A DNA stretch of 64,000 bases from Acidobacteriota bacterium (lineage in GTDB: Bacteria; Acidobacteriota; Terriglobia; Terriglobales; SCQP01), in contig DAHUYO010000005.1 in the NCBI GenBank assembly GCA_027315185.1, positions 26,552-90,551 on the forward strand, given 5' to 3'. Of this stretch, positions 1 through 64,000 are shown in pieces (positions within the stretch are counted from its first letter, which is position 1; every line of letters begins with the position of its first letter). Below the pieces are notes generated by a model that worked only from the letters and a program-made list of their open reading frames with translations, had not been told where the DNA came from and made no database searches. A program made the position numbers and the translations under genes.

Positions 1-77
1 GCCTTCTGGGACGTCCGCCGGCGGCGAACCGGGCGCCGCGGCGCGTCGGCGCCGGAGGAACAAGTGGATGAATGATT

Positions 78-186
78 CGGGCCCCGCGGCCGTAGTGGCG
101 GCGGGGCCCGGGTGGACTGATTGGATTAGCTGGGGCGGCTCGCAAGCCGTCCAAGGAAAGTACTGCGGCGGGCGCTCGCGAGCGCC
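78..186. repeat. Three consecutive stem-loops behind the small ORF
   Basis: Three inverted repeats follow each other. A perfect 16-nt palindrome lies at 171-186, a 7-of-8 bp stem with a 4-nt loop at about 134-152, and a perfect 10-bp stem (78-87 with 101-110) with a 13-nt loop. The first begins on the stop codon of the minus-strand small ORF, so together they look like the structured 3' part of that short transcript. The last stem has no T-run in either direction, so calling it a terminator is inference. Confidence 0.5.
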
Positions 187-245
187 TAGCCTTCAGCCAC
201 CTCGCTAGTCCAAATGTCTAAACGTCTACTGCCGGAATCTTCCAC
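186..245 (-). CDS. Putative 19-aa small protein or leader peptide
   Basis: A GTG-started frame of 19 codons (begins VEDSGSRR, ends TSEVAEG) lies 7 nt behind the GGAGG core of a 16-nt SD. It is followed at once by a palindrome that starts on its stop codon. A second, shorter frame opens at the GTG inside the SD itself. I do not recognise the peptide. It has no signal or membrane segment and carries both acidic and basic residues. The case for translation is the SD and its spacing; the ORF alone is too short to argue from codon bias. It could also be the ribosome-binding part of a regulatory RNA whose product is irrelevant. Confidence 0.35.
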   Translation of the reverse strand: MEDSGSRRLDIWTSEVAEG

Positions 246-246
246 T

Positions 247-262
247 GGACCACCTCCTTTCT
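247..262 (-). promoter_or_regulatory. 16-nt extended Shine-Dalgarno
   Basis: The minus strand reads AGAAAGGAGGTGGTCC. The bacterial 16S 3' end reads GGATCACCTCCTTTCT; all 16 positions can pair with it, 15 as Watson-Crick pairs and one as G-U. Normal SDs use 4-7 pairs. Nothing comparable occurs elsewhere in this window. Confidence 0.75.
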
Positions 263-273
263 AGCGTGCCTTC

Positions 274-302
274 AGTTAAGCACCATCGCCGGCTCATCGC
301 AA
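274..302 (-). promoter_or_regulatory. Candidate sigma70 promoter of the small ORF
   Basis: On the minus strand TTGCGA (297-302), a 17-nt spacer and TTAACT (274-279) lie 11 nt before the extended SD. Transcription would begin near 267, leaving almost no leader before the SD. Confidence 0.4.
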
Positions 303-469
303 GAACCTCGCGCCGGCAGGCCACCGGCTAGTACACATCGCGGGGGCCGCGCCTTTTGCCCCGGGGCAAGGCAGGTGCGGGAATGCCGCAAAACTCCCTC
401 CGCGCCCACGGCGCGCGCAGGAGCGCCGCGGCTTGCCCGGCGGGCCGCCGGGCGAAATGGACGGTAAGC

Positions 470-1741
470 TTATTGCGCGACGGTGCGTGGATAGGCGGGA
501 CCGAGCATGGCGGCATCGCCTTGCGCCAGGATGGCGATCAGCTGGTCGTCCAGAAGCTCCAGCCCCAAGCCGCTATCGGCGGGATAACGCTCCAGGAAAG
601 ACTGGCGGCATTTGTCCAAATCTTCCTGAAGGCGGCCATAAAGGTCGCGCTGCTCGCGGGCGGCGGCGAGTTCGCCAGGGCGGTCCCGCTGGAGATACAG
701 CTCCAAGTCCTGCGCCAGCACTTTGGCGAAGCGGCGGGCGCGGGCGGCCTGAGGAGCATCCGCGGAGGGCAGGCTGGCTTCGTTGTCCGCGGCGTCCTTT
801 TCTGGGACGGCGTCCGCAGCAGCGAGGGCTTCGGTCGCCGCCGTCTGGTCCCAAGCAACGGGTGACAGGGGTGGCGGCGGTTCTTCCGCCGTCGCGGCCG
901 GCAGCGCCGCTTCGGGTTCCGGCGCAGCGACGGGGAATTCGGCGGGAGTGGGCAGAGCTTCGGAGGCGGTGTCCAGCGCCGACTCGGCGTGCAGCGCCAA
1001 ACCACCGCCTTGATGCATCGCCTGCTCCAAACTCAGACCGGCCACGCGCGCCAGCACCGCCATGCGGGATTCGACTCCGGCGTCGGCGGCGGAATTGCCC
1101 GCGGCCTGACCGGCGGCGCGGTTCGCCTCATGGCAGAGCAAGGCGATGGTCTTGCCGCGAACGGAGAGCGGATATACGGCGCCGGCGGGCCCCCAAGGCG
1201 CGCCCGGAGCGCCAGCCACCCCCGGCCGCCACTGCACCGGCAAGCCCGTGGAAATGGCCCGGCGAAACACCGAATCGCCGTTCTCCCAGTCCATGCGCGC
1301 GGGCGCGTGAATACCGCTACAGCGCCAGGCGATCGCCGCCGGGCCGCGCACCACGTAAATAGCCAAATGTGGGGCCAGCGCACTGGCGGCTGCGAACAAA
1401 GCGGATAAAATCCGCGGCGGCTCGGCGGCATCCAGCAGCCCGCCAATCCAAGCGGCCCAAGGTTCGGTCTGGGGCGGCGGCAGTTGCGCCGACCAGCTGC
1501 CCACGCGCCGCACCAGCGCCTGCTGCACGGCGGGGCTGGCGTCGTGGAGGGCGTTGGCCAAGCCGGCGTTCAACTCTTGTTGCAGGCGGCTTTCCAGCGC
1601 GAAGCGCAGCGTGCGCATCGCCTCCTGCAAGGTGCTTTCAATATCCGCCCGCAGCTTGCGTTCCCACTGCTGCTTGGCCGAAACCGGCTCCGATACCAAG
1701 GGTCCGGCGAAGGTTGGTTCGGCGCCGCTGACTACGCTCAT
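470..1741 (-). CDS. Unrecognised GAF-like protein, 423 aa
   Basis: The product is soluble. Its N-terminal ~75 residues are charged and helical. A middle part (about 90-240) looks like a small sensory fold related to GAF domains (stretches such as LAIYVVRG and AIAWRCSG). An Ala/Pro/Glu-rich linker (about 260-345) follows, then a basic/acidic helical tail whose composition suggests a coiled coil. The GAF assignment is by pattern only and unsure. The ATG at 1741 is preferred over the track start at 1801 because a perfect TATAAT box (1748-1753) ends 6 nt before it, the leaderless layout seen across the window. It is divergent from the gene at 1929. Confidence 0.7.
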   Translation of the reverse strand: MSVVSGAEPTFAGPLVSEPVSAKQQWERKLRADIESTLQEAMRTLRFALESRLQQELNAGLANALHDASPAVQQALVRRVGSWSAQLPPPQTEPWAAWIGGLLDAAEPPRILSALFAAASALAPHLAIYVVRGPAAIAWRCSGIHAPARMDWENGDSVFRRAISTGLPVQWRPGVAGAPGAPWGPAGAVYPLSVRGKTIALLCHEANRAAGQAAGNSAADAGVESRMAVLARVAGLSLEQAMHQGGGLALHAESALDTASEALPTPAEFPVAAPEPEAALPAATAEEPPPPLSPVAWDQTAATEALAAADAVPEKDAADNEASLPSADAPQAARARRFAKVLAQDLELYLQRDRPGELAAAREQRDLYGRLQEDLDKCRQSFLERYPADSGLGLELLDDQLIAILAQGDAAMLGPAYPRTVAQ

Positions 1742-1747
1742 GGCGGC

Positions 1748-1753
1748 ATTATA
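1748..1753 (-). promoter_or_regulatory. -10 box TATAAT, leaderless start
   Basis: A consensus -10 hexamer on the minus strand, 6 nt before the ATG at 1741. No SD can fit between transcription start and the ATG. Confidence 0.55.
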
Positions 1754-1928
1754 GGCGGCGCGGGGCGGCGCGCCGCGGCGGCGGCGTACAGTAGAACCCA
1801 ATCTGCACCCGGCCGGAGGAACAGGTGCGCCTTCCGGTTACCCCTGGCCGGGAAGAAAATGCCCGCCAGCGTGGCATTCTGAGGGGCGGACGGCGGAATG
1901 GAAGGCGCGCGCCGCCCGGTGACGCTGA

Positions 1929-3050
1929 ATGATCCGGACGGAATTCCTAGTAACGCCGCGAGCGGTTACGGCGGCGGCAATGGCCGCCGCCGAAGACTGG
2001 CTGGTGCGGGCCGGCTGGCGGTCGGCGGCGCGGGCCGCCGCCGATGGCTTCGCCGCGGCGCTGCCGGACCGTGGCGCCGCGCCGCCGATGCGCGCGACCG
2101 CGGCGCTGAGCGGCGGCATTTTCTTCGCGCCGGGAACGGAATCGCCGGCGGAGTGGTTTTACGCCGTCGCGAAGTACCCCGCCCCCAGGGAAGAACCGGA
2201 GTTGGAAATTGGCTTGATCCGTGCGAGCGGATTGGCCGCACCCAATCCGTTGCAGGTCTGGCGCGCCGCGTGGAATGCGGTCCTGGCGGGGGAAGCCGAG
2301 CCGGCGTGGCGCGATCCGTTGCAACCAACACGCTTGGCGCCCATGGCCGCCAGCGGTGAGTACGCCCCGCCCCGTCTGCGCTTGGAGGATCTCGACCGGG
2401 CCGCGCTGCTGGCCGACCCCGCCGCCCGCGCCTGGCTGGAGCGATTGCAACAGGCGGGCCGGCTGCGCGGCGCCGATCTGCTGGCGGAATCCGCCGATGC
2501 CCGGGCCGCGCTGGACCGCCTGGCCGCCGCGCATCTGGCGTCAGCGCCATCGCGCGAGGACGACGCCTACACGCCCTCGGCGCAGGCGGCGCGCAGCGAG
2601 CAACAATGGCCGCTGCTTTGGTTGACGGAACGGCTGAGTGAATTGGGCTGCGCCAACGTCCTGTGGCCAAGGGCCCTGGCCGGGGCGATGCCACCGCACG
2701 TGGTGGCGGAGTTCGCCGGGCGTTTGTGGTGCGTGGTCTGCACTCCCGGCACCTGGGACCGGCCGGCGCGGCGGGCGTGGGAGGAGGCGCGCGACCGCTG
2801 GGGGTTTGACCAGACCGGGGTCATCGCCCTCAACGGCGCCGCCGCCGCGCCGCCCGCCGTCGCGCCGGTTCGGACCACGCTGGAATCCGGCGCGGAGGCG
2901 TTGCAGCGCGCCATGGCCGCGGCCGCGCTGGACTATGCGGCGCAGCGAGTGGCGCCGCTGGAGCAAGCCTATGGCTGGCCGCTGGCGGCGCTGCTGCGCC
3001 ATCGCTTCGGCGCCGCCGCGCCGTGCGCCCAAGGCGCCGCCGCGGGATAA
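1929..3050 (+). CDS. Unrecognised protein, 373 aa
   Basis: I do not recognise this family. The protein is soluble, Ala/Arg-rich, with no signal peptide or membrane segment. The second half contains Trp-rich stretches (LLWLTERLSELG, GRLWCVVCTPGTWD, ARDRWGFDQTGVIALNG) that look like a folded alpha/beta domain, and this argues that the plus-strand frame is the real one and not the antisense frames listed beside it. The start is uncertain: the ATG at 1929 is used, and a later ATG at 1980 would also work. It precedes the repeat protein by 170 nt on the same strand, so the two may be co-expressed. Confidence 0.65.
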   Translation: MIRTEFLVTPRAVTAAAMAAAEDWLVRAGWRSAARAAADGFAAALPDRGAAPPMRATAALSGGIFFAPGTESPAEWFYAVAKYPAPREEPELEIGLIRASGLAAPNPLQVWRAAWNAVLAGEAEPAWRDPLQPTRLAPMAASGEYAPPRLRLEDLDRAALLADPAARAWLERLQQAGRLRGADLLAESADARAALDRLAAAHLASAPSREDDAYTPSAQAARSEQQWPLLWLTERLSELGCANVLWPRALAGAMPPHVVAEFAGRLWCVVCTPGTWDRPARRAWEEARDRWGFDQTGVIALNGAAAAPPAVAPVRTTLESGAEALQRAMAAAALDYAAQRVAPLEQAYGWPLAALLRHRFGAAAPCAQGAAAG

Positions 3051-3219
3051 GGCGCGGGCCCTGCCGCGAGATGGCGGCGCGACTGTCCCTAAGGCCGGGG
3101 CACGATTGATTACCGTTGCTTTCGGAGCGAACATTGCTTCCGCGCAAATAGAAGTGCCACAGTTGGACAAGCCGCGCCGTTGACGGCAGAAATCCGGCTT
3201 AACCGGGAGAAACCCCCCA

Positions 3220-5154
3220 TTGGCTGTCCTCACCACCATGCCCTTTAGCGATAGTCCCGCTCCCGTTCCGGCGCCCACGCCCGCCAATCCTGGGCGGGCG
3301 GCGGAACCGGTCATGGCGCGGGTGCAGTTGGGAGGCGACGATCCCGGCATCGCGTTTCAGTTGGGCGGCGGCGAAACGCGCGCCTGGCTGGGGTTGGCGG
3401 GGCAAGCGTCCTATTTGACCCTGCTCGATGAGCAGCAGCGCGTGCGCGGGCAGTTGGCTTTGGGCGCGGAAGGACCGAAGATCACCTTTGCCGACGCCGA
3501 GCGCCGGGCGCGGGCGCAGGTGCGGCTGGGCGCCGAAGGCGCGGGCATCGCGTTATTCGACACCGCGGGAGAAACGCGGGTTTGGCTGGGCCTCGCGGGG
3601 GACAGCTCGTATTTCGGATTGGTGGATGGCGCCGGCAATATCCATGGCCGATTGCGCCTGCGTTCCCGTTCCGGCACGCCGGGATTGGCGCTCAGCGATG
3701 AACACGGCGCCGACCGGGCGCTGGTGGCCATGGAAGCCGATGGGCCGCATATGGTTTTTCTGGCCGGGGCCGGCGAGATCGTGGCGCATCTTGCGGTGAC
3801 CGACCTCGGCGCATGGCTGGCATTGGTGGACCCCGACGGCCAACCCACGGCGGAACTGGCGGTCGCCGAAACCGCCGTTGTCGCCCTGCGCGACGGCCAG
3901 CAGAGGCGCCGGGCGGTGGTCGCGCTGGAAGCCGGGAAACCGTGCTTGGCGGTGCTGGGCGCGGATGGGACTCCGGCCGCCGAGTTGCGCGCGGAGTGCC
4001 TGCCCCTGTGGAACGAACGGGGCCAGATGCGCGCGCACTTGGGAATGACCGAAGGCGGCGCCGCCATTCGCTTGTTCAGCCCCGACGGCGTACAGCGCGC
4101 CGCGTTGCGCGCGGACGCCGATGGACCCTGCTTGGCGATCGCCGGTGACTCCCGCCAGGGACGGGCCATTCTGCGCTGCACCAGCGGAGGACCGGAGCTG
4201 GTGCTGGGCGCCGAAGGCAGCGGGCCGGAGGCGTGCATGGCCTGGCACGACGATGGATGGGAAGCGCGGCTGGGCGAGGGTGGAGACGAACCGCGCGCGC
4301 TCTTCCACCAGCCCGCCGCCGGACCGGCGGGCATCGAACTGCGCGACGCCAACCAGCGGCTGCGCTTGCGGCAGCAGTCCTCGCTGACGCCTGCCGCCAC
4401 CACCAGCGATGCCGTCGTGGCGATGCTGGCGGCCGATGGCACGCCCGCCGCGCAGGTGCGGCTGCCGCCCGACCTGTCAGCGCTGCCGAGCGGCTTCCCC
4501 GCCAGCGGCGCCACCAAAGGCCAATTGCAACTGGCCGAGGATGGCCCAAGTCTGACGTTGGTCGGAGCCGCGCAGGGCAGCGGACGCCTGCGCTTGGCGG
4601 TCAATGACGCCGCCGCCACCGCCTACTGGACCGATGCTGCCGGCATCGAACGGCCCTGGCTGCAATTCGCCGGGGATGCGGCGACCGCCGGCATGCTCGA
4701 CCCCGCCGGGCGTTTGCGCGGCGCATGGGCGACCGACGCGACCACCTGCCGGTTGGAGTTGAATGACGCGCAAGCATCGCCGCGCGCGCTGCTGGCGGTG
4801 ACCGACGATGGCATGCGGCTGGGCCTGCTGCCCGCGGGGGAAGGCAGCACGGCATGGTTCGGCGTGGGCGGAGAAGCGACCTCCTACCTGGGCCTGATGC
4901 CGGATGCGGGACCGCTGACCGCGCTGTTGGCCATGCGCGAAGGAGAAACCGCGCTGGCGATTCTGGATCCCAGCGCCAATCAGCGCGCCGAACTTGCGGT
5001 GGATGCGGAGGGACCGCGCCTGACCTTGGCGGCGGGCAACCGCCGGCCACAGGCGCAGATTCGCATGCAGGCGGGGGGCGCCGCGATCGCCTTCCTCGAC
5101 AACGACGGCGCGGCGCGCGGCTGGCTGGCGCTGGACACCGGCGACGGCGATTAG
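3220..5154 (+). CDS. Protein of ~22-residue tandem repeats, probable beta-solenoid
   Basis: Almost the whole 644-aa product consists of degenerate repeats of about 22 residues. The pattern is R-A-x-L-x-L-x-x-D/E-G-P-x-L-x-L-x-D-x-x-G-x-x, for example RAQVRLGAEGAGIALFDTAG and RVWLGLAGDSSYFGLVDGAG. I can follow about two dozen units from residue 32 to the end, with a less regular stretch near 380-420. The alternating hydrophobic strands with G/D turns suggest a stacked beta-solenoid or beta-propeller. There is no signal peptide or anchor. The track start is a TTG at 3220; an ATG at 3238 (MPFSDSPAP) is equally possible. The N-terminal 30 residues are a Pro/Ala linker. I know no name for this family, and the fold is inferred from periodicity. 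Confidence 0.8.
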   Translation: MAVLTTMPFSDSPAPVPAPTPANPGRAAEPVMARVQLGGDDPGIAFQLGGGETRAWLGLAGQASYLTLLDEQQRVRGQLALGAEGPKITFADAERRARAQVRLGAEGAGIALFDTAGETRVWLGLAGDSSYFGLVDGAGNIHGRLRLRSRSGTPGLALSDEHGADRALVAMEADGPHMVFLAGAGEIVAHLAVTDLGAWLALVDPDGQPTAELAVAETAVVALRDGQQRRRAVVALEAGKPCLAVLGADGTPAAELRAECLPLWNERGQMRAHLGMTEGGAAIRLFSPDGVQRAALRADADGPCLAIAGDSRQGRAILRCTSGGPELVLGAEGSGPEACMAWHDDGWEARLGEGGDEPRALFHQPAAGPAGIELRDANQRLRLRQQSSLTPAATTSDAVVAMLAADGTPAAQVRLPPDLSALPSGFPASGATKGQLQLAEDGPSLTLVGAAQGSGRLRLAVNDAAATAYWTDAAGIERPWLQFAGDAATAGMLDPAGRLRGAWATDATTCRLELNDAQASPRALLAVTDDGMRLGLLPAGEGSTAWFGVGGEATSYLGLMPDAGPLTALLAMREGETALAILDPSANQRAELAVDAEGPRLTLAAGNRRPQAQIRMQAGGAAIAFLDNDGAARGWLALDTGDGD

Positions 5155-5197
5155 GCGCCGGCGGCCGCGCGCGCCCGTCATTTTTCTCATCCGAAGC

Positions 5198-6151
5198 TTA
5201 ACTGGCGGCGCGGGCCGCCCGGGCTCGAGCCAATTGGCGGCGCGCCACGGCGGTGGCTTGCAACTGATACGCCGGCGCCAGCGCATAAGCCGCCGCCGCC
5301 GGGAACCACACATACCAAGTCAAACTGGACCAGGGCCAGCGGATATAGCTGAAGTCCACGGCCCACATCAATACGCTGCCCGCCGCGGTCAGCCCAATCG
5401 CCAGCGCCAGCGAACCCCAGCAGCGGGCGATCAAGCCCCAGCGCATCGCGACCACGCCCCGGCGCAACAGCAACGCCTCGATCAACAAGATTGCCAATAG
5501 GGGATTGTTGAGCCAGTCCAGCACCAAGGCCAAGGTGACCGGCGGAGCCGACGGCGCCGTCTGCACGCGGACAACGACATAAAGCACGTGCCCCGTATAC
5601 GCGGCCAGCAGCGCGGCGCACAGCCATTCCCAGGCCGCCAGCCGGCGTAACAGGCCGACGCGCCGATAGGCCCGCAACACCACCGCCAGACCGACCGCCA
5701 GGGCTGCCATCTCCAGCGTGCCGCTAATCTCCAAGCCGGCGCCGTGCACCGCGGCGGCGGCGGCGGGATGCGCCACCGCCCAGCCGCGGAACGGATTCAG
5801 GTAGGTGGGGCGGCTGAGCCAGTGGGCCAAAATGTAGCCGAGCGACTGGCAACTCGCGGCCAGCGCAATGCCCAGCCACGCGCCGCGCAGCGCGTCCCCA
5901 GGAGCAAATTGGCGCCACGCGCGCCAGCTCCATGCCGCCCCCAACGTGACCACCCCGACCAGAAAAACCGCTCCGGGATAGGCGTAGAAGAAAGCGAGCC
6001 CGCTGAAATCGCCGGTAAACGCCCACCACAAATGGAGCGCTGCCCCCAAGAGCAAGACGGCAACCGTCGCCAGAACCATGCGGCGCGGGAGCGTCCAGCC
6101 GGGCGCTTTCGGCACGACGAATGGGGCGGACTGAGAGCGAGCGCGCGGCAT
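5198..6151 (-). CDS. Polytopic membrane protein in ECF sigma operon
   Basis: This 317-aa protein has about eight hydrophobic segments, beginning with MVLATVAVLLLGAAL near residue 25 and ending near SLTWYVWFPAAAAYALA, with a basic C-terminal tail. I do not recognise a family. The start MPRARSQ at 6151 is chosen because it lies 5 nt after the stop of the anti-sigma gene; the track ORF runs upstream in frame through the anti-sigma gene as a shadow. It is the third gene of sigma/anti-sigma/membrane-protein, so it may be the sensor or a main target of that system (inference from position). Confidence 0.8.
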   Translation of the reverse strand: MPRARSQSAPFVVPKAPGWTLPRRMVLATVAVLLLGAALHLWWAFTGDFSGLAFFYAYPGAVFLVGVVTLGAAWSWRAWRQFAPGDALRGAWLGIALAASCQSLGYILAHWLSRPTYLNPFRGWAVAHPAAAAAVHGAGLEISGTLEMAALAVGLAVVLRAYRRVGLLRRLAAWEWLCAALLAAYTGHVLYVVVRVQTAPSAPPVTLALVLDWLNNPLLAILLIEALLLRRGVVAMRWGLIARCWGSLALAIGLTAAGSVLMWAVDFSYIRWPWSSLTWYVWFPAAAAYALAPAYQLQATAVARRQLARARAARAAS

Positions 6152-6156
6152 GGCGG

Positions 6157-6639
6157 CTAGGCGTGCCTGGTGGTCCAGGAGGTGGCGGACATGGCGGCTT
6201 CGGCGGCGGGACGCCCCAGCCACAGTCGCAACAAAGCGCCCACCTCCTCGGGAGGCTTCTGGGCGACCAGCAACCGCGCCGCCTGCGGACCGAAGTAGGG
6301 AGCCAACGTCTCCACGGCGGCATTCGCGGCGGCGGCAGAGTCCCCCGCCGGGGCTAGGGGTCGCTGGATGTCCGGCCATGCGGGCGCAACCGCGGCGAAG
6401 GCGGCCCACATCTGCGCTTCGCTGGGCGCCGCCTCCAGCGCCGCGGGGAACAAGGCGGCAAGACCATGCCAATCCTGGCGCAACTCCGCGGCGCGCTGGC
6501 GGCAACGCGGGCAATGCGCCACATGCGCGCCCACATCGGGACCCGCAACCTCCGCTTCTCCCTGCACCCAGGCCAGCAGAACGCCTTCGCTGGGATGGCG
6601 GGAAATGGTGAGCGCGGGAAGCGACCGCGGCCACTTCAT
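6157..6639 (-). CDS. Zinc-finger anti-sigma factor-like protein
   Basis: The 160-aa product carries the zinc-binding H-x3-C-x2-C pattern (HVAHCPRC) near residue 42, typical of the zf-HC2/ZAS family of anti-sigma factors that clamp ECF sigma factors in the cytoplasm. The rest is Ala-rich and helical with no transmembrane segment, so this would be a soluble type. The ATG at 6639 overlaps the sigma stop codon (ATGA), so the two are translationally coupled, as expected for a sigma/anti-sigma pair. The track ORF starting at 6795 extends into the sigma gene and is not real. Confidence 0.8.
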   Translation of the reverse strand: MKWPRSLPALTISRHPSEGVLLAWVQGEAEVAGPDVGAHVAHCPRCRQRAAELRQDWHGLAALFPAALEAAPSEAQMWAAFAAVAPAWPDIQRPLAPAGDSAAAANAAVETLAPYFGPQAARLLVAQKPPEEVGALLRLWLGRPAAEAAMSATSWTTRHA

Positions 6640-7226
6640 CGCGGCGGCTCCTGCGGGGGCTGGTTGGCGGGCGCAAAGGCGGCCCGCAGTTTTTTCACCG
6701 CGCGGGCCAGCAGCGACGCCACCGTGCCGATCTCGATGCCGAGCGCGTCGGCGGTCTCCTGGTAACTCATGCCTTGCAGCCGCAGGCTGAGGCATTCGAA
6801 CTCCCGCCGCGTCAACAAGCGGCGGATGCGGCGCGAGGTTTCGGCCAGATGGTATTCCGTTTCCGGTGTGACCGCGGCTTCGCCAGGCGCGACTTCCTCG
6901 GGCGTTTCCTGGGCCCGCGCGCTGTGGTCGAAGTTGCGCAGGCGGTCGTAGATGTAATTGCGCGCGACGCGGAACAGCCAGGGGCGGCCGGCGGCAGCCA
7001 GCTTGCCCTCCAGGCGGCCGGCGAAATAGCGCAGGAAGGCTTCCTGCACCGCCTCGCGGGCCAGCTCGCGGTCACCCGCCAGCCGCTGGGCATGACGCAG
7101 CAGGGCGGAGGACTCCTCCCGGTACAGCGTCATGACCTCCGCCTCCAGTTCCACGCGGTTGGAGCGGCGCGGGCCGGCGGCGGAACTATCGAACTCGCCC
7201 CAAGCGCAAGCGCGGATGTCGTACAT
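6636..7226 (-). CDS. ECF-type RNA polymerase sigma factor
   Basis: This 196-aa protein has the two sigma70 regions of ECF factors. Region 2 is about residues 32-98 (LYREESSALLRHAQRL; WLFRVARNYIYDRLR). Region 4 is about 135-185, with the helix-turn-helix YQETADALGIEIGTVASLLARA. A Glu/Pro-rich linker joins them. A TACACT box ends 7 nt before the ATG, so the transcript is predicted to be leaderless. It is followed without a gap by the zinc anti-sigma gene and a membrane protein. The N-terminal ~25 residues are an extension not shared with the family. Confidence 0.93.
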   Translation of the reverse strand: MYDIRACAWGEFDSSAAGPRRSNRVELEAEVMTLYREESSALLRHAQRLAGDRELAREAVQEAFLRYFAGRLEGKLAAAGRPWLFRVARNYIYDRLRNFDHSARAQETPEEVAPGEAAVTPETEYHLAETSRRIRRLLTRREFECLSLRLQGMSYQETADALGIEIGTVASLLARAVKKLRAAFAPANQPPQEPPR

Positions 7227-7233
7227 GGCGTTC

Positions 7234-7239
7234 AGTGTA
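7234..7239 (-). promoter_or_regulatory. -10 box TACACT, leaderless start of ECF sigma gene
   Basis: TACACT on the minus strand, 7 nt before the ATG at 7226. Confidence 0.45.
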
Positions 7240-7304
7240 CCTTTTCGGATTGGACGAGGCGCGGCTGGCCCGGCGGTGGAGCGGCCATGCCGATGGGCGG
7301 CGTC

Positions 7305-9935
7305 CTAGGCGTGCAATTCCCCGGCGCCGCCTCCGCCGCGGTCGGGCAGGGCCGGGCCCAGCCGCGCCTCAAACCAGTCTTGAAGCTGGCGGGTAATCTC
7401 CGCCGGATCTTGGCCGGAGATGCGAATGGGCTCGCCAAAGGTGATCCTTGCCCGGCCGCGGCGCACGCGCTTGGCGCCGGCGGGTAAAATTGCAAACACG
7501 CCTTCGACCGTCACCGGCACCACCGGCAACGCCAGGGAGCGGGCGAAGACGCCGATACCCGGGCGGAAATCGTGCAGCCTGCCGTCGAGCGTGCGAGCGC
7601 CTTCGGGGAAGATCAGGGGGCAATACCCGCGGTCGGCCAGTTCCCCGGCATGGCGGAGCGCGGGCTCAATGCCGGTGGTGGCGGAGAGCACAAAGATGTT
7701 GAAGAACATCTCCAGCAGCCGGTAGCGGCGCTGCGCGCGGCGCCGCGCGGACGCCGATGCTCCCGGCAGGAACTTGGCGCGAAAGGCGTCCAACGCCATT
7801 GCGGGCGCCACCCATGGGCGCCAGCGCAGCGGCAGAGCGCGGAGTATGACCGGAACGTCCAGCATGCTTTGGTGGTTGGCGATGAACAGCACGGGGCGGC
7901 GCAGGGAGCGCAGGTGCTCCCGTCCGCGCACCTCGACGCGCGCCACGCTGCGCAGCGGCGGATAAACCAACAGCCAGCGCAGCGGCTCCCGGCACCAGCG
8001 CACCAGCGGAGAGAGCGGCCAGCGGGAATAGCGGAACGGACGCCGGGCGGGCGGCATGGCCGGCGGCGCCTTTCCGGCGGCGGGCAGCGTCGTGGCGGGC
8101 GGCGCCTCGGCAGCGGCGATCAATGCTCCCAACCTTCCCACCGTCTCCGCCCGCGCCAGCTCGGTTTCCTCGAGCTCGATGCTGCGCGACGCCAGCCACG
8201 CCAGCAACTCCACGCGGTCAAGCGAACCTAGACCGAGATCTTCCGCTAAGCGCGCCTCCGGTAGCAGGCGTTCGCGGCCGACGCCCAACAAGCGGGCCAG
8301 ATACTCCCGCCAATCCTCCGCCGCCGCCCCCGCCGTGGCGGATTGGCCGTTGACCCAGGCCGCCACCGCCGCGCGGCGCAGCTTGTGCGTGGAGGCGGTG
8401 CGGGGCAGCGCCGCTTCCGGCCAACGGGAAAACGCCGCGATCCGCTGGTGCGCCTCTAACCGGCCATTCGCCGCCGCCACCGCCACCGCGAGTTGCTCGT
8501 CTTCCAAACCCGGCGCCACCAGGACCGCGTGTACGCGGGCGCGGCCGGCCCGCTCTTCCGCCACCACCGCGCTTTCCGCGATTCCGGGCTGGGCGTCCAG
8601 CGCCGCTTCCACATCTTGCGGATAGACGTTCATCCCTTCGGCGGTGACGACGACTTCTTTTTTCCGCCCGAGATAAATCAGGTTGCCTTCCGCGTCCATC
8701 CGGCCGAGATCGCCGGTGCGCAGCCAACCCGCGGCAAAGGCGTCCGCGGTGGCGGCAGCGTTCTGGTAATAGCCGGGCGAGACGTTGGGCCCGCGCACCA
8801 AGATCTCGCCGTCGTCGGCGATGCGGATCTCCATGCCCGCCAGCTTGCGGCCCACCGCACCGCGGCGAATTTTGAAGGGATGGGTGATGGCCACGGCAGG
8901 CGCGGTTTCGGTGAGCCCGTAACCCTGCACCACGGCGTAACCAAGCGCTTGCCACAGGGCTTCCTGCTCGCTGGGCAAGGCCGCGCCGCCCACCACCAGC
9001 GCCCACATCTTCCAGCCCAGCTTGCGGTGCAGGCGGCGCCAATGCCACCAGCGCCAGGCCACGCCATGCCCTTGCGCCGCGCCGATTACCGCCGGCGCGT
9101 CCCCGGCGCCCGCCGCCTGCCGCGCCCACTGGGAAAAGAGCTCGACCTCCCGCGGCACGGCCACGACCACGGAGGCGCGGGTTTGTTTCACCGCGGCCGC
9201 CACCGCTTCCCCGCCCTGCGCCTCCAAATAGACCACCGTGCTGGCCAGCAGCGGAGGAATCAACAGACCCATCACCTGGCCGAACAAATGGCTGAGGGGA
9301 ATCAAGTGCACGAAGCGCAAGGGCAGCAGGGGCCGGGCCCAACTTTGGTATTTGCCTACTTCCTGGGCGATGGGCCGCAGATTGGCCAGCACATTGCCGT
9401 GCGTAATCATCACGCCCTTGGGTTCGGCGGTGGCGCCGGAGGTATAGACGATTTCCAGCAGGTCGCCTTCCCGCACGGGTGCGGGCGCGGCGGGCGCGGC
9501 GGGCGGCAACGGCTCCAAATCCTCGAAGCGCAGGGCCAGCGCCCAATCGGCGGGGCCAAACGCCGCCATGCGCTCGGCCGAGGCGAGTAAGACCCGCGCG
9601 CCCGTCTGTTGCTGAATGGTCCGCGCGTAGCGGGGAGAAAACGCCGCATCCAGCGGCACCGCCACCATGCCGGCCAGGACCGTGGCGTAGAACGCGATGG
9701 CCCAGGCCGCGCCGGACGGCCCCCAGATCAGAACCTTTTCGCCGCGTTCGGCGCCGGCTTGCAGCCGCGTCTGGAGGGCGAAGGCTTTGCCCAGGATCTC
9801 CGCGTAGGTATAAGCGCGCGTGCGGTACAACCGCCGGTCAATGACCGCCGCGCGCTCGCCCAGCGCCGCCATGCCGGCGATGAAACCGGGCAAACTCGCC
9901 AGCCGGTCCGGGTTTGCCAGGTTCGCGCCCGCCAC
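7305..9935 (-). CDS. AMP-binding acyl synthetase / acyl carrier / PlsC acyltransferase fusion
   Basis: An 876-aa three-domain protein. Residues ~1-530 are an adenylate-forming acyl synthetase (YTSGATAEPKGVMITHGN near 164, YGLTETAP, and the hinge YLGRKKEVVVTAEGMNVYP). Residues ~545-610 are an acyl-carrier domain with the phosphopantetheine serine in GLGSLDRVEL (Ser571). Residues ~660-860 are a lysophospholipid acyltransferase with NHQSMLD (H688-D693 block) and FPEGAR near 776. The protein could activate a free fatty acid, load its own carrier domain and transfer the acyl group to a lysophospholipid. This is like E. coli Aas, but with the domain order reversed and an in-built carrier. The start is a GTG with a TACGAT box 11 nt upstream. 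The membrane association is inferred. Confidence 0.9.
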   Translation of the reverse strand: MAGANLANPDRLASLPGFIAGMAALGERAAVIDRRLYRTRAYTYAEILGKAFALQTRLQAGAERGEKVLIWGPSGAAWAIAFYATVLAGMVAVPLDAAFSPRYARTIQQQTGARVLLASAERMAAFGPADWALALRFEDLEPLPPAAPAAPAPVREGDLLEIVYTSGATAEPKGVMITHGNVLANLRPIAQEVGKYQSWARPLLPLRFVHLIPLSHLFGQVMGLLIPPLLASTVVYLEAQGGEAVAAAVKQTRASVVVAVPREVELFSQWARQAAGAGDAPAVIGAAQGHGVAWRWWHWRRLHRKLGWKMWALVVGGAALPSEQEALWQALGYAVVQGYGLTETAPAVAITHPFKIRRGAVGRKLAGMEIRIADDGEILVRGPNVSPGYYQNAAATADAFAAGWLRTGDLGRMDAEGNLIYLGRKKEVVVTAEGMNVYPQDVEAALDAQPGIAESAVVAEERAGRARVHAVLVAPGLEDEQLAVAVAAANGRLEAHQRIAAFSRWPEAALPRTASTHKLRRAAVAAWVNGQSATAGAAAEDWREYLARLLGVGRERLLPEARLAEDLGLGSLDRVELLAWLASRSIELEETELARAETVGRLGALIAAAEAPPATTLPAAGKAPPAMPPARRPFRYSRWPLSPLVRWCREPLRWLLVYPPLRSVARVEVRGREHLRSLRRPVLFIANHQSMLDVPVILRALPLRWRPWVAPAMALDAFRAKFLPGASASARRRAQRRYRLLEMFFNIFVLSATTGIEPALRHAGELADRGYCPLIFPEGARTLDGRLHDFRPGIGVFARSLALPVVPVTVEGVFAILPAGAKRVRRGRARITFGEPIRISGQDPAEITRQLQDWFEARLGPALPDRGGGGAGELHA

Positions 9936-9946
9936 CCTCCGACTGT

Positions 9947-9952
9947 ATCGTA
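9947..9952 (-). promoter_or_regulatory. -10 box TACGAT before GTG start
   Basis: Eleven nt before the GTG at 9935. The GGAGG between them touches the start codon and is too close to act as an SD. Confidence 0.35.
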
Positions 9953-10014
9953 TTGAAAGGCGCGAGCCCGCGTAGCGGGGCGGTAGCGAGCGCGAACGGC
10001 GACGGCGCCAATGC

Positions 10015-10020
10015 TAGCCT
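10015..10020 (+). promoter_or_regulatory. -10 box TAGCCT, leaderless start of doxX-like gene
   Basis: Ends 7 nt before the ATG at 10028. A weaker match to the consensus, but at the same spacing as the other cases. Confidence 0.35.
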
Positions 10021-10027
10021 AAAGCGG

Positions 10028-10450
10028 ATGAAGAACCTGTTCCCGAGATTGGAATTTTTAGCTCTTTTGCTGCTGCGGGCGGCGGTGGGGTTGGTCTTCC
10101 TCTGGCACGGGAGCATGAAGCTGGACGACCTCGCCGCCTGGCAGCGCAACTTCGTGCACATGGGGTTTCCGGGTTATTTCGCCATCGTGGCCGGGGTGCT
10201 GGAAACCGTGGGCGGCGCGCTGCTGATTCTAGGATTATTCGCCCGCATTGCCGGCTTATTGCTGGCGGGCGAGATGCTGATCGCGCTGATTCGCGTGCAT
10301 TGGCCCGCGGCGCCGCTGACGCGGGTGGGCGCCTACGAGTTGCCGCTGCTGCTGGCGGCGGGCAGTTTCGCCGTCTTCGTCCTCGGTGCGGGACCGGCGG
10401 CCGTGGACCGGCTGCGCGGCCGCGGCAAGAGCCTGCGCGCCGGCGCTTAG
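10028..10450 (+). CDS. DoxX family membrane protein
   Basis: A 140-aa protein with four hydrophobic segments in the DoxX arrangement. It includes the family signature LLLRAAVGLVFLWHGSMKL in helix 1 and GFPGYFAIVAGVLETVGGALLILGLF in helix 2. DoxX-type proteins are small membrane proteins linked to thiol/redox stress or to quinol chemistry; the exact role here is unknown. The start MKNLFPRL is preferred over the track start because a -10-like box ends 7 nt before it. Divergent from the acyl synthetase fusion. Confidence 0.85.
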   Translation: MKNLFPRLEFLALLLLRAAVGLVFLWHGSMKLDDLAAWQRNFVHMGFPGYFAIVAGVLETVGGALLILGLFARIAGLLLAGEMLIALIRVHWPAAPLTRVGAYELPLLLAAGSFAVFVLGAGPAAVDRLRGRGKSLRAGA

Positions 10451-10456
10451 GCTGCC

Positions 10457-10490
10457 TTGACCGCGAACCGGTCTGCCCTGACAATATAGG
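10457..10490 (+). promoter_or_regulatory. Candidate promoter of pdhA
   Basis: TTGACC at 10457-10462 is followed by an ACAATATAGG stretch at 10481-10490. Depending on which hexamer is used the spacer is 18-19 nt. The ATG at 10503 follows after about 15 nt, so the leader is very short. Confidence 0.45.
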
Positions 10491-10502
10491 GTTCACCGAG
10501 CT

Positions 10503-11591
10503 ATGCGATTTTTCTCCCGGCGCGGGCCGGCGCCGCCTTCCGGCGTGTCTTCCGGCTCCGCCTTCCAGCCCCCTGCGGCTTCGTCTGCCATGAGCGTCCA
10601 ACCCCAGCCTCCCATTTCCGGCGCCGCCGGGCTGACCCCGCGGCAATTGACCCACCGATTGCGGCAGATGCTCGCCATCCGGGAGTTCGAGCGGCTGGGC
10701 GAGCAATGCTTTCGCGATGGCTTGATCCGCGGCTATTACCATTCCTACGCCGGTCAGGAGGCGGTGGGCGTGGGCTTTCTCAACGCCCTGGACCTGAGCC
10801 GCGATTACGTGGTGGACCACTATCGCGACCATGGCCACTGCCTGCTGCTGGGTCTGGACCCGGAGCAAATCTTCGCCGAGCTGTTCGGCCGCGCCACGGG
10901 GGTCTCCAAGGGCAAGGGCGGCAGCATGCACATGTACAGCCCGGAGCGGCATTTTCTGGGCGGCGACGGCATCGTCGGCGGCGGATTGTCGGTGGCCTGC
11001 GGCGTCGGCCTGGCGTTGAAGCGCCGGGCCAATGACCCCATCTGTGTCTGCTTCTTCGGCGACGGCGCGCTGGACACGGGCACGTTCCATGAATCCATGA
11101 ATTTGGCCAGCCTGTGGAGCGTGCCGACGCTGTATGTTTGCATCAACAACCTCTACAGCATGGGCACGCGCGTGGAGGATCACTCCTCCCTGTCCCAGTT
11201 GGTGGACCGGGCGCAAGGTTATGGCGTAAAGATCGAGCAGGTGGACGGCCAGGACGTCTTCGCCACCACCGCCGCGGCGGAGCGCATTTACCAATACATG
11301 CGCCAGACCAAGCGGCCCTACTTCGTGGAAGCCCTCACCTACCGCTATCAGGGCCACGGCATCCACGATAAGGCGCTCAATTACCGGACCGAGCAGGAAG
11401 AAGCGCAATGGCACAGCCGGGATCCGATCCAGCTGCTGGCCGCGCACCTGATCACCGAGAAGATTTTGTCCGCCCAGCAGATCGAGGATCTGCGGCAGCA
11501 GATCGTTTCCGAGCTGCAAGCCAAGATCGAGCGCGCCAAGCAGGCGCCGCAGCCCGACGAGGCCGAGCTGACGCAGGACGTGCTGGCCTAG
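10503..11591 (+). CDS. pdhA: Pyruvate dehydrogenase E1 component, alpha subunit
   Basis: A 362-aa thiamine-diphosphate enzyme subunit that with the next gene decarboxylates a 2-oxo acid and reductively acylates lipoyl-E2. The TPP motif runs from GDG (186-188) to NN (215-216). Also visible are RDHGHCL and GKGGSMHMY, the loop conserved in pyruvate and acetoin E1 alpha. Pyruvate as substrate is the default; acetoin or branched-chain keto acids cannot be excluded without E2. The start at 10503 puts a Pro/Ser-rich 29-residue extension before MSVQPQ (10590), and the promoter position favours it. The beta gene begins 17 nt after the stop. No E2 or E3 gene is adjacent. Confidence 0.93.
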   Translation: MRFFSRRGPAPPSGVSSGSAFQPPAASSAMSVQPQPPISGAAGLTPRQLTHRLRQMLAIREFERLGEQCFRDGLIRGYYHSYAGQEAVGVGFLNALDLSRDYVVDHYRDHGHCLLLGLDPEQIFAELFGRATGVSKGKGGSMHMYSPERHFLGGDGIVGGGLSVACGVGLALKRRANDPICVCFFGDGALDTGTFHESMNLASLWSVPTLYVCINNLYSMGTRVEDHSSLSQLVDRAQGYGVKIEQVDGQDVFATTAAAERIYQYMRQTKRPYFVEALTYRYQGHGIHDKALNYRTEQEEAQWHSRDPIQLLAAHLITEKILSAQQIEDLRQQIVSELQAKIERAKQAPQPDEAELTQDVLA

Positions 11592-11608
11592 GGCTGGGGA
11601 CTTCCACG

Positions 11609-12589
11609 ATGAAAAAGCTATCCATGCACGAGGCGCTGAACCAGGCGCTGCGCGAAGAGATGCACCGCGATGAGCGGGTGGTGCTGCTGGGCGAAGAGAT
11701 CGGCAAATACAACGGCGTGCATTACGTGACCCGCGGCCTGTATGCCGAATTCGGTAAGGAGCGGGTGATTGACACGCCGATCTCGGAAGAGAGCTTCACC
11801 GGCGTCGGCGTCGGCCTGGCGATCATGGGCATGCGCCCCGTGGTGGAGATGATGCGCATGGACTTTTCCTTGCGCGCCATGGACCAGATTTACAACCACA
11901 TGGCCAAGATTCGGTACATGTCCGGCGGGCGGCTGAGCGTGCCGATGGTGCTGCGCGGGCCGGAGGGACCCGGCCCCAACCCGGGCCTGACCGCCCAGCA
12001 CGGGCAGCAGCTGACGGTTCTGTTCGCGCACTGCCCAGGCCTGCGGGTGGTGAGCCCTTCCAACCAATACGACGCCAAGGGCATGCTGAAGGCGGCGATC
12101 CGGTCCGACGATCCGGTGGTCTTTTTGGAGCCCGGACCGCTCAACAACAAGCAAGGCGACGTCGGCGAGGACGATTACCTGGTGTCGCTGGATCACGGCG
12201 AGGTCAAGCACGAGGGCAGCGACGTGACGCTAATCGGCTACGGGGCCAGCGTGGCGCTTTGCCTGCAAGCGGCGCGGGACCTGGAGCATGACGGGGTTTC
12301 GGCGGAGGTAGTGGATATTCGCTGTCTTCGGCCGCTGGACATGGGCCCGGCATTAGCCTCCGTGGCCAAGACCAACCGCGCGGTGGTCGCCGAATACGCC
12401 TGGCAGAGCTACGGTCCGGGCGCCGAGATCGTAGCCCGGTTGATGGCGGAAGCATTCTGGAACCTGGACGCCCCGGTGACGCGCGTGAGCGGGCAGGAAG
12501 TGCCGCTGCCGTATGCCGCCAACCTGGAGGAGTTGAGCAAGCCCCAGGTCGCCGACATCGTCGCCCAAGCCAAAGCCACGCTGCGCTAG
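11609..12589 (+). CDS. pdhB: Pyruvate dehydrogenase E1 component, beta subunit
   Basis: The 326-aa partner of the preceding gene, completing the alpha2beta2 E1. Recognisable blocks are VVLLGEEIGKYNGVHYVT, ERVIDTPISEESFTGVGVGLA and the FLEPGPLNN region, with the transketolase C-terminal domain (SDVTLIGYGASV onward). The start MKKLSMHEAL at 11609 is clear from family alignment; a GGGGA stretch lies about 8 nt upstream. The track ORF from 11408 is an upstream in-frame shadow. A GC hairpin without a T-run follows the stop. Confidence 0.95.
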   Translation: MKKLSMHEALNQALREEMHRDERVVLLGEEIGKYNGVHYVTRGLYAEFGKERVIDTPISEESFTGVGVGLAIMGMRPVVEMMRMDFSLRAMDQIYNHMAKIRYMSGGRLSVPMVLRGPEGPGPNPGLTAQHGQQLTVLFAHCPGLRVVSPSNQYDAKGMLKAAIRSDDPVVFLEPGPLNNKQGDVGEDDYLVSLDHGEVKHEGSDVTLIGYGASVALCLQAARDLEHDGVSAEVVDIRCLRPLDMGPALASVAKTNRAVVAEYAWQSYGPGAEIVARLMAEAFWNLDAPVTRVSGQEVPLPYAANLEELSKPQVADIVAQAKATLR

Positions 12590-12991
12590 CGCCAGCGGGG
12601 GCGGGCTGAAGAACCCGCCCCACTGAACCGCTGCCCTGCATAGGAGCGCCCTGCGTAGAAGCATGGATGCGGAGTTGCCGGACGGGGTTGGCCGGAAGGG
12701 GTGGGTGCGGCGCAAGGGGAGGAAACGGCCTGGGCAGGCGCTCCGGAAGAGTGTGCCATTTTGGCGGCGTTTCTGGCGCAAGTGCTTTGTTTTCAGCGCC
12801 GAAAATGTCACTCGCGCATTCTGAGTTCGCCCGCGATTTCCCCGCCGTGTCCGCGGCTGCGTCGCCGGCATTGCATCGCACGCTTGCTAGGCGCGGGTCC
12901 CCGCCCCGCATTTCCTAGAGGCGGGGCCGAGCCCCGCGTATCAGACGGCGGGCCTGGGCCGGTTTGCGGGGCACTGCTACAATGCGGAGCG
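12590..12991. other. 400-nt intergenic region after pdhB
   Basis: A perfect 8-bp hairpin lies at 12598-12621, directly behind pdhB, and may end transcription although no T-run follows. The middle has a modestly less GC-rich stretch (about 12755-12835). A GC-rich inverted repeat sits at about 12915-12935. I see no convincing coding frame. Confidence 0.5.
12978..12983 (+). promoter_or_regulatory. -10 box TACAAT, leaderless start
   Basis: Ends 8 nt before the ATG at 12992. No -35 match stands out. Confidence 0.45.
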
Positions 12992-14890
12992 ATGAAACGA
13001 ACGTTCGTCGTTTTGGCCGCGGCATTGGCGCTCTGCGCCGCCGCCGCCGCTACCGGCCTGCCCCAGCCCGCTGCCTACCCGGCTATTTTCCGCAAGGTGA
13101 CGGCGATGATCCCGATGCGGGATGGGGTGCGCCTGCACACGGAGATTTACATTCCCCGCCGCGCGGGCGGCCCGTGGCCGATCCTGCTGACGCGCACGCC
13201 CTACGGGTTGCACGATGACGCCCAAGGATTTACCCCGCTGCTGAACCTGTATCGGGCGATGATGCCCGACGGTTACATTTTTGTGTTTCAGGACATTCGC
13301 GGGCGCTATCGCTCGCAGGGCAAGTTCATCATGAACCGGCCGCCGCGGCCCTGTTTCCGGGCGCATCGCTGCACGGCGGCGGATATGGTTCCCGGACAAG
13401 TGGATGAGGCCACCGACACCTACGACACCATCGCCTGGCTGCTGCGCCACGTGAGCGACAACAACGGCCGGGTGGGCATGGCGGGCATCTCCTACGGCGG
13501 CTGGCTGACGACGATGGCGATGCTGGATCCGCATCCGGCGCTGAAGGCGGTGAGCGAGCAAGCCTCGCCGGAGGATCAGTTTCTGGGCGACGATTTCCAT
13601 CACAACGGCGCCTTCCGGCTCAGCTACGGCTTCGAATACGCGGCCATGATGGAGACGGGAAAAACCAACTTCCACTTCCATTTCAACCGCTACGACACCT
13701 ACGAATGGTATCTGCGCCTGGGCCCGCTGGCCAATGTCAACCGGAAGATATTCCACGGCCGGCTGCCGACCTGGAACCACTTCGTCAACCATCCGAACTA
13801 CGACACGTTCTGGAAGAAGATGGCGTTCGCGCCCTACCTGACGCGGGTGACGGTGCCGATGCTGAACGTGGCGGGATGGTATGACCAGGAGGATTTCTAC
13901 GGGCCGCAAACGATTTACAAATTGCTGGAGCGGCACGACCAGCACGGGCGCAACTATTTTGTCGCCGGGCCGTGGAATCACGGCGGCTGGTCGCACGGAA
14001 CGGGCAATCATCTCGGGCCGGTGCGGTTCGGCAGCGCCACCAGCGTCTATTTCCGCAAGAACGTGCAGGCGCGGTGGTTCCGGTACTGGCTGCACCAAAC
14101 AGGGCGGCTGAACGAACCCAAGGCGCTCGTGTTTCAGACCGGCAGCAACGTCTGGCAGCGCTATGCGGCGTGGCCGCCGCGGCGGGCGCGGGCGCGGCGG
14201 CTGTATTTCCGCCCCGGACTGCGGCTCGGGTTCCAGCCGGCGGCGCGGCGCGGCTCCAACGCCTACATCTCCGAGCCCAACAATCCCGTTCCCTACCGGC
14301 CCCGGCCGGTGCGGCCTACCTATCCGGGGCCGGAATGGCCGGTGTGGCTGGTGCAGGACCAGCGTTTCGTCAATCACCGGCCGGACGTGCTGAGCTATGA
14401 AAGCGCGACGCTGCACCACACGGTGGCAGTCGCGGGGGACATTGTCGCCCATTTGTTCGCCGCGACCACCGGCAGCGACAGCGACTGGATCGTCAAGCTG
14501 ATTGACGTTTATCCGCAGAACTACCGGCCGCAGCCGAAGATGAGCGGCTATGAGCTGATCATCGCCGACGAGGTTTTCCGCGGGCGCTTCCGGCACAGCT
14601 ACAGCCACCCGCGGCCGATCACGCCGGGCAAGGTGACGCGGTACGTGATTGACCTGCACACCAACGATCATGCCTTTCTGCCGGGGCATCGCATCATGGT
14701 GCAGGTGCAGAGCACGTGGTTTCCGCTGATTGACCGCAACCCGCAGACCTACGTGCCCAACATCTTTTTGGCGCGGCGGCAAGATTTTCGCACCGCGTGG
14801 CAGCGCATCTACTACGGGCCGGGGGAGGCGTCGTATATCTCCCTTCCGGTGGTGCCGAGCTCCGGCCCGCGACAAAACCCGGGGCGCTAA
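12992..14890 (+). CDS. CocE/NonD-type serine hydrolase (X-Pro dipeptidyl-peptidase fold), secreted
   Basis: The 632-aa product starts with a signal peptide (RTFVVLAAALALCAAAAATG). It has the alpha/beta-hydrolase core of the S15/CocE family: the nucleophile Ser167 in GISYGGWL, the oxyanion region RTPYG, and the catalytic His in GPWNHGGWSHG. A C-terminal jelly-roll follows (GDIVAHLFAATTGSDSDWIVKLIDVYP). Family members cleave esters, amides or X-Pro dipeptides; the substrate cannot be read from sequence. The start follows a TACAAT box by 8 nt. The long antisense ORF 12977-15184 is a GC shadow. Confidence 0.93.
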   Translation: MKRTFVVLAAALALCAAAAATGLPQPAAYPAIFRKVTAMIPMRDGVRLHTEIYIPRRAGGPWPILLTRTPYGLHDDAQGFTPLLNLYRAMMPDGYIFVFQDIRGRYRSQGKFIMNRPPRPCFRAHRCTAADMVPGQVDEATDTYDTIAWLLRHVSDNNGRVGMAGISYGGWLTTMAMLDPHPALKAVSEQASPEDQFLGDDFHHNGAFRLSYGFEYAAMMETGKTNFHFHFNRYDTYEWYLRLGPLANVNRKIFHGRLPTWNHFVNHPNYDTFWKKMAFAPYLTRVTVPMLNVAGWYDQEDFYGPQTIYKLLERHDQHGRNYFVAGPWNHGGWSHGTGNHLGPVRFGSATSVYFRKNVQARWFRYWLHQTGRLNEPKALVFQTGSNVWQRYAAWPPRRARARRLYFRPGLRLGFQPAARRGSNAYISEPNNPVPYRPRPVRPTYPGPEWPVWLVQDQRFVNHRPDVLSYESATLHHTVAVAGDIVAHLFAATTGSDSDWIVKLIDVYPQNYRPQPKMSGYELIIADEVFRGRFRHSYSHPRPITPGKVTRYVIDLHTNDHAFLPGHRIMVQVQSTWFPLIDRNPQTYVPNIFLARRQDFRTAWQRIYYGPGEASYISLPVVPSSGPRQNPGR

Positions 14891-14918
14891 TCCCGCGTTC
14901 GATTCGCCGCGCGGCGCG

Positions 14919-14924
14919 TATATA
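14919..14924 (+). promoter_or_regulatory. -10 box TATATA before second ECF sigma gene
   Basis: Ends 5 nt before the ATG at 14930. A GAGG lies directly before the ATG, too close for normal SD use. Confidence 0.45.
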
Positions 14925-14929
14925 GAGGT

Positions 14930-15523
14930 ATGGAAGCGTCCGCCGAGATGATTCCGCCCGTCCGCGGCGTGCCGGTCCCGGCGGGCGCCGCCCGCGCGGC
15001 GGCGCCCGGCCCCGCGGTTCCGGGAGACGAGCAGGGCTTTGCGGCGGTGGTGCGAAGGCATCAGGGGATGGTGCATGCCATCGCATGGCATTTTCTGCAC
15101 GACTACGCAGCGGCGGAGGATTTGGCGCAAGACGTGTTTTTGAGCTTGTACGCCCACCGGGACGAGATCGCGTCGCCGCAGCACCTGGTGAATTGGCTAC
15201 GGCAGGTCGCCAGCCGGAAGTGTCTGGACCGCCGGAGGCGGCGAACGCTGGAACCGCTTCCCGTGGAACTCGCCGCGCCCGATAGCGCCGGTCCGGCGGG
15301 CATTGGCGACCCATGGCAAAAAGCGCGGTTGCGGTGGCTGCTGGCGCAAGTGCCGGCGCAGCCGCGGATGGTGCTATTGCTGCGCTACCAGCAGGAACTG
15401 GGCATCGAGGAAATCGCCGCGGCATTGGCCATGCCGGCAGCAACGGTACGGAGCCATTTGCGCCGGAGCTTGGCGCGTTTGCGGCGGCATTGGCGGAAAG
15501 CCGCCCAAGGAGAACGCTCATGA
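14930..15523 (+). CDS. ECF-type RNA polymerase sigma factor
   Basis: 197 aa. Region 2 is about residues 35-105 (VHAIAWHFLHDYAAAEDLAQDVFLSLY; LVNWLRQVASRKCLDRRRR). Region 4 is about 140-190 (YQQELGIEEIAAALAMPAATVRSHLRRSLARLR). The first ~30 residues are a Pro/Ala/Gly extension. The stop overlaps the start of the next gene (ATGA). A probable -10 box sits 5 nt before the start. This is the first gene of a three-gene operon. Confidence 0.92.
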   Translation: MEASAEMIPPVRGVPVPAGAARAAAPGPAVPGDEQGFAAVVRRHQGMVHAIAWHFLHDYAAAEDLAQDVFLSLYAHRDEIASPQHLVNWLRQVASRKCLDRRRRRTLEPLPVELAAPDSAGPAGIGDPWQKARLRWLLAQVPAQPRMVLLLRYQQELGIEEIAAALAMPAATVRSHLRRSLARLRRHWRKAAQGERS

Positions 15524-15939
15524 CCCCGTCGGATCCGAAACTGGAAGCCGCGATCCGCGCGGCGCTGGACGCCGGAACGACGCCGGATTTGCCGGAGGAT
15601 TTCGCCCAGCGCACGGCGGCGCGGGCCGTGCGCGCGGCGGCGGCGCCGCCACGGCAGCCGCGGCGAGCCGGTTGGCGCTGGTGGCTGGCGCCGGCGGCGG
15701 CGGCGATTTTGCTGGCCGGCGTGGGACTGCGGCGGTTCGAACACCGCTGCGGCGCCGAACCCGCCGTCCGTTACATGGAACGCGGCGCGAGCCCGCGGAT
15801 CCCGGCGCGGCAGGCGCGGGTGCGCGAGTTGCATTATGCCGTGGCCGTAACGCAGCGCGAAATCGCGGAGATCACCGGCACGGCCGTGCGCCATGCCATG
15901 CAGGCCATTCCCCATTCCACTGGAAGGAACCAACTATGA
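15520..15939 (+). CDS. Single-pass membrane protein, candidate anti-sigma factor
   Basis: 139 aa with an N-terminal helical, acidic part (MTPSDPKLEAAIRAALDAG), one membrane segment (WWLAPAAAAILLAGVGL, about residues 52-68) and a C-terminal exposed part. There is no zinc motif. Translational coupling to the ECF gene (ATGA) and topology make it the likely anti-sigma factor of that sigma; this is inference. It is also coupled to the next gene by an ATGA overlap. Confidence 0.75.
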   Translation: MTPSDPKLEAAIRAALDAGTTPDLPEDFAQRTAARAVRAAAAPPRQPRRAGWRWWLAPAAAAILLAGVGLRRFEHRCGAEPAVRYMERGASPRIPARQARVRELHYAVAVTQREIAEITGTAVRHAMQAIPHSTGRNQL

Positions 15940-16592
15940 AGCCAGTCAACTCTTCGTTTTCCCTCCGCGCCACCGCGCATGCCATGGCGGCGCTGGCGCT
16001 CGCTTGCCTGTTTGCCCTGCCGCTGGCGGCGCAATCCGGGCGGCTGCGGCTGAACCTGGACCACCTAGCCAAGCGGGCGGTGAAGTCCAACGTGGTGACG
16101 TTAAGCGGGTCCATGCTGCGCTCGATGGCCGGCAGCGCCGCGACGGGCCACTCGGGCAACCCGCAAGCGGACGCCGTTTTGGCGCACCTGAAGGGCATTT
16201 ACATCCGCGAACTGAAGTTCGCCAAGCCGGGGGAATATTCGCAACGCGAGCTGCACGCCATCATGGCGCAACTGGCGGGGCCGGGATGGCAAACCATCGT
16301 GCGGCATAGCAGCGCCGACGAACAGGCGTGGATCGCGGTGCAGCGCAACGATGAAGGCATCATCACGGCGCTGGCGATTCTGGACGCCAAGCCCACGAAG
16401 CTGTCGATCGTGAATATCGTTGGGCCGCTGCCGAATGGCCTGGCGTCGCTTGGGGCGCTGGGCGCATTAGGCAATTTGGGGAAGGCAATGGGGGGAGCGG
16501 CGCACCACGACCCGCACCACCCGAAGCTGCAAAAGCGGCCTCCCGAGCCGGCGGCGGCAGGCGGCGGAACGAGCCACGGGCAGCGGATCTAA
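15936..16592 (+). CDS. DUF4252 family secreted protein
   Basis: 218 aa with a signal peptide (AALALACLFALPLAAQ) and the DUF4252 body. Diagnostic stretches are NVVTLSGSMLR, LKGIYIRELKFAKPGEYSQ, ELHAIMAQLAGPGW and LSIVNIVGPL. The tail is Gly/His/Pro-rich. The function of the family is not known to me; its members often follow ECF sigma/anti-sigma pairs, exactly the setting here. The ATG at 15936 overlaps the preceding stop and also has GGAAGGA 7 nt upstream. The track frame from 15303 runs through two upstream genes. Confidence 0.88.
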   Translation: MKPVNSSFSLRATAHAMAALALACLFALPLAAQSGRLRLNLDHLAKRAVKSNVVTLSGSMLRSMAGSAATGHSGNPQADAVLAHLKGIYIRELKFAKPGEYSQRELHAIMAQLAGPGWQTIVRHSSADEQAWIAVQRNDEGIITALAILDAKPTKLSIVNIVGPLPNGLASLGALGALGNLGKAMGGAAHHDPHHPKLQKRPPEPAAAGGGTSHGQRI

Positions 16593-16640
16593 CCGCGGCG
16601 GGACGGGCCCGCCGCGGGCCGGCGCGGCAGTCCGCGTCGC

Positions 16641-16660
16641 GGGCGAGGCCGCCCGCGCCC
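16641..16660. repeat. Dispersed palindrome, family A
   Basis: Core GGGCGAGGCCGCCCGCGCCC. Near-identical copies occur at 17892-17912, 29646-29666 and 36267-36286, always between genes. The CGGGCG...CGCCCG arms form a 6-bp stem with a 4-nt loop. Confidence 0.7.
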
Positions 16661-16806
16661 CCGGGGCGGAAGCCGCGTACACGGCAACCGCGTACACGAT
16701 TGATCGGCGGGGCTGCGCCCCCGGCGAGCGGTCAGTATCCGGCTTCACCGCGGGCGAATCACGGCCGACGCGACGGTCCCGCGTTCGCGGCGGGGAGGGA
16801 GACGCG

Positions 16807-17694
16807 TTAGCTGGCGTGGCGGGTGGCGGCGAGCTGGCGCAGCTCGCGGGGGCGCCAACCGCCCTGAGGCCGATGCTCCACCACGACGCGCTGGCCGGGA
16901 GCGGAGGCAGCTGCGCGGGGACGACGCTGGCGGCGCCAGAGCCAGCGGCCGACGGTGAGGGTTCCGCCGTAGGCGATGCCACTTTTGGCGGCTAGCCCCA
17001 CGCCCGCGGGGATAAGGGCGACGGCGCCACGGGCCATCGCCCGCCAGCCAAAGGCGCCGCCGACGATGGCCAAAATGGCCGGAGATTGCGCGCCCCAACT
17101 TACGGGTCGGCCATACAGCGCGGCCAGCTCCATGGCCAGACGCACTTGATTGGCGGTGAGCAGGACGGAATCCGAAGCGAACTCGCCGACAGCCCAGGCC
17201 ACGCCGAGCGGCGTGGGCACCACCTCCGGGATGGCGGTCAGGGCAGCCACCGCGGCGTTGCGCATGGCGGTGGATTGAATCAAGCCGCGCGCCGCCACGG
17301 GGCGCAGCGGCGGGAAATGGCGGCCGAGGGCGAGGAGCAGATGGCCGTGACGGCGGAGCAGCTCCTCGGCGCCGCGGCGGGGGGATGCGAGATCCAGCAC
17401 CACGGCCCAGTCGCAGCCCTGGGCGCGGGCGGCGGGCGTGGCGATGGCGGCGTGGGCGCGCCGACGCGCCGCGGCCAAGCCCGAGTCACCGGCCAACACG
17501 AACTCCAGCCGGCGCAGGGCTGCTTCGCGCTCGGCCGGAGGCATGGTCTCCGGGGCGAGATAACGGGCCAGGGCTTCGTGCTCGCTTTGGTTGGCGGCCA
17601 CCAACAACAGCGTGAACGGCTGCCGCGCGGCCTTGGCGATTTTTCCGGGCTGGACGCGCCGCACCTGGCGCCAGCTATCCTTCACCGCCCCCAT
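16807..17694 (-). CDS. DUF697 (YcjF-like) membrane-associated protein
   Basis: 295 aa. The N-terminal half is soluble (TLLLVAANQSEHEALARYL). The C-terminal half has the DUF697-type pattern: EVVPTPLGVAWAVGEFASDSVLLTANQVRLAMELAALYGR, then hydrophobic stretches AILAIVGGAFGW and GAVALIPAGVGLAAKSGIAYGG. DUF697 domains are often joined to or paired with small GTPases, but no GTPase is nearby. A TAAACT box (17701-17706) ends 6 nt before the ATG, so the transcript is probably leaderless. The tail after residue 255 is basic. Family assignment is by pattern. Confidence 0.75.
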   Translation of the reverse strand: MGAVKDSWRQVRRVQPGKIAKAARQPFTLLLVAANQSEHEALARYLAPETMPPAEREAALRRLEFVLAGDSGLAAARRRAHAAIATPAARAQGCDWAVVLDLASPRRGAEELLRRHGHLLLALGRHFPPLRPVAARGLIQSTAMRNAAVAALTAIPEVVPTPLGVAWAVGEFASDSVLLTANQVRLAMELAALYGRPVSWGAQSPAILAIVGGAFGWRAMARGAVALIPAGVGLAAKSGIAYGGTLTVGRWLWRRQRRPRAAASAPGQRVVVEHRPQGGWRPRELRQLAATRHAS

Positions 17695-18003
17695 GAGCTT
17701 AGTTTACGCCGCGGGCGCGGGAAGCGCACTGCGCCAAAGAGCCGGTTTTGACGGCGGGCCGGTCGGATGCCGGCGCTCCCAGCGGCGGCGGCGCAGCCGC
17801 CCAGGTTGGCCGGCGCGCCGAAAGCTGACCTTTGGCTGGGCGGAAATCGCTCGACGACCCCGGCCAAAGGACAGAGCGACGTTCCGTGTGGCGGGCGAAG
17901 CCGCCCGCGCCCCCCGGGCGCCGGCCGCGTGCATTGGACGCGAGGTTTGGCTGCACCGGCGGCGAATGACAACCGGGACGGCTATCCCTCCGGAAGCGCG
18001 GGC
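17695..18003. repeat. 309-nt intergenic region with repeat families A, B and C
   Basis: It contains the leaderless -10 box of the DUF697 gene (17701-17706), a family C unit at 17757-17780 (GGTCGGATGCCGGCGCTCC), a family A palindrome at 17892-17912 and a family B unit at 17967-17990 (CCGGGACGGCTATCCC). No coding frame is convincing. Confidence 0.6.
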
Positions 18004-19038
18004 TTACGGCTGCTTCTTGGCGGCGGCGAGCAACTGCTGGGCAAGATAATTCTGCACATGGGCGCGATCGCGCAGCACGGTCATGAGCGCGGTTTTCAGC
18101 ATCTGCTGCCGCTGCGCGCGGAGCTGGGCGGCGATGCGTTTGCGAACGGCGGGGTCGCTGAGTTTTTCCTTGCCGGGCAGCTCCTTGGCGACGAGCTTGA
18201 GGATGTAATAGCCGCGGGAGGTGGCGACCGGCGGCGAAACCTGGCCGGGCTGCAACTGGAGGAGCGCCTGGCGCAAGGCGCCGGGTGTATCGGCGGCGAG
18301 CGCGGACTCGGGAATCATGCCCAGATCGCCGCCACTTTCCGCGGTGGCGGCGCTGTCCGAATATTCCCGCGCGACGGTGGCAAAGGGCTTGCCTGCGTGC
18401 AACTCGGCGCGGATTTCGTGCAGGCGGCGGCGGGCCCGCGCCAAGGTGTAATGCGGCCCGCCGGGAAGGTGCGGCCCCGGACGGCGGTGCGTGGCGACCA
18501 GAATCTCCCGCACGTGATAGCGCGGTTCGGCGACGCTGAATTCGCCGGGATGCTGGTGGTAATAGGCGGTGATCTCCGCCGGGGACACGTGCACGGAACC
18601 GATCTCGCGGGCAAAAAAGCGGGCTAGCACCCATTGCCGGACTAGGCGCCTACGGAGCTGATCCGCGGGCGTATTGGGATCGCGCAGGCGGGCGAGACCC
18701 AAGGCGGTCTGGATGGCGGCGGCAGGCGCGGTGATGCCCTTGGAACGGGCATCTTGCAGGGCGACACGCTGATCCACCATCTCCGCCAACAAGGCCAACT
18801 GCAACTGCGCCAACTGATCGGCGGGCAGATCGCGGCCGCCGGTTTGCGCGGCGACGCGGCGGTTGAGCGCGGCCATGGTGATGACCTGGCCATTGACGCG
18901 GGCGGCGGCGCCGGACGGGGGAGAGGAATGGACCCAGCGGCAGCCGCCGGCGCCCAGCGCCAAAGTCAGCAGCAACGCCAGGGCGGCAGAGCCGCCGCGG
19001 CGGGGAGGGGAGGATGGACGGGGCAGCGCGGCAGCCAT
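18004..19038 (-). CDS. Lipoprotein parvulin-type peptidyl-prolyl isomerase
   Basis: 344 aa with a lipoprotein signal peptide ending in LALGAGGC. It has a SurA-like N-terminal helical domain (VNGQVITMAALNRRV) and one parvulin domain (YHVREILVATHR; FATVAREYSDSAATAESGGDLGMIPESAL; ATSRGYYILKLV). It is predicted to act outside the inner membrane as a PrsA/SurA-type folding factor for secreted or outer-membrane proteins. A TACAAT is present 16 nt before the ATG. The C-terminal ~50 residues are a basic helical extension. Confidence 0.92.
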   Translation of the reverse strand: MAAALPRPSSPPRRGGSAALALLLTLALGAGGCRWVHSSPPSGAAARVNGQVITMAALNRRVAAQTGGRDLPADQLAQLQLALLAEMVDQRVALQDARSKGITAPAAAIQTALGLARLRDPNTPADQLRRRLVRQWVLARFFAREIGSVHVSPAEITAYYHQHPGEFSVAEPRYHVREILVATHRRPGPHLPGGPHYTLARARRRLHEIRAELHAGKPFATVAREYSDSAATAESGGDLGMIPESALAADTPGALRQALLQLQPGQVSPPVATSRGYYILKLVAKELPGKEKLSDPAVRKRIAAQLRAQRQQMLKTALMTVLRDRAHVQNYLAQQLLAAAKKQP

Positions 19039-19219
19039 CGGCGAAGGGGGTTACATTGTACCGCGCGGCAGGAAGCGAGGCGAGAGACGCGGGGCGCCGC
19101 TGGTCTTGCCGCGGCGAGCCGCAGTATTTTTTGCGCGCCTTAGTCGTGCGGGCGGTTTCGCGGCGTCTCCGCGCCGACTTTGCCCGCAGGCGGACGGCGC
19201 CGTCCCGGCGAGGGCGTGG

Positions 19220-19225
19220 TACAAA
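19220..19225 (+). promoter_or_regulatory. -10 box TACAAA, leaderless start of marR-like gene
   Basis: Ends 7 nt before the ATG at 19233. Confidence 0.4.
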
Positions 19226-19232
19226 GGTTGCG

Positions 19233-19697
19233 ATGCGGATTAGCCGGGCGCAGATCGAACAGTTGGCGGCGTTTCGTTACGCCTTGCGGCAGTTTCTCCG
19301 CTTCAGCGAACGCGAGGCGCGGCGCGCCGGGGTGTCCCCGCAGCAGCATCAGTTGCTGCTGGCCATCAAGGGCATGCCGGGCCGGGACTGGGCGCACGTC
19401 GGCGAACTGGCCGAGCGCTTGCAGGTCAGCCACCATGCCGCGGTGGCGCTGATAACCCGCGCCCAGCGCCAGGGCCTGGTGCGGCGGCAGCGGGGCGCGC
19501 TGGACCGGCGCCGGGTCGAGGTGCGGCTGACGCCGCGCGGCGAAGAGCTGATCGCGCGGCTGGCGGCGCTGCACGCGGCGGAGCTGGGACGGATGGCGGC
19601 GCTGCTGCGGGACCGGCTGGAGGCGCTGGCGCCCCGGACGGGCGGCGGACAGGCGGCGATGAATCGGCGCGGGCACGGGCCCGCCGCGAACGGCTAG
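19233..19697 (+). CDS. MarR family transcriptional regulator
   Basis: 154 aa winged-helix protein. The recognition region is visible as HVGELAERLQVSHHAAVALITRAQRQGLVRR and the wing as GALDRRRVEVRLTPRGEELI. MarR proteins bind DNA as dimers and are usually released by small ligands. The start at 19233 follows a TACAAA box by 7 nt, and the track ORF upstream of it is not needed. ribBA starts 15 nt after the stop with its own -10 box, so the two genes need not share a transcript. The target is unknown. Confidence 0.88.
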   Translation: MRISRAQIEQLAAFRYALRQFLRFSEREARRAGVSPQQHQLLLAIKGMPGRDWAHVGELAERLQVSHHAAVALITRAQRQGLVRRQRGALDRRRVEVRLTPRGEELIARLAALHAAELGRMAALLRDRLEALAPRTGGGQAAMNRRGHGPAANG

Positions 19698-19699
19698 CG

Positions 19700-19705
19700 T
19701 AAAAT
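19700..19705 (+). promoter_or_regulatory. -10 box TAAAAT, leaderless start of ribBA
   Basis: Overlaps the sequence just after the marR-like stop codon and ends 7 nt before the ATG at 19713. There is no room for an FMN riboswitch. Confidence 0.5.
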
Positions 19706-19712
19706 CAAGGCC

Positions 19713-20894
19713 ATGCCTGCCTCGCGTTCCGCGCCGGAGATGGCCCCACCGCCGGCCGCGGAAGACCCCAACTCGATTTCCGCCGCCCTCGCCGCGCTGC
19801 GCGCCGGCCGCATGGTGGTGGTGGTGGACGACGCCGAGCGGGAAAACGAAGGTGATTTGACCGCGGCCGCCGACAGCATCACGCCGGAGACGATCAACTT
19901 CATGGCGCGGCACGGGCGCGGCTTGATCTGCGTGGCCATGACCGGGGAACGGCTGGACGGGCTGGCCATCCCGATGATGACCGAGCGCAACACCTCCAAC
20001 TTCGGCACCGCATTTTGCGAGAGCGTGGACGCGCGCGCGGGCGTGACCACGGGCATCAGCGCGGCGGACCGGGCGCACACCATTCGGCTGTTGGCCGATC
20101 CCGCGGCGCGGGCGGAGGATTTCGCCCGGCCGGGGCACGTGTTCCCCTTGCGGGCGCGCGAGGGGGGCGTGCTGGAACGGGCGGGACAAACGGAAGCGGC
20201 GGTGGATTTGGCGCGGCTGGCGGGGCTGTACCCGGCGGGGGTCATCTGCGAAATCATGAACGAGGACGGCACGATGGCGCGGGCGCCGGAGCTGGCGGAG
20301 TTTTGCCGCCGCCATGAGCTGCCGCTGATCGCGGTGGCCGACCTAATCCGCTACCGGCGGGAACATGAGCCGGGGCTGCGGCGGCTGGCGGAGACGGCGC
20401 TGGAGACGGCGTATGGGCCGGCACGGCTGCTCGTCTACGGAGCGGCGGGCAACGGCGAGCGGCATAGCGCGCTGGTCTTCGGGACGCCGTGCGCGGATCG
20501 GCCGGTGCTGGTGCGGGTGCAGGCGCATTGCCTTCCCGGGGCGATCTTCGCCTCCCGGCACTGCGACTGCCACGCCGCGCTGACGGGCTCGCTGGCGCAG
20601 CTCGGCGCGGCGGGGGAAGGGGTATTGGTGTACTTGCATCAAAACACCGGCGGGCTGGACCTGGACGCCTGGGGCGCCCATGCGCATGGCCACCCGGCCA
20701 GCGCCCTGGAGCGGGAGCCCGAGCCAACGGGGACGCCGGCGCAGTTGCCACTACAGCGGCAGATCGGCATTGGCGCGCAGATCCTGGCCGATCTGGGCGT
20801 GCGGCGGCTGCGGCTGCTGACCAACCATCCGCGCCGGGCGCCGGCGCTGGGCGCCTACGGGCTGGAAATCGTCGAACAAGTACCGATCGCCTAG
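19713..20894 (+). CDS. ribBA: RibBA: DHBP synthase with a degenerate GTP cyclohydrolase II half
   Basis: 393 aa. Residues ~20-210 are a complete 3,4-dihydroxy-2-butanone-4-phosphate synthase (DDAERENEGDL at 39, RAGVTTGISAADRA, HVFPLRAREGGVLERAGQTEAAVDL). Residues ~235-393 are RibA-like. The three zinc cysteines are kept (C273, C284, C286 in the C-x10-C-x-C spacing), as is GIGAQILADLGVRRLRLLTN. However, the GTP loop RQEGRGIG is replaced by HQNTGGLD (309), and the aspartate of the family D-L-R-E-Y motif is lost (PLQRQI). The reading frame is intact. I expect RibB activity only; the RibA half may be structural or regulatory. A separate ribA should then exist elsewhere. Confidence 0.9.
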   Translation: MPASRSAPEMAPPPAAEDPNSISAALAALRAGRMVVVVDDAERENEGDLTAAADSITPETINFMARHGRGLICVAMTGERLDGLAIPMMTERNTSNFGTAFCESVDARAGVTTGISAADRAHTIRLLADPAARAEDFARPGHVFPLRAREGGVLERAGQTEAAVDLARLAGLYPAGVICEIMNEDGTMARAPELAEFCRRHELPLIAVADLIRYRREHEPGLRRLAETALETAYGPARLLVYGAAGNGERHSALVFGTPCADRPVLVRVQAHCLPGAIFASRHCDCHAALTGSLAQLGAAGEGVLVYLHQNTGGLDLDAWGAHAHGHPASALEREPEPTGTPAQLPLQRQIGIGAQILADLGVRRLRLLTNHPRRAPALGAYGLEIVEQVPIA

Positions 20895-21045
20895 ACACCG
20901 CCGTTGACTGCCGCGGGCGCCGCCGCGGCCGCGCCAGCCCGGGGCGAGCCGCCCGGTGGAATTGGGCCGGGTTCCACCGTGCTTTCCCGCCGGCGCGGAC
21001 GGCGCGACCCCCGCGAGCGGATTCGCAATTGGGCGCTTGCATCCG

Positions 21046-21051
21046 TATCAT
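21046..21051 (+). promoter_or_regulatory. -10 box TATCAT, leaderless start of otsA
   Basis: Ends 7 nt before the ATG at 21059. The box overlaps an earlier in-frame ATG at 21050, which therefore cannot be on the transcript; this decides the start. Confidence 0.45.
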
Positions 21052-21058
21052 GGATTCG

Positions 21059-22666
21059 ATGGCCTCCGCAAAAGATCGCAGCCTGCCCAAGAGTTCGCTC
21101 CTGCAAAAAGTGACTCCGCTCGAGGGCCGGCGGTTTGTGGTTGTCTCCAACCGCGAGCCATTCGCCCATGTGCGCGACAGCGCCGGCGTCACGGTGGAGA
21201 AGCCGCCGAGCGGGCTGACGCTGGCGCTGGAACCGATGATGCAGGCGACGCGGGGCACCTGGATCGCCAACGCCAGCGGCAACGCCGATCATGAGTTCGT
21301 GGACGAGCGCGGGCACGTGCGCCAGACCGAGGAGATCGGCTATCATCTGCGGCGGTTATTTCTGCCGCCGCGGCTGACGGAGGATTTCTACACCGGGTTT
21401 TCCAACTCCGCGCTGTGGCCGCTGTGCCATATCGCCTATCACCAGCCGCGGTTCGAGGAGCGCTGGTGGCGGGCGTATGTGCGCGCCAATGAGCAGTTCG
21501 CGGAGGCGGTGGCGGATGAGATCGGCGGCGATCCGGCGGTGGTGTTCGTGCAAGACTTCCAACTGGCGCTGCTGCCGGCGATGATCCGGGAGCGGCGGCC
21601 GCAGGCGCTGATCGCGCAGTTCTGGCACATTCCCTGGCCGAACCCGGAGGCGTTTCGCGTCTGCCCCTGGCGGCGGGAACTGCTGCATGGGCTGCTGGGC
21701 AACGATCTGCTCGGCTTCCACCTGCCGTATCACTGCAACAACTTCTTGGACACGGTGGACCGGGAGTTGCAGGTGCGGGTGGAACGGGAAAGCCACGGCG
21801 TGATGGCCCAGGACCGGCTGACCACGGTGGCGGCGTTTCCGCTGAGCGTGGATTACGCGCGCATTCACCGGCGGGTGCAGCAGCCGGACGCGCAAGAGGA
21901 AGCGGCGCGGCTGCGGCGGCAGCGGGCGCAAAACCGCAAGCTGGTGCTGAGCGTGGAGCGGATGGATTACACAAAGGGGATTTTGGAGCGGATCGGGGCC
22001 ATCCACCGCCTGTTCGACCGCCATCCGAAGCTGAAGGAGACGGTCAGCTTCGTGCATATTGCCACGCCTAGCCGCACTGGGGTGCGGGCGTACCGGGATT
22101 ACACGGCGGCGGTGGACCGGGCGATCCTGCGGGTGAACGCGGCGCATGGCCGGCCGGACTGGCAGCCGGTGCAGGCCATCCACAAATACGTCGAACCGGA
22201 GCAAATTTGGACTTGGTACCACGCCGCCGACGCCGTGGTGGTCAGTTCCCTGCACGACGGCATGAACCTGGTCAGCAAGGAGTACGTGGCCGCCGGGCGG
22301 GATGACGGCGTGCTGTTCCTGAGCGAATTCACCGGCGCGTCGCGCGAGCTGCGCGAAGCGGTGTCCATCAACCCCTACGCCACCGACGCCTTCGCCGACG
22401 CTATGGCGGCGGGATTGGCGATGCCGGAGGCGGAGCGGCGGGAGCGGATGCGGCGGCTGCGGCTGCGCGTCGCCAACGCCGACGTGGGGGCCTGGGTGCA
22501 CGACATCTTGCGCGCCATTCACCAACGGGAGTTCGATGCCCAAAACGCCCTGTTCACCCCTCGCGCCGGCGCCCGCGGCTGGAAAGGCCCCACCGCGGTC
22601 CGCGCCGATGGCGGAGACCTGGAAGCCACGTCTGCGCCAGGCCCGGCGCGTGCTGGTAGCTACTGA
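21059..22666 (+). CDS. otsA: Alpha,alpha-trehalose-phosphate synthase
   Basis: 535-aa GT20 glycosyltransferase joining UDP-glucose (or another NDP-glucose) to glucose-6-phosphate. Motifs: FVVVSNREPFAHV, VFVQDFQLALLP (the family HDYHL region), WHIPWPNPEAFRVCPWR, the R-x-D-Y-T-K-G motif in VERMDYTKGILERI, and SSLHDGMNLVSKEYVAA. The start at 21059 is fixed by the -10 box overlapping the upstream ATG. The C-terminal ~45 residues after IHQREFDAQ are low-complexity and lie over the start of otsB. Confidence 0.94.
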   Translation: MASAKDRSLPKSSLLQKVTPLEGRRFVVVSNREPFAHVRDSAGVTVEKPPSGLTLALEPMMQATRGTWIANASGNADHEFVDERGHVRQTEEIGYHLRRLFLPPRLTEDFYTGFSNSALWPLCHIAYHQPRFEERWWRAYVRANEQFAEAVADEIGGDPAVVFVQDFQLALLPAMIRERRPQALIAQFWHIPWPNPEAFRVCPWRRELLHGLLGNDLLGFHLPYHCNNFLDTVDRELQVRVERESHGVMAQDRLTTVAAFPLSVDYARIHRRVQQPDAQEEAARLRRQRAQNRKLVLSVERMDYTKGILERIGAIHRLFDRHPKLKETVSFVHIATPSRTGVRAYRDYTAAVDRAILRVNAAHGRPDWQPVQAIHKYVEPEQIWTWYHAADAVVVSSLHDGMNLVSKEYVAAGRDDGVLFLSEFTGASRELREAVSINPYATDAFADAMAAGLAMPEAERRERMRRLRLRVANADVGAWVHDILRAIHQREFDAQNALFTPRAGARGWKGPTAVRADGGDLEATSAPGPARAGSY

Positions 22667-23336
22667 TTTCGACGGCACGATCTCCGCGATCGTGCCCGAC
22701 CCGAACGCGGCGGTGCTGCTGCCGGGCGCGGCGGACGCGCTGGCGGCGCTGGCGCGCCATCCGCGGGCGGCGGTGGCGGTCGTGACCGGCCGCTCGCTGG
22801 CCGACCTGCGCGCGCGCTGCCCGCTGCCGGGGGTGCACCTGATCGGCGGGCACGGGAATGAGCGCGACGGCGCGGTGGCGGAGGCGCCCGACTGGACGGC
22901 GCTGGCGGCGGAGGTGAAGCGGCAGGCCGCGGATTGGCCGGGCACGCAGGTGGAAGTGAAACCGTGGTCGCTGACGCTGCATTACCGCCGCGCGCCGCGG
23001 TTCGCCGCCGCGGTCACGGCTTTTGCCGCGGCCATGGCGCGCCGCCAAGGGCTGCGGCTGGTTCCCGGCGCTGGCATCGCCGAACTGACGCCGCCCACGG
23101 CGCAAACCAAAGGCGACGCGGTGCTGGCGCTGCGGCGGGAGTTGGACTGCGACTTGGCCCTGTACTTGGGCGATCAGGCCACCGATGAGGACGTCTTCGC
23201 CGCCGCCGACGCCGGCTTGTTCGGCATCCGCGTCGGCGCGGGGCCGACGCAGGCGCCGCTGTTTTTGCCCGATCCGGAGGCGGCCGTTTGCTTTCTGGCC
23301 GCGTTGCCGCGGTTCCTTTCAGGCCCAAGGGGCTAG
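22608..23336 (+). CDS. otsB: Trehalose-6-phosphate phosphatase
   Basis: 242-aa HAD-type phosphatase. The nucleophile motif is ATDFDGTISAIV, followed by VVTGRSLADL, GGHGNE, TKGDAVLAL and the metal-binding YLGDQATDEDVF. It removes phosphate from the OtsA product to give trehalose. The start is chosen at MAETWKPR (22608), a 59-nt overlap with otsA in another frame; the track start at 22536 would give a 131-nt overlap. The residues before LVATDFDG have no family counterpart. Confidence 0.92.
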   Translation: MAETWKPRLRQARRVLVATDFDGTISAIVPDPNAAVLLPGAADALAALARHPRAAVAVVTGRSLADLRARCPLPGVHLIGGHGNERDGAVAEAPDWTALAAEVKRQAADWPGTQVEVKPWSLTLHYRRAPRFAAAVTAFAAAMARRQGLRLVPGAGIAELTPPTAQTKGDAVLALRRELDCDLALYLGDQATDEDVFAAADAGLFGIRVGAGPTQAPLFLPDPEAAVCFLAALPRFLSGPRG

Positions 23337-23396
23337 CGCCCTGTATGCCGGGGGCGGCGGGCTGCGCGGCGGGTTGGCGGGCGCGCGGCGGCGTTC

Positions 23397-23950
23397 TTAA
23401 TCGCGGCGGTAATCGGCGGGCCAGATGAAAATTTCCTGCTGCGGCTCGGAGCGGTCCAGCGCCGTTATCTCCCAGCGGTGCTGGAACTCAGCAGTATCGA
23501 GGACGTCGAGCAACACCAGGCCCCATTCCGGCGCCGCCCAAAGCTCGTCGCGGACAACGCCGATTGGAGGCGGCTGAGTTCTACGCGAGCGCAGTCCAAG
23601 CCGTGGAGGACGCGCCGCTCCGCGGTGAAGGAGAAGCGCCACGGCCCGGTTGGCGCCCAGCGGTCCAGAGCGGGGAATATGGGCTTGCCGCGGGTGATGC
23701 GCACCGTCCGGTCCGCGTGGGACAGCCACGCGATGGTGTGGGTTGCCGGCTCCCATAGGCGGGAGATCCGCGGCGGATCGTCGTAATCCACCCGGGTATT
23801 TCCCCTGGCATCGCGCCGCCACGTCCCGGCGACCTCGCGCCCGGGACCGGCGCTTGCTCGCCAGCTTGCGGCGAAAGGCCGCTCCAGGACGGTCAGCGGC
23901 GGAACGAGGCGCCCGTTCAGCCAATCCGGCAGGGCCATAACTGTCCGCAT
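23397..23950 (-). pseudogene. Frameshifted acidobacterial-type protein
   Basis: Two frames together make one protein of about 180 aa. The N-terminal part (MALPDWLNG to CARVELSR) reads in the frame of ORF 23465-24391. The C-terminal part (PPIGVVRDELWAAPEWGLVLLD to IFIWPADYRRD) reads in the frame of ORF 23397-23924. The switch lies at about 23560-23585. The C-terminal pattern (x-E-x-W-x-x-P-E-x-G-L-V ... EP ... F ... P-A-D-Y) is one I associate with a large family of acidobacterial surface or secreted proteins. No signal peptide is visible at the start used (23950 or 23938). A one-base indel in the genome or in the assembly would explain it. Confidence 0.7.
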
Positions 23951-23957
23951 GAATCTA

Positions 23958-25025
23958 TTAGTCGCAATGCCCAGGGGCGCCTGCCGCGTCGCTCTCGCCC
24001 ACCGTGCAGTCCCATGGGTCCGTCTCGCTGAACCGCACGGCGACGAAGTACGCCTTGATGAGAGGCTCGCAGGGTATACCAGCGATTTCGACGTCCGTCC
24101 AGCCCTTTTCGCCGCACGCATATGGCGGGGGGTTCGTGCATGCGGGCATCTCATTGCAGAACCTGGTTTGGCCCACGGCCTGATAACCGTTCGCAGGGTA
24201 GCCGTACTCGGCAAAGACAGCAAGGTACCTGAGGGGCAGCTCTGCTGAGTAGAGAAGCCCCAACGCACTGCACTCCACCTGGCTCTCGGAAGTGAACTGG
24301 TATTCCGTGCCGTCCGTGAACGGTATACTCTGATCGTTCTCGGTCGAGATATAGCCGTTCCAGGGGACGCTGGAACCGACCAGCCAGCCACCCGTCCCGT
24401 GCAGGGAATTGTAGACGTACGGCTGGTGGGTCACGCCCGGGCACTCGCAGCCGGGGGGACAGGTCCCGCTGGCTGTGCCGTCGAGCAGGACCGATGTGTA
24501 GAGGTACGTACCGTCCGTGCTCTGGCTGGCATAGGTGTCGTAGCCTGGGTTCATCCAGCTGCCGCAGCTCCCTCCTCCTTTGCCTTGGAAATACGCCGCC
24601 GGCCGCAGGCGTGCGCCTCGCGTCGCGGCCGAGCGGTCCACCGGGCCCGGACCGGCGCGATGCATGTACCGCCTCTGCCGCTGAACATGATCGTCGAGGC
24701 GGCTCAGCACAGCGGGCCCCAGTGCTTGGCCAAACGCGGTGCGGGCGGCCCGGACAAGCGCGTCGCGCTGGGCCATGAACGCTGCCAGGTCAGGCGGCGC
24801 GCCCTTGGCGTCGCCCGTCTTGACTGCAATGTTGTATGCGGCGAGTAGCAACAGGTAGCGCCGACCGAATGCGTTCACGATCGCCGCGGCCGCGCTGGCT
24901 CTCCGGCCCCGGGCGCCGACGACCGGGGCGAGCATTGCTCGCCGCCTCCCCGCTGCACGCCCCGTCGCGCCGAGGACGCCGCTGGCCGCGAGAAAGAACA
25001 GCCGATGAGCTGTCAAGTCCGACAC
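23958..25025 (-). CDS. Atypical Cys-containing protein, probably exported
   Basis: 355 aa from a GTG. The N-terminus (LFFLAASGVLGATGRAAG) may be a signal peptide. A helical part follows (about 60-125). The second half is rich in Cys, Gly, Tyr and Ser (CPPGCECPG, WMNPGYDTYAS, GGWLVGSS, IPCEPLIKAYF), suggesting a disulfide-bonded beta fold outside the cell. I do not recognise a domain; similar layouts occur among lineage-restricted acidobacterial proteins. The second half is clearly less GC-rich than its neighbours and uses Tyr, Ser and Thr codons freely, which may reflect transfer or surface-protein composition. It lies directly upstream of the frameshifted gene on the same strand. Confidence 0.7.
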   Translation of the reverse strand: MSDLTAHRLFFLAASGVLGATGRAAGRRRAMLAPVVGARGRRASAAAAIVNAFGRRYLLLLAAYNIAVKTGDAKGAPPDLAAFMAQRDALVRAARTAFGQALGPAVLSRLDDHVQRQRRYMHRAGPGPVDRSAATRGARLRPAAYFQGKGGGSCGSWMNPGYDTYASQSTDGTYLYTSVLLDGTASGTCPPGCECPGVTHQPYVYNSLHGTGGWLVGSSVPWNGYISTENDQSIPFTDGTEYQFTSESQVECSALGLLYSAELPLRYLAVFAEYGYPANGYQAVGQTRFCNEMPACTNPPPYACGEKGWTDVEIAGIPCEPLIKAYFVAVRFSETDPWDCTVGESDAAGAPGHCD

Positions 25026-25348
25026 CCCCTGCGCCGATGCCGAGCCTTTGGGACGCCAATCCGACGTCCGGGCCGTGCACCTCTTCGCTCCTAGGGGCGC
25101 GGGGGGGGCACAGTGTTGCCGACGTTTGCCGGCGGCGGGCCGGCGAGCGCCAGGACGAAGAAGCGAGGCACGCAGGTGACCGCTCGCATTTAAAACACCT
25201 CGGCGCCCAGGATGGCGCAGACGCCGCCGCCGGGCAATCCCCCCGGCGGGGTGGGTGTTGGCCGGCTGCGGGGCCGCGTGCCGTTCCCCGCAGTGCCCGG
25301 GTAGGGCGGTGTTTGCCGCCAGCGGCCGGCGGGACGCCGGCGCTCCGC
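25026..25348. other. 323-nt intergenic region
   Basis: It holds a family C unit (about 25324-25347, CCGGCGGGACGCCGGCGCTCC) just before the end of the citrate synthase gene, and a CCCCCCGGCGGGG palindrome near 25240. A short AT-richer stretch near 25190 is not a clear promoter. No coding frame is convincing. Confidence 0.5.
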
Positions 25349-26476
25349 CTAGCCGCGCTGGTCGAGGGGGATGTAGGTCTGCGGGACCTTGGGGCCGGAG
25401 TATTCTGCCCGGGGGCGGATGAGGCGGTTGTCGGCGTATTGCTCCAGAACATGCGCGGTCCAGCCGCTCATGCGGGAGATGGCGAAGATCGGCGTATACA
25501 GATCCACCGGAATGCCGAGGTCGTAGTAGGTGGAGGCGGAGTAGAAATCCACGTTGGCGTTCAGGCCCTTCTCCGTCTTCATGAACTCCTCGATGCGGCG
25601 CGAGGTTTGGTACAGCTTTTCGTGGCCGCTGCGGCGGCCCAACTCCTCGGACATGCGGCGCAGGTGGGTGGCGCGGGGGTCCTCGGTGCGGTAGACGCGA
25701 TGGCCGAAGCCGGAAATTTTCTTGTGCTCGGCGATCATTTGCCGCACCACGGGCAAGGGATCGGCGTCGCCGATGCGCAGCAGAAACTTGATGACCGCCT
25801 CATTGGCGCCGCCGTGCAGCGGGCCCTTGAGCGCGCCCAGGGCGGAGGTAACGGCGGAATACAGATCACTGAGCGTGGCGGCGGTGACGCGGGCGGCGAA
25901 GGTGGAGGCGTTGAACTCGTGGTCGGCGTGGAGGATGAGGGCGATGTCCAGGGCCCGGGCGGCGGTTGCATCGGGCCGCGCGCCGTTCAGCATGTACAGG
26001 AAATTGGCGGCGACGCCCAGGTCCGCGGCCGGCGCCAGCGGCGCCTGGCCTTGGCGAATGCGGGCGAAGGCGGCGACGACCGTGGGCGTCCGCGCCAGCA
26101 GGCGCAGCGCCTTGCGGCGGTTCGCCTCCGGTGACATGTCGCCGCCGTCGGGATCGTAAAAGCTGAGGCCGGAAACCGCCGTGCGCAGCACGTCCATCGG
26201 CGCCGCCTGGGCGGGAAATTCGCTCAGCCAGCGCAGCACTTGCTCCGGGACGGCGGCGGCGGCGCGCAACTGGGTCTGCAAGTCCCGCAGTTGGGCGGCG
26301 TTGGGCAACGCTCCGTTCCAGAGCAGGTAGGCGGTTTCCTCGAAGCTGGATTTTTCCGCCAGGTCGTGGATGTTGTATCCACGGTAGGCGAGAACGCCTT
26401 TCTGACCGTCAATGAAGGCTATTGCCGAGGGGGACGCAACCACGTCCTCCAGTCCACGTGTCGCCACAGTTGGCAT
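25349..26476 (-). CDS. Citrate synthase (or 2-methylcitrate synthase)
   Basis: 375 aa. The catalytic regions are GPLHGGANEAV (His), GFGHRVYRTEDPRA (His and binding Arg) and NVDFYSASTYYDLGIPVDLYTPIFAISR (Asp). It condenses acetyl-CoA with oxaloacetate at the entry of the TCA cycle. Short enzymes of this class are sometimes 2-methylcitrate synthases, but no prp genes are near. The ATG at 26476 is chosen over the track TTG at 26500, because GGGGGAG lies at SD distance and a full promoter lies upstream. Confidence 0.94.
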   Translation of the reverse strand: MPTVATRGLEDVVASPSAIAFIDGQKGVLAYRGYNIHDLAEKSSFEETAYLLWNGALPNAAQLRDLQTQLRAAAAVPEQVLRWLSEFPAQAAPMDVLRTAVSGLSFYDPDGGDMSPEANRRKALRLLARTPTVVAAFARIRQGQAPLAPAADLGVAANFLYMLNGARPDATAARALDIALILHADHEFNASTFAARVTAATLSDLYSAVTSALGALKGPLHGGANEAVIKFLLRIGDADPLPVVRQMIAEHKKISGFGHRVYRTEDPRATHLRRMSEELGRRSGHEKLYQTSRRIEEFMKTEKGLNANVDFYSASTYYDLGIPVDLYTPIFAISRMSGWTAHVLEQYADNRLIRPRAEYSGPKVPQTYIPLDQRG

Positions 26477-26701
26477 TGGTCTCGCTCCCCCGAAAGGCAA
26501 ACAGACTTTTATATCTCATTTTACGCCCGGGCTCAAATAACGGGCGCGGGCCCCAGCGCGGCCGCGCCGCGCGTCCCGCTTACCCGCAGGCTGGGCCGGG
26601 GCCCCGCACTCCCCAGCCCGGCCTGCGGGTCTCCGGGAGCCGCGCCGCCCCGCCGACCGGGGGCGGACCCGCCCCGCGGCGCGGAAGCTCCGGGCGCGCG
26701 G
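26477..26701. repeat. GC-rich intergenic region with family G repeat
   Basis: Besides the citrate synthase promoter it contains the stretch GCGCCGCGCGTCCCGCTTA (about 26564-26582), which recurs at about 29570-29588. Further GC palindromes extend to the XerC stop codon. Confidence 0.5.
26508..26536 (-). promoter_or_regulatory. Sigma70 promoter of citrate synthase
   Basis: Minus strand: TTGAGC (26531-26536), 17-nt spacer, TATAAA (26508-26513). The best two-element promoter in the window together with that of leuA. It leaves a leader of about 25 nt that holds the SD. Confidence 0.65.
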
Positions 26702-27592
26702 CTAGGCCTTGGGGTGGGCGCGGTCGTAGACGGCCATCAGCTGGCGAATTTCCGTCTGCGTGTATTTCTGCGTGGTCGCCAGGCTGGCGTGGCCAAGCAT
26801 CTCTTGAATGACACGCAGGTCGGCGCCCTCTGCCAGGAGATGGGAAGCGAAGGCGTGGCGCAGAGTGTGGGGATGGAGCTCGGCAGGCAAGCCATGGCGA
26901 GCGGCCCAATCCTTGACCAGCCGGCGGGCGGAACGGTCGGTAAGGCGGCCGCCGCGGCGGTTGAGGAACAGCGGCTCGGCAGTGCGCCCGGCGAGCAGCG
27001 CGGCGCGGCGGGGCAAATAGGCTTCCAGCGCCTGGCGAGCCTTGGCGCCGAAGGGCACGATGCGCTCCTTGCCGCCTTTGCCCAGCACGCGCACGGTTTG
27101 GCTGGCGCAGTCCATGCCCTCCAAGTCGAGGCCGGCGAGCTCGCTGATGCGCAGGCCGGCGCCATACAAAAGTTCGACGATGGCGCGTTCGCGCTCGGGA
27201 AACGGCGTCTCCGCCGCGGGGCGGGAATCCAAGGCGCTGTTCAGCTGCTCGGCGGTGGGGATGGGCGGCAGGCGCTTGGGCAGCTTGGGCGAGGCGACGG
27301 CGGCGGCGGGATTGGCGGCGAGGCGTCCCTCCTGCAACAAATAGCGGAAGAACGAGCGCAGGGTGGCGAGGCGGCGGGCGATCGAGGCTTTTTGCGCGCC
27401 GCGGGCATGGAGCTCCGCCAGGAAGCGGCGAATGAGGGCGGCGTCCACGGCGGCGACCTCCGTCGCCGCGCCGGCGCAGGCGGCAAATTGGCGCAGATCG
27501 GCCGCATAGTTGCGCAGCGTGTGCGGCCCGGCGCGCCGCTCGCCGCGCAGATAGGCGAGGAACTCTTGCGCTTCTAGCGCCAAGGACGCCAT
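26702..27592 (-). CDS. xerC: Tyrosine recombinase XerC-like
   Basis: 296 aa. The SAM-like N-terminal domain (LEAQEFLAYLRGERRAGPHTLRNYAADLRQF) is followed by the catalytic domain. All catalytic residues are present: R148 (LRISELAGL), K172 (GKGGKER), H242 and R245 (HPHTLRHAF), H268 (LGHASL) and the nucleophile Y277. Length and spacing fit chromosomal XerC/XerD-type dimer resolvases better than phage integrases, and there are no phage genes near. The start at 27592 is supported by a TACATT box 7 nt upstream. Confidence 0.9.
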   Translation of the reverse strand: MASLALEAQEFLAYLRGERRAGPHTLRNYAADLRQFAACAGAATEVAAVDAALIRRFLAELHARGAQKASIARRLATLRSFFRYLLQEGRLAANPAAAVASPKLPKRLPPIPTAEQLNSALDSRPAAETPFPERERAIVELLYGAGLRISELAGLDLEGMDCASQTVRVLGKGGKERIVPFGAKARQALEAYLPRRAALLAGRTAEPLFLNRRGGRLTDRSARRLVKDWAARHGLPAELHPHTLRHAFASHLLAEGADLRVIQEMLGHASLATTQKYTQTEIRQLMAVYDRAHPKA

Positions 27593-27599
27593 GGCCAGG

Positions 27600-27605
27600 A
27601 ATGTA
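27600..27605 (-). promoter_or_regulatory. -10 box TACATT, leaderless start of xerC
   Basis: Minus strand, ends 7 nt before the ATG at 27592. Confidence 0.45.
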
Positions 27606-27871
27606 GCATGGGGGCGAGAGACGCGGGACGGGGGACGGGCAGAGCGGCAGGCGGGGCGGCGCGGTATTGAGCGGGCGCCGCCCGTGGGGTAGGGCCCCTG
27701 CCCTGCGTTTCGTCGCCCTCCGAGCGGCGGGAAGCGACAGCCGGGACGGCCGTCCCACTTCCTCCTCGGGAGCAGCGCGGGATAGCGCGGTGGGGGAGGG
27801 GAGCGCGCGGCGGTAAGATAAGGAGAACCGCTGTTCCGTTCCCCCGCGCCGGCGCGCGCCCCGAGAACCCC

Positions 27872-28720
27872 GTGAACCAAGACTACCTATCCGCCATCGT
27901 TCCCATTGCGCAAGAAGCCGGCCAGATCCTGATGCGCCACTACGGCCGGGTACGGGTGGAGTACAAAGGCGGCGTGGATCTGGTGACGCAGGCGGACCGG
28001 GAATCGGAGGCGTTCATCGTGGCGCGGCTGCGGAGCCAGTTTCCGCAGCACGACATCGTGGCCGAGGAGGGCGGCGGGCGTGAGTCCGGCGCGGAATACC
28101 GCTGGTACGTGGACCCGCTGGACGGCACCACCAACTTCGCCCATGGCCTGCCGATGTTCGCCGTCTCGATTGGGCTGGAGCATCGCGGGCGCATGGTGGC
28201 GGGGGTGGTGCACCACCCGGTGATGCAGGAGACGTTCACCGCGCTGGCGGGGCAGGGGGCGGCGCTGAACGGCCATGCCATCCATGTCTCCGAAGCCGCG
28301 GAGCTGCGCACGGCGCTGGCGGCGACGGGCTTTCCGACCTTGCAGCGGCAGCAGAACCCGAACGTGCATTTCTATTACGCCGTGACGCTGCGCTCGCACG
28401 GGGTGCGGCGGATGGGGGCGGCGGCGCTGGATCTTTGTTACACCGCCTGCGGGCGCTTCGAGGTTTTTTGGGAGTTTGGGCTGAAGCCCTGGGACGTGGC
28501 GGCGGGCAGCCTGATCCTGGCCGAGGCGGGGGGACGCGCCACCACCATGACGGGGGAGCCCTACCACCTGCGGGCGCCGGAGTTGCTGGCGACCAACGGC
28601 CGGGTGCACGATGAATGCATCGCGTTGTTCGCCGAGATCTTCGCCGGCCATACCTCGCCGCTGCCCTCCGCCGCCGCCTATCTCCGCGGGCGGGAGGAAG
28701 CGGCGCCGGCGCGCCCCTAG
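27872..28720 (+). CDS. suhB: Inositol-1-monophosphatase family phosphatase
   Basis: 282 aa. It has the metal-binding motifs EEGGGRES, WYVDPLDGTTNFAHG and, near the C-terminus, KPWDVAAGSLILAEAGG. Family members hydrolyse inositol monophosphate and related sugar phosphates, and SuhB also binds RNA polymerase in proteobacteria. The start is a GTG at 27872 with no SD. A TAAGAT at 27814-27819 may be a -10 box, leaving a 45-nt leader. It is followed 28 nt later by the metallophosphoesterase gene. Confidence 0.92.
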   Translation: MNQDYLSAIVPIAQEAGQILMRHYGRVRVEYKGGVDLVTQADRESEAFIVARLRSQFPQHDIVAEEGGGRESGAEYRWYVDPLDGTTNFAHGLPMFAVSIGLEHRGRMVAGVVHHPVMQETFTALAGQGAALNGHAIHVSEAAELRTALAATGFPTLQRQQNPNVHFYYAVTLRSHGVRRMGAAALDLCYTACGRFEVFWEFGLKPWDVAAGSLILAEAGGRATTMTGEPYHLRAPELLATNGRVHDECIALFAEIFAGHTSPLPSAAAYLRGREEAAPARP

Positions 28721-28748
28721 GCCCCAGGGAAACCGCTTCGAGCCTTCC

Positions 28749-29564
28749 ATGTCGCTGCACACCAACCCCCTGCCGTTGCGCCGCCGCTACTTGCGCCAGG
28801 TGCACCGGCTGATTTATCCCCCGCGCCGCATTACCCGCGATCCGCAGGTCTCGGCCTATTCACTGCAAATGCCGCGGCTGCCGCGGGACTGCTCCGGGCT
28901 GCGGATCGTGCAGCTCTCGGACATTCACTACAGCCTGTATCTGCCCTCCAGCGCGGCGGAGCGGGCGGTGGAGCTGGCCAACCGGCTGCAGCCGGACATC
29001 ATCGCGCTGACCGGGGATTTCGTCACCGCCTCCCGGCAGTTCATCGAGCCGGTGGCGGATTTGCTGGGGCATCTGCGGGCGCGGCTGGGCGTGTTCGCCG
29101 TGCTGGGCAACCACGATTTTCGCGTGGACGCGGCGATGATCTCGCGGGCGCTGGCGCGGCGGCGCATCCGCGTGCTGCGCAACACCCACCGGCGGGTGCG
29201 GATCGCCGGCGAGCGCATCACCATCGCCGGTATTGACGACGCGCGGCAGCAGCCGGATTTGGCGGCGGCGCTGGGGGCGCGGCGAATGCACGACTTCACG
29301 CTGCTGCTGGCGCACAGCCCAGCTTCGCTGCCCGACGCGGCGCGGCACGGCGTGGATTTGGTTTTGTCCGGACACACGCACGGCGGGCAGATCCATCTGG
29401 GCATTCCCGCCGCGGCGCCGTTCTATGACCGCCACTTCCCCGTCGGTTTTTTGCAGGAAGGCGCGACGCGCATGTACGTCAGCCGCGGGCTGGGGAAGGT
29501 GATCGTCCCTTGGCGCGTGGGCTGCCCGCCGGAGATCGCGGCGTTCACGCTGCATTCGGATTAG
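28749..29564 (+). CDS. Metallophosphoesterase (YaeI/LpxG-like)
   Basis: 271 aa calcineurin-type phosphoesterase with the full metal-ligand set: QLSDIHYS, LTGDFV, LGNHDF, LLLAHSP and LSGHTHGGQI. This subgroup includes membrane-associated phosphodiesterases such as YaeI and the UDP-diacylglucosamine hydrolase LpxG, so a role in lipid precursor hydrolysis is possible but unproven. There is no signal peptide, but the N-terminus is basic (RRRYLRQVHRL). Likely co-transcribed with suhB (28 nt gap). Confidence 0.9.
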   Translation: MSLHTNPLPLRRRYLRQVHRLIYPPRRITRDPQVSAYSLQMPRLPRDCSGLRIVQLSDIHYSLYLPSSAAERAVELANRLQPDIIALTGDFVTASRQFIEPVADLLGHLRARLGVFAVLGNHDFRVDAAMISRALARRRIRVLRNTHRRVRIAGERITIAGIDDARQQPDLAAALGARRMHDFTLLLAHSPASLPDAARHGVDLVLSGHTHGGQIHLGIPAAAPFYDRHFPVGFLQEGATRMYVSRGLGKVIVPWRVGCPPEIAAFTLHSD

Positions 29565-29812
29565 GCTGCGCCGCGCGTCCCGCTTAGGCGGCAGGCTGAC
29601 GCCGATGCCACCGCAACGGTGACGCGGGCGATGGCGGCGAACACGGCGGGCGAGTCCGCCCGCGCGCCCAGGGCCGGCCGCGCGAGGCGCGGCGGTACGC
29701 GCCCCGACCGCGCGCAGCGCGGCCGTACGCAAGCCGGAGGCATACCCCACATCCCGCGCCCCGGCATCGCGTCGCGGAAGACCGGGACGGTTGCTGCGCT
29801 GACGACGCGCGG
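29565..29812. repeat. Intergenic repeat cluster (families A, B, G)
   Basis: Contains a family G stretch (29570-29588), a family A palindrome (29646-29666) and a degenerate family B unit (29777-29794). GC-rich direct repeats of GCGCGGCCGTACGC type lie between (about 29680-29735). No coding frame is convincing. Confidence 0.55.
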
Positions 29813-31693
29813 TCAGGACAGGGCGATGCGCAGGGCCATGGTGTAGTCGGGCTCCAGGCGATGGCGGGGCGGCTGGACATGCAGCGCCGCGGCGGTCTGC
29901 CGCCAGACGATCTTCTCCTCCGTGCCCAGGACGCGCACATCGTGGATTTTGCCGGGGCGCTGCGGCGAAGCCGTGCCCAAGGCGCGAATGGCCATTTCCG
30001 CCGCGGGCCAGCCAAGAGCGATGGCGTAGAGGACCGAGCCCGCTTTGTTGCGCGTGAAGCGGATGTCGCGGGGGCCGAGTTCGCGGATGCTCTTGCCCTG
30101 GAAGGAACCGGCGTGGATCATGTCCGGGCCTGCGCCGAAGACCTTCCAGGGACGGGTGCCGTAGATGGCCTCGCCGTTGATCCGGAACCAGGCGCCGATG
30201 TCGTCGAGGATGCGCTCTTCCTTGGAATCAATGGTGCCGTCGGGCTTGCCGGGAATGTTCAGGATGAAGGTGCCGTTCTTGCTGACCACGTCCACCAGCC
30301 AATGGATGACCTGGCGCGGCGGCAAGTAGCCGCCGTAGGGACCGGGGGCGGTGAAGAGCTTGCGCTGGTAATGCCAGTCGCCGATGCAGGTCTCCGACTG
30401 CCAGGGATGGGGCAGGATGCCCGCCGCCAAGCCGCGTTCGATGTCGGCGACGACGGCCTTGGCCAAATGCGGCGGGACGTTCTTGATGGTGGTCACGCCT
30501 TCGTTGCGGCCGCCGTGGGTTTGGATGTTGTGGTTGTAGAAGTAGGCGCCAATATTCATGCCGCCCCAGCCGAGGGGGAACAAGGCATTGTCGAAATACA
30601 GCAGGTCGGGGTTGTGCTGGTCCACAAGGTCGCGGGTGCGGTCGTAGAAATTTTTGACGTAGCTGGGATCGGGCAGGGCGTTGTGCGGATGCTTGACGCC
30701 ATACAGGCGGTGCGGATCCAGGCCCTGCCACCACTGGCCGATGCCCTCCTCGGGCCGCAGGCCGCCGTCATAGGGCACGCCGGCCAGGGGTCCGGAGGCG
30801 TCGGCGCCATGCGAGGGCTGGAACCACCACCAGTTGCGCGCCTGATGCACGGTGACGCCGAAGCGCAGATTGTGCTGGCGGGCGATGCCCGCCCAAATGC
30901 CGATGACATCGCGGTGCGGGCCGATGCGGCCGGCGTTCCAGGGCTGGTGGCGGCTGCGCCAGGTATCGAAGCCGTCATGATGATTGGCCAGGGCGATGAA
31001 GAGTCGGGCGCCGGCGCGGACGTAGCGGTCCATCAACGCTTCCGGCTCCCAGTTCAGCAGCGTCCACTGGGCGCAGAGATCCTTGTAGCCGAAACGCGTG
31101 GGCGGGCCGTAATGGGCGCGCTGGAACTTCGCCTGCCCCTGGCCCGGCAGGTACATGTTGCGGGCGTACCAGTCGCCGTCCTCGGGCACGCACTGCGGCG
31201 ACCAATGGTTCCAGATGCCGAACTTGGCGTCGCGATACCACTCCGGGCATTCGTATTGCAGCAGGGAATCCCAGGTGGGCTGGTAAGGGCCTTCGCCGGC
31301 CAAGCCGGGAATGGGGCTGATCATCGGCACGCCGTCATGCGAGCCGCCGGGAATGGGCAGCGGCGGCGCATTGCCGAAACCGGTGGGCCGCCAATGGGCG
31401 GCGTCGAGATGCTCGGCCACGATGCGGCCGCCGCGCAGGGCGTAGAAGACGCGGGCTTCGGTGGGCTGGGCGCAGAAGGCGGCGTAGTCCTGCGTGTATT
31501 GGCCGAAGGCCGGCGGAGCGGCAGCGGAGCCGGAGGATGCCGGGGCAGCGGAGCCGGAAGATGCCGCGGCGGCGGAGGCGTCCCCGGGGGAGACAGAAGC
31601 GGAGGGCGGCAAAGCTTCAGCCGGTTGGTCGGCGGCTAGGGCGGCGGCGGAAACCGCGCCCCCCAGCCATTGGCAGAATTCGCGGCGTCGCAT
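29813..31693 (-). CDS. GH29-type alpha-L-fucosidase, Tat-exported
   Basis: 626 aa. The N-terminus MRRREFCQWLGGAVSAAALAA is twin-arginine-like, followed by an Ala/Ser/Pro linker (about 30-60). The catalytic region shows YRDAKFGIWNHWSPQC, IALANHHDGFDTWRSRHQPWN and the nucleophile aspartate in LLYFDNALFPLGWGG. NGTFILNIPGKPDGTI closes the barrel, and a C-terminal beta domain follows. It would remove terminal fucose from plant or microbial glycans outside the cytoplasm. Substrate specificity beyond the family is unknown. A TAAGCT box ends 7 nt before the ATG. The 592-aa antisense ORF is a shadow. Confidence 0.88.
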   Translation of the reverse strand: MRRREFCQWLGGAVSAAALAADQPAEALPPSASVSPGDASAAAASSGSAAPASSGSAAAPPAFGQYTQDYAAFCAQPTEARVFYALRGGRIVAEHLDAAHWRPTGFGNAPPLPIPGGSHDGVPMISPIPGLAGEGPYQPTWDSLLQYECPEWYRDAKFGIWNHWSPQCVPEDGDWYARNMYLPGQGQAKFQRAHYGPPTRFGYKDLCAQWTLLNWEPEALMDRYVRAGARLFIALANHHDGFDTWRSRHQPWNAGRIGPHRDVIGIWAGIARQHNLRFGVTVHQARNWWWFQPSHGADASGPLAGVPYDGGLRPEEGIGQWWQGLDPHRLYGVKHPHNALPDPSYVKNFYDRTRDLVDQHNPDLLYFDNALFPLGWGGMNIGAYFYNHNIQTHGGRNEGVTTIKNVPPHLAKAVVADIERGLAAGILPHPWQSETCIGDWHYQRKLFTAPGPYGGYLPPRQVIHWLVDVVSKNGTFILNIPGKPDGTIDSKEERILDDIGAWFRINGEAIYGTRPWKVFGAGPDMIHAGSFQGKSIRELGPRDIRFTRNKAGSVLYAIALGWPAAEMAIRALGTASPQRPGKIHDVRVLGTEEKIVWRQTAAALHVQPPRHRLEPDYTMALRIALS

Positions 31694-31700
31694 GGCGTTG

Positions 31701-31706
31701 AGCTTA
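31701..31706 (-). promoter_or_regulatory. -10 box TAAGCT, leaderless start of fucosidase gene
   Basis: Minus strand, ends 7 nt before the ATG at 31693. Confidence 0.45.
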
Positions 31707-32010
31707 CCTCAGAACGCGCGGCGCGGGGATCGCGGCGGGGCATGGATGGACGCGAGCGGGGCCGCTGGCCCCTGCGGGCGCGGACCGCTGGTCCGCAATG
31801 CCGCCGCGCGACTGCGGGCTGAAGCCCACAGCACACGGGCTGAAGCCCATTCCACGCGACAGACCGTACGCGCCTGTCGCCGGGCGCCGTGGACGGCGTC
31901 CCACAATCTCCGTTGCGGCGCTGGCCCGGGAGGCGGGGACCGCTGGTCCGCAATGCCGCCCGGCGACGGGCGGGCGGCGCGGCGGCGCGAGGGGCGATTT
32001 GCCGGCGTGG
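31707..32010. repeat. Intergenic region with two family E units and GGGCTGAAGCCC repeats
   Basis: Two copies of GGACCGCTGGTCCGCAATG followed by CCGCC (about 31780-31805 and 31937-31960) flank two copies of GGGCTGAAGCCCA (31816 and 31837). A third family E copy lies at about 36162-36193. Each unit contains a perfect palindrome (GGACCGCTGGTCC). No coding frame. Confidence 0.65.
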
Positions 32011-32625
32011 CTAGGCGGGCGGGAAGAGCGCTTCCTCCACCGCCTGGCACAGCGCGTGGCCCATCAGCATGTGGCATTCCTGGATGCGCGGCGTTTCCCG
32101 CGAGGGCACGGCGAGCAGGATCTCCGCCACGGCGGCCATTTTGCCCCCGCCCTCGCCGGTGAAAGCGATGGTGCGGCAGCCGCGCTCGCGCGCCGCCGCC
32201 AGGGCCGCCACGACATTGGGCGAGTTGCCGGAGGTGCTGAGGCCGACGGCGGCGTCGCCGCGCTGGGCCCAGGCCTCGATTTGCCGGGCGAAGACGCGCT
32301 CATAGCCATAATCGTTGCCGATGGCCGTGACCACGCTGGTGTTGACCGCCAGGGCCAGCGAGGGCAGCGCGGGGCGGTCCTGCAAATACCGGCCCAGGAA
32401 CTCCGCCGCCAGATGCTGGGCATCGGCGGCGCTGCCACCGTTGCCGAAAAAGATCGCCTTGCCGCCGCCGCGATAGGCGGCGATCATCGCCTCGGCCGCG
32501 GCGGTGAGGGCGGGCAGCAGCTCGGCGGCGGTGCGGCGCTGGCAGTCGGCATGGGCGTCGAAATTCGCCTGCAACAAGCGGCTGAGGCTGGAGGCGGCGG
32601 GACGAGTGGCCGAAGTCTGGGACAT
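32011..32625 (-). CDS. gmhA: Phosphoheptose isomerase-like SIS protein
   Basis: 204 aa with a single SIS domain. FFGNGGSAADAQHLAAEF is the GmhA signature; VGLSTSGNSPNVVAAL and the C-terminal QECHMLMGHALCQAVEE also match. GmhA converts sedoheptulose-7-phosphate to heptose-7-phosphate for lipopolysaccharide. The related DiaA is shorter on heptose-specific residues and cannot be fully excluded. MSQTSAT (32625) is taken as start because an upstream ATG overlaps a TAGAAT box that would serve as its -10. Confidence 0.88.
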   Translation of the reverse strand: MSQTSATRPAASSLSRLLQANFDAHADCQRRTAAELLPALTAAAEAMIAAYRGGGKAIFFGNGGSAADAQHLAAEFLGRYLQDRPALPSLALAVNTSVVTAIGNDYGYERVFARQIEAWAQRGDAAVGLSTSGNSPNVVAALAAARERGCRTIAFTGEGGGKMAAVAEILLAVPSRETPRIQECHMLMGHALCQAVEEALFPPA

Positions 32626-32697
32626 GGGGCTAAGGCGCATTCTAGCAGGCGGTCGCCGACGCCGCCCGCGCGCCCGCCCCGCCGGCAAGTCTGCCCA

Positions 32698-33048
32698 CTA
32701 GCTGCGCTCCTCCTCGCGCAGCAGCGCCTCCGCCTGCCGTGCAAAGGCGGGCAGCTTGTCGGTGACCACATCCCACACGATGCGCTCATCGATTTCCGCA
32801 TATCCATGAATTAGGATGTTACGGAAGGAAATGATCCTGCGGTAATCGGCAATGCGAGCGGCGAGTTGCGGGTCTAGCCGCGCTAGCTGCGCCATCGCCT
32901 CGCCCACGATCTCCAACTGGCGCTCAATCCCCGACCGAAGCAGCGGGTCCGCCGCGTAGGTCGCGAAATCCTTGCCGGCGGCGAATTCCAGTGCCTGGCG
33001 GCTGGCACGGCCAATGTCGTCGAGGTATTTCTTGGCCTCAAGCCGCAT
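32698..33048 (-). CDS. hepT: HepT-like HEPN ribonuclease toxin
   Basis: 116-aa DUF86 protein. The HEPN R-x4-6-H motif reads RNILIHGY near residue 88, the catalytic signature of these metal-independent RNases. Its ATG at 33048 overlaps the last 11 nt of the upstream MntA-like gene, the standard antitoxin-first order of MNT-HEPN modules. In characterised pairs the nucleotidyltransferase AMPylates HepT at a tyrosine beside the motif, and HGY retains that tyrosine. The pair is probably functional. It starts a cluster of defence-type genes. Confidence 0.9.
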   Translation of the reverse strand: MRLEAKKYLDDIGRASRQALEFAAGKDFATYAADPLLRSGIERQLEIVGEAMAQLARLDPQLAARIADYRRIISFRNILIHGYAEIDERIVWDVVTDKLPAFARQAEALLREEERS

Positions 33049-33346
33049 AAATCGGGGTGCGCGTAGCATCCACGGCTTGGCGGAAGTACGGGTTGGCGAA
33101 CTGCTTTGCCGACACGAGGTCTACGGGCCTGGCGAACAGTGCCTCTAGCCCCTCCAAAAGCCCGAAATAGGCGTCTGCGTGCTGGCCGGGCGCCAGTTCA
33201 CCAAAGGTGACGAGGAAATCCAAATCGCTGCGGTCGGCATCGAACGACGCCCCAGCGGCCGACCCGAACAGCTCAAGGCGGTGCACGTGATGGCGGCGGC
33301 ACAGGGCCTCGATCTCGGAGCGTTTGGCGACAACCACGGGATTCAT
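33038..33346 (-). CDS. mntA: MntA-like minimal nucleotidyltransferase antitoxin
   Basis: 102 aa. The nucleotidyltransferase signature is intact (LFGSAAGASFDADRSDLDFLVTF, the GS-x10-D-x-D pattern). It belongs to the minimal nucleotidyltransferases that neutralise HepT by AMPylation. The start is taken at MNPVVV (33346); an ATG two codons earlier (33352) is possible, while the track start at 33484 includes unrelated residues. There is no clear SD. Confidence 0.9.
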   Translation of the reverse strand: MNPVVVAKRSEIEALCRRHHVHRLELFGSAAGASFDADRSDLDFLVTFGELAPGQHADAYFGLLEGLEALFARPVDLVSAKQFANPYFRQAVDATRTPIYAA

Positions 33347-33352
33347 GATCAT

Positions 33353-33650
33353 AGGGTTACATGAATCTTCGCTGGGCGGCGAATTCGAACCCCAGACCCC
33401 TACCGTGGCAATTTCGACAACGATCCCACACCGGAAGGCGCGGATTGATGCCAAATACGATGCGTCGCAACGGCTTCCGGGCATCTCGCCCCACTGCCGT
33501 GCCCACTAGCCGCTACCGCGTAATCCCGCGCAATACGGTCATGGGTGGCGGGGTTACGTCACAGTCGCGGCGCAAATCCCGGTAGTTCTCCCTGTCCAGT
33601 GCCTCAGGAGGAGCCGCGCGCATCAGCGTAGGTTGTCCGCCTTCCGACCA
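33353..33650. other. 298-nt region between the HEPN genes
   Basis: Lower in GC than most gaps here. A stretch at 33381-33410 resembles the T-arm of a minus-strand tRNA (GGTTCGAATTC), but no cloverleaf can be drawn. I find no gene, and this may be scar sequence of the defence patch. Confidence 0.4.
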
Positions 33651-34355
33651 TTATGTTGGCTGCTTGCATTCTTCCACGCGCCGTGCCAAAAGGCTGGCAA
33701 AGACAAGGTGCTGGGCGGCCTTGGTCTGTTCCAGATCGTGGGCGAGGGTGTGCGCCTTCGGGTTTCGGATACCCTGGTACGCACCCCTCAAGATTTGCAT
33801 GAACCCCTTCTGGTCGTTTTTGCCGGATTCGCTTTCCAACTCGCTAAAAACCAGTCGCGGGCGGTCCAATGAAAAAACCTCGCCAACCAAGGCGTCCCCG
33901 TCCGCCTGGCTGCCGCTGCGGCTCCGGATGAGGTCGAAAACCGCAATAACGGAGTTGAGCACCGCATCTCGGTATTGGCCGTGTCGGTATTGCTCGTATG
34001 CGTATTTCTCGACGGCAGGATGCAGCAGGTGCTCAAAGCCGAGCGCGCCCTTTTCGTTTGAAAAGGCCCGCAGCCTCTCGTCGGCGCCCTGCTCGACCTC
34101 AAACAGGTCGCATCTGAGGATGTCCTCGTAGTCCTGCGCCGCCCCGAAATGGACGTGGCGTCCGAGATTTGACGGCACCGGCGTCGGGAACTCATGCTTC
34201 CAAAGCTCCTTAAGCTTTTCGCAATCTGCCTTCAGGTACTCGTTGAATGGACGGGCCGCATCCTTTCCTCCGCCTTGGGAAGCGCTGAGGGCGTCGGCTG
34301 CCTTCACCCTGATTTCCCGTAGGAGCGCCCGCAACTGCAAATACCAATCAATCAT
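33651..34355 (-). CDS. HEPN protein of the TIGR02391 type
   Basis: 234 aa. The C-terminal half matches the TIGR02391 pattern: LHPAVEKYAYEQYRHGQYRDAVLNSV, then FMQILRGAYQGIRNPKAH and HLVFASLLARRVEE. RNPKAH (197-202) is an R-x4-H HEPN motif. Proteins of this type accompany restriction and abortive-infection genes. Its ATG overlaps the stop of the truncated restriction gene by 8 nt, so the two were once translationally coupled. Codon choice is less GC-biased than neighbours. The start MIDWYLQ at 34355 excludes an upstream ORF extension that is a shadow of the restriction frame. Confidence 0.82.
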   Translation of the reverse strand: MIDWYLQLRALLREIRVKAADALSASQGGGKDAARPFNEYLKADCEKLKELWKHEFPTPVPSNLGRHVHFGAAQDYEDILRCDLFEVEQGADERLRAFSNEKGALGFEHLLHPAVEKYAYEQYRHGQYRDAVLNSVIAVFDLIRSRSGSQADGDALVGEVFSLDRPRLVFSELESESGKNDQKGFMQILRGAYQGIRNPKAHTLAHDLEQTKAAQHLVFASLLARRVEECKQPT

Positions 34356-34575
34356 TTGCGGCCTCGTGCCGTACCAGGAGTTCGTGGATGTCGGTCGGTT
34401 GGAGGGAAACGTCGGCGGCCCAGGTGCCGAAGCCACCGTGGCCGTTGACGGCGCGGACCCATTCCGCCAGGAACTCGCGTTTGGTGCGCTGTTCCTGGTT
34501 GTCCTGGCCCTTGACCTCCAGAACGAGCATCCTGCCGTTTGCAAGCCGACGGCGCGTTAGCAGACTCGGACGGAT
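34348..34575 (-). pseudogene. C-terminal remnant of a restriction endonuclease/helicase
   Basis: An open stretch of 75 codons. RLANGRMLVLEVKGQDNQ, TKREFLAEWVRAVNGHGGFG and DVSLQPTDIHELL are typical of the extreme C-terminus (nuclease-like E-x-K in LEVKGQD) of large DEAD-box restriction subunits of the type III/BPTD_3080 kind. A stop codon (34576-34578) and unrelated sequence replace the roughly 800 or more residues expected upstream. The ATG at 34530 would still allow a 60-aa fragment. The gene has been cut, leaving only the end attached to the HEPN gene. Confidence 0.8.
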
Positions 34576-34717
34576 TCAGCTCGCCGATGCCGCTGTGCGG
34601 CGGGTCCGGCATCCGGGGGGGGCGGCGCGGCCCAGGCCGCCGTGGCCGAAGCAGGCGGCGCCGGCTAGTACGTCCACGCGCTCAACCGCGGTGCCGTTCG
34701 CCGCTGCTAATCGCCGT

Positions 34718-35800
34718 TCAGGGCAGCGGGCCGGGGCGGCGCGCGGCAGGGCGGCTGGGGCTGACCGCGGCGGGCGGGGGATTTTCCGGCGCGGCGATGC
34801 GGCGGGCGTCGGCGAGTCCGGCGCGCCAGGCGCGCCAGGAGCGGGCGGAGCGGTGACGGGCGCAGCCGGCGAGGGCGGCCAGGGCGTAGCCGGTTTGCAG
34901 CCAGGCGAAGCAGAGGCGGCGGGGCCAAGCCCGCCAATTTCCGTCGCGCCAATTGCGCCAGTACAGATACGCCTCCGAGCGGGCTTGGCGGCGCAGCCAG
35001 TGGATGGGCTCACGGCCCACGGGGCTGCGATGGTGGGCCAGGCGGACGGCGGGGGCCATCAGCAGCACGGCGCCGGGGCCGAGGCGGGCACAGAAGTCCA
35101 CGTCCTCGCCGTCGCAGACGCCGGCGAGGCGCTCATCGAACCGGCGGCCGGCGAGGGCGGCGGCGCGGAAGCTCATCAGGCCGCCGCCGAGGCGGCGCAC
35201 GCGGCGGGGCGGGGCGAGGCGCAGGCGGGCGGCGTTCCAATAAACCGCTTGCCGCGGATCGCGAAACGGCCCGAGGGCAAACACGGCGCGCCAGGCGCGG
35301 TAGGCGATGCCCGGGCGGCGATAGTTGGTGATGACGCCGGAGATGCCGGCGGCTTCGGGATGGGCGGCATAGGCGCGCAGCAGGGCGGCGAGATAGTCCG
35401 GCTCCAGAACCACGTCATCGTCGAGAAAAAGCCAAATGTCCCCCGCCGCCATTTCCATGGCGCGGTTGCGGGCGGCGGCCAGGCCGGGCAGCGCGGGAGC
35501 GCGGCAGTAGCGCAGCGGCGGCGGGGCGGCGCCGGCGCCGGCGCCGGAACTTGCTGCGGGCCGGGGTCCCGTTCTCGCTCCGGACCAGGCGGCATGCAGG
35601 CGGCGAATGCGGCGCTCGGAAGCGCCATCGGCGCATTGGTCCAGGATGACGATTTCGGCGGCGGGAACGGATTGGCGCAACACGCTGGCCACGGCGCGCA
35701 GCAAATCCGCCGGGCGGTCCTTGGTGGGAATGAGCACGCTCACCGCCGGCAGCGGCGCGGCGGCGGGAGAGGGGCAAGGGGAAAGGGCGGGCGAACTCAT
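34718..35800 (-). CDS. Family 2 glycosyltransferase
   Basis: 360 aa. GT-A fold: SVLIPTKDRPADLLRAVASVLRQ at the N-terminus, the DxD-type LFLDDDVVLEPDYL, and VCDGEDVDFCARL as the catalytic ED-containing segment. A Pro/Ala/Gly insertion (about 85-105) is unusual. The C-terminal ~90 residues hold an amphipathic region (LYWRNWRDGNWRAWPRRLCFAWLQTGYALAALAG) that may contact the membrane. Probably transfers a sugar to a cell-envelope glycan. The start at 35800 directly follows TATCA. The upstream ORF extension to 36034 runs into repeats and is rejected. Confidence 0.88.
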   Translation of the reverse strand: MSSPALSPCPSPAAAPLPAVSVLIPTKDRPADLLRAVASVLRQSVPAAEIVILDQCADGASERRIRRLHAAWSGARTGPRPAASSGAGAGAAPPPLRYCRAPALPGLAAARNRAMEMAAGDIWLFLDDDVVLEPDYLAALLRAYAAHPEAAGISGVITNYRRPGIAYRAWRAVFALGPFRDPRQAVYWNAARLRLAPPRRVRRLGGGLMSFRAAALAGRRFDERLAGVCDGEDVDFCARLGPGAVLLMAPAVRLAHHRSPVGREPIHWLRRQARSEAYLYWRNWRDGNWRAWPRRLCFAWLQTGYALAALAGCARHRSARSWRAWRAGLADARRIAAPENPPPAAVSPSRPAARRPGPLP

Positions 35801-36379
35801 TGATAGGCGCGGGCCCCTGCCCCGCCGGCGGGGGGGGGGGCGTCCCGCTTTGGGGGATAGGCACGGCCCCTGCCCCGCCGGCGGCGGGGCGTCCCGCATT
35901 CCTAGCTGGCGGGGCAGAGCCCCGCTTGCGCGCCCGGCTGCGCCCGCGAGCGCGCCGGGCCGGGCCGTCTTGCCGCGAGCGGACGCCGCGAACGAAGCGG
36001 CGGCGCTGGGATTGGACGCAGCTTCGCCCGCCACAGATTGCCCGGCCGCGGGGTGCGGGGGCCTCGGCGCGGACCGATTCGGGAAGCTTTTCCAGGTGCG
36101 GGCGCCGGGAAGCGACCGCCGGAACGGCCGCCCCGCAACCTACGTTCCGGCGCTGGGCCCTGGGGGCGCGGACCGCCGGTACGCAGTGCCGCCCGGCGTT
36201 GGGCGGCGGGATGCGACAGCCAGGACGGCTATCCCACTTTCGCTGCCGCGGGGGCCATGGTTGGGCGGGCGAGGCCGCCCGCGCCCCTAGGGCCCGGGCG
36301 CGGCGCGGCGCCTTGGTTCCGAGCCGTTGCGACGGCCGGGCCGCCTGACAGCGCCACGGGAAGCGCGCTAACCTGCCCC
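35801..36379. repeat. 579-nt repeat-filled intergenic region
   Basis: A mosaic of short repeats: two GGCGGGGCGTCCCGC-type units with GCCCCTGCCCCGCC (about 35811-35925, one containing a run of 11 G), a family B-like unit near 36112-36140, a family E unit at 36162-36193, a family B unit at 36212-36240 and a family A palindrome at 36267-36286. It ends with the -10 box of dedA. No coding frame is convincing. Confidence 0.65.
36369..36374 (+). promoter_or_regulatory. -10 box TAACCT, leaderless start of dedA-like gene
   Basis: Ends 5 nt before the ATG at 36380. Confidence 0.4.
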
Positions 36380-37024
36380 ATGCCCACCTCCGTGGCGTCC
36401 TGGCTCAGCCAAATCCCGCAGTTCTTCTCGGCCTACGGCGGCTGGGCGCTGGCGGCGCTGCTGCTGCTGGAAAACGCCGGCGTGCCGCTGCCGGGCGAGC
36501 TGACGCTGTTCTACGCGGCGTATTTGTCGCGCGAAGGGCGGTTCCTGGCCTGGCCGTGGGTGTTCCTGATCGCGGCTACCGCCTGCACGCTGGGCGACAA
36601 CCTGGGCTATTGGATCGGGCGGGAAGCCGGCGCCGGAATCCGGCGGCTGCTGCGGCTGACGCCGGGGCGGGTGGGATACGCGCAGCATTTTTTCCACCGC
36701 TACGGCGGGGTGACGATTTTTTTCGCGCGCTTCATCACCGGGCTGCGCATCCTCGCCGGCCCGGCGGCGGGCATTTCGCGCATGCGCTGGCGGGAGTTTT
36801 TGCCCTACAACGCCGCCGGCGCCGCGGCCTGGGCGGCGGTGGTGACGGCGGGCGGGTATTTTTTGGGCCGCCATCTGCGCCGCGTGCTCCAGGACGCCGG
36901 CCGCGTGGAGCTGGTGCTGATCGCGGTGGCGGCGGCGGCGATCCTGTATGGGCTCCATAGAATAGAAAGAGCCGGCGTGCACGCGCCGCCAAACGGCGGC
37001 GAGGCCAAACCGAATTCGCGATGA
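36380..37024 (+). CDS. DedA family membrane protein
   Basis: 214 aa SNARE-associated/DedA protein. Diagnostic pieces are LLLLENAGVPLPGELTLFYAAYL, the LGDNLGYWIGREAG helix, and the FFARFITGLRILAGPAAGISRMRWREFLPYNAAGAAAWA block with its conserved arginines. DedA proteins are multi-pass membrane proteins linked to undecaprenyl-phosphate or phosphatidyl lipid translocation. The stop overlaps the start of the MBL hydrolase (ATGA), indicating an operon. Confidence 0.9.
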   Translation: MPTSVASWLSQIPQFFSAYGGWALAALLLLENAGVPLPGELTLFYAAYLSREGRFLAWPWVFLIAATACTLGDNLGYWIGREAGAGIRRLLRLTPGRVGYAQHFFHRYGGVTIFFARFITGLRILAGPAAGISRMRWREFLPYNAAGAAAWAAVVTAGGYFLGRHLRRVLQDAGRVELVLIAVAAAAILYGLHRIERAGVHAPPNGGEAKPNSR

Positions 37025-37926
37025 ACCCTGAAATTGCCCATCCCCCCGTGCGCCGCCTGGCGCTCGGCAACCTGGAACTGATTTCCGTGGGCGACCGCGG
37101 CTATGAGCTGGACGGCGGGGCGTTCTTCAACGTGGTGCCGAAGGCGATGTGGAACGCACCGCCCATCGCGGATGAGCGCAACCTGATCTGGTGCGGCCTG
37201 AACAGCCTGATCGTGCGCGGCGACGCGGGCACGGTGCTAATCGAGACCGGCTGCGGCGACAAGCTGACCGACAAGCAGATGCGCAACTGGCGGGTGGACC
37301 CGCGGCGCGATTATCTGGAGCGGCTGGCCGCCGCCGGCGTGGCGCCGGATACGGTGGACGTGGTCATCAACACCCACCTGCACTATGACCACACGGGATG
37401 GAACACGGTGCGGCGCGGCGACGGCCGCGTGGTGGCCGCGTTTCCCCGCGCGCGCTATTACACGCAGCGGACCGAGCTGGAACACGCGCGCCGCCGCCAC
37501 CCGCGCGATGCGGTCAGCTTTCTGGCGGACAACTACGAGCCGCTGCTGGCCAGCGGCCAGATGGAAGTCCTGGACACGGCGGCGGGCAGCGCCCATGAAC
37601 TCCGCCCCGGCATCGAGGTGCTGCGCCTGCCCGGCCACACGCGCGGCATGCAGGCGGTGGTGATCCGCTCTGGCGGACAAACGGCCTGCTACATCTCCGA
37701 TCTGCTGCCCACGCGCTGGCACCTGAAGCCGACCTGGCTAATGAGCTTCGATCTGTTCCCGCTGGAAACGGTGGATAACAAACAGGCCTTTCTGGAGCGG
37801 GCGGCGCGGGAAGACTGGCTGGTGGCGTTCCCGCACGATCCGGACTGGCCGTGGGCGCGAGTGGAACAAAACGCCGGACGCTTCGCCTGGCGGCCGGAAC
37901 CCGCCACGCGGGAAAGCGCGGAGTAG
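37021..37926 (+). CDS. MBL-fold metallo-hydrolase
   Basis: 301 aa metallo-beta-lactamase fold enzyme. The binuclear metal motif HLHYDH is at 119-124, with further ligands in LPGHTRGMQ and in YISDLLPT and the C-terminal AFPHD. It resembles the lactonase/quorum-quenching-like branch, but the substrate cannot be told. Translation is coupled to dedA. No signal peptide. Confidence 0.9.
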   Translation: MNPEIAHPPVRRLALGNLELISVGDRGYELDGGAFFNVVPKAMWNAPPIADERNLIWCGLNSLIVRGDAGTVLIETGCGDKLTDKQMRNWRVDPRRDYLERLAAAGVAPDTVDVVINTHLHYDHTGWNTVRRGDGRVVAAFPRARYYTQRTELEHARRRHPRDAVSFLADNYEPLLASGQMEVLDTAAGSAHELRPGIEVLRLPGHTRGMQAVVIRSGGQTACYISDLLPTRWHLKPTWLMSFDLFPLETVDNKQAFLERAAREDWLVAFPHDPDWPWARVEQNAGRFAWRPEPATRESAE

Positions 37927-38095
37927 CGGCGGGCGCATCGCCGCGCAAGCGCCGCCGCGCCAGGGCCGGGGGAGCGCCGGGGAAGGACCGGGCCGCGACC
38001 GGTCCCGGAGGCGGCGTGCGGGCTGCCGCCGTGCGAACAACCCACCCCTGCGGCTTTCGCCGCATCGCACAAGTGGAAAGGGAGGGTGAGCGCAC

Positions 38096-38959
38096 ATGAG
38101 CACAGTTCGCAATATCGAACGCCGAATGTTTATCCGCCGCCAGGCGGATCGCGATCTGCAAGCTTCCGGAACCAAGCCGCTGGCGCGGGAAAGGGGCGTG
38201 GAGTGGAACGGAGTCTGGACCGGGTATCTGGTCTTTCTCGGCGTGGAGGGCATTCTGGCGTTTTTGGTGCTGGGCATCGGCTTCTCCAGCCTGAATCCGC
38301 TGCGCGCCGCGTCCTGGGCCAACGTCGGCGGCGGGACGGTGGTATGGCTGGCGATCGTGACCTTCATCGCCACCTACATCGGCGCCTGGGTAGCGGGGCG
38401 CACGCCGCCGGCGACCACGCATCATGGCATCGGCAAGGCGCTGCCGATGTGGGGCCTGGTGGTGCTGAGCATGGTGCTGCTGGTCGGCTATGTCGCCAGC
38501 CAGGCGGTGACCGTGGCGGCAGGCGGAGTGGCCGCGGTGGGCGGCGCCGCGCCGGCGGCGGCCACGGCGGGCGTCACGCAGCTGCAAGGCACGCTGCAAA
38601 GCCAAGGCATCACCGTCACCCGGGCCGAGGCGGCGCATATCGGCGCATTGCTGGCGGCGGGTAACACCGGCGCGGCAGCGACGGCGCTGAGCGGCGACGC
38701 GGGCATTCCGCTGGCGCGGGCGCAGGCGGCGATCGGACAAATGCAAGCCGGGCCGGCGGGCGGGCTGAAGGGCATGGCGGCCACGGCCGGCACCACCGCC
38801 GCGCGCGGCGTCAAGCACGTCGGCGGGTCGCTTTCCTGGGGCATGTTTTGGATCGCCCTGATCACGCTGGGCTGCGCCATCGCCGGCGGCGCCACCGGTG
38901 GCGGCGGCATCAAGATGGGACCCCGATCGCGGCAACCGGCGCCAAAACCGGCGGCATAG
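38096..38959 (+). CDS. Unrecognised membrane protein, 287 aa
   Basis: Three hydrophobic segments near the N-terminus (VWTGYLVFLGVEGILAFLVLGIGF; VVWLAIVTFIATYIGAWVAG; MWGLVVLSMVLLVGYVASQAV), a long Ala/Gly/Thr-rich loop (about 140-245) and a last membrane segment (GMFWIALITLGCAIAGGATGGGG). The loop contains TLQSQGITVTRAEAAHIGALLAAGN, which looks helical. I do not recognise a family. A good SD (GGAGGG, 8 nt upstream) supports the start. Unlike most genes here it is not leaderless. Confidence 0.8.
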   Translation: MSTVRNIERRMFIRRQADRDLQASGTKPLARERGVEWNGVWTGYLVFLGVEGILAFLVLGIGFSSLNPLRAASWANVGGGTVVWLAIVTFIATYIGAWVAGRTPPATTHHGIGKALPMWGLVVLSMVLLVGYVASQAVTVAAGGVAAVGGAAPAAATAGVTQLQGTLQSQGITVTRAEAAHIGALLAAGNTGAAATALSGDAGIPLARAQAAIGQMQAGPAGGLKGMAATAGTTAARGVKHVGGSLSWGMFWIALITLGCAIAGGATGGGGIKMGPRSRQPAPKPAA

Positions 38960-39125
38960 CCGCAATGGCGCGGGCGGCGCGTTGCGCCGCGACCGCCGCT
39001 TCGGCCGCGGTCCTGGGCGGTCATCCTCGCGCGGCGCGGCGGGCAGGCGAAACCGGCCCACGCGCCGCGTTCTCGTTGGCATGGCGGGTGCAGCGGCCGC
39101 CGCGGGAGCAGTGCGCTCCAACCGC

Positions 39126-39512
39126 CTAGGCGGCTTGCGCGCCGGGCACCGCGCCGCGCAGCACCTCCTGCGCGCCGGGAGCCGAAGGGCTGGAGTTGGT
39201 TTCGGCGGTAATGAAGATGGCGAATTCGCCGGCGGCGGTGGTAAAGCGCAGGTCGCCTTGCAGGCCGGCGTTGACGCGCAGCACGCCCTTATTTTCCGGC
39301 GGCTGGGCGGCGGCGCGGGCCCACACGATATAGATCTCCGCCGGCGGGGTCAGGTCTTGCGGCCGGGCCAGATGCCAGACCTCGAGGTGCACGGTGGAAT
39401 TGCCGTTCTTGTCGCGGCCGACAGTGGCCTGGCCGATGGCGCCGGGAACGGCAGCGCTGGGACGAAGCACGATTTTGCGCTGGCCGATGCCAAACATGAC
39501 CGGCTCCTTCAC
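39126..39512 (-). CDS. Paralogue 2 of a tandem pair, unrecognised
   Basis: 128 aa. It aligns throughout with the gene just upstream: P-G-A-I-G-Q against P-A-A-I-G-R, then TVHLEVWHLARPQDLTPP against VLLQVRALAHPYDLRPP, YIVWARA against YVVWIEA, FAIFITAE against FDLFITAE, and EVLRGAV against EVLRATV. There is no signal peptide, so the copies differ in location. The start may be 39512 or the internal ATG at 39497 (MFGIGQRKI). Predicted all-beta. Five nt separate it from its partner. Confidence 0.8.
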   Translation of the reverse strand: MKEPVMFGIGQRKIVLRPSAAVPGAIGQATVGRDKNGNSTVHLEVWHLARPQDLTPPAEIYIVWARAAAQPPENKGVLRVNAGLQGDLRFTTAAGEFAIFITAETNSSPSAPGAQEVLRGAVPGAQAA

Positions 39513-39517
39513 GAAAA

Positions 39518-40006
39518 TCAGCCGCCGCCGACCGTGGCGCGGAGCACTTCCGGGCCGTCGGGCTGACTAGGTTTGACTTGATCCTCCGCGGTGATAAACA
39601 GATCAAAGCGGCGCAAGGAGGTCGTGGTGCGCATGGCGCCGCGCAAGTCCGGGCCGATTGCCAGCACGCCCTTGTCCACCGGTTCGCCCCAGTGGAGGGC
39701 CTCGATCCAGACGACATAGGCCTTGCGCGGCGGGCGCAGATCGTAGGGATGAGCCAGGGCGCGAACTTGCAGCAGAACCGTCGTCTCCCCGGCGGGAGTA
39801 TGGCCAAGATGGATGCGGCCGATCGCCGCGGGGGTCAGGTTGGTGGGATCCAGCTTGACTTGGCGCAGGCCGCAGGCGGACAGGAACGCCACGGCCAGCC
39901 CGGCCGCGGCGGCGGCAAAGCGCAACCGGCGGGCGGGACGCGAGTTCCGCCCCTGATGCGGGGCCCGGCCCCGCGCCGCCTTCCGCTGCCGACAGCGGCC
40001 ACTCAT
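39518..40006 (-). CDS. Paralogue 1 of a tandem pair, probable lipoprotein
   Basis: 162 aa from MSGRCRQRK (40006). A lipoprotein-like signal (LRFAAAAAGLAVAFLSACG) precedes one small beta-rich domain shared with the next gene. I know no function. The pair forms an operon with a 5-nt spacer, one copy exported and one not. Confidence 0.8.
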   Translation of the reverse strand: MSGRCRQRKAARGRAPHQGRNSRPARRLRFAAAAAGLAVAFLSACGLRQVKLDPTNLTPAAIGRIHLGHTPAGETTVLLQVRALAHPYDLRPPRKAYVVWIEALHWGEPVDKGVLAIGPDLRGAMRTTTSLRRFDLFITAEDQVKPSQPDGPEVLRATVGGG

Positions 40007-40157
40007 GGAGGGTTGCGATTCCCCGCACAGGGCCGCCGGTTGCACCAGCTACGGCTTGTTGGGCGCCTCCGCTGCAGCTTTGTCGGGCGCCGGCGCTACG
40101 GCCTGGCTCGGGCTGCGCACGTACGTCCCGGTACGCTCCTTTGCCCTCGCTTTGGCT

Positions 40158-40224
40158 GCCTCGCGCTGCTTGCTTCTCGCCCCGCCCAACCGCATACGCC
40201 GGCGTGGAAAGCGGCTACGGCGGG
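40158..40224. repeat. Intergenic repeat family F, copy 1
   Basis: GCCTCGCGCTGCTTGCTTCT followed by CGCCCCGCCCAACC; a second copy (GCCTCGCCCTGCTTGCCTCT, then CGCCCCGCTCCAACC) lies at about 63074-63145. The resemblance continues into the sequence behind it. Confidence 0.55.
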
Positions 40225-40254
40225 ATTGCGGCGCGCCGGAGCGCGAGGCACCGG

Positions 40255-41157
40255 CTAACGGTTGGGGGGAATTTGGCAGCACTCACCGGTATCGCACCAC
40301 TGGTTCTCGAACTGCACGGTGGTGTGGTGAATGTGAAAGCGGTCGCCCAGCCGCTGGCGGACGCGGCGCAGAATGGCGTCGCTTTCCGAGGGCGGAATGT
40401 TGGCGATGCGGATGTGGGCGCTGAGGGCGTGGGCGTGCGAGCCGAGGCTCCAGATATGCAGATCGTGGACGCCCTGCACGCCGGGCAGGGAGAGCAGCTC
40501 GCCGGCGACCTGATCGGGGCGGATGCCGCTGGGCGCGCCTTCGAGCAGAATATTGATGGTTTCGCGGAAGACGCCCCAGCTGGTCCAAATGATGAAACCG
40601 GCGATGACCAGCGACAGTAGCGGATCAATGATGGTCTGGCCGGTGATGGAAATGGCGATGGCGCCGGCGACGATAAGGGCGGCGGAGACGGCGTCGCCCA
40701 TCATGTGCACGAAGGCGCCGCGCAGGTTAAGGTCGCCGCGATGCCGCGTGAGAGAAATGGCGATGCCTGTGTTCATGGCCACGCCGACGATGCCGGCGAT
40801 CAGCATCCAGCCGGAATGCACGTCGCCGGGAGCATGCAGCCGGGCGATCGCTTCCACCACGATGAACAGCGTCAGGACCAGCAGCGTGAGGACGTTTAAG
40901 AATGCCGCCAGCACGCCGGCCCGCTGATACCCGAAGGTCCGGCTTTGGTCCGCCGGCTTGCCCTGCAAGTAGACCGCCAGCCAACTCAGCACCAGAGCCA
41001 GAAAATCCGTCAGATTATGCGCCGATTCCGAGATGAGGGCCAGCGAATGGCCCCAAATGCCCGCCACCAGCGTGAACACGACGTAGGCCAGCGTCAGCGC
41101 GGCGCCGATGCGCAGCGCGCCGCTTCCCCGGCCGGTCATTGGCCCATGCGTATGCAT
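40255..41157 (-). CDS. Cation diffusion facilitator (CzcD/ZitB-like)
   Basis: 300 aa with six membrane segments. The metal-binding motifs are on TM2 (SESAHNLTDF, H-x3-D) and TM5 (HMMGDAVSA, H-x3-D), as expected for a Zn/Co/Cd-proton antiporter. The cytoplasmic C-terminal domain is present (GVHDLHIWSLGSHAHALSAHI). It ends in a His/Cys-containing tail (HIHHTT, CDTGECC). The His-poor N-terminus begins MHTHG. A TAAAAT lies 16 nt before the ATG. Confidence 0.93.
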   Translation of the reverse strand: MHTHGPMTGRGSGALRIGAALTLAYVVFTLVAGIWGHSLALISESAHNLTDFLALVLSWLAVYLQGKPADQSRTFGYQRAGVLAAFLNVLTLLVLTLFIVVEAIARLHAPGDVHSGWMLIAGIVGVAMNTGIAISLTRHRGDLNLRGAFVHMMGDAVSAALIVAGAIAISITGQTIIDPLLSLVIAGFIIWTSWGVFRETINILLEGAPSGIRPDQVAGELLSLPGVQGVHDLHIWSLGSHAHALSAHIRIANIPPSESDAILRRVRQRLGDRFHIHHTTVQFENQWCDTGECCQIPPNR

Positions 41158-41427
41158 TCATTGGCCCATCCCTATTTTAAATCGCGGTTCCATGTATTCC
41201 GCGTGGGCGCTCGGCGTAGGCGTTCCGCGCCGACATCCGGCGCGGGGATTCGGCGCGCGGGCATTCGGCGTGGACAGCTGGGCGTCGGGCGCTCGGCGTG
41301 GAGATTCGGAGCGGCGCCAGTATGGGGATTGGCGGGCGGGGATCCGGGCGGAGCGGGACGGCTTGACTACCTGCCGACCGGCCGGTAAGCTAGGAACTGA
41401 GTACCCTTTGCGAAAGGCAGTCTTGTC
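41158..41427. other. Intergenic region between CDF and leuA
   Basis: Direct repeats of GCGCTCGGCGT/GCATTCGGCGT type (about 41205-41320) precede the leuA promoter. No gene. Confidence 0.45.
41363..41391 (+). promoter_or_regulatory. Sigma70 promoter of leuA
   Basis: TTGACT (41363-41368), spacer of exactly 17 nt, TAAGCT (41386-41391). The transcript would start near 41398 and have a ~30-nt leader. That is too short for a leucine attenuator or T-box. Confidence 0.65.
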
Positions 41428-42633
41428 ATGAGTCCTAGCCCGGAGAGCAACGCCCTGGAAACGGTTCAGATCTTCGACACCACGCTGCGGGATGGCGAGC
41501 AAGCCCCCGGCTTCAGCATGACGCCGGGAGAGAAGCTGCGCTTGGCGCGGGAACTCGAGGAGTTGGGCGCGGACGTGATCGAGGCGGGATTTCCCATCGC
41601 CTCGGAGGGGGACTTCGAAGGCGTGACGGCGGTGGTGCAGGCCTGCCGCCGGGCCACGGTGGCGGCACTGGCGCGGGCAATGGAAGGCGACGTGCGGCGG
41701 GCGGGCGACGCGCTGCGCGGCGCGGCACGGCCGCGGATCCACACCTTCATCGCCACCAGCGACATCCATTTGCAGTACAAGCTGAAGAAGTCGCGGGCGC
41801 AGGTGCTGGCCGACGTGTATAGCGCGGTGCGGCTGGCGCGGGAATACGCCGACGACGTGGAGTTCTCCGCCGAGGACGCGACGCGCACGGATCTGGACTA
41901 TTTGGCCGAGGTGCTGAATGCGGCGATCGAAGCCGGCGCGACGACGCTGAACGTGCCGGACACGGTGGGCTTCTGCGTGCCGTCGGAGTACGCGGCGCTG
42001 ATCACCGGGCTGAAGAGCCGCATCCGCGACGCCGACAAGGTGGTGCTGAGCGTGCATTGCCACAACGACCTGGGCTTGGCGGTGGCCAACACGCTGGCGG
42101 CGGTGGCGGCGGGCGCGCGGCAGGTGGAGTGCGCCATCAACGGCATCGGCGAGCGGGCGGGCAACGCGGCGCTGGAGGAGATCGTGATGGCGCTGGCGGT
42201 GCGGCGCGACACCCTGCCCTACCAAACCAACATCCGCACCGAGCGGCTGTATCCGGTCAGCCAAATGCTGGCGGGCATCACCGGGGTGCAGGTGCAGCCC
42301 AACAAGGCGGTGGTCGGGGCCAACGCCTTCGCCCATGAAGCCGGCATTCACCAGGACGGGATGCTGAAATCGCCGCTGACCTACGAGATCATGACGCCGC
42401 AGTCGGTGGGCATTGAGCGGACGCAACTGGTGCTGGGCAAGCACTCCGGACGCCATGCGCTGGCGCAGCGGCTGGCCGCGCTGGGGGTGCAGTTGGACCG
42501 GCGGGAGCTGGACGGAGTGTACAAGCGGTTTTTGACGGTGGCGGACCGCAAAAAGGTGGTCAATGACGCCGACCTGCGCGAGCTGATCGAAACGGCGGAG
42601 CCGGCGGCTGTGGGCGGGGGAGAGCGGGCATGA
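41428..42633 (+). CDS. leuA: 2-isopropylmalate synthase lacking the regulatory domain
   Basis: 401-aa aldol-type synthase that condenses acetyl-CoA with 2-oxoisovalerate at the first step of leucine synthesis. Motifs: [48 protein letters not shown] and [26 protein letters not shown] and GKHSGRHAL follow. The usual LeuA has ~500 residues with a C-terminal leucine-binding domain; here the protein stops after the helical linker (DLRELIETA). It is therefore probably not feedback-inhibited in the normal way, or is a homocitrate- or citramalate-type relative. Coupled (ATGA) to a cupin gene. Confidence 0.92.
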
Positions 42634-42911
42634 GCAGCGGCAAGATCAGCACGGCGCGGGGACAGGTGCAGTCCCTGCGCGGCGGCGAGCGGGTGGAGGG
42701 GCAGGCGGCCAACGAGGCGCGCATGATCGCCGCCATCGGCGGGCGCATCGAGCTGGTGATCGGCGAGCACACCGCGCTGCTGCGCGCCAGCGACGCGGCG
42801 GTGATTCCGGCGCGGGCGCGTTACCGGCTGCACGCGTTGGAAGACGCGACGGTCTATCAGGCCCCGGGGCCCGAGCCGCATGCCGGCGACGAAAACCTGT
42901 GGGGCGTGTAG
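42630..42911 (+). CDS. Small cupin-like protein
   Basis: 93 aa. The middle part ([49 protein letters not shown]) has the strand-turn pattern of a single cupin barrel, with the G-x5-PxG motif degenerate and only one of the usual histidine ligands evident. The ATG lies inside the leuA stop (ATGA). I cannot assign a reaction. Its fixed coupling to a leuA that lacks its sensor domain is suggestive but unproven. Confidence 0.75.
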
Positions 42912-42937
42912 AACGGTGTACCGCGGCGGTGTAATCG

Positions 42938-42943
42938 TAGAAT
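42938..42943 (+). promoter_or_regulatory. -10 box TAGAAT, leaderless GTG start of vapB-like gene
   Basis: Ends 6 nt before the GTG at 42950, giving the toxin-antitoxin module its own promoter inside the leu operon. Confidence 0.5.
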
Positions 42944-42949
42944 AGTGCC

Positions 42950-43201
42950 GTGGCGCTGAATATCAAGAACGCTGTTGCCGAGGGCCGGATCAAGCAATTG
43001 GCGGAGCGAACCGGCGAAAGCCAAACCGCCGCCGTAACCGTCGGCGTGCGCGAAAGGCTAGAGCGGTTGACCGCGCCCGAGCGGGTTACCGCCGAAGAGC
43101 TTCTGGCCATCGGGAAGGATTGCGCCCAGCGGTTGGGTGAACCGCTGCGGTCGCTGAATCTGGACGATTGGCTGTACGACGCGCGGGGCTTGCCGCAGTG
43201 A
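42950..43201 (+). CDS. VapB-like antitoxin
   Basis: 83 aa of the Rv0623-type antitoxin family: [37 protein letters not shown] is the DNA-binding ribbon-helix-helix-like part, and [15 protein letters not shown] is the C-terminal toxin-binding tail. The GTG start follows a TAGAAT box by 6 nt. The stop overlaps the GTG of the vapC remnant (GTGA). The antitoxin frame is intact although its toxin is broken. Confidence 0.87.
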
Positions 43202-43598
43202 TCGTGGACAGCTCGGCCCTGGTAGCCATCCTTCGCGCGGAGCCGCAGGCGCCTGCCTGCGCACAGGCGCCCGCACGCCAGCGACCGTCGCGCATCTCGG
43301 CAGTCAATTACGTCAAGGCGGCCGTGGTGGTGGAAAGTCAGGAAGATCCCGTCGCGCGGCGGAAATTCGATCAGTTGCTCGGCGAGCGGAGATTGTCATC
43401 GAACCGGTCACCGTCGAGCAGGCGGAGATCGCCCGCGCGGCGTACCGTGACTTTGGCAAGGGCAGCGGCCGTCCGGCCCGGCTGAATTTGGGGGACTGCT
43501 TCGCCTACGCTTTGGCCAAGGCTAGCGGCGAGCCGCTGTTGTACAAGGGCGGTGATTTCGCCCATACCGTCGTTCCGGCCGTTCCGATCCAATCATGA
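43198..43598 (+). pseudogene. vapC: VapC PIN-domain toxin, inactivated
   Basis: Starts [12 protein letters not shown] in one frame and continues [24 protein letters not shown] to [26 protein letters not shown] in another; one base is missing at about 43385-43390. The third acidic position is also changed: the family N-Y-V-E-A is NYVKA here (codon AAG), so the catalytic glutamate is a lysine. D4 and the GDCFAYA aspartate remain. Two independent hits argue for true decay over a sequencing error. Its stop overlaps the leuB start (ATGA). Confidence 0.88.
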
Positions 43599-44644
43599 GC
43601 ACGACATTTCGCATTTGCTTGTTGCCGGGCGATGGTATCGGCCCGGAGGTCACGGAAGCGGCGGTTCGCGTCTTGGACGCGGCGGGCAGCCGCTTTGGCT
43701 TCGCCGCCGACTTCTCCCGCCAGGCGATGGGCGGGGCGGCGCTGCGCGCCGGCGGTCCGCCGTTCCCGGAAGAGACGAAGCAAGCGGCGCTGGCGGCGGA
43801 GGCGGTGCTGCTGGGAGCGGTGGGCGCGCCTGAGTTCGACGCCGAGCCGCCGGAACGCAAGCCGGAGACGGGCCTGCTGGCGCTGCGCAAGGCGCTGGGC
43901 TGCTTCGCCAATCTGCGGCCCATGCTGCGCCTGCCGGGAGCGGCCGGCCCGCTGCGGGAAGAGGTCGTGGCCGGGGCGGATTTTCTGGTGGTGCGGGAAC
44001 TGACCGGAGGCATTTACTTCGGCACGCCGCGCGGCTTCGCCGCGGACCGCCAATCGGCGGAGAACACGCTGCGCTATTCCGTGGCGGAGATCGAGCGCGT
44101 GGCGCGGGTGGCGTTCGGGCTGGCGCGCGGCCGCCGGCGGCGGCTGACCAGCGTGGACAAGGCCAACGTGCTGGAGAGCAGCCAGCTTTGGCGGCAAACC
44201 GTGACGCGGCTGGCGGCGGAGTATCCGGAGGTCGAGCTGCGGCACATGTACGTGGACAACTGCGCCATGCAGTTGGTGCTGAACCCGCGGCAGTTCGACG
44301 TTATCGTGACCGGCAATCTGTTCGGCGACATCTTGAGCGATGAAGCCGGGGCCTTGGCCGGCTCGCTGGGCTTGTTGCCCTCGGCGTCGGTGGGCGGAGC
44401 GGTGGACCTGTATGAGCCGGTGCACGGCTCGGCGCCGGACCTGGCGGGCCAGGACCGCGCCAATCCGGTAGGGGCGATTTTGTCGGCGGCGATGATGCTG
44501 CGCCACACCTTCCGCCAGGAGCCCGCCGCGGCGGCGATCGAGGTTGCGGTGCGGCGGACGCTGGAGGCGGGCACGCGCACCGCCGACCTGGACGGCGGCG
44601 CGGGCACGCGGGCGATGACTGACGCCATCATCGCCGCGCTGTAG
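43595..44644 (+). CDS. leuB: 3-isopropylmalate dehydrogenase
   Basis: 349-aa isocitrate/isopropylmalate dehydrogenase family enzyme, NAD-dependent, oxidising 3-isopropylmalate to 2-oxoisocaproate. Motifs: [41 protein letters not shown], the metal-binding [14 protein letters not shown] and the NAD-binding [12 protein letters not shown]. The ATG overlaps the vapC remnant stop. The leuC and leuD genes are not in this window. Expression probably depends on the leuA promoter and/or the TA promoter. Confidence 0.95.
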
Positions 44645-44804
44645 CCGGGCGCGAGGCGAACGAGCGCCCACCCATTGCGTCGTCGTCCTTTCCCGCGGCC
44701 CGGCGCGCGGGCTCGCGCCGCGGCCTTGTCCCACGGCCGTCAGGCCGTTTTGCCGCGCGGCGCTACCCGCGTGCGGCGCGACGGGACCGCGGCCCGGCGG
44801 GCGC

Positions 44805-45620
44805 CTAGCGCGACGGGGCGGGCTTGGCGTGAGCGCTGGGCTCGGCGTTGCGCTCCCAAATTAGGCGCAAGCCGTCAAGGGTGAGCATTTCATCGGCGGC
44901 AGCGATATAGCGCGAAGCGCCGGCCAGTAACGGCGCCATGCCGCCGGTGGCGATGACCTGCGTACCGGGGCCAAGTTCGGCGATCAGCCGCTGCAAAATG
45001 CCGTCCACCAACCCGAGGTAGCCGTAGTACAAGCCGGATTGGATGCTGCCCACCGTGGTCGAGCCGATCAATTTTTCCGGGCGGCGCGGCTCGACGCGCG
45101 GCAGGCGGGCGGTGCGCTGGTACAGCGCCTCGGCGGCGATGGCCATGCCGGGGCAGATGATGCCGCCTTCGTATTCGCCGCGGGCGGAGACCACGTCGAA
45201 GGTGGTGGCGGTGCCGAAATCCACGATGATCACCGGGCCCGTGGCCCCGTTGGCCGTGGCGCGGGCATAACCGGCAACGGCATTGACGATGCGGTCGGCG
45301 CCGACATCGGCGGGCGGCTGGTAGTGAATGGCCATCCCGGTCTTGAGCCCGGGGCCGACGAAGACGGGCTCGCGCCCGAACAGGCGGGTGGCGGCGGCGC
45401 GGACGATGCTGTCCAGCGGCGGCACCACGGAGGCGACGATGACCCCGGTGATGGCCTGTGCGTCGAGGCCCTCGCCCGCGAACAGACCGCGCACGCGCAG
45501 GACCATTTCATCCACGGTTTGCGCGCGCTGCGTGGTCAGCCGCCAGGAGGCGGCCAGGTCCGGCCCGGCGAAGACGCCGAGCACGGTATTGGTGTTGCCG
45601 ATGTCAATGGCGAGGAGCAT
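44805..45620 (-). CDS. coaX: Type III pantothenate kinase
   Basis: 271 aa of the ASKHA fold: MLLAIDIGNTNTVLGVF (phosphate loop), VGADRIVNAVAGY, IIVDFGTATTFDVV and EGGIICPGMAIAAEALYQRTARLP. It catalyses the first step of CoA synthesis and is not feedback-inhibited by CoA. The start at 45620 follows family alignment; the track extension enters birA. birA ends 22 nt upstream, so birA-coaX is likely one transcript, a common pairing. Confidence 0.94.
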   Translation of the reverse strand: MLLAIDIGNTNTVLGVFAGPDLAASWRLTTQRAQTVDEMVLRVRGLFAGEGLDAQAITGVIVASVVPPLDSIVRAAATRLFGREPVFVGPGLKTGMAIHYQPPADVGADRIVNAVAGYARATANGATGPVIIVDFGTATTFDVVSARGEYEGGIICPGMAIAAEALYQRTARLPRVEPRRPEKLIGSTTVGSIQSGLYYGYLGLVDGILQRLIAELGPGTQVIATGGMAPLLAGASRYIAAADEMLTLDGLRLIWERNAEPSAHAKPAPSR

Positions 45621-45642
45621 GGGATGGAGCTGGCGGCGAAAG

Positions 45643-46473
45643 TTAGGATGCGGTGGATTCGGGCGCGGGGCGGACATCGCCGGAGGCGACCACCTCGATG
45701 CCGCCGCCGTCGCGCGCGACGCGCAACAGGCCGTTGGCATCGAGGCCGGCGGTGACACCGGTAAACGCCTCCGGGCCGTCCGTCCGGCTGCCGCCGACGC
45801 AAACGCGGCAGCCGCGGGCATAGGAGGACGCCGCCTCGTAAGCCGCCAGCAGCGCGGGAACGCCGCCGGCCGCCCATTGATGATAGCGCCGGTAGAGTTG
45901 GCGGAGGATCGCCGCCAATAGCCCCTCCCGGTCGCATTCGCGGCCCAGGGCCAAGCGCAAGGAGGTGGCGATGGGCGCCAAATCCGGTGGGAACACGGCT
46001 TGGTTGACGTTCACTCCCAGGCCCAGCACCGCCGCGCCGGCGCCGATGCCGCCGGCGGCATCGCTGCCGGTCTCAATGAGGATGCCGGCGCATTTTTTGC
46101 CCTCCAGCAGCAGGTCGTTGGGCCAGCGGATGTCCGGGCGCAGGCCGGTTGCCTCCGCCACCGCATCGGCCCCGGCCAGGGCCGCGGCCAGCGTCAGCGG
46201 CAATAGCCCGGCGACGGTGCCGGGCGGGCGCAGGATGAGGCTGAGATAGAGGTTGGCGCCAGGGGGCGAGGCCCAGGCGTGGCCATGGCGGCCGCGCCCG
46301 GCGGTTTGCGCTTCCGCGACGAACACGGCGCCATGCGGCGCGCCGGCGGCGGCGGCGCGGGTGGCGACGGTTTGGGTGGAATCCACCGAGCCCAGGCGTT
46401 CGACCGGGCCGAACGCCGCGCCGGAGGTGCAGCCCGATGCGGCCGGCGGCTCGCCCTGGAAGCGTGGCGGCAC
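45643..46473 (-). CDS. birA: Biotin--[acetyl-CoA-carboxylase] ligase
   Basis: 276 aa with catalytic and C-terminal domains only: AEAQTAGRGRHGHAWASPPGANLYLSL, DIRWPNDLLLEGKKCAGILIET and GLGVNVNQ. There is no N-terminal helix-turn-helix, so it biotinylates carboxyl carrier protein without acting as a repressor. The start is a GTG 2 nt after the nadC stop, consistent with translational coupling in a nadC-birA-coaX operon. Confidence 0.93.
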   Translation of the reverse strand: MPPRFQGEPPAASGCTSGAAFGPVERLGSVDSTQTVATRAAAAGAPHGAVFVAEAQTAGRGRHGHAWASPPGANLYLSLILRPPGTVAGLLPLTLAAALAGADAVAEATGLRPDIRWPNDLLLEGKKCAGILIETGSDAAGGIGAGAAVLGLGVNVNQAVFPPDLAPIATSLRLALGRECDREGLLAAILRQLYRRYHQWAAGGVPALLAAYEAASSYARGCRVCVGGSRTDGPEAFTGVTAGLDANGLLRVARDGGGIEVVASGDVRPAPESTAS

Positions 46474-46475
46474 GG

Positions 46476-47351
46476 CTAGACCGGCGCGATGCGCATGGCC
46501 AGATCCACGGCGGGAGCGGAGTGGGTCAGCGCACCGACGCTGATGAAATCCACGCCGGTTTCCGCGTAGGCGCGGACGGTGGCCAAGTTGACGCCGCCGG
46601 AGACCTCGAGTTCCGCGCGGCCGGCGGTGGCGGCGACGGCGGCGCGCACCTGGTCGGGGGTCATGTTGTCGAGCAAAATGCGCTGCGCGCCGCCCGCCAG
46701 CGCTGTTTCCAACTCCTCGGCGGTGCGCACCTCGATCTCGACCGCCATGCCGTCATCGCGGTTCTCCAGCGCCCGGCGCAGCGCGGCGGCGACCCCTCCG
46801 GCCAGCCGGATATGGTTGTTCTTGATCAGCACGCCGGCGGAAAGATCGGCGCGGTGGTTCACGCCTCCGCCGCAGGTGACGGCGTATTTGTCCAGGGCGC
46901 GCCAGCCCGGGAGGGTTTTGCGCGTATCCAAAATGCGCGCCCGGGTGCCCTGCACGGCAGCGACGAACTGGCGCGTGAGCGTGGCCACGCCGCTGAGATG
47001 CTGGAGAAAGTTCAGCAGCACGCGCTCGCAGGCCAGCAATTGGCGGGCGTTGCCGCGCAAGACGGCCACCACCTGCCCCGGCGCCAGGCGTACGCCGTCG
47101 AAGACCTCCCGGTCATGACTGACCACCACCGGCGGCCGGCGGTCGCCCGCAGGCGACAGAGCGTTATAGGCGGCGAAGACGCGCGGCGTTAGGTCCAAGC
47201 CGGCGAGCACGCACTCCTGCTTGGCTACGACCGCCGCCTGCGCCTCCTGATCCGGCGCCACCGTCAGGCGCGAGGTGGCGTCGGCCACGGTGCGGTCCTC
47301 ATGCAAGGCGGCGTCAATCAATTCCCGCACGCGGCGAGCGTTCCAGTCCAT
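46476..47351 (-). CDS. nadC: Nicotinate-nucleotide pyrophosphorylase (carboxylating)
   Basis: 291 aa quinolinate phosphoribosyltransferase. LLNFLQHLSGVATLTRQFV, ILDTRKTLPGWRALDKYAVTCGGGVNHR (substrate-binding Arg/Lys/His), IKNNHIR and LELDN-type ILLDNMTPDQV are all present, as is the EVSGGVNLATVRAYAETGVDFISVGALTHSAPAVDLAMRI end. Forms nicotinate mononucleotide for NAD synthesis. A TACAAT box ends 8 nt before the ATG, with a GGAG in between. First gene of nadC-birA-coaX. Confidence 0.95.
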   Translation of the reverse strand: MDWNARRVRELIDAALHEDRTVADATSRLTVAPDQEAQAAVVAKQECVLAGLDLTPRVFAAYNALSPAGDRRPPVVVSHDREVFDGVRLAPGQVVAVLRGNARQLLACERVLLNFLQHLSGVATLTRQFVAAVQGTRARILDTRKTLPGWRALDKYAVTCGGGVNHRADLSAGVLIKNNHIRLAGGVAAALRRALENRDDGMAVEIEVRTAEELETALAGGAQRILLDNMTPDQVRAAVAATAGRAELEVSGGVNLATVRAYAETGVDFISVGALTHSAPAVDLAMRIAPV

Positions 47352-47359
47352 AGCTCCAA

Positions 47360-47365
47360 ATTGTA
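47360..47365 (-). promoter_or_regulatory. -10 box TACAAT before nadC
   Basis: Minus strand, ends 8 nt before the ATG at 47351. Confidence 0.45.
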
Positions 47366-47369
47366 CGGG

Positions 47370-48338
47370 CTAGATCTCCGCGTAGAAGTTCTTTTCCCAG
47401 CGAAAGGGACGGAGCTTGGCCAGCTGATCGGCCGCCAAGGGCCCGCGGTCAGAGGCGGCGGCGTTGGCCTGGGCGTGGGCCGGCGTGCGCATGCCGGGGA
47501 TGACGGTGGAAACGGCCGGCGAGGACAGACAGAAGCGCAGCGCCGTCTCCGGCATCTGCTCGATGGCGATGTCCAAGGCGCGGCTAATGCGGTTGACCCG
47601 GTCCCAGACCTGTTCCTTGCGCCCGCCGCCGAAATATTGGTTGCGAAAGTCGTCGGGCGGGAAAACCGTCTCCGGCCGGATCTTCCCGGTCAGGGCCCCT
47701 TCGTCAAACGGCACGCGGGCAATGACGCCGATGTTGTGCTGCCGGCAGTAGGGCAGCAGTTCGTCGTCCGGCGACTGGTCGAAGACGTTGTAAATGACCT
47801 GAACCACATCCACCAAGCCGGTGGCCAGGGCGCGGAGCGCGTTGTTGGGCTGGTGGTCGTTGATGGAGATGCCGATAAAGCGCGCCCGTCCCGAGCGGCG
47901 GATGGCCTCCACCGTGGCGCGCCATTCGTCTTGCTGCGCCCAGGAATCATTCCAGACATGAAACTGGAATAGGTCCATTTCCCGGCCCAGGTTGCGGTAG
48001 CTGCGCTCCAGGCATTCCATGACGTAGGCGCGGGGGAACACCTCGTCCAGGCGGGAATCCGGAGCGGCGGGCCAGATCAGATTCTTGGGCGGCACCTTGC
48101 TGGCGATGACCACCTCAGTGGACTTGCCGAAGGCGCGGGCCAGCAATTGCTCGCTATGGCCGTCACCATAGGCCAGGGCGGTGTCGAAGAAGTTGACCCC
48201 GGCGTCGCGGGCCGCCTGCAAGGCGCGGATCGAGGCGGCGTCCTCGGCGCCGATCCATTGCCGTCCGCTGATGCCCCAAGCGCCAAACCCAATTTCGCTG
48301 ACCTTCAAGCCCGTGCGGCCCAATGTGCGGTAGTGCAT
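47370..48338 (-). CDS. Aldo/keto reductase
   Basis: 322 aa NADPH-dependent oxidoreductase fold. The catalytic tetrad is recognisable: the Asp and Tyr in FFDTALAYGDGHSE, the Lys in VIASKVPPK and the His in LFQFHVWND. SPAVSTVIPGMRTPAHAQANAAA is the cofactor end. The substrate is unknown. A CATAAT box ends 6 nt before the ATG and lies within the end of the ROK gene, so it can be transcribed separately. Confidence 0.92.
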   Translation of the reverse strand: MHYRTLGRTGLKVSEIGFGAWGISGRQWIGAEDAASIRALQAARDAGVNFFDTALAYGDGHSEQLLARAFGKSTEVVIASKVPPKNLIWPAAPDSRLDEVFPRAYVMECLERSYRNLGREMDLFQFHVWNDSWAQQDEWRATVEAIRRSGRARFIGISINDHQPNNALRALATGLVDVVQVIYNVFDQSPDDELLPYCRQHNIGVIARVPFDEGALTGKIRPETVFPPDDFRNQYFGGGRKEQVWDRVNRISRALDIAIEQMPETALRFCLSSPAVSTVIPGMRTPAHAQANAAASDRGPLAADQLAKLRPFRWEKNFYAEI

Positions 48339-48344
48339 CCTTCG

Positions 48345-48350
48345 ATTATG
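48345..48350 (-). promoter_or_regulatory. -10 box CATAAT, leaderless start of aldo/keto reductase
   Basis: Minus strand, ends 6 nt before the ATG at 48338 and overlaps the 3' end of the upstream ROK gene. Confidence 0.4.
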
Positions 48351-49284
48351 AGGCAGCGCCCGCGGCGGGCAACGAGCGGGCGCCGGCCAAGGCGCCCAGC
48401 ACTTGCGCCTCGGCGCCGAGCCGGCTGGCGAGAACGCGCACGGGAAAAAATGGCATCGCGGCGGCCAGGCGGCGGCCCAGTTCGGCGGCGGGTTCGGGAC
48501 GGCTGCCGATGCCGCCGCCGAGGATGACGGCCTCCGGATCCAGCATGGCGACGGCGCCGCTGAGGCCGACGGCGAGATGGTCCCAGGCGTCCGCTAGGAT
48601 GCGCGCGGAGCGGGCGTCGCCGCCAGCGGCGGCGGCGAACGCCGCGGGGGCATGCGCCGCCGCCCGGCCATCCGCGCCGGGCGCGAATTGGCGGCCGATG
48701 CCGTAACCGCTCGCGAAGCTTTCCAGGCAGCCGTGCTCGCCGAAGTCCTGGCCGAGATATTCGCGACCGGTGAGGGCGAAGGCGATTTCGCCGGCTTGGC
48801 CGCGGGCGCCGCGCCAGAGCCGGCGATCGAGGATCGCGGCGGCGGAGGTGCCCGTACCGATCCCGACAAAGATGAACGAAGCGATCTCCCGGCCCCAGCC
48901 ATGGGCCAATTCGCCTAAGGCGGCAGCCTTGACGTCGTTTTCGATCCACACCGGCGCGCCCCAGCGGCGGGCCAAACGCTCCCGCAGCGGGATGTCCCGG
49001 GCGTCACCGAACAGATTGGGCAGAACGCTGACCGTGCCGGCGGAGGCATTGACGAAACCGGGTACGGCCAGGCCGATGCCCGCCAATCGGCCCGCGGGCG
49101 CCGCCGCTTCCACCTGACGGCGGAGTTGGTCCCATTGCCGCAACAGGCTCTCCACCGGATCGGCGGGATCGAGGGGCGACAAGCCGGCGGCGGCGCGGGC
49201 GGCGATCGCGCCATCCGTCCCGGCCACGGCGAGGCGGCTGTTGCTGCCGCCCAGATCAATGCCCAGCCAATAATCGTCAGCCAA
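48346..49284 (-). CDS. ROK family sugar kinase without the zinc motif
   Basis: 312 aa. ATP-binding GIDLGGSNSRLAVA, catalytic IENDVKAAALGE and FVGIGTGTSAAAIL are intact. The ROK zinc motif (G-H-x9-C-x-C-G-x2-G-C-L-E) is replaced by EIAFALTGREYLGQDFGEHG with only the last cysteine kept. Glucokinase-like activity is likely, but the structural zinc is missing. The start is a TTG at 49284 (LADDYWLG), with GGAAAGGGA at SD distance and no usable ATG near. Fused shadow ORFs extend upstream. Confidence 0.87.
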   Translation of the reverse strand: MADDYWLGIDLGGSNSRLAVAGTDGAIAARAAAGLSPLDPADPVESLLRQWDQLRRQVEAAAPAGRLAGIGLAVPGFVNASAGTVSVLPNLFGDARDIPLRERLARRWGAPVWIENDVKAAALGELAHGWGREIASFIFVGIGTGTSAAAILDRRLWRGARGQAGEIAFALTGREYLGQDFGEHGCLESFASGYGIGRQFAPGADGRAAAHAPAAFAAAAGGDARSARILADAWDHLAVGLSGAVAMLDPEAVILGGGIGSRPEPAAELGRRLAAAMPFFPVRVLASRLGAEAQVLGALAGARSLPAAGAAS

Positions 49285-49478
49285 GGTCCATCCCTTTCCG
49301 CATTTTCCCGCCCGGGGCCGCCGCGCTGGCCGCGCCGCGGGGCCTCCCAACACCGGCGACGGCAGTGATGCGCGCGCCGCTCCCCGACGCATCGTTTCGG
49401 GCCGCTTCCCCGATGGTAAGTTAAAGGCAACGGGCGGTGCTGATCTCCTCGGCCCGCCACCCACCCGCTCCGTTTCCT

Positions 49479-51269
49479 ATGCTCCGCCTTCCGTCCCGCC
49501 CCAATCATCGCGCCTGGCTAGGAATGTTGGCGCTGCCGGTGGTGTTGGGCTTAGCCCTGCTGGCGCAACGGCCGCGGCAGCGGCATCGCCCCAAGCCGCT
49601 GCCCGCCAGCCAAATTCCGCCCGTGCATTTCGTGAACATTGCCAAGCCGGCGGGGCTGATGATGCTGGACGTTTACGGCGGAGACAAAAAGAAGGATTAC
49701 ATCATCGAGACTACCGGCAACGGCGCCGTGGTCTTCGACTACAACAACGACGGCTGGCCGGATATTTATCTGCCCAACGGCTCGACGGTCCAGGGCTTCC
49801 CCAAGGGGCAGGCGCCGATCGGACGCCTGTACCGCAACAATCGCAACGGCACCTTCACCGACGTCACCAAGCAGGCGGGGCTGTGGGGCCATCCCGGCTG
49901 GGGGCAAGGCGCCTGCGTCGGCGACTACAACAACGACGGCTATTTGGATCTGTACGTGACCTATTGGGGCCGCAACGTGCTCTACCGCAATAACGGCAAT
50001 GGCACATTTACGGACGTGACCAAGCAAGCCGGGCTGTACACCAAGAAAAAACATTGGAGCACCGGCTGCGCCTTCACCGATTACAACCATAGCGGCTACG
50101 CCAGCATTTTCGTAGCGCGCTACGTGGATTTTCATTACAACCGCGTGCCCAAGCCGGGGCAGGGACCCTGGTGCCAATGGAAGGGAATCCCGGTGATGTG
50201 CGGGCCGCGAGGCTTGCCCGGCACGACGAACGCCCTATACCGCAACAACGGCAACGGCACCTTCACCGACGTGACCCAGGCCGCGGGCATCAACCATCCG
50301 CACGGCTACTACGGTTTCACGCCGCTGACCGGCGACTACACCCATGACGGTTGGGACGACATTTACGTCAGCGACGATTCCACGCCCAACATCCTTTATC
50401 ACAACAACCGCAACGGCACCTTCACCGACGTCGCCACCATGGCGGGAGTGGCCTTCAACGGTGACGGCGCCGAGCAGGCGGGCATGGGGGTGTCGGCGGG
50501 AGATTACCTGCGCAACGGCAACTTGGATATCGTCAAGACCAATTTTTCCGACGACACGCCGACACTGTATCGCAACGAAGGCGACGGCACCTTCGATGAT
50601 GTGACCTACCAAGCGGGATTGGGGAACATCACCAAATGGCTGGGCTGGGGCGTGGCGTTTTTGGATTACGACAACAGCGGCTGGCCGGGCATTTTCATCA
50701 ACAACGGCATGGTCTACCCGGAGGTGGACGGCAAGGGCTTGGGCACCACCTACCGGCAGCCGAAGGAACTGTATTACAACCTCCACGACGGCAAATTCGC
50801 CAACATCACCGCCCGGGCGGGAAGCACGCTCGCCCACCCCATGTCGGCACGCGGTTTGGCGGTGGGCGACCTATTCAACGACGGGCATCTAGAGGTGGTC
50901 GTCAACAACATGAACCAGCGCCCATCGCTCTACGAAAATCTGGGGCCGATCGGCAACTTCGTCAACCTGCGTCTGGTCGGAGTCAAGTCCAACCGGGCGG
51001 CGCTGGGCGCGGAGTTGATGCTGTACCAGGATGGGTTGAAGACCATGAAGGAGGTGCGCAGCGGGGGCGGCTTCATCTCGCAAAGCGACCTGCGGATCCA
51101 GTTCGGCCTGGGCAAAGACAAGGCGGCGCAGAGGATCGTGATTCATTGGCCCAGCGGGATCGTGGACACGCTGCGCAACCTGCCCGCCAACCGGTTTTAC
51201 ACCGTATACGAAGGCAAAGGCGTCATTCCATCGCTGACGCGCGGCATCGGGCTGAAGCCGCTGCATTGA
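49479..51269 (+). CDS. CRTAC1-like FG-GAP/ASPIC-UnbV protein, exported
   Basis: 596 aa from MLRLPSRP, with an N-terminal membrane/signal segment (WLGMLALPVVLGLALLAQ). About seven FG-GAP/VCBS repeats follow, with calcium-type D-x-N/D-x-D-G loops (VFDYNNDGWPDIYLPN; VGDYNNDGYLDLYV; ALYRNNGNGTFTDVTQ). The C-terminus is an ASPIC/UnbV domain (FISQSDLRIQFGLG, IVIHWPSGIVDTL). A beta-propeller on the cell surface or in the periplasm is predicted. The family is expanded in acidobacteria; function unknown. A GTG at 49437, 14 nt after a TAAGTT box, is an alternative start. Confidence 0.92.
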   Translation: MLRLPSRPNHRAWLGMLALPVVLGLALLAQRPRQRHRPKPLPASQIPPVHFVNIAKPAGLMMLDVYGGDKKKDYIIETTGNGAVVFDYNNDGWPDIYLPNGSTVQGFPKGQAPIGRLYRNNRNGTFTDVTKQAGLWGHPGWGQGACVGDYNNDGYLDLYVTYWGRNVLYRNNGNGTFTDVTKQAGLYTKKKHWSTGCAFTDYNHSGYASIFVARYVDFHYNRVPKPGQGPWCQWKGIPVMCGPRGLPGTTNALYRNNGNGTFTDVTQAAGINHPHGYYGFTPLTGDYTHDGWDDIYVSDDSTPNILYHNNRNGTFTDVATMAGVAFNGDGAEQAGMGVSAGDYLRNGNLDIVKTNFSDDTPTLYRNEGDGTFDDVTYQAGLGNITKWLGWGVAFLDYDNSGWPGIFINNGMVYPEVDGKGLGTTYRQPKELYYNLHDGKFANITARAGSTLAHPMSARGLAVGDLFNDGHLEVVVNNMNQRPSLYENLGPIGNFVNLRLVGVKSNRAALGAELMLYQDGLKTMKEVRSGGGFISQSDLRIQFGLGKDKAAQRIVIHWPSGIVDTLRNLPANRFYTVYEGKGVIPSLTRGIGLKPLH

Positions 51270-51323
51270 GGCCGGTATACTGGAAAAAGCACGCGGCGGA
51301 CGTTCGCCGCGGCGATTCCCGAC

Positions 51324-53261
51324 ATGATTCAACTCACCGGGGCCGCCAAGCATTTTGGCGACCGCACCTTATTTTCCAATGCCGACTGGCTGCTCGGCGA
51401 CCAAGACCGGGTGGGGCTGGTGGGCGCCAACGGCAGCGGCAAGACCACGCTGCTGAAAATCCTCGCCGGCCTGGAGCCGCTGGACGCCGGCAGCATCGTC
51501 CAGACCAAGCGCCAGACCGTCGGGTATTTGCCGCAGGAAGGGCTGACGGCGGCGGGAAAGACGCTGCTGGAGGAGTGCCGCACGGTCTTCGGCCATCTTT
51601 GGGACATGGAGCGGGAGCTGCGCGCATTGGAGCCGCGGCTGGCCACCGTCCAGGGCGAGGATGCGGCCGCCGTGCAGGAGCGCTACGCCCAGCTACAGCA
51701 CGCGTTTTTGGTGGGCGGCGGCTTTGAGGTGGACGCGCGCATCGGCGTGGTACTGGCCGGCCTCGGCTTCCCGCCCGAACAGCTGAACTGGTCCTGCGAG
51801 GCGTTCAGCGGCGGTTGGCAAATGCGCATCGCGCTGGCCAAGCTGTTGTTGGCGGAGCCGGAAGTGCTGCTGCTGGACGAGCCCACCAATCACCTCGATT
51901 TGGAGGCGCGCAACTGGCTGGAGGAGTTCCTGCGGCGTTATCCGCACGCGTGCGTGCTGGTTTCCCACGACCGGTATTTTCTGGACGCCGTCGTGGAACG
52001 CATTGTCGAGCTGGCGCATGGCCGCCTGACTTTGTATCACGCCAACTACACCAAATACATCGTGCAGCGGGATCAGCGCCTGGAGCAGTTGCGGGCGGCG
52101 GAGCGCAACCAGCGGGACCGCCGGGAGCAGCTCGAGGTGTTCATCAACCGCTTTCGCTATTCCGCCACCAAGGCCAAGCAGGTGCAGAGCCGGATCAAGG
52201 AACTGGAGCGGATGGAGGTGATCGAAATCCCGCCCGAGGAGCCGGTGATTCACTTCCGGTTTCCCCAGCCCAAGCCCAGTGGGCGGCGGGTGCTGGAACT
52301 GCGGGGCGTGGCCAAAAGCTACGGGGAGAAGCAAGTATTCCGCGGCGTCAACTTCATCCTCGAACGCGGCGACCGGGTGGTGTTGGTGGGGCACAACGGC
52401 GCGGGCAAAAGCACGCTGATGCGCGTGATGGCGGGCCAGGACGCGCCCACCGAGGGCGAACGCATCGTCGGCCATGAGGTTTCGATGGATTTGTTCGCCC
52501 AGGACCAATACAAGGTCCTGGACCCGGAAGCGCGCATGCTGGACGACCTGACCGCCATCAGTCCCGTGCTGATGGGCCCGCAACTGCGCTCCATGCTGGG
52601 CTGCTTTCTGTTCAGCGGCGACGACGTATTCAAAAAGATCGGCGTATTGAGCGGCGGCGAGCGCAACCGCTACGCGCTGGCGCGGATGTTGTTGCAGCCC
52701 TCCAACCTGCTGCTGCTGGATGAGCCCACCAACCACCTGGACCTGCGCGCCAAGGACGTCTTGTTGGAGTCGCTGCAAGCCTACAACGGCACGCTCGTCT
52801 TCGTCTCCCACGACCGCTACTTCATTGACGGCTTGGCCAACCGCGTGGTCGAAGTCGCCGACGGCGGTATCAGCGTTTACGACGGCAATTACGAGGATTA
52901 TCTGTACCGCAAGGAGCACGGCGGCACAGCGCCGGCGGAAACACCGCAAGCTCCGGCCGCGGCTCCGGCGGCCAAGCCCAAGGCAGCCGCGGCCAACGCC
53001 GACCACCCGAAGCGGCGGCTGAATCCGCAAAAGCGAGAGAAGATCGAGCAGGCGGTGAAGGGACTGGAAGAGGACATCAGCCGCGTGGAAGCGGAGCTGA
53101 GCATGCTGGAAGGCGCCATGGCGCGGCATGAGACCTTCCGCGACCCGAGCAAAGCCCAGTCCACCGTGGCGCGGTACGAAGAGCAAAAAGAGAGGCGCGC
53201 CAAGCTGTACTCGGAGTGGGAAAAGAAATCGGCCCTGCTGGAAGAAGCGGCGGCGCAGTAG
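51324..53261 (+). CDS. ABC-F type ATPase
   Basis: 645 aa with two nucleotide-binding domains and no membrane segments. Walker A sites are GANGSGKTTLL (near 37) and GHNGAGKSTLM (near 360). Signatures FSGGWQMRIALAKLLL and LSGGERNRYALARMLL, and LLLDEPTNHLDL twice. The inter-domain linker (about 245-310) and a C-terminal coiled-coil extension after an Ala/Pro hinge (about 545-640) match the Uup/EttA-related group, which acts on the ribosome. TATACT at 51276-51281 may be the -10, giving a ~35-nt leader. Confidence 0.93.
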   Translation: MIQLTGAAKHFGDRTLFSNADWLLGDQDRVGLVGANGSGKTTLLKILAGLEPLDAGSIVQTKRQTVGYLPQEGLTAAGKTLLEECRTVFGHLWDMERELRALEPRLATVQGEDAAAVQERYAQLQHAFLVGGGFEVDARIGVVLAGLGFPPEQLNWSCEAFSGGWQMRIALAKLLLAEPEVLLLDEPTNHLDLEARNWLEEFLRRYPHACVLVSHDRYFLDAVVERIVELAHGRLTLYHANYTKYIVQRDQRLEQLRAAERNQRDRREQLEVFINRFRYSATKAKQVQSRIKELERMEVIEIPPEEPVIHFRFPQPKPSGRRVLELRGVAKSYGEKQVFRGVNFILERGDRVVLVGHNGAGKSTLMRVMAGQDAPTEGERIVGHEVSMDLFAQDQYKVLDPEARMLDDLTAISPVLMGPQLRSMLGCFLFSGDDVFKKIGVLSGGERNRYALARMLLQPSNLLLLDEPTNHLDLRAKDVLLESLQAYNGTLVFVSHDRYFIDGLANRVVEVADGGISVYDGNYEDYLYRKEHGGTAPAETPQAPAAAPAAKPKAAAANADHPKRRLNPQKREKIEQAVKGLEEDISRVEAELSMLEGAMARHETFRDPSKAQSTVARYEEQKERRAKLYSEWEKKSALLEEAAAQ

Positions 53262-53419
53262 GGCGGGCCGGCGCGCCCTGTCCCCGGCCAGGCCGGACTG
53301 CCCCGGGGGGCCGGGCAGGAAAAGCCGAGCTGCGGCACAATTGGGCTTGGTGCGCCGGCGGCGGCGGTTTATTTCCGCCAAACAACGCGCGGCGCTTCGC
53401 AAGGAAAGTTCCACCCGAA

Positions 53420-54532
53420 ATGCTCCCCTCCGAACCCTCCCCTTCCCTGCCCGCGCTGCGGCCCGCGGCGGAGTGCCGTTGGGATTTGGTGGCGCTGGGC
53501 GAAGTGATGCTGCGCTTTGACCCCGGACCGCGGCGGGTGTGGACGGCGCGCAGCTTTGAGGTCAGCGAAGGCGGCGGGGAATATAACGTAGCGCGCGGGC
53601 TGCGCCGCTGTTTCCGCCAGCGTACGGCGATTGTCACCGCGCTGGCGGACAATCCCGTGGGGCGGCTGGTCGAGGATTTGATGCTGCAAGGCGGGGTAGA
53701 CCTTGCGCTCTTGCGTTGGATGCCCTATGACGGCGTCGGCCGCGCGGCGCGCAATGGGCTGAACTTCACCGAGCGCGGCTTCGGCCTGCGCCCGGCGTTG
53801 GGCTGCTCCGACCGCGGGCACACGGCGGTGTCGCAGCTCCGGCCGGGGGAGATTGACTGGGATGAGGTGTTCGGCCGCCGGCGGGCGCGGTGGTTCCATA
53901 CCGGCGGCATCTTCGCGGCGCTGTCGGATTCCACCGCCGCGGTGGCGCAGGAAGCGATGCGGGCGGCGCGCCGCCATGGGACGGTGGTCTCCTACGATCT
54001 CAATTACCGGGAGTCGTTGTGGCGGGCGCACGGCGGCCAGGCGCGCGCGCGGGAGGTAAATCGCGCGCTGGCGCCGCTGGCGCACGTGATGCTGGGCAAT
54101 GAGGAAGATTTCACCGCCGCGCTCGGCCTGCCCGGCTGGGACGAGGCGAAAGGGCGGGCGGAGGCGGAGACCTGCCGCGCGGTGCTGCAAGCGGCGGCGG
54201 CGGAGTTCGGCTTTCCCGTGGTGGCGACGACGCTGCGCACGGCGCACACCGCGACGCGCAACGACTGGGGCGCGATCTGCCTCTGCGGCGGGCAGTGGCA
54301 TGAGGCGGAGGTGCGTCCGGGACTGGAGATTTATGACCGCGTCGGCGGCGGCGATTCCTTCGCCTCGGGATTGATCTACGGCTTCCTGTCCGGCCAAGGA
54401 GCGCAGTGGGCGGTGGAATGCGGCGCGGCGCACGGCGCCTTGGCCATGACCACCCCGGGCGACACCAGCATGGCGACGCTGGAGGAGGTGACGTTCGCGA
54501 TGCGCGGCGTCAGCGCGCGGATTGCGCGCTGA
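53420..54532 (+). CDS. kdgK: PfkB-family sugar kinase, probable 2-keto-3-deoxygluconate kinase
   Basis: 370 aa ribokinase fold. VALGEVMLRFDPG at the start and GGGEYNVARGLRR are typical of KDG kinases; the catalytic end is IYDRVGGGDSFASGLIYG. It would phosphorylate KDG to KDPG. The neighbour 63 nt downstream is KDPG aldolase, which uses exactly that product, and this settles the substrate better than the sequence alone. The start at 53420 has an A/G-rich stretch but no strong SD. Confidence 0.9.
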   Translation: MLPSEPSPSLPALRPAAECRWDLVALGEVMLRFDPGPRRVWTARSFEVSEGGGEYNVARGLRRCFRQRTAIVTALADNPVGRLVEDLMLQGGVDLALLRWMPYDGVGRAARNGLNFTERGFGLRPALGCSDRGHTAVSQLRPGEIDWDEVFGRRRARWFHTGGIFAALSDSTAAVAQEAMRAARRHGTVVSYDLNYRESLWRAHGGQARAREVNRALAPLAHVMLGNEEDFTAALGLPGWDEAKGRAEAETCRAVLQAAAAEFGFPVVATTLRTAHTATRNDWGAICLCGGQWHEAEVRPGLEIYDRVGGGDSFASGLIYGFLSGQGAQWAVECGAAHGALAMTTPGDTSMATLEEVTFAMRGVSARIAR

Positions 54533-54595
54533 GGGCGGACGGCGAGTTCCGGCGGCAGGGGCGGACGGCGGAGGCGGACGGCAATGGAGGGACGA

Positions 54596-55252
54596 ATGAA
54601 GAAGGCGGCGGTCAAGGAACGCATTGCGGCCGCCGGCGTGATTCCGGTCATCCGTGCCGGCAGCACGGCGGAGGCGATGCAGGCAGCGGAGGCGGTGGCG
54701 GCGGGCGGCATCCCAGTGGTGGAGATCACCATGACCGTGCCCGGTGCACTCGAGGCGATCGCCGCGCTGCGGCGGCAGATGGGCCCGCAGGTCGCAGTCG
54801 GCGCCGGCACTGTGCTGGACGCCGAAGCCGCGCGGCGCTGTCTGGCGGCGGGCGCGGAGTTCCTGGTAAGCCCAGGGCTGGATGTGGCCACCATCGCCGC
54901 GGCGCGGCAAGCCGGCTGCCTGATGCTGGCCGGTGCGCTGACGCCGAGCGAGATCCTGGCCGCCTGGCGCGCGGGCAGCGACCTAGTCAAAGTGTTCCCC
55001 TGCGGCAGCATGGGAGGGCCGGGGTACATCAAGGCCTTGCGTGGGCCGTTGCCCCAGATTCCACTGGTGCCGACCGGCGGTGTCAACCTGGACAACGTGG
55101 CGGCCTATCGCGCGGCTGGCGCCGTGGCGGTCGGCGTCGGCGGCGAGTTGATCTCGGCGGCGGCATTGCGCGCCGGCCGAAGCGAGGAGATTACCGCCTT
55201 GGCGCGGCAGTTTCGGGCGGCATGGGGACCGCCGGTCGAGCCTGCGGTCTAA
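54596..55252 (+). CDS. eda: KDPG aldolase (2-dehydro-3-deoxy-phosphogluconate aldolase)
   Basis: 218 aa class I aldolase cleaving KDPG to pyruvate and glyceraldehyde-3-phosphate. Schiff-base lysine K132 in SDLVKVFP, and GVIPVIRAG, VVEITMTVPGA, VGAGTVLDAE and PTGGVNLDN. The start at 54596 is fixed by GGAGG 5 nt upstream; the track ATG at 54584 lies before that SD. With kdgK it forms the lower Entner-Doudoroff/uronate route; no edd or uronate genes are present. Confidence 0.94.
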   Translation: MKKAAVKERIAAAGVIPVIRAGSTAEAMQAAEAVAAGGIPVVEITMTVPGALEAIAALRRQMGPQVAVGAGTVLDAEAARRCLAAGAEFLVSPGLDVATIAAARQAGCLMLAGALTPSEILAAWRAGSDLVKVFPCGSMGGPGYIKALRGPLPQIPLVPTGGVNLDNVAAYRAAGAVAVGVGGELISAAALRAGRSEEITALARQFRAAWGPPVEPAV

Positions 55253-55450
55253 GGCCGGCGCGTTGCGGCAATCGCGATCAACGGGGTCTTATTCTTAGCC
55301 TCTGCGAAAATTAAAATCGTTGATTTACCGCGACTTAACCCCGCCGTATCCGCCCGAAAAGTGAGACTAGTCGGATTTGCTCCCAGGACCCAAGGGGGGC
55401 CGGCGGTACGCGGGGCGCCCCGCCGTGGGCGGGGCTGGGGCCCGCGCCTA
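55253..55450. other. AT-richer gap between eda and queA
   Basis: The most AT-rich stretch of the window (about 55280-55335). It contains the inverted repeat AAATC-GTT-GATTT (55314-55326), a possible operator, and a GC palindrome near 55415-55440. The genes on both sides are convergent, so this may be shared terminator sequence instead. Confidence 0.45.
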
Positions 55451-56569
55451 TCATTTGATCAGCATGCAATCGCCGTAGCTGAGGAAGCGATAACCGGCGG
55501 CGACAGCATGGCGGTAGGCGGCGAGGACGGGCTCGCGGCCGACGAAGGCGGCGACCAGCATCAGCAGGGTCGAGCGGGGCGCGTGGAAGTTGGTGAGCAG
55601 TCCATCCACTACATGCACGGGGCGGCCCGGATACAGGAACAGGTCGGTTTCGCCCTCGCTGGCGACGACCTGCCCATGCGCGGCATAGCTCGCCTCGAGC
55701 GCTCGCGTCACCGTGGTGCCGATCGCAATCACCCGGCGGCCCTCACGCCGGGCGCGGGCAACCGCATCGGCCGTCGCGGCAGGGATTTGGTAGCGTTCGG
55801 TGTGCATGGCGTGGCGCTCGATCTCCGCTTCCCGCACCGGCTGGAAGGTGCCGAGACCGACTTCGAGCGTAATGGTGGCGCGTTCCACTCTCTGCTCATC
55901 CAGGGCTTGGAGGATAGCCGGGGTAAAGTGCAGGCCGGCGGTGGGTGCCGCCGCCGAACCCGGTTGGCGGGCGAAGACGGTTTGATACCGCTCGCGATCT
56001 TCGGGACTTTCCGGCAAATCCGGCGAACGATGAATGTAGGGAGGCAAGGGCAGACGGCCGAGGCGGTCCAGCAGGGAAAAAAATTCTCCTTGCCAGTCGA
56101 AGCGCAAAATGCGCTCGCCGAATGCGCCGCGGCCGATGATTTCCGCGGTGACCTCGGGTTGCGGCTCCGGCCCGGTCGGATTGCCGCCGAACAGAATCCG
56201 TTCACCTACCGGCAGCTTGCGGCCGGGGCGGACCAAAGCCTCCCAGGTGCGCTCGTCGCGGCGGCGGGTAAGAAGAACCTCGACGCGCCGCGTCAAAAAG
56301 TCCTTGCGGGCGGGATTGCGCGGACCGGGATGGGGAAAGGCGCGCAGCCCGGCGCGGCGGCCGAAAAGACGCGCGGGAATGACGCGGCTGTCGTTGAAAA
56401 TGACCAAATCGCCGGCGCGCAAGTGCCGCGGCAGGTCGCGAAAATAGCCATCGGAACAAATCCCGGTGCGGCGGTCGAGCAGCAGCATGCGGGCGGCATC
56501 CCGCTGCGGTGCGGGATGCTGGGCGATCCGCTCCGGCGGCAGGTCGTAATCGAAATCCTCCAGGCGCAC
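55451..56569 (-). CDS. queA: S-adenosylmethionine:tRNA ribosyltransferase-isomerase
   Basis: 372 aa enzyme of queuosine synthesis that transfers the ribose of SAM to 7-aminomethyl-7-deazaguanine in tRNA. Signatures: DFDYDLPPERIAQHPAPQRD, LVIFNDSRVIPARLFG, YQTVFARQPGSAAAPTAGLHFT, LEVGLGTFQPV, VIAIGTTVTRALE and FHAPRSTLLMLVAAFVG. The start is a GTG preceded by TAAACT with an 8-nt gap. That box overlaps the stop codon of the upstream GDPD gene. Confidence 0.95.
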   Translation of the reverse strand: MRLEDFDYDLPPERIAQHPAPQRDAARMLLLDRRTGICSDGYFRDLPRHLRAGDLVIFNDSRVIPARLFGRRAGLRAFPHPGPRNPARKDFLTRRVEVLLTRRRDERTWEALVRPGRKLPVGERILFGGNPTGPEPQPEVTAEIIGRGAFGERILRFDWQGEFFSLLDRLGRLPLPPYIHRSPDLPESPEDRERYQTVFARQPGSAAAPTAGLHFTPAILQALDEQRVERATITLEVGLGTFQPVREAEIERHAMHTERYQIPAATADAVARARREGRRVIAIGTTVTRALEASYAAHGQVVASEGETDLFLYPGRPVHVVDGLLTNFHAPRSTLLMLVAAFVGREPVLAAYRHAVAAGYRFLSYGDCMLIK

Positions 56570-56577
56570 GATTTCTC

Positions 56578-56583
56578 AGTTTA
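56578..56583 (-). promoter_or_regulatory. -10 box TAAACT of queA, overlapping the GDPD stop codon
   Basis: Minus strand. Its first three bases are the TAA stop of the upstream gene, and it ends 8 nt before the queA GTG. Confidence 0.45.
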
Positions 56584-57417
56584 GCGGGCCCGTTTTGCGG
56601 CGGCACCCAGCGTCGCCGCGAGCAGGGCGGGGTGATCGGACAGAATTCCCGCGACGCCGATGGCGGCGAGCTGGCGCATGCGCTCCGGACGATTGACCGT
56701 CCAGGCGAGCACGGGCAGATGGCGGCGGCGGCAGGCGCGGAGAAAGGACGCCGTGACGCGGCGCTCGTGGGCGGCCACACAGGCGAGGGAGACGCGGGGC
56801 CAGCGCAAAGGCTGGCGGGAGGAGATGTTCCAGCACAGCGGCAAGGTGGGCTCCAAGGCGGCCAGGCGGCGGAGGACCGAGGGCTCGAACGAGCTGACGA
56901 CAAAACCGCGCCGCGGCGGCTGGCGGCGCAACAGATGCACCAGCAACTGCTCGCTTCCCGGCGCTTTCAGTTCCAAGTCCAACCAACAACGCGAGCCGTA
57001 GTGGCGCAAGACCTCGGGAAGCGTGGCGAGATAAGGGTGCAGCCGGCGCAGATCTTGCAGCGCGGTGGCGGCGATCAAGCGCCGACCCAGCCGGGCATTG
57101 TGGTGCACGACGAGATGGCCGTCCAGAGTGCTGCGGATGTCCAACTCCAAACCGCCAAGGCCGGCGGAATAGGCGCGATGGAATGCGGCCAGCGAATTTT
57201 CCGCTTCGTGCGTCGGTTGGCCCAAATGCTGAAGGCGATGGCCGCGATGGCCCACCAACAACAACGGAACGGCGGAGTGAACCGGCGCGAGCCGAGGTGA
57301 TTGGGTGCTGGCGCCCAGGGCAGGGTCTAATGCGGGCGGTCGAATGGCCGACCGGTGCCGCGCGGGCACCTTCCGTTCCTCCCTGAACCGCGGGTACTCC
57401 AGATTTTGGAAACGCAT
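56581..57417 (-). CDS. Glycerophosphodiester phosphodiesterase
   Basis: 278 aa TIM-barrel enzyme. LVGHRGHR, HEAENSLAAF and LELDIRSTLDGHLVVHHN carry the His/Glu/Asp catalytic and metal residues; LDLELKAPG and VLAWTVNRPERM follow. It hydrolyses glycerophosphodiesters to glycerol-3-phosphate and alcohol. The first ~50 residues are a basic, Pro-rich extension absent from the family, and an internal start cannot be excluded. A perfect 15-nt palindrome (GGGAG-ATTTT-CTCCC) immediately precedes the ATG. Confidence 0.88.
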   Translation of the reverse strand: MRFQNLEYPRFREERKVPARHRSAIRPPALDPALGASTQSPRLAPVHSAVPLLLVGHRGHRLQHLGQPTHEAENSLAAFHRAYSAGLGGLELDIRSTLDGHLVVHHNARLGRRLIAATALQDLRRLHPYLATLPEVLRHYGSRCWLDLELKAPGSEQLLVHLLRRQPPRRGFVVSSFEPSVLRRLAALEPTLPLCWNISSRQPLRWPRVSLACVAAHERRVTASFLRACRRRHLPVLAWTVNRPERMRQLAAIGVAGILSDHPALLAATLGAAAKRAR

Positions 57418-57432
57418 GGGAGATTTTCTCCC
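57418..57432. promoter_or_regulatory. Palindrome touching the GDPD start codon
   Basis: GGGAGATTTTCTCCC, 5-bp arms with a 5-nt centre, directly adjacent to the ATG. It could bind a regulator or form a hairpin hiding the SD (GGGAG is the only SD-like sequence there). Confidence 0.4.
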
Positions 57433-57603
57433 TGAACAGCAAACAACTAGATTTTAATGGACTTATTACAGCGCATTGGCGCGGCCACGGTGGCTGTTTT
57501 GCCACCAGGATCGAGCATCCTGTGATATAGTGGATTTTTCGGTGCCGTTCGCTGCGACCGCGGATTGAGCGGCGCGTCGCCCGCATCGCCGAGACGAGAG
57601 CTT

Positions 57604-57861
57604 ATGACCAAACTCCGCATGATGAAATATTCCCTCATCCCCCAGGGGACGCGGGCAATCGTTTGTGAAGGAACCATTCGCCTGGCGCTGGTGGATAACG
57701 GCAAGCTCGATAAATACTGCCGCGACAATGGGCGCAAGCTGCCGGCCGATGAAGACATCCAGTGGGCATTGAAGCATGCTTTGCTGGCGCGCTACCGCGT
57801 GTTCAGCAAACCGATGTCGCGCCGCGAGGTGGAAACCGCCGCGCGCCTGGCGGATTCCTAA
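57604..57861 (+). CDS. Small basic protein, 85 aa, unrecognised
   Basis: MTKLRMMKYSLIPQGTRAIV, then KLDKYCRDNGRKLPADEDIQWALKHALLARYRVF. Rich in Lys and Arg with a helical middle, no signal or membrane segment. The start at 57604 is chosen from the end of the GC-biased upstream region; 57619 is possible. A TATAGT lies at 57526-57531. It ends with a textbook terminator, so it is a single-gene transcript. I do not recognise the family; composition would suit nucleic-acid binding. Confidence 0.7.
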   Translation: MTKLRMMKYSLIPQGTRAIVCEGTIRLALVDNGKLDKYCRDNGRKLPADEDIQWALKHALLARYRVFSKPMSRREVETAARLADS

Positions 57862-57890
57862 TCCGCACCGTCCGGTCTGAGGTTCGCTAA

Positions 57891-57917
57891 ACGCCCGCCT
57901 TCCGGCGGGCGTTTTTT
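57891..57917 (+). terminator. Intrinsic terminator
   Basis: Perfect 9-bp stem (ACGCCCGCC / GGCGGGCGT), TTCC loop and a run of six T. It is the only classic terminator I see in the window. The last T overlaps the stop codon of the convergent gene. Confidence 0.9.
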
Positions 57918-58158
57918 ATTCCGCGGTGTCCTCGGCGAACTGCTTTTCTACTTCGCCCAGCACGGCGGTGACCGTGGTGGCTTGGCCCAGGCGCCAGGCC
58001 GCCTCAATGCGCTCGGCTTCTTCCGGATAACGCATGGCGATCATGCGCAGGGCTTGGGCGGGGGGTTCGGCGCCAGCCCCAAGGGACGCTATCTGCGCCC
58101 GCAACAGCGCCATGCCCTGGATCATCGCTTCGTCGTCGCTGAGCCGTCCACCGTTCAT
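57916..58158 (-). CDS. Small acidic protein, 80 aa, unrecognised
   Basis: Helical and Glu/Ala-rich ([39 protein letters not shown]), no signal or membrane segment. A TAAACT box ends 6 nt before the ATG, and the stop codon lies in the terminator of the convergent gene. Both edges being functional supports a real gene. Function unknown. Confidence 0.65.
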
Positions 58159-58164
58159 GGCGCC

Positions 58165-58170
58165 AGTTTA
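58165..58170 (-). promoter_or_regulatory. -10 box TAAACT, leaderless start
   Basis: Minus strand, ends 6 nt before the ATG at 58158. Confidence 0.45.
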
Positions 58171-58200
58171 CCAGGTGCCTGCCGCCGGCAGCGACACATT

Positions 58201-58237
58201 GACCCGCGCGGGGACCCGCGCGGGGACCCGCGCGGGC
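58201..58237. repeat. Three tandem copies of a 12-nt GC unit
   Basis: GACCCGCGCGGG occurs three times head to tail (with a fourth CGCGGG partial), each containing the palindrome CCCGCGCGGG. It lies upstream of mnmG, just before its -10 box. Confidence 0.8.
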
Positions 58238-58271
58238 CCAGCCCCGCCGCAGACGGGGCAGCCCACGCGAA

Positions 58272-58277
58272 TAGAAT
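58272..58277 (+). promoter_or_regulatory. -10 box TAGAAT of mnmG
   Basis: Ends 10 nt before the ATG at 58288; an ATG inside the box cannot be the start. Confidence 0.45.
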
Positions 58278-58287
58278 GGAAAGAGCG

Positions 58288-60249
58288 ATGGCGGGAGCGG
58301 GTCTTTACGGGGAGCGATACGACGTGGCCGTGGTAGGCGGCGGACACGCCGGATGCGAGGCGGCGGTGGCGGCGGCGCGGATGGGTTTGCGCACCGCGCT
58401 GTTCACGCTGAACCTGGACCTGATCGCGCAAATGTCCTGCAATCCGGCGATTGGCGGCATCGCCAAGGGGCACCTGGTGCGGGAAGTGGACGCACTGGGC
58501 GGCGTGATGGGGCAAGTGGCGGATGACACCGGCATCCAGTTCCGGCTGCTCAACACCAGCCGCGGCCCGGCGGTATGGTCGCCACGGGCGCAAGCGGACA
58601 AGAAGCAGTACCGGATTCGCATGCGCCAAGTGCTGGAGGCCGAGCCCAACCTGCACATTCGCCAAGCGGAGGTGGTGGACATCGTCACCGAGCCGGCCGA
58701 CGGCGACGGACGGCGGCGGGCGACCGGAGTGCTGCTGCGGGATGGGCGCCGGATTACGACGCAGGCGGTGGTCATCACCACGGGAACATTCCTGAACGGG
58801 CTGATTCACGTCGGCGAAACGACCTATCCGGCGGGACGCAGCGGCGAGCCCGCGGCGCACCATTTGGGCGAGGCGTTGAAGCGGCTGGGCTTTGCTTGCG
58901 GGCGGCTGAAGACGGGAACGCCGCCGCGGCTGGATGGACGCAGCATTGACTGGGGCCAATTCCAACCGCAACCGGGAGATTCCGAGCCCACGCCGTTCTC
59001 ATTTTTGACCCGCCGCATCACCCGCCCGCAGGTGCAGTGCCATATCGCCTACAGCAATTTGGAGACGGCGCGGATCATTCGCGAGAACCTGCACCGCAGC
59101 CCGCTATATTCCGGGCAGATCGCCGGCGTGGGGCCGCGGTATTGCCCCAGCTTCGAGGACAAGATCGTCAAGTTTCCGGAAAAGGACCGGCACCAGATTT
59201 TCTTGGAGCCGGAAGGGTTGGACACGAACGAAATCTACGTCAACGGCTTTTCGACTTCCATGCCGCTGGACGTCCAGGCGGCGATGCTGGCGTCCATTCC
59301 CGGGTTGGAACGGGCGGAGATGCTGCGGCCCGGTTACGCCATTGAATATGACTTCGTGCAGCCGACGGAACTGGGGCCGACGCTGGAAACCAAAGCCGTC
59401 GCGGGACTGTTTTTGGCCGGGCAGATCAACGGCACCACGGGATATGAAGAGGCGGCATGCCAAGGGCAGATTGCGGGCATCAACGCGGCGCTGGCGGTCC
59501 GGGGCGAGGAAGCGCTGGTATTGAGCCGCACCGAAGCCTATGCGGGGATTTTGGTGGACGATTTGATCGCCCGCGGGGCGGATGAACCCTATCGCATGTT
59601 CACCTCGCGGGCGGAGTTTCGGCTACATCTGCGCATGGACAATGCCGACCGGCGCTTGACCCCGCTGGGACGGCGGGTGGGCCTGGTCAGCGCGGAGCGA
59701 TGGGCGGTGTTTTGCGCCAAGCGGGAGCGGATCGAAACGCTGGCGGCGTTTTTCGCGGAGCACCGGCCGGACCCGAAAACGCCGGCGGGGGCGGCGGTGC
59801 ATGCCAAGGCGGGTGGGCCGTTGCCCGACCGGCCCACGGCGGAACAATTGCTGCGGCGGCCGGAACTGCGGTTTAGCGACTTTCTGCCGCTGTTAGAAGA
59901 GCATTTGCCCGGACTGTTGGCGGCGCAGTGGGAAGCGGACCCGGCGCGATGGGAACAGCAGGCGGTGGAAACCGAGATCAAATTCGCCGGCTACCTAGCG
60001 CAGCAACGGCGGGAGATGGAACGGGTGCGAAAGGCGGAGGGGCAAGCGATTCCGGCTGGCTTCGACTACACCGCGATCTCGGGGCTGTCGCGGGAAATGA
60101 AGGAGAAGTTGACCCGCGTGCGGCCGTTGACCTTGGCGCAGGCGGCGCACATTCCCGGGGTGACGGCGGCGGCGGTGTCCCTGCTGCATGTCCTGATCGA
60201 AGCGCAGGGGCGGTCGCGAGCACGGAGCGGGGAACAACTACACGCGTAG
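58288..60249 (+). CDS. mnmG: tRNA uridine 5-carboxymethylaminomethyl modification enzyme MnmG
   Basis: 653-aa FAD enzyme that with MnmE modifies U34 of tRNAs. FAD-binding [42 protein letters not shown]; the conserved [18 protein letters not shown] and [51 protein letters not shown]; and the C-terminal tRNA-binding helical domain ([18 protein letters not shown]). Length is normal. The start at [12 protein letters not shown] is set by the -10 box. No rsmG or parA behind it, unlike many bacteria. Confidence 0.96.
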
Positions 60250-60261
60250 GAGGCGATGACC

Positions 60262-60975
60262 ATGGAAGCGACCGGTTCAACTACTACTGTAAAGTTAACC
60301 GTTTCCGATGACGGCGAGATGGCGGCATTCGTGGCCCGGCCGGCGGGCACGCCGCGGGGCGGGTTACTGGTGTTCCAGGAGGCGTTTGGCGTCAACGCCC
60401 ACATTCGCGATGTGGCCCAGCGCTGGGCGGCGGAGGGGTACACGGCGATCGCGCCGGAGCTGTTCCACCGGAGCGGGCCGGGCTTCGAGGGCAAATACGA
60501 CGATTTTCCGGCGGTGATGGGGCATATGAAACGGCTCACGCGGGAGGGTTTGGTGGCGGATATCCGGGCGGCGCACGGCTGGCTGGAGAAGGAGGGCCGG
60601 ATCGGGGGCGCGGCCAAGGACCGCATTGGGGCGATCGGGTTTTGCATGGGCGGCCGGGTGGCGATGTGGGCGGCAACGGCCGTGCCGTTAGCGGCGGCGG
60701 TCAGCTATTACGGCGCGGGATTTCCGGCGGAAAAGGCTGCGGAGGTGAAGGCGCCGCTGATGCTGTACTGGGGCGGGCTGGACAAGCACATCACGCCGGA
60801 GATTCGGCGCGGACTGGTGGATGCGTTGACGGCGGCGGGCAAGGAGTTCAGTTCCACGGTGTTTTCGCAAGCCGACCATGGCTTCAACTGCGACCAGCGC
60901 GCCAGCTTCAACCCCGAGGCGTCGGCGCTGGCGGGGGCAATGACGCGGGCGTTCTTCGAGCGGCACATTCGCTAG
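60262..60975 (+). CDS. Dienelactone hydrolase family protein
   Basis: 237 aa alpha/beta hydrolase. Catalytic cysteine in GAIGFCMGGRVA, aspartate in YWGGLDKHI and histidine in ADHGFNCDQR; VVFQEAFGVN-like LVFQEAFGVNAHIRDVAQRWAAEGY is the DLH signature. Family members open lactone rings or cleave small esters. GGAGG lies 8 nt before the ATG at 60262 and only 2 nt before the ATG at 60256, so 60262 is preferred. It lies 12 nt after mnmG and is probably on the same transcript. Confidence 0.92.
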   Translation: MEATGSTTTVKLTVSDDGEMAAFVARPAGTPRGGLLVFQEAFGVNAHIRDVAQRWAAEGYTAIAPELFHRSGPGFEGKYDDFPAVMGHMKRLTREGLVADIRAAHGWLEKEGRIGGAAKDRIGAIGFCMGGRVAMWAATAVPLAAAVSYYGAGFPAEKAAEVKAPLMLYWGGLDKHITPEIRRGLVDALTAAGKEFSSTVFSQADHGFNCDQRASFNPEASALAGAMTRAFFERHIR

Positions 60976-61630
60976 CGGTGCGGCGGGCCGGCGGCGGCTT
61001 CGCTGGGCAGCCGGGGACGGCTACCCTACTGGTGCGCTCGGCGCGAAGAAAGTGGGATAGGCGTCCTCGCCCGTCCGCGTTTTGGCAGCCGGGGACGCCG
61101 GCTTCGCCGGGCAGCCGGGGACGGCGGCTTTGCCGGGCAGCCGGGGACGGCTACCCTACTGTTACGCTCGGGGCGAAGAAAGTGGGATGGGCGTCCTCGC
61201 CTGTCCGCCCACGCCGCCCCGTGGAATCGGTTCATTCATTCGGCCGCGCGTCATCGCACCACAATTGGCCGCCGCTCTCCCGCCGCGGCCAGGCGCATCG
61301 CGGCCGGCTCAGCCGCCAGCGGTGAAGCTGGCGGGGGAAGGTACCCGCCGAAGCGAGCCAGAGCCGGCCAGCCGTGAATATAACAGAAGACTAGGTTGGC
61401 GAGTTAGTACTGCAGGTGTTTCGGGCCCGGCCGGACGCGCACCTTCCGAGGCGGGCGCCGGAGCGACGGGGACGTGGACCGCAGCTCTGCCGCCAGGGCG
61501 CGCTGCTTACGCGGCAGCGCGGGTGCGGCAGCCGAGGCGAGCGGGGCGGGCGGGCTACGGCCTGCCGCCGGACCCTTGCGAGCGCGGCCGGCAGGACGCC
61601 GGCGCTCCCGGATTGGGCGATGCTAGGCGG
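60976..61630. repeat. 655-nt intergenic region with long direct repeats
   Basis: Two ~71-nt direct repeats (61008-61078 and 61138-61208) differ at only a few positions. Between them lie two shorter units beginning GCAGCCGGGGACG (61085-61110 and 61111-61136). All begin with the family B core. A family C unit lies at 61586-61610. The rest is GC-rich with one small AT patch near 61375-61400. No coding frame is convincing; the track ORFs here are extensions of the MFS frame. Confidence 0.75.
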
Positions 61631-62983
61631 ATGGCGCCACGACAGCCCGAACCATCCGCTCCTCCGAACACCACCCACGCCGCCAGTCGGCCGAGCCGGC
61701 GGGCGCTGCTGGCCGGGGCGATCGGCAACATTTTGGAGTGGTACGACTTCGGACTGTATGGGTTGTTGGCGCCGGTGTTGGCGCACTTGTTTTTTCCCGG
61801 CCAAAGCCATCTGGCGGCGCTGCTGGAGGTTTACGGCGGGTTCGCGGCAGGGTTTGCCATGCGCCCGTTGGGGGCGGTGGTGCTGGGCCGCTGGGGCGAC
61901 CGGATCGGGCGGCGGTTCGTGCTGGTGGTCTCGGTGGCGCTGATGGGCGCGGCGACGGTGGCCATCGGCGTGTTGCCCAGTTATGCGGTCATCGGCTTGT
62001 GGGCGCCGGTGCTGCTGATCGTGATCCGGCTGTTCCAGGGTTTTTCCGTCGGCGGGGAGTTCGTCGGCTCGGTGACCTATCTGGTGGAGGTGGCCGAACC
62101 GGGGCGGCGGGGGCTGACCGGCAGCCTGGCGAATATCGGCTCGACGGTCGGGATGCTGCTGGCGGCGGGGGCGGCGGCGGTGGCGGCGGCTTGGGCCGGG
62201 CCGAGTTTATTAGAAAGCTGGGCATGGCGGGCGCCGTTTTTGGCGGGCGGCATATTGGCGCTGGCGGGATACCTGCTGCGACGGCAATTGCCGGAACCGG
62301 AACGGCGCAGCGGCGAGCGTCCCGCGGCGCAGGCCAAGCCGGTCGCGGAGATAGGCGGCGCAAGGCGGCGGCAGGCGCCGCTGGGACAGGCGCTGCGCGA
62401 GGCGCCGCGGCTGATGCTGCTGATCACGCTGTTCACCAGCGGCTATGGCATCGCCGACTATTTGACAATGGTGTTCCTGCCCACCTTCGCCCATACCTGG
62501 GGCCATTTCCCGCTGGCGGAGGTGTTGCGCATCAATACCGTCGGGCAGGCGGTGGCGCTGGCGGTGGTGCCGCTGGCGGGGTGGATCTCAGACCGCTTCT
62601 TGCGGCGGGGCAAGCTGCTGACGCTGGCGTTCGCCGGCGTGGCGGTCTTCGCGTGGGAAGGCTTTGCCCTGGCGCGGCAGGGGAGCAGCGGAGGGCTATG
62701 GCTGGCGCAGTTGGGATTCGCCGCCCTGTTCGCGCTGATGATGGGAACCGCGCCGGCGATGCTGGCGGAGCAATTTCCACCGGAGTATCGCGTGACCGGA
62801 CATGCGGTGGCATTCAACGTGGGCATCGGCATGGCGGGAGGAACGGCGCCGCTGGTGGCGCTGGCGCTGATCCACGCAAGCGGAAACCCGATGATGGCGG
62901 CGGGGTATTTGATCTTCGCCGCGGTGCTGGCGGCGGTGACGGTGGGGTTGTTGCCCGACCGCAGCCGGGATTCCCTGCTCTAG
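61631..62983 (+). CDS. MFS transporter of the metabolite:proton symporter (MHS) type
   Basis: 450 aa, about 12 membrane segments. The start AIGNILEWYDFGLYGLLAPVLAHLFFP is the hallmark of the MHS group (KgtP, ProP, ShiA). The MFS motif GRWGDRIGRRFVLVVSV, IRLFQGFSVGGEFVGSVTYLVE and the second-half PLAGWISDRFLRRGKLL follow. Substrates of the group are carboxylates, betaines and similar metabolites; none can be assigned here. The start at 61631 is where the family homology begins after a 27-residue tail. Confidence 0.92.
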   Translation: MAPRQPEPSAPPNTTHAASRPSRRALLAGAIGNILEWYDFGLYGLLAPVLAHLFFPGQSHLAALLEVYGGFAAGFAMRPLGAVVLGRWGDRIGRRFVLVVSVALMGAATVAIGVLPSYAVIGLWAPVLLIVIRLFQGFSVGGEFVGSVTYLVEVAEPGRRGLTGSLANIGSTVGMLLAAGAAAVAAAWAGPSLLESWAWRAPFLAGGILALAGYLLRRQLPEPERRSGERPAAQAKPVAEIGGARRRQAPLGQALREAPRLMLLITLFTSGYGIADYLTMVFLPTFAHTWGHFPLAEVLRINTVGQAVALAVVPLAGWISDRFLRRGKLLTLAFAGVAVFAWEGFALARQGSSGGLWLAQLGFAALFALMMGTAPAMLAEQFPPEYRVTGHAVAFNVGIGMAGGTAPLVALALIHASGNPMMAAGYLIFAAVLAAVTVGLLPDRSRDSLL

Positions 62984-63392
62984 ACGGGGCGATAAGCGGC
63001 GCAGGGCTTTGTTCTCGGCGGCTTGGGCCGGATCGGGTAAATCCCTGTACTCCTCCCGGCCCGCGCCGCCTGCGGCCTCGCCCTGCTTGCCTCTCGCCCC
63101 GCTCCAACCCCGTGCGGTGCGCCCAGCGGTGGATAGCGGAGCTAATGCCGGCGGGGCGATAACACGTCGCACCGCGTCGTTGGACGTCCTTTACGCCTAT
63201 GCTGCGCTGCGGCTTCGTTTGGCGCCTGATGGCTGCAAGGAACCGCCTCGGCGCGTCGCCAGGTCTCCGTGATCCGCGCAGCGCGGCGGCTTGGAAATCG
63301 CGTCCTTACCACGCGTGGACGCTGGGACGGGGTGGGCCCCCAAGAACCCAAGCGGCGCGCAGCCCACTCCCTGTGCGCCGCCGGGCGGGAGT
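62984..63392. other. 409-nt intergenic region
   Basis: It contains the second family F repeat (about 63074-63145). The short plus-strand ORFs in the track show no protein-like composition. Both flanking genes end here (convergent), so no promoter is expected. Nothing else is recognisable. Confidence 0.5.
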
Positions 63393-64000
63393 TTAGCCCT
63401 CGGCGAAGATGCCGGCGCCAGTCGCCGAGTGGCCATGTTGCGCCACCACCAGATCGTTTTTCACGCCGAAGATGCCGGGCAGCCGCGCGATCGCCATGTA
63501 AGCGAGCTGCCGGTCCATGGCACTCTCCACGACCCCGTGCAGCGTCACGCGATCGTCATTGACGACGATGCGAATGGTGTGCGCCGGGTTCATGGCGTAA
63601 CGCGCCAGCACGGCATTGCGATAGATGGCCCGCGCGGCATCGAAGCGGACGTCGTTGCCGATCAAGGATTGCAGGCGAATATGGTCCACCAGCCCGCGCA
63701 CGCCCTTGGTGTTCTCGACGATATTCAGCGCGGCCCAGCGGCTGTTCGGATCCCAGGCGCTGCCGCTGACCGTAACCACGCCATGGTGCACATGGACGGC
63801 GAAGAAGTTGAAGATCTGGCCCCAATCCAGACGGCTGTAGATCAGCCGCTGCGCGATCTTTGCGCGCAGGACGGCGTCGGACACATAAGGCGCGTTGACC
63901 GCCACGCGGTTGACCAGGCGCCGCCCCGCGGCGACCTTCTGGGCCCAGTGCTGGGCCTGGAGCTCGGAGCGCAGGTCGCGCACGGATCCGGTCAAGACCA
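63393..64000 (-). CDS. BON-domain protein, N-terminus beyond the window
   Basis: At least 200 residues. Three BON domains can be followed: a partial first (VLTGSVRDLRSELQAQ...LVNRVAVNAP), a second (LIYSRLDWGQIFNFFAVHVHHGVVTVSGSAWDPNSRW...VRGLVDHI) and a third (AIYRNAVLARYAMNPAHTIRIVVNDDRVTLHGVVESAMDRQLAYMAIARLPGIFGVKNDLVV). BON domains bind membranes or cell-envelope polymers, as in OsmY. The track ATG at 63995 cuts the first domain and the frame is open to the window edge, so the true start lies outside. Confidence 0.88.
   Translation of the reverse strand, partial: VLTGSVRDLRSELQAQHWAQKVAAGRRLVNRVAVNAPYVSDAVLRAKIAQRLIYSRLDWGQIFNFFAVHVHHGVVTVSGSAWDPNSRWAALNIVENTKGVRGLVDHIRLQSLIGNDVRFDAARAIYRNAVLARYAMNPAHTIRIVVNDDRVTLHGVVESAMDRQLAYMAIARLPGIFGVKNDLVVAQHGHSATGAGIFAEG

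Follow-up and report, generated by a model that had tools for sequence, protein, structure and literature searches.

The minus strand of the window analysed here, a 64,000-nt stretch of DNA from an Acidobacteriota bacterium (GCA_027315185.1, contig DAHUYO010000005.1, 26,552–90,551 of the forward strand), carries at window positions 72–267 an RNA element that almost certainly belongs to the Rfam family Ms_IGR-5 (RF02471). The cmscan match covers the full model (1–184) and scores 47.7 bits against a gathering threshold of 45, an excess of 2.7 bits, and membership is concluded from this score together with a shared anatomy; the arrangement, which the sequence-only reading of this DNA could not name, can thus be named. 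Comparison with relatives suggests a free-standing gene for a structured, translated sRNA of ∼200 nt on which a ribosome would be loaded, parked at a stop codon and made to control a helical switch, a model to which we assign a probability of about 0.4; that the function depends on ribosome binding and translation is, as a separate matter, likely. An RNA filed as an actinobacterial sRNA is a near-universal gene in at least one other order and is present in many groups, its anatomy points at the ribosome, and the question raised is whether bacteria possess a dedicated RNA that holds or counts ribosomes. Tractable hosts for the family include M. smegmatis, Streptomyces and Caulobacter.

Promoter, 16S-complementary leader and hairpins

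All parts of the element lie on the minus strand. The promoter (274–302) consists of the −35 box TTGCGA (302–297), a 17-nt spacer and the −10 box TTAACT (279–274), from whose position the transcript is predicted to start near 267, and it is followed after a gap of 11 nt by a sequence complementary to the 3′ tail of 16S rRNA, both as the sequence-only reading had described. The complementary stretch, SD1 (AGAAAGGAGGTGGTCCAG, 245–262), was evaluated against the 16S ends of two same-genus genomes (...GCGGCTGGATCACCTCCTTTCT); no 16S end is seen in the assembly to which the window belongs. SD1 forms 18 contiguous pairs with this tail, including one internal G-U, or 19 with an edge U-G at position 244, so that the extended pairing claimed earlier is real and its length, given as 16 nt, was too short. 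The duplex has a predicted energy of −35.0 kcal/mol, compared with −11.6 for a plain AAGGAGGT core and with a mean of −10.7 (sd 3.1) for 42,652 24-mers of the window, in which the best other 16S-pairing place reaches −25.3 kcal/mol and is thus ∼10 kcal/mol weaker. The SD1 18-mer is unique in its own 3.77-Mb genome, where the next best sites have three mismatches and the reversed control has no match, and seven genomes of other groups each have a single copy of AAAGGAGGTGGTCC, at the element. A chance 16S match in an intergenic stretch, for which nothing speaks beyond the short length, is refuted by this uniqueness, by the energy gap and by conservation, and its probability is negligible.

Complementarity was also assessed reciprocally in 29 elements of the window's order that were chosen by the end of the micro-ORF alone. 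Extended 16S complementarity is present in all 29, with a mean of −35.2 kcal/mol, and in most of these genomes the SD takes the form AAAGGAGG(A)TGATCCAGCC, with a bulged base and a further extension. Loci of this order (L234–L263) have one extra SD base, GGAGG-A-TGATCC, yet their complementarity reaches AGCC. Long SDs are said, in work by Komarova et al. (2002; cited in PMC8470358), to inhibit translation unless protein S1 helps. In S. aureus extended SD pairing is used productively for start selection, so very long SDs are not always inhibitory (PMC13009471). A literature search found no mention of the SD sequence in a bacterial context.

An RNA that acts only as an antisense to the 16S tail, as a decoy, probe or shield of the 30S 3′ end serving to block initiation, in 3′-end quality control or in protection from nucleases, would account for the coverage of nearly the whole tail, for its retention in the window's order despite the bulge and for its extension to AGCC; RNase R, moreover, is known to degrade the anti-SD (PMC10901742). 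In this explanation the ORF would be incidental, whereas nearly all elements have an in-frame start and a stop at a fixed distance, neither of which a pure antisense needs, and we regard it as rather unlikely.

The three stem-loops of the earlier description are likewise present. The P2a stem (GGCGCTCGCGAGCGCC, 186–171) begins on the last base (G) of the stop codon and lies in a region that is variable among relatives, the P2b hairpin CGGCT-TGCG-AGCCG occupies about 149–136, and the terminator-like hairpin P3 (CGGGCCCCGC...GCGGGGCCCG, 110–78), evident in sequence, in the minimum free energy (MFE) fold and as a hairpin in Rfam, is followed by few T in the window copy. The predicted fold of the 197-nt RNA is better than that of shuffled sequences (z = −2.8). 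A further hairpin, P0 (206–252), pairs TGGTCC (252–247) with GGACTA (211–206) in the MFE structure, so that the GUCC flanking the SD is paired with a GGAC that precedes GAGGUG and the start codon lies in the loop. Across 118 distinct elements the element's own P0 partner beats shuffled partners (mean rank 0.88), and P0 explains part of the downstream SD flank (GUCC) in many lineages. In the window's order most of the other genomes show no GGAC partner, yet their 16S complementarity is retained and reaches AGCC.

A conserved micro-ORF, a second SD-like site and a covarying helix

The micro-ORF (245–186) has 19 codons, VEDSGSRRLDIWTSEVAEG, with a GTG start at 245–243 and a TAG stop at 188–186, in agreement with the sequence-only reading. 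Selection by SD, leader and GAGGTG gave 134 elements, of which 127 have an ATG, GTG or TTG in frame at the proper distance with no intervening stop, compared with 16% when the inner sequence is shuffled, and the frame is open in all 29 elements of the window's order selected by ORF end alone. In the collection of 140 elements the start codons are TTG (62), ATG (49) and GTG (29) and the stop codons TAG (108), TGA (18) and TAA (14); UAG may have a structural role. The ORF is exactly 12 codons long in 94 of the 140, with extremes of 11 and 19. Two actinobacterial loci have no in-frame ATG, GTG or TTG, one having CTG and the other only ACG, possibly as rare start codons. So short a frame, opened in most cases by UUG or GUG, is likely to escape gene finders.

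Conservation of the frame is not accompanied by conservation of its product. Between similar pairs of elements, in the segment from start to GAG, substitutions number 364, 315 and 276 at codon positions 1, 2 and 3, and codon changes comprise 588 non-synonymous and 177 synonymous cases; these pairs are not independent, and a selected protein would give the opposite bias. Purifying selection on the amino-acid sequence is thus not seen in this comparison, and equal change at the three codon positions makes the peptide an unlikely product; translation appears to be kept and the peptide not, as judged from these substitutions. A functional micropeptide gene, one of the proposals of the sequence-only reading, which envisaged high expression, has in its favour the conserved ORF, an EV near the C-terminus and the significant ribosome-protected reads that Ribo-seq detected on Ms_IGR-5 homologues of M. 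abscessus and M. smegmatis (PMC4974804). The free change of the peptide, the variation of its N-terminal residues and length, and the retention of GAGGTG where the frame differs nevertheless make this explanation quite improbable, and a literature search found no naming of such a peptide.

The hexamer GAGGTG, referred to here as SD2 (198–203), ends 9 nt before the stop codon in the window copy, and exactly this spacing is kept in 134 of the 140 elements. Since that collection was partly selected for GAGGTG, a separate search was made by SD alone; the hexamer is present in all 15 actinobacterial elements so obtained, in one of them in another reading frame. It stands in another frame in four Rhodobacterales elements, one planctomycete and one actinobacterium, and its retention despite the differing frame points to selection on RNA and not on peptide. 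When the last sense codon occupies the P site, the hexamer sits 6 nt upstream of that codon, as far as an SD lies from the P site in an initiation complex. Pairing with the anti-SD is not the only possible reason for its conservation, because its GGUG also belongs to a helix, P1.

P1 pairs GGUG and the last codons with the bases that immediately precede the terminator-like hairpin. In the window the 5′ strand GGTGGCTGA (193–201), inside the last codons, pairs with the 3′ strand TCAGTCCACC (111–120), as GGTGGCTGA/TCAGT(C)CACC, and the helix is part of the single-sequence MFE structure. In relatives the corresponding strands are GGTGACTGC/GCAGTCACC, GGTGCCTG/CAGG(C)CACC, GGTGGCTACG/CGTAGCCACC and GGTGCACGG/CCG(A)TGCACC. 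A conserved joining motif, AATCC, occupies 123–127 in the window; in 80 of the 93 relatives that could be anchored it starts 16–18 nt ahead of the P1 end. An earlier test in which the partner site could be chosen freely was noisy in GC-rich DNA (rank 0.62), a difficulty solved by fixing the 3′ site through the AATCC motif and the hairpin and not through pairing. With 55 distinct 5′ strands so anchored, each element's own partner is far better than the partners of other elements (permutation z = −9.4, 0 of 20,000), statistics that overstate independence as many relatives are closely related. P1 is missing from the Rfam consensus, in which its 3′ strand is unpaired.

The covariation of P1 also bears on a trans-acting base-pairing sRNA, in which translation would open P1 and expose AAUCC..CAGUCACC to mRNA targets, the micro-ORF serving as a seed-exposure switch. 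Conservation among the unpaired or semi-paired parts is highest in the AAUCC motif and CACC, and an own promoter, a terminator-like hairpin and varying neighbours are what such an RNA would have. The 3′ strand of P1, however, varies with its 5′ strand, which a fixed mRNA seed would not allow, and the 18-nt 16S match would be left unexplained; a trans-acting sRNA of this type is accordingly judged unlikely.

In the preferred model of a parked ribosome and a switching helix, SD1 at the 5′ end would load a 30S subunit through base pairs that span almost the entire 16S tail, and the loaded ribosome would read a short ORF whose only task is to carry it to the right place. At the stop codon GAGGUG would hold the terminating or post-termination ribosome, as suggested by its location 6 nt 5′ of the P-site codon at initiation-complex spacing. 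Because the position of a held ribosome overlaps P1, such a ribosome would keep P1 open, and the unoccupied RNA would close P1 onto the terminator stem. The RNA would then exist in ribosome-occupied and ribosome-free forms and act as a ribosome trap or an occupancy sensor, with possible outputs, among which the sequence does not decide, in sequestering of 30S, exposure of a seed or altered RNA stability. A trap or sensor is favoured because it explains together the extreme 16S pairing, the obligatory translation without peptide conservation, the fixed distance between stop and SD2 and a helix that a ribosome would open. The ribosome-protected reads on the mycobacterial homologues and the transcripts seen in Streptomyces speak for the model as well. 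When the ORF has 12 codons, as it most often does, 33 nt separate the two P-site positions; this is roughly the length of one ribosome, and an initiating ribosome could therefore share the RNA with a parked one. Holding at the stop codon, switching of P1 and any cellular effect are what we infer from the comparisons above. A regulatory RNA engaging the anti-SD and the trapping of ribosomes, both raised by the sequence-only reading, are still the best guesses, to which the present analysis adds a second SD-like site at a fixed spacing from the stop and a covarying helix tying the ORF end to the terminator. The broader proposition, that this is an unrecognised, widespread class of RNA acting on the ribosome, in which an extreme SD loads, a second SD parks and a covarying helix reports occupancy, is tentative, with the odds against it.

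Distribution and genomic setting

The ORF-end motif, with at most two mismatches, is present in 57 of 70 genomes of the window's order, nearly always once, and the reversed control has no match. The motif misses some copies: a same-genus genome has a nearly identical copy (L286), in which the promoter is also kept, and copies in three more genomes were found by SD. Surveys of the phylum carried out first gave 10 of 199 and 17 of 396 genomes, figures that badly underestimate the frequency, as the order-level search indicates. Beyond the window's order, at least eight bacterial groups have relatives; the matches listed from a species-level genome collection include records of Actinobacteria, Rhodobacterales, Sumerlaeota, Deltaproteobacteria, Zixibacteria, Planctomycetaceae, Nitrospirae, Spirochaetia and Bryobacterales, named as labelled in the collection and in some cases metagenome bins, and most records listed have the full anatomy. 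A spirochaete search with one fixed spacing gave no match and also missed the known spirochaete member, and is therefore no sign that the element is lacking there. The element is usually single copy per genome. Three candidate loci were rejected as chance matches within coding sequence, and a phage origin was rejected since the two viral matches lie within apparently ordinary coding sequence. The impression that the arrangement looks selected, which had been made to depend on conservation of the block in related genomes, is borne out, promoter, SD, micro-ORF and hairpins being conserved across many bacterial groups.

The best −10 box ends 15–17 nt before AGGAGG in 108 of 139 relatives, and the neighbouring genes, judged by ORFs and not by full annotation, differ between lineages and lie on either strand, so that a free-standing gene is the simplest reading. 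In the window the ORFs beside the element (470–1801 on the minus strand, 1929–3050 and 3220–5154 on the plus strand) are long and have no Pfam match. Farther along are an ECF-type sigma factor (6636–7226), an AMP-binding/acyltransferase protein (7305–9935) and a tRNA-like ARAGORN match (15674–15757, plus strand) whose anticodon is not clear and which is possibly spurious. A cis-acting leader or attenuator of the next gene would be expected to precede a conserved gene on the same strand, and constant neighbours were found within single lineages only. Four Rhodobacterales elements lie ∼100–170 nt before an ArfB-like ribosome-rescue gene with a GGQ motif, for one of which Pfam finds an RF-1 domain, and three Bryobacterales elements, whose micro-ORF ends in TGA and not TAG, lie ∼180–240 nt before a bL31 gene. 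These lineage-constant neighbours fit the ribosome theme and would suit a leader; elsewhere, however, the next gene differs and is often on the other strand, and the RNA ends in its own hairpin, which renders the leader improbable. An upstream leader of mraZ, by analogy with UpsM, was rejected, there being no MraZ near any element.

Comparison with known systems

The frameshift site of prfB has an internal SD-like element close to the stop codon at a short, strained spacing. The present element shares an SD-like sequence close to a stop codon; its 6-nt spacing to the P site, however, is initiation-like, and a frameshift product is not evident. To rnTrpL/peTrpL of Sinorhizobium and other leader-peptide RNAs the likeness lies in a short translated RNA whose fold may be set by translation. 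As described in PMC7298713, rnTrpL is attenuator-derived and its peptide acts in trans, whereas the present element has no conserved downstream operon and its peptide is unconstrained.

With Ms_IGR-5 the window copy has in common the SD, GAGGUGGCUG, the hairpins and the terminator-like stem. The family is transcribed in S. lividans (PMC8079986) and forms a transcription unit in S. avermitilis (PMC8780764), and the available portions of these sources and of PMC4974804 assign it no function. It is described, with no curated taxonomic limit, as a non-coding "actinobacterial sRNA", whereas relatives outside Actinobacteria are plentiful, and its Rfam consensus, besides being without P1, brings the ORF end into a helix with part of the SD, a helix that is mismatched in the window copy.

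The Caulobacter sRNA CC2171 (RF01867) matches the window weakly, with 18.3 bits against a threshold of 75. At E ≤ 0.01 RF01867 has matches in 15 of the 58 alphaproteobacterial genomes searched, one of them above threshold, and also in Deinobacterium chartae among the controls; the matched loci share the SD start and likewise have a micro-ORF and a closing helix. Some ORFs of the alphaproteobacterial loci (L214–L225) end in EVxxx-stop or contain VEQP, SEQP or MEQP. CC2171 resembles the present element in the GAAAGGAGGUGAUCCAGUG start, the micro-ORF and the closing helix before the terminator, and one member ends GAG GTC AGC GCC GCG TAA, which is EVxxx-stop; it differs in its longer ORFs and in a closing helix that uses the first codons. 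On these sequence features CC2171 is probably the alphaproteobacterial counterpart of Ms_IGR-5, belonging to the same or to a sister family.
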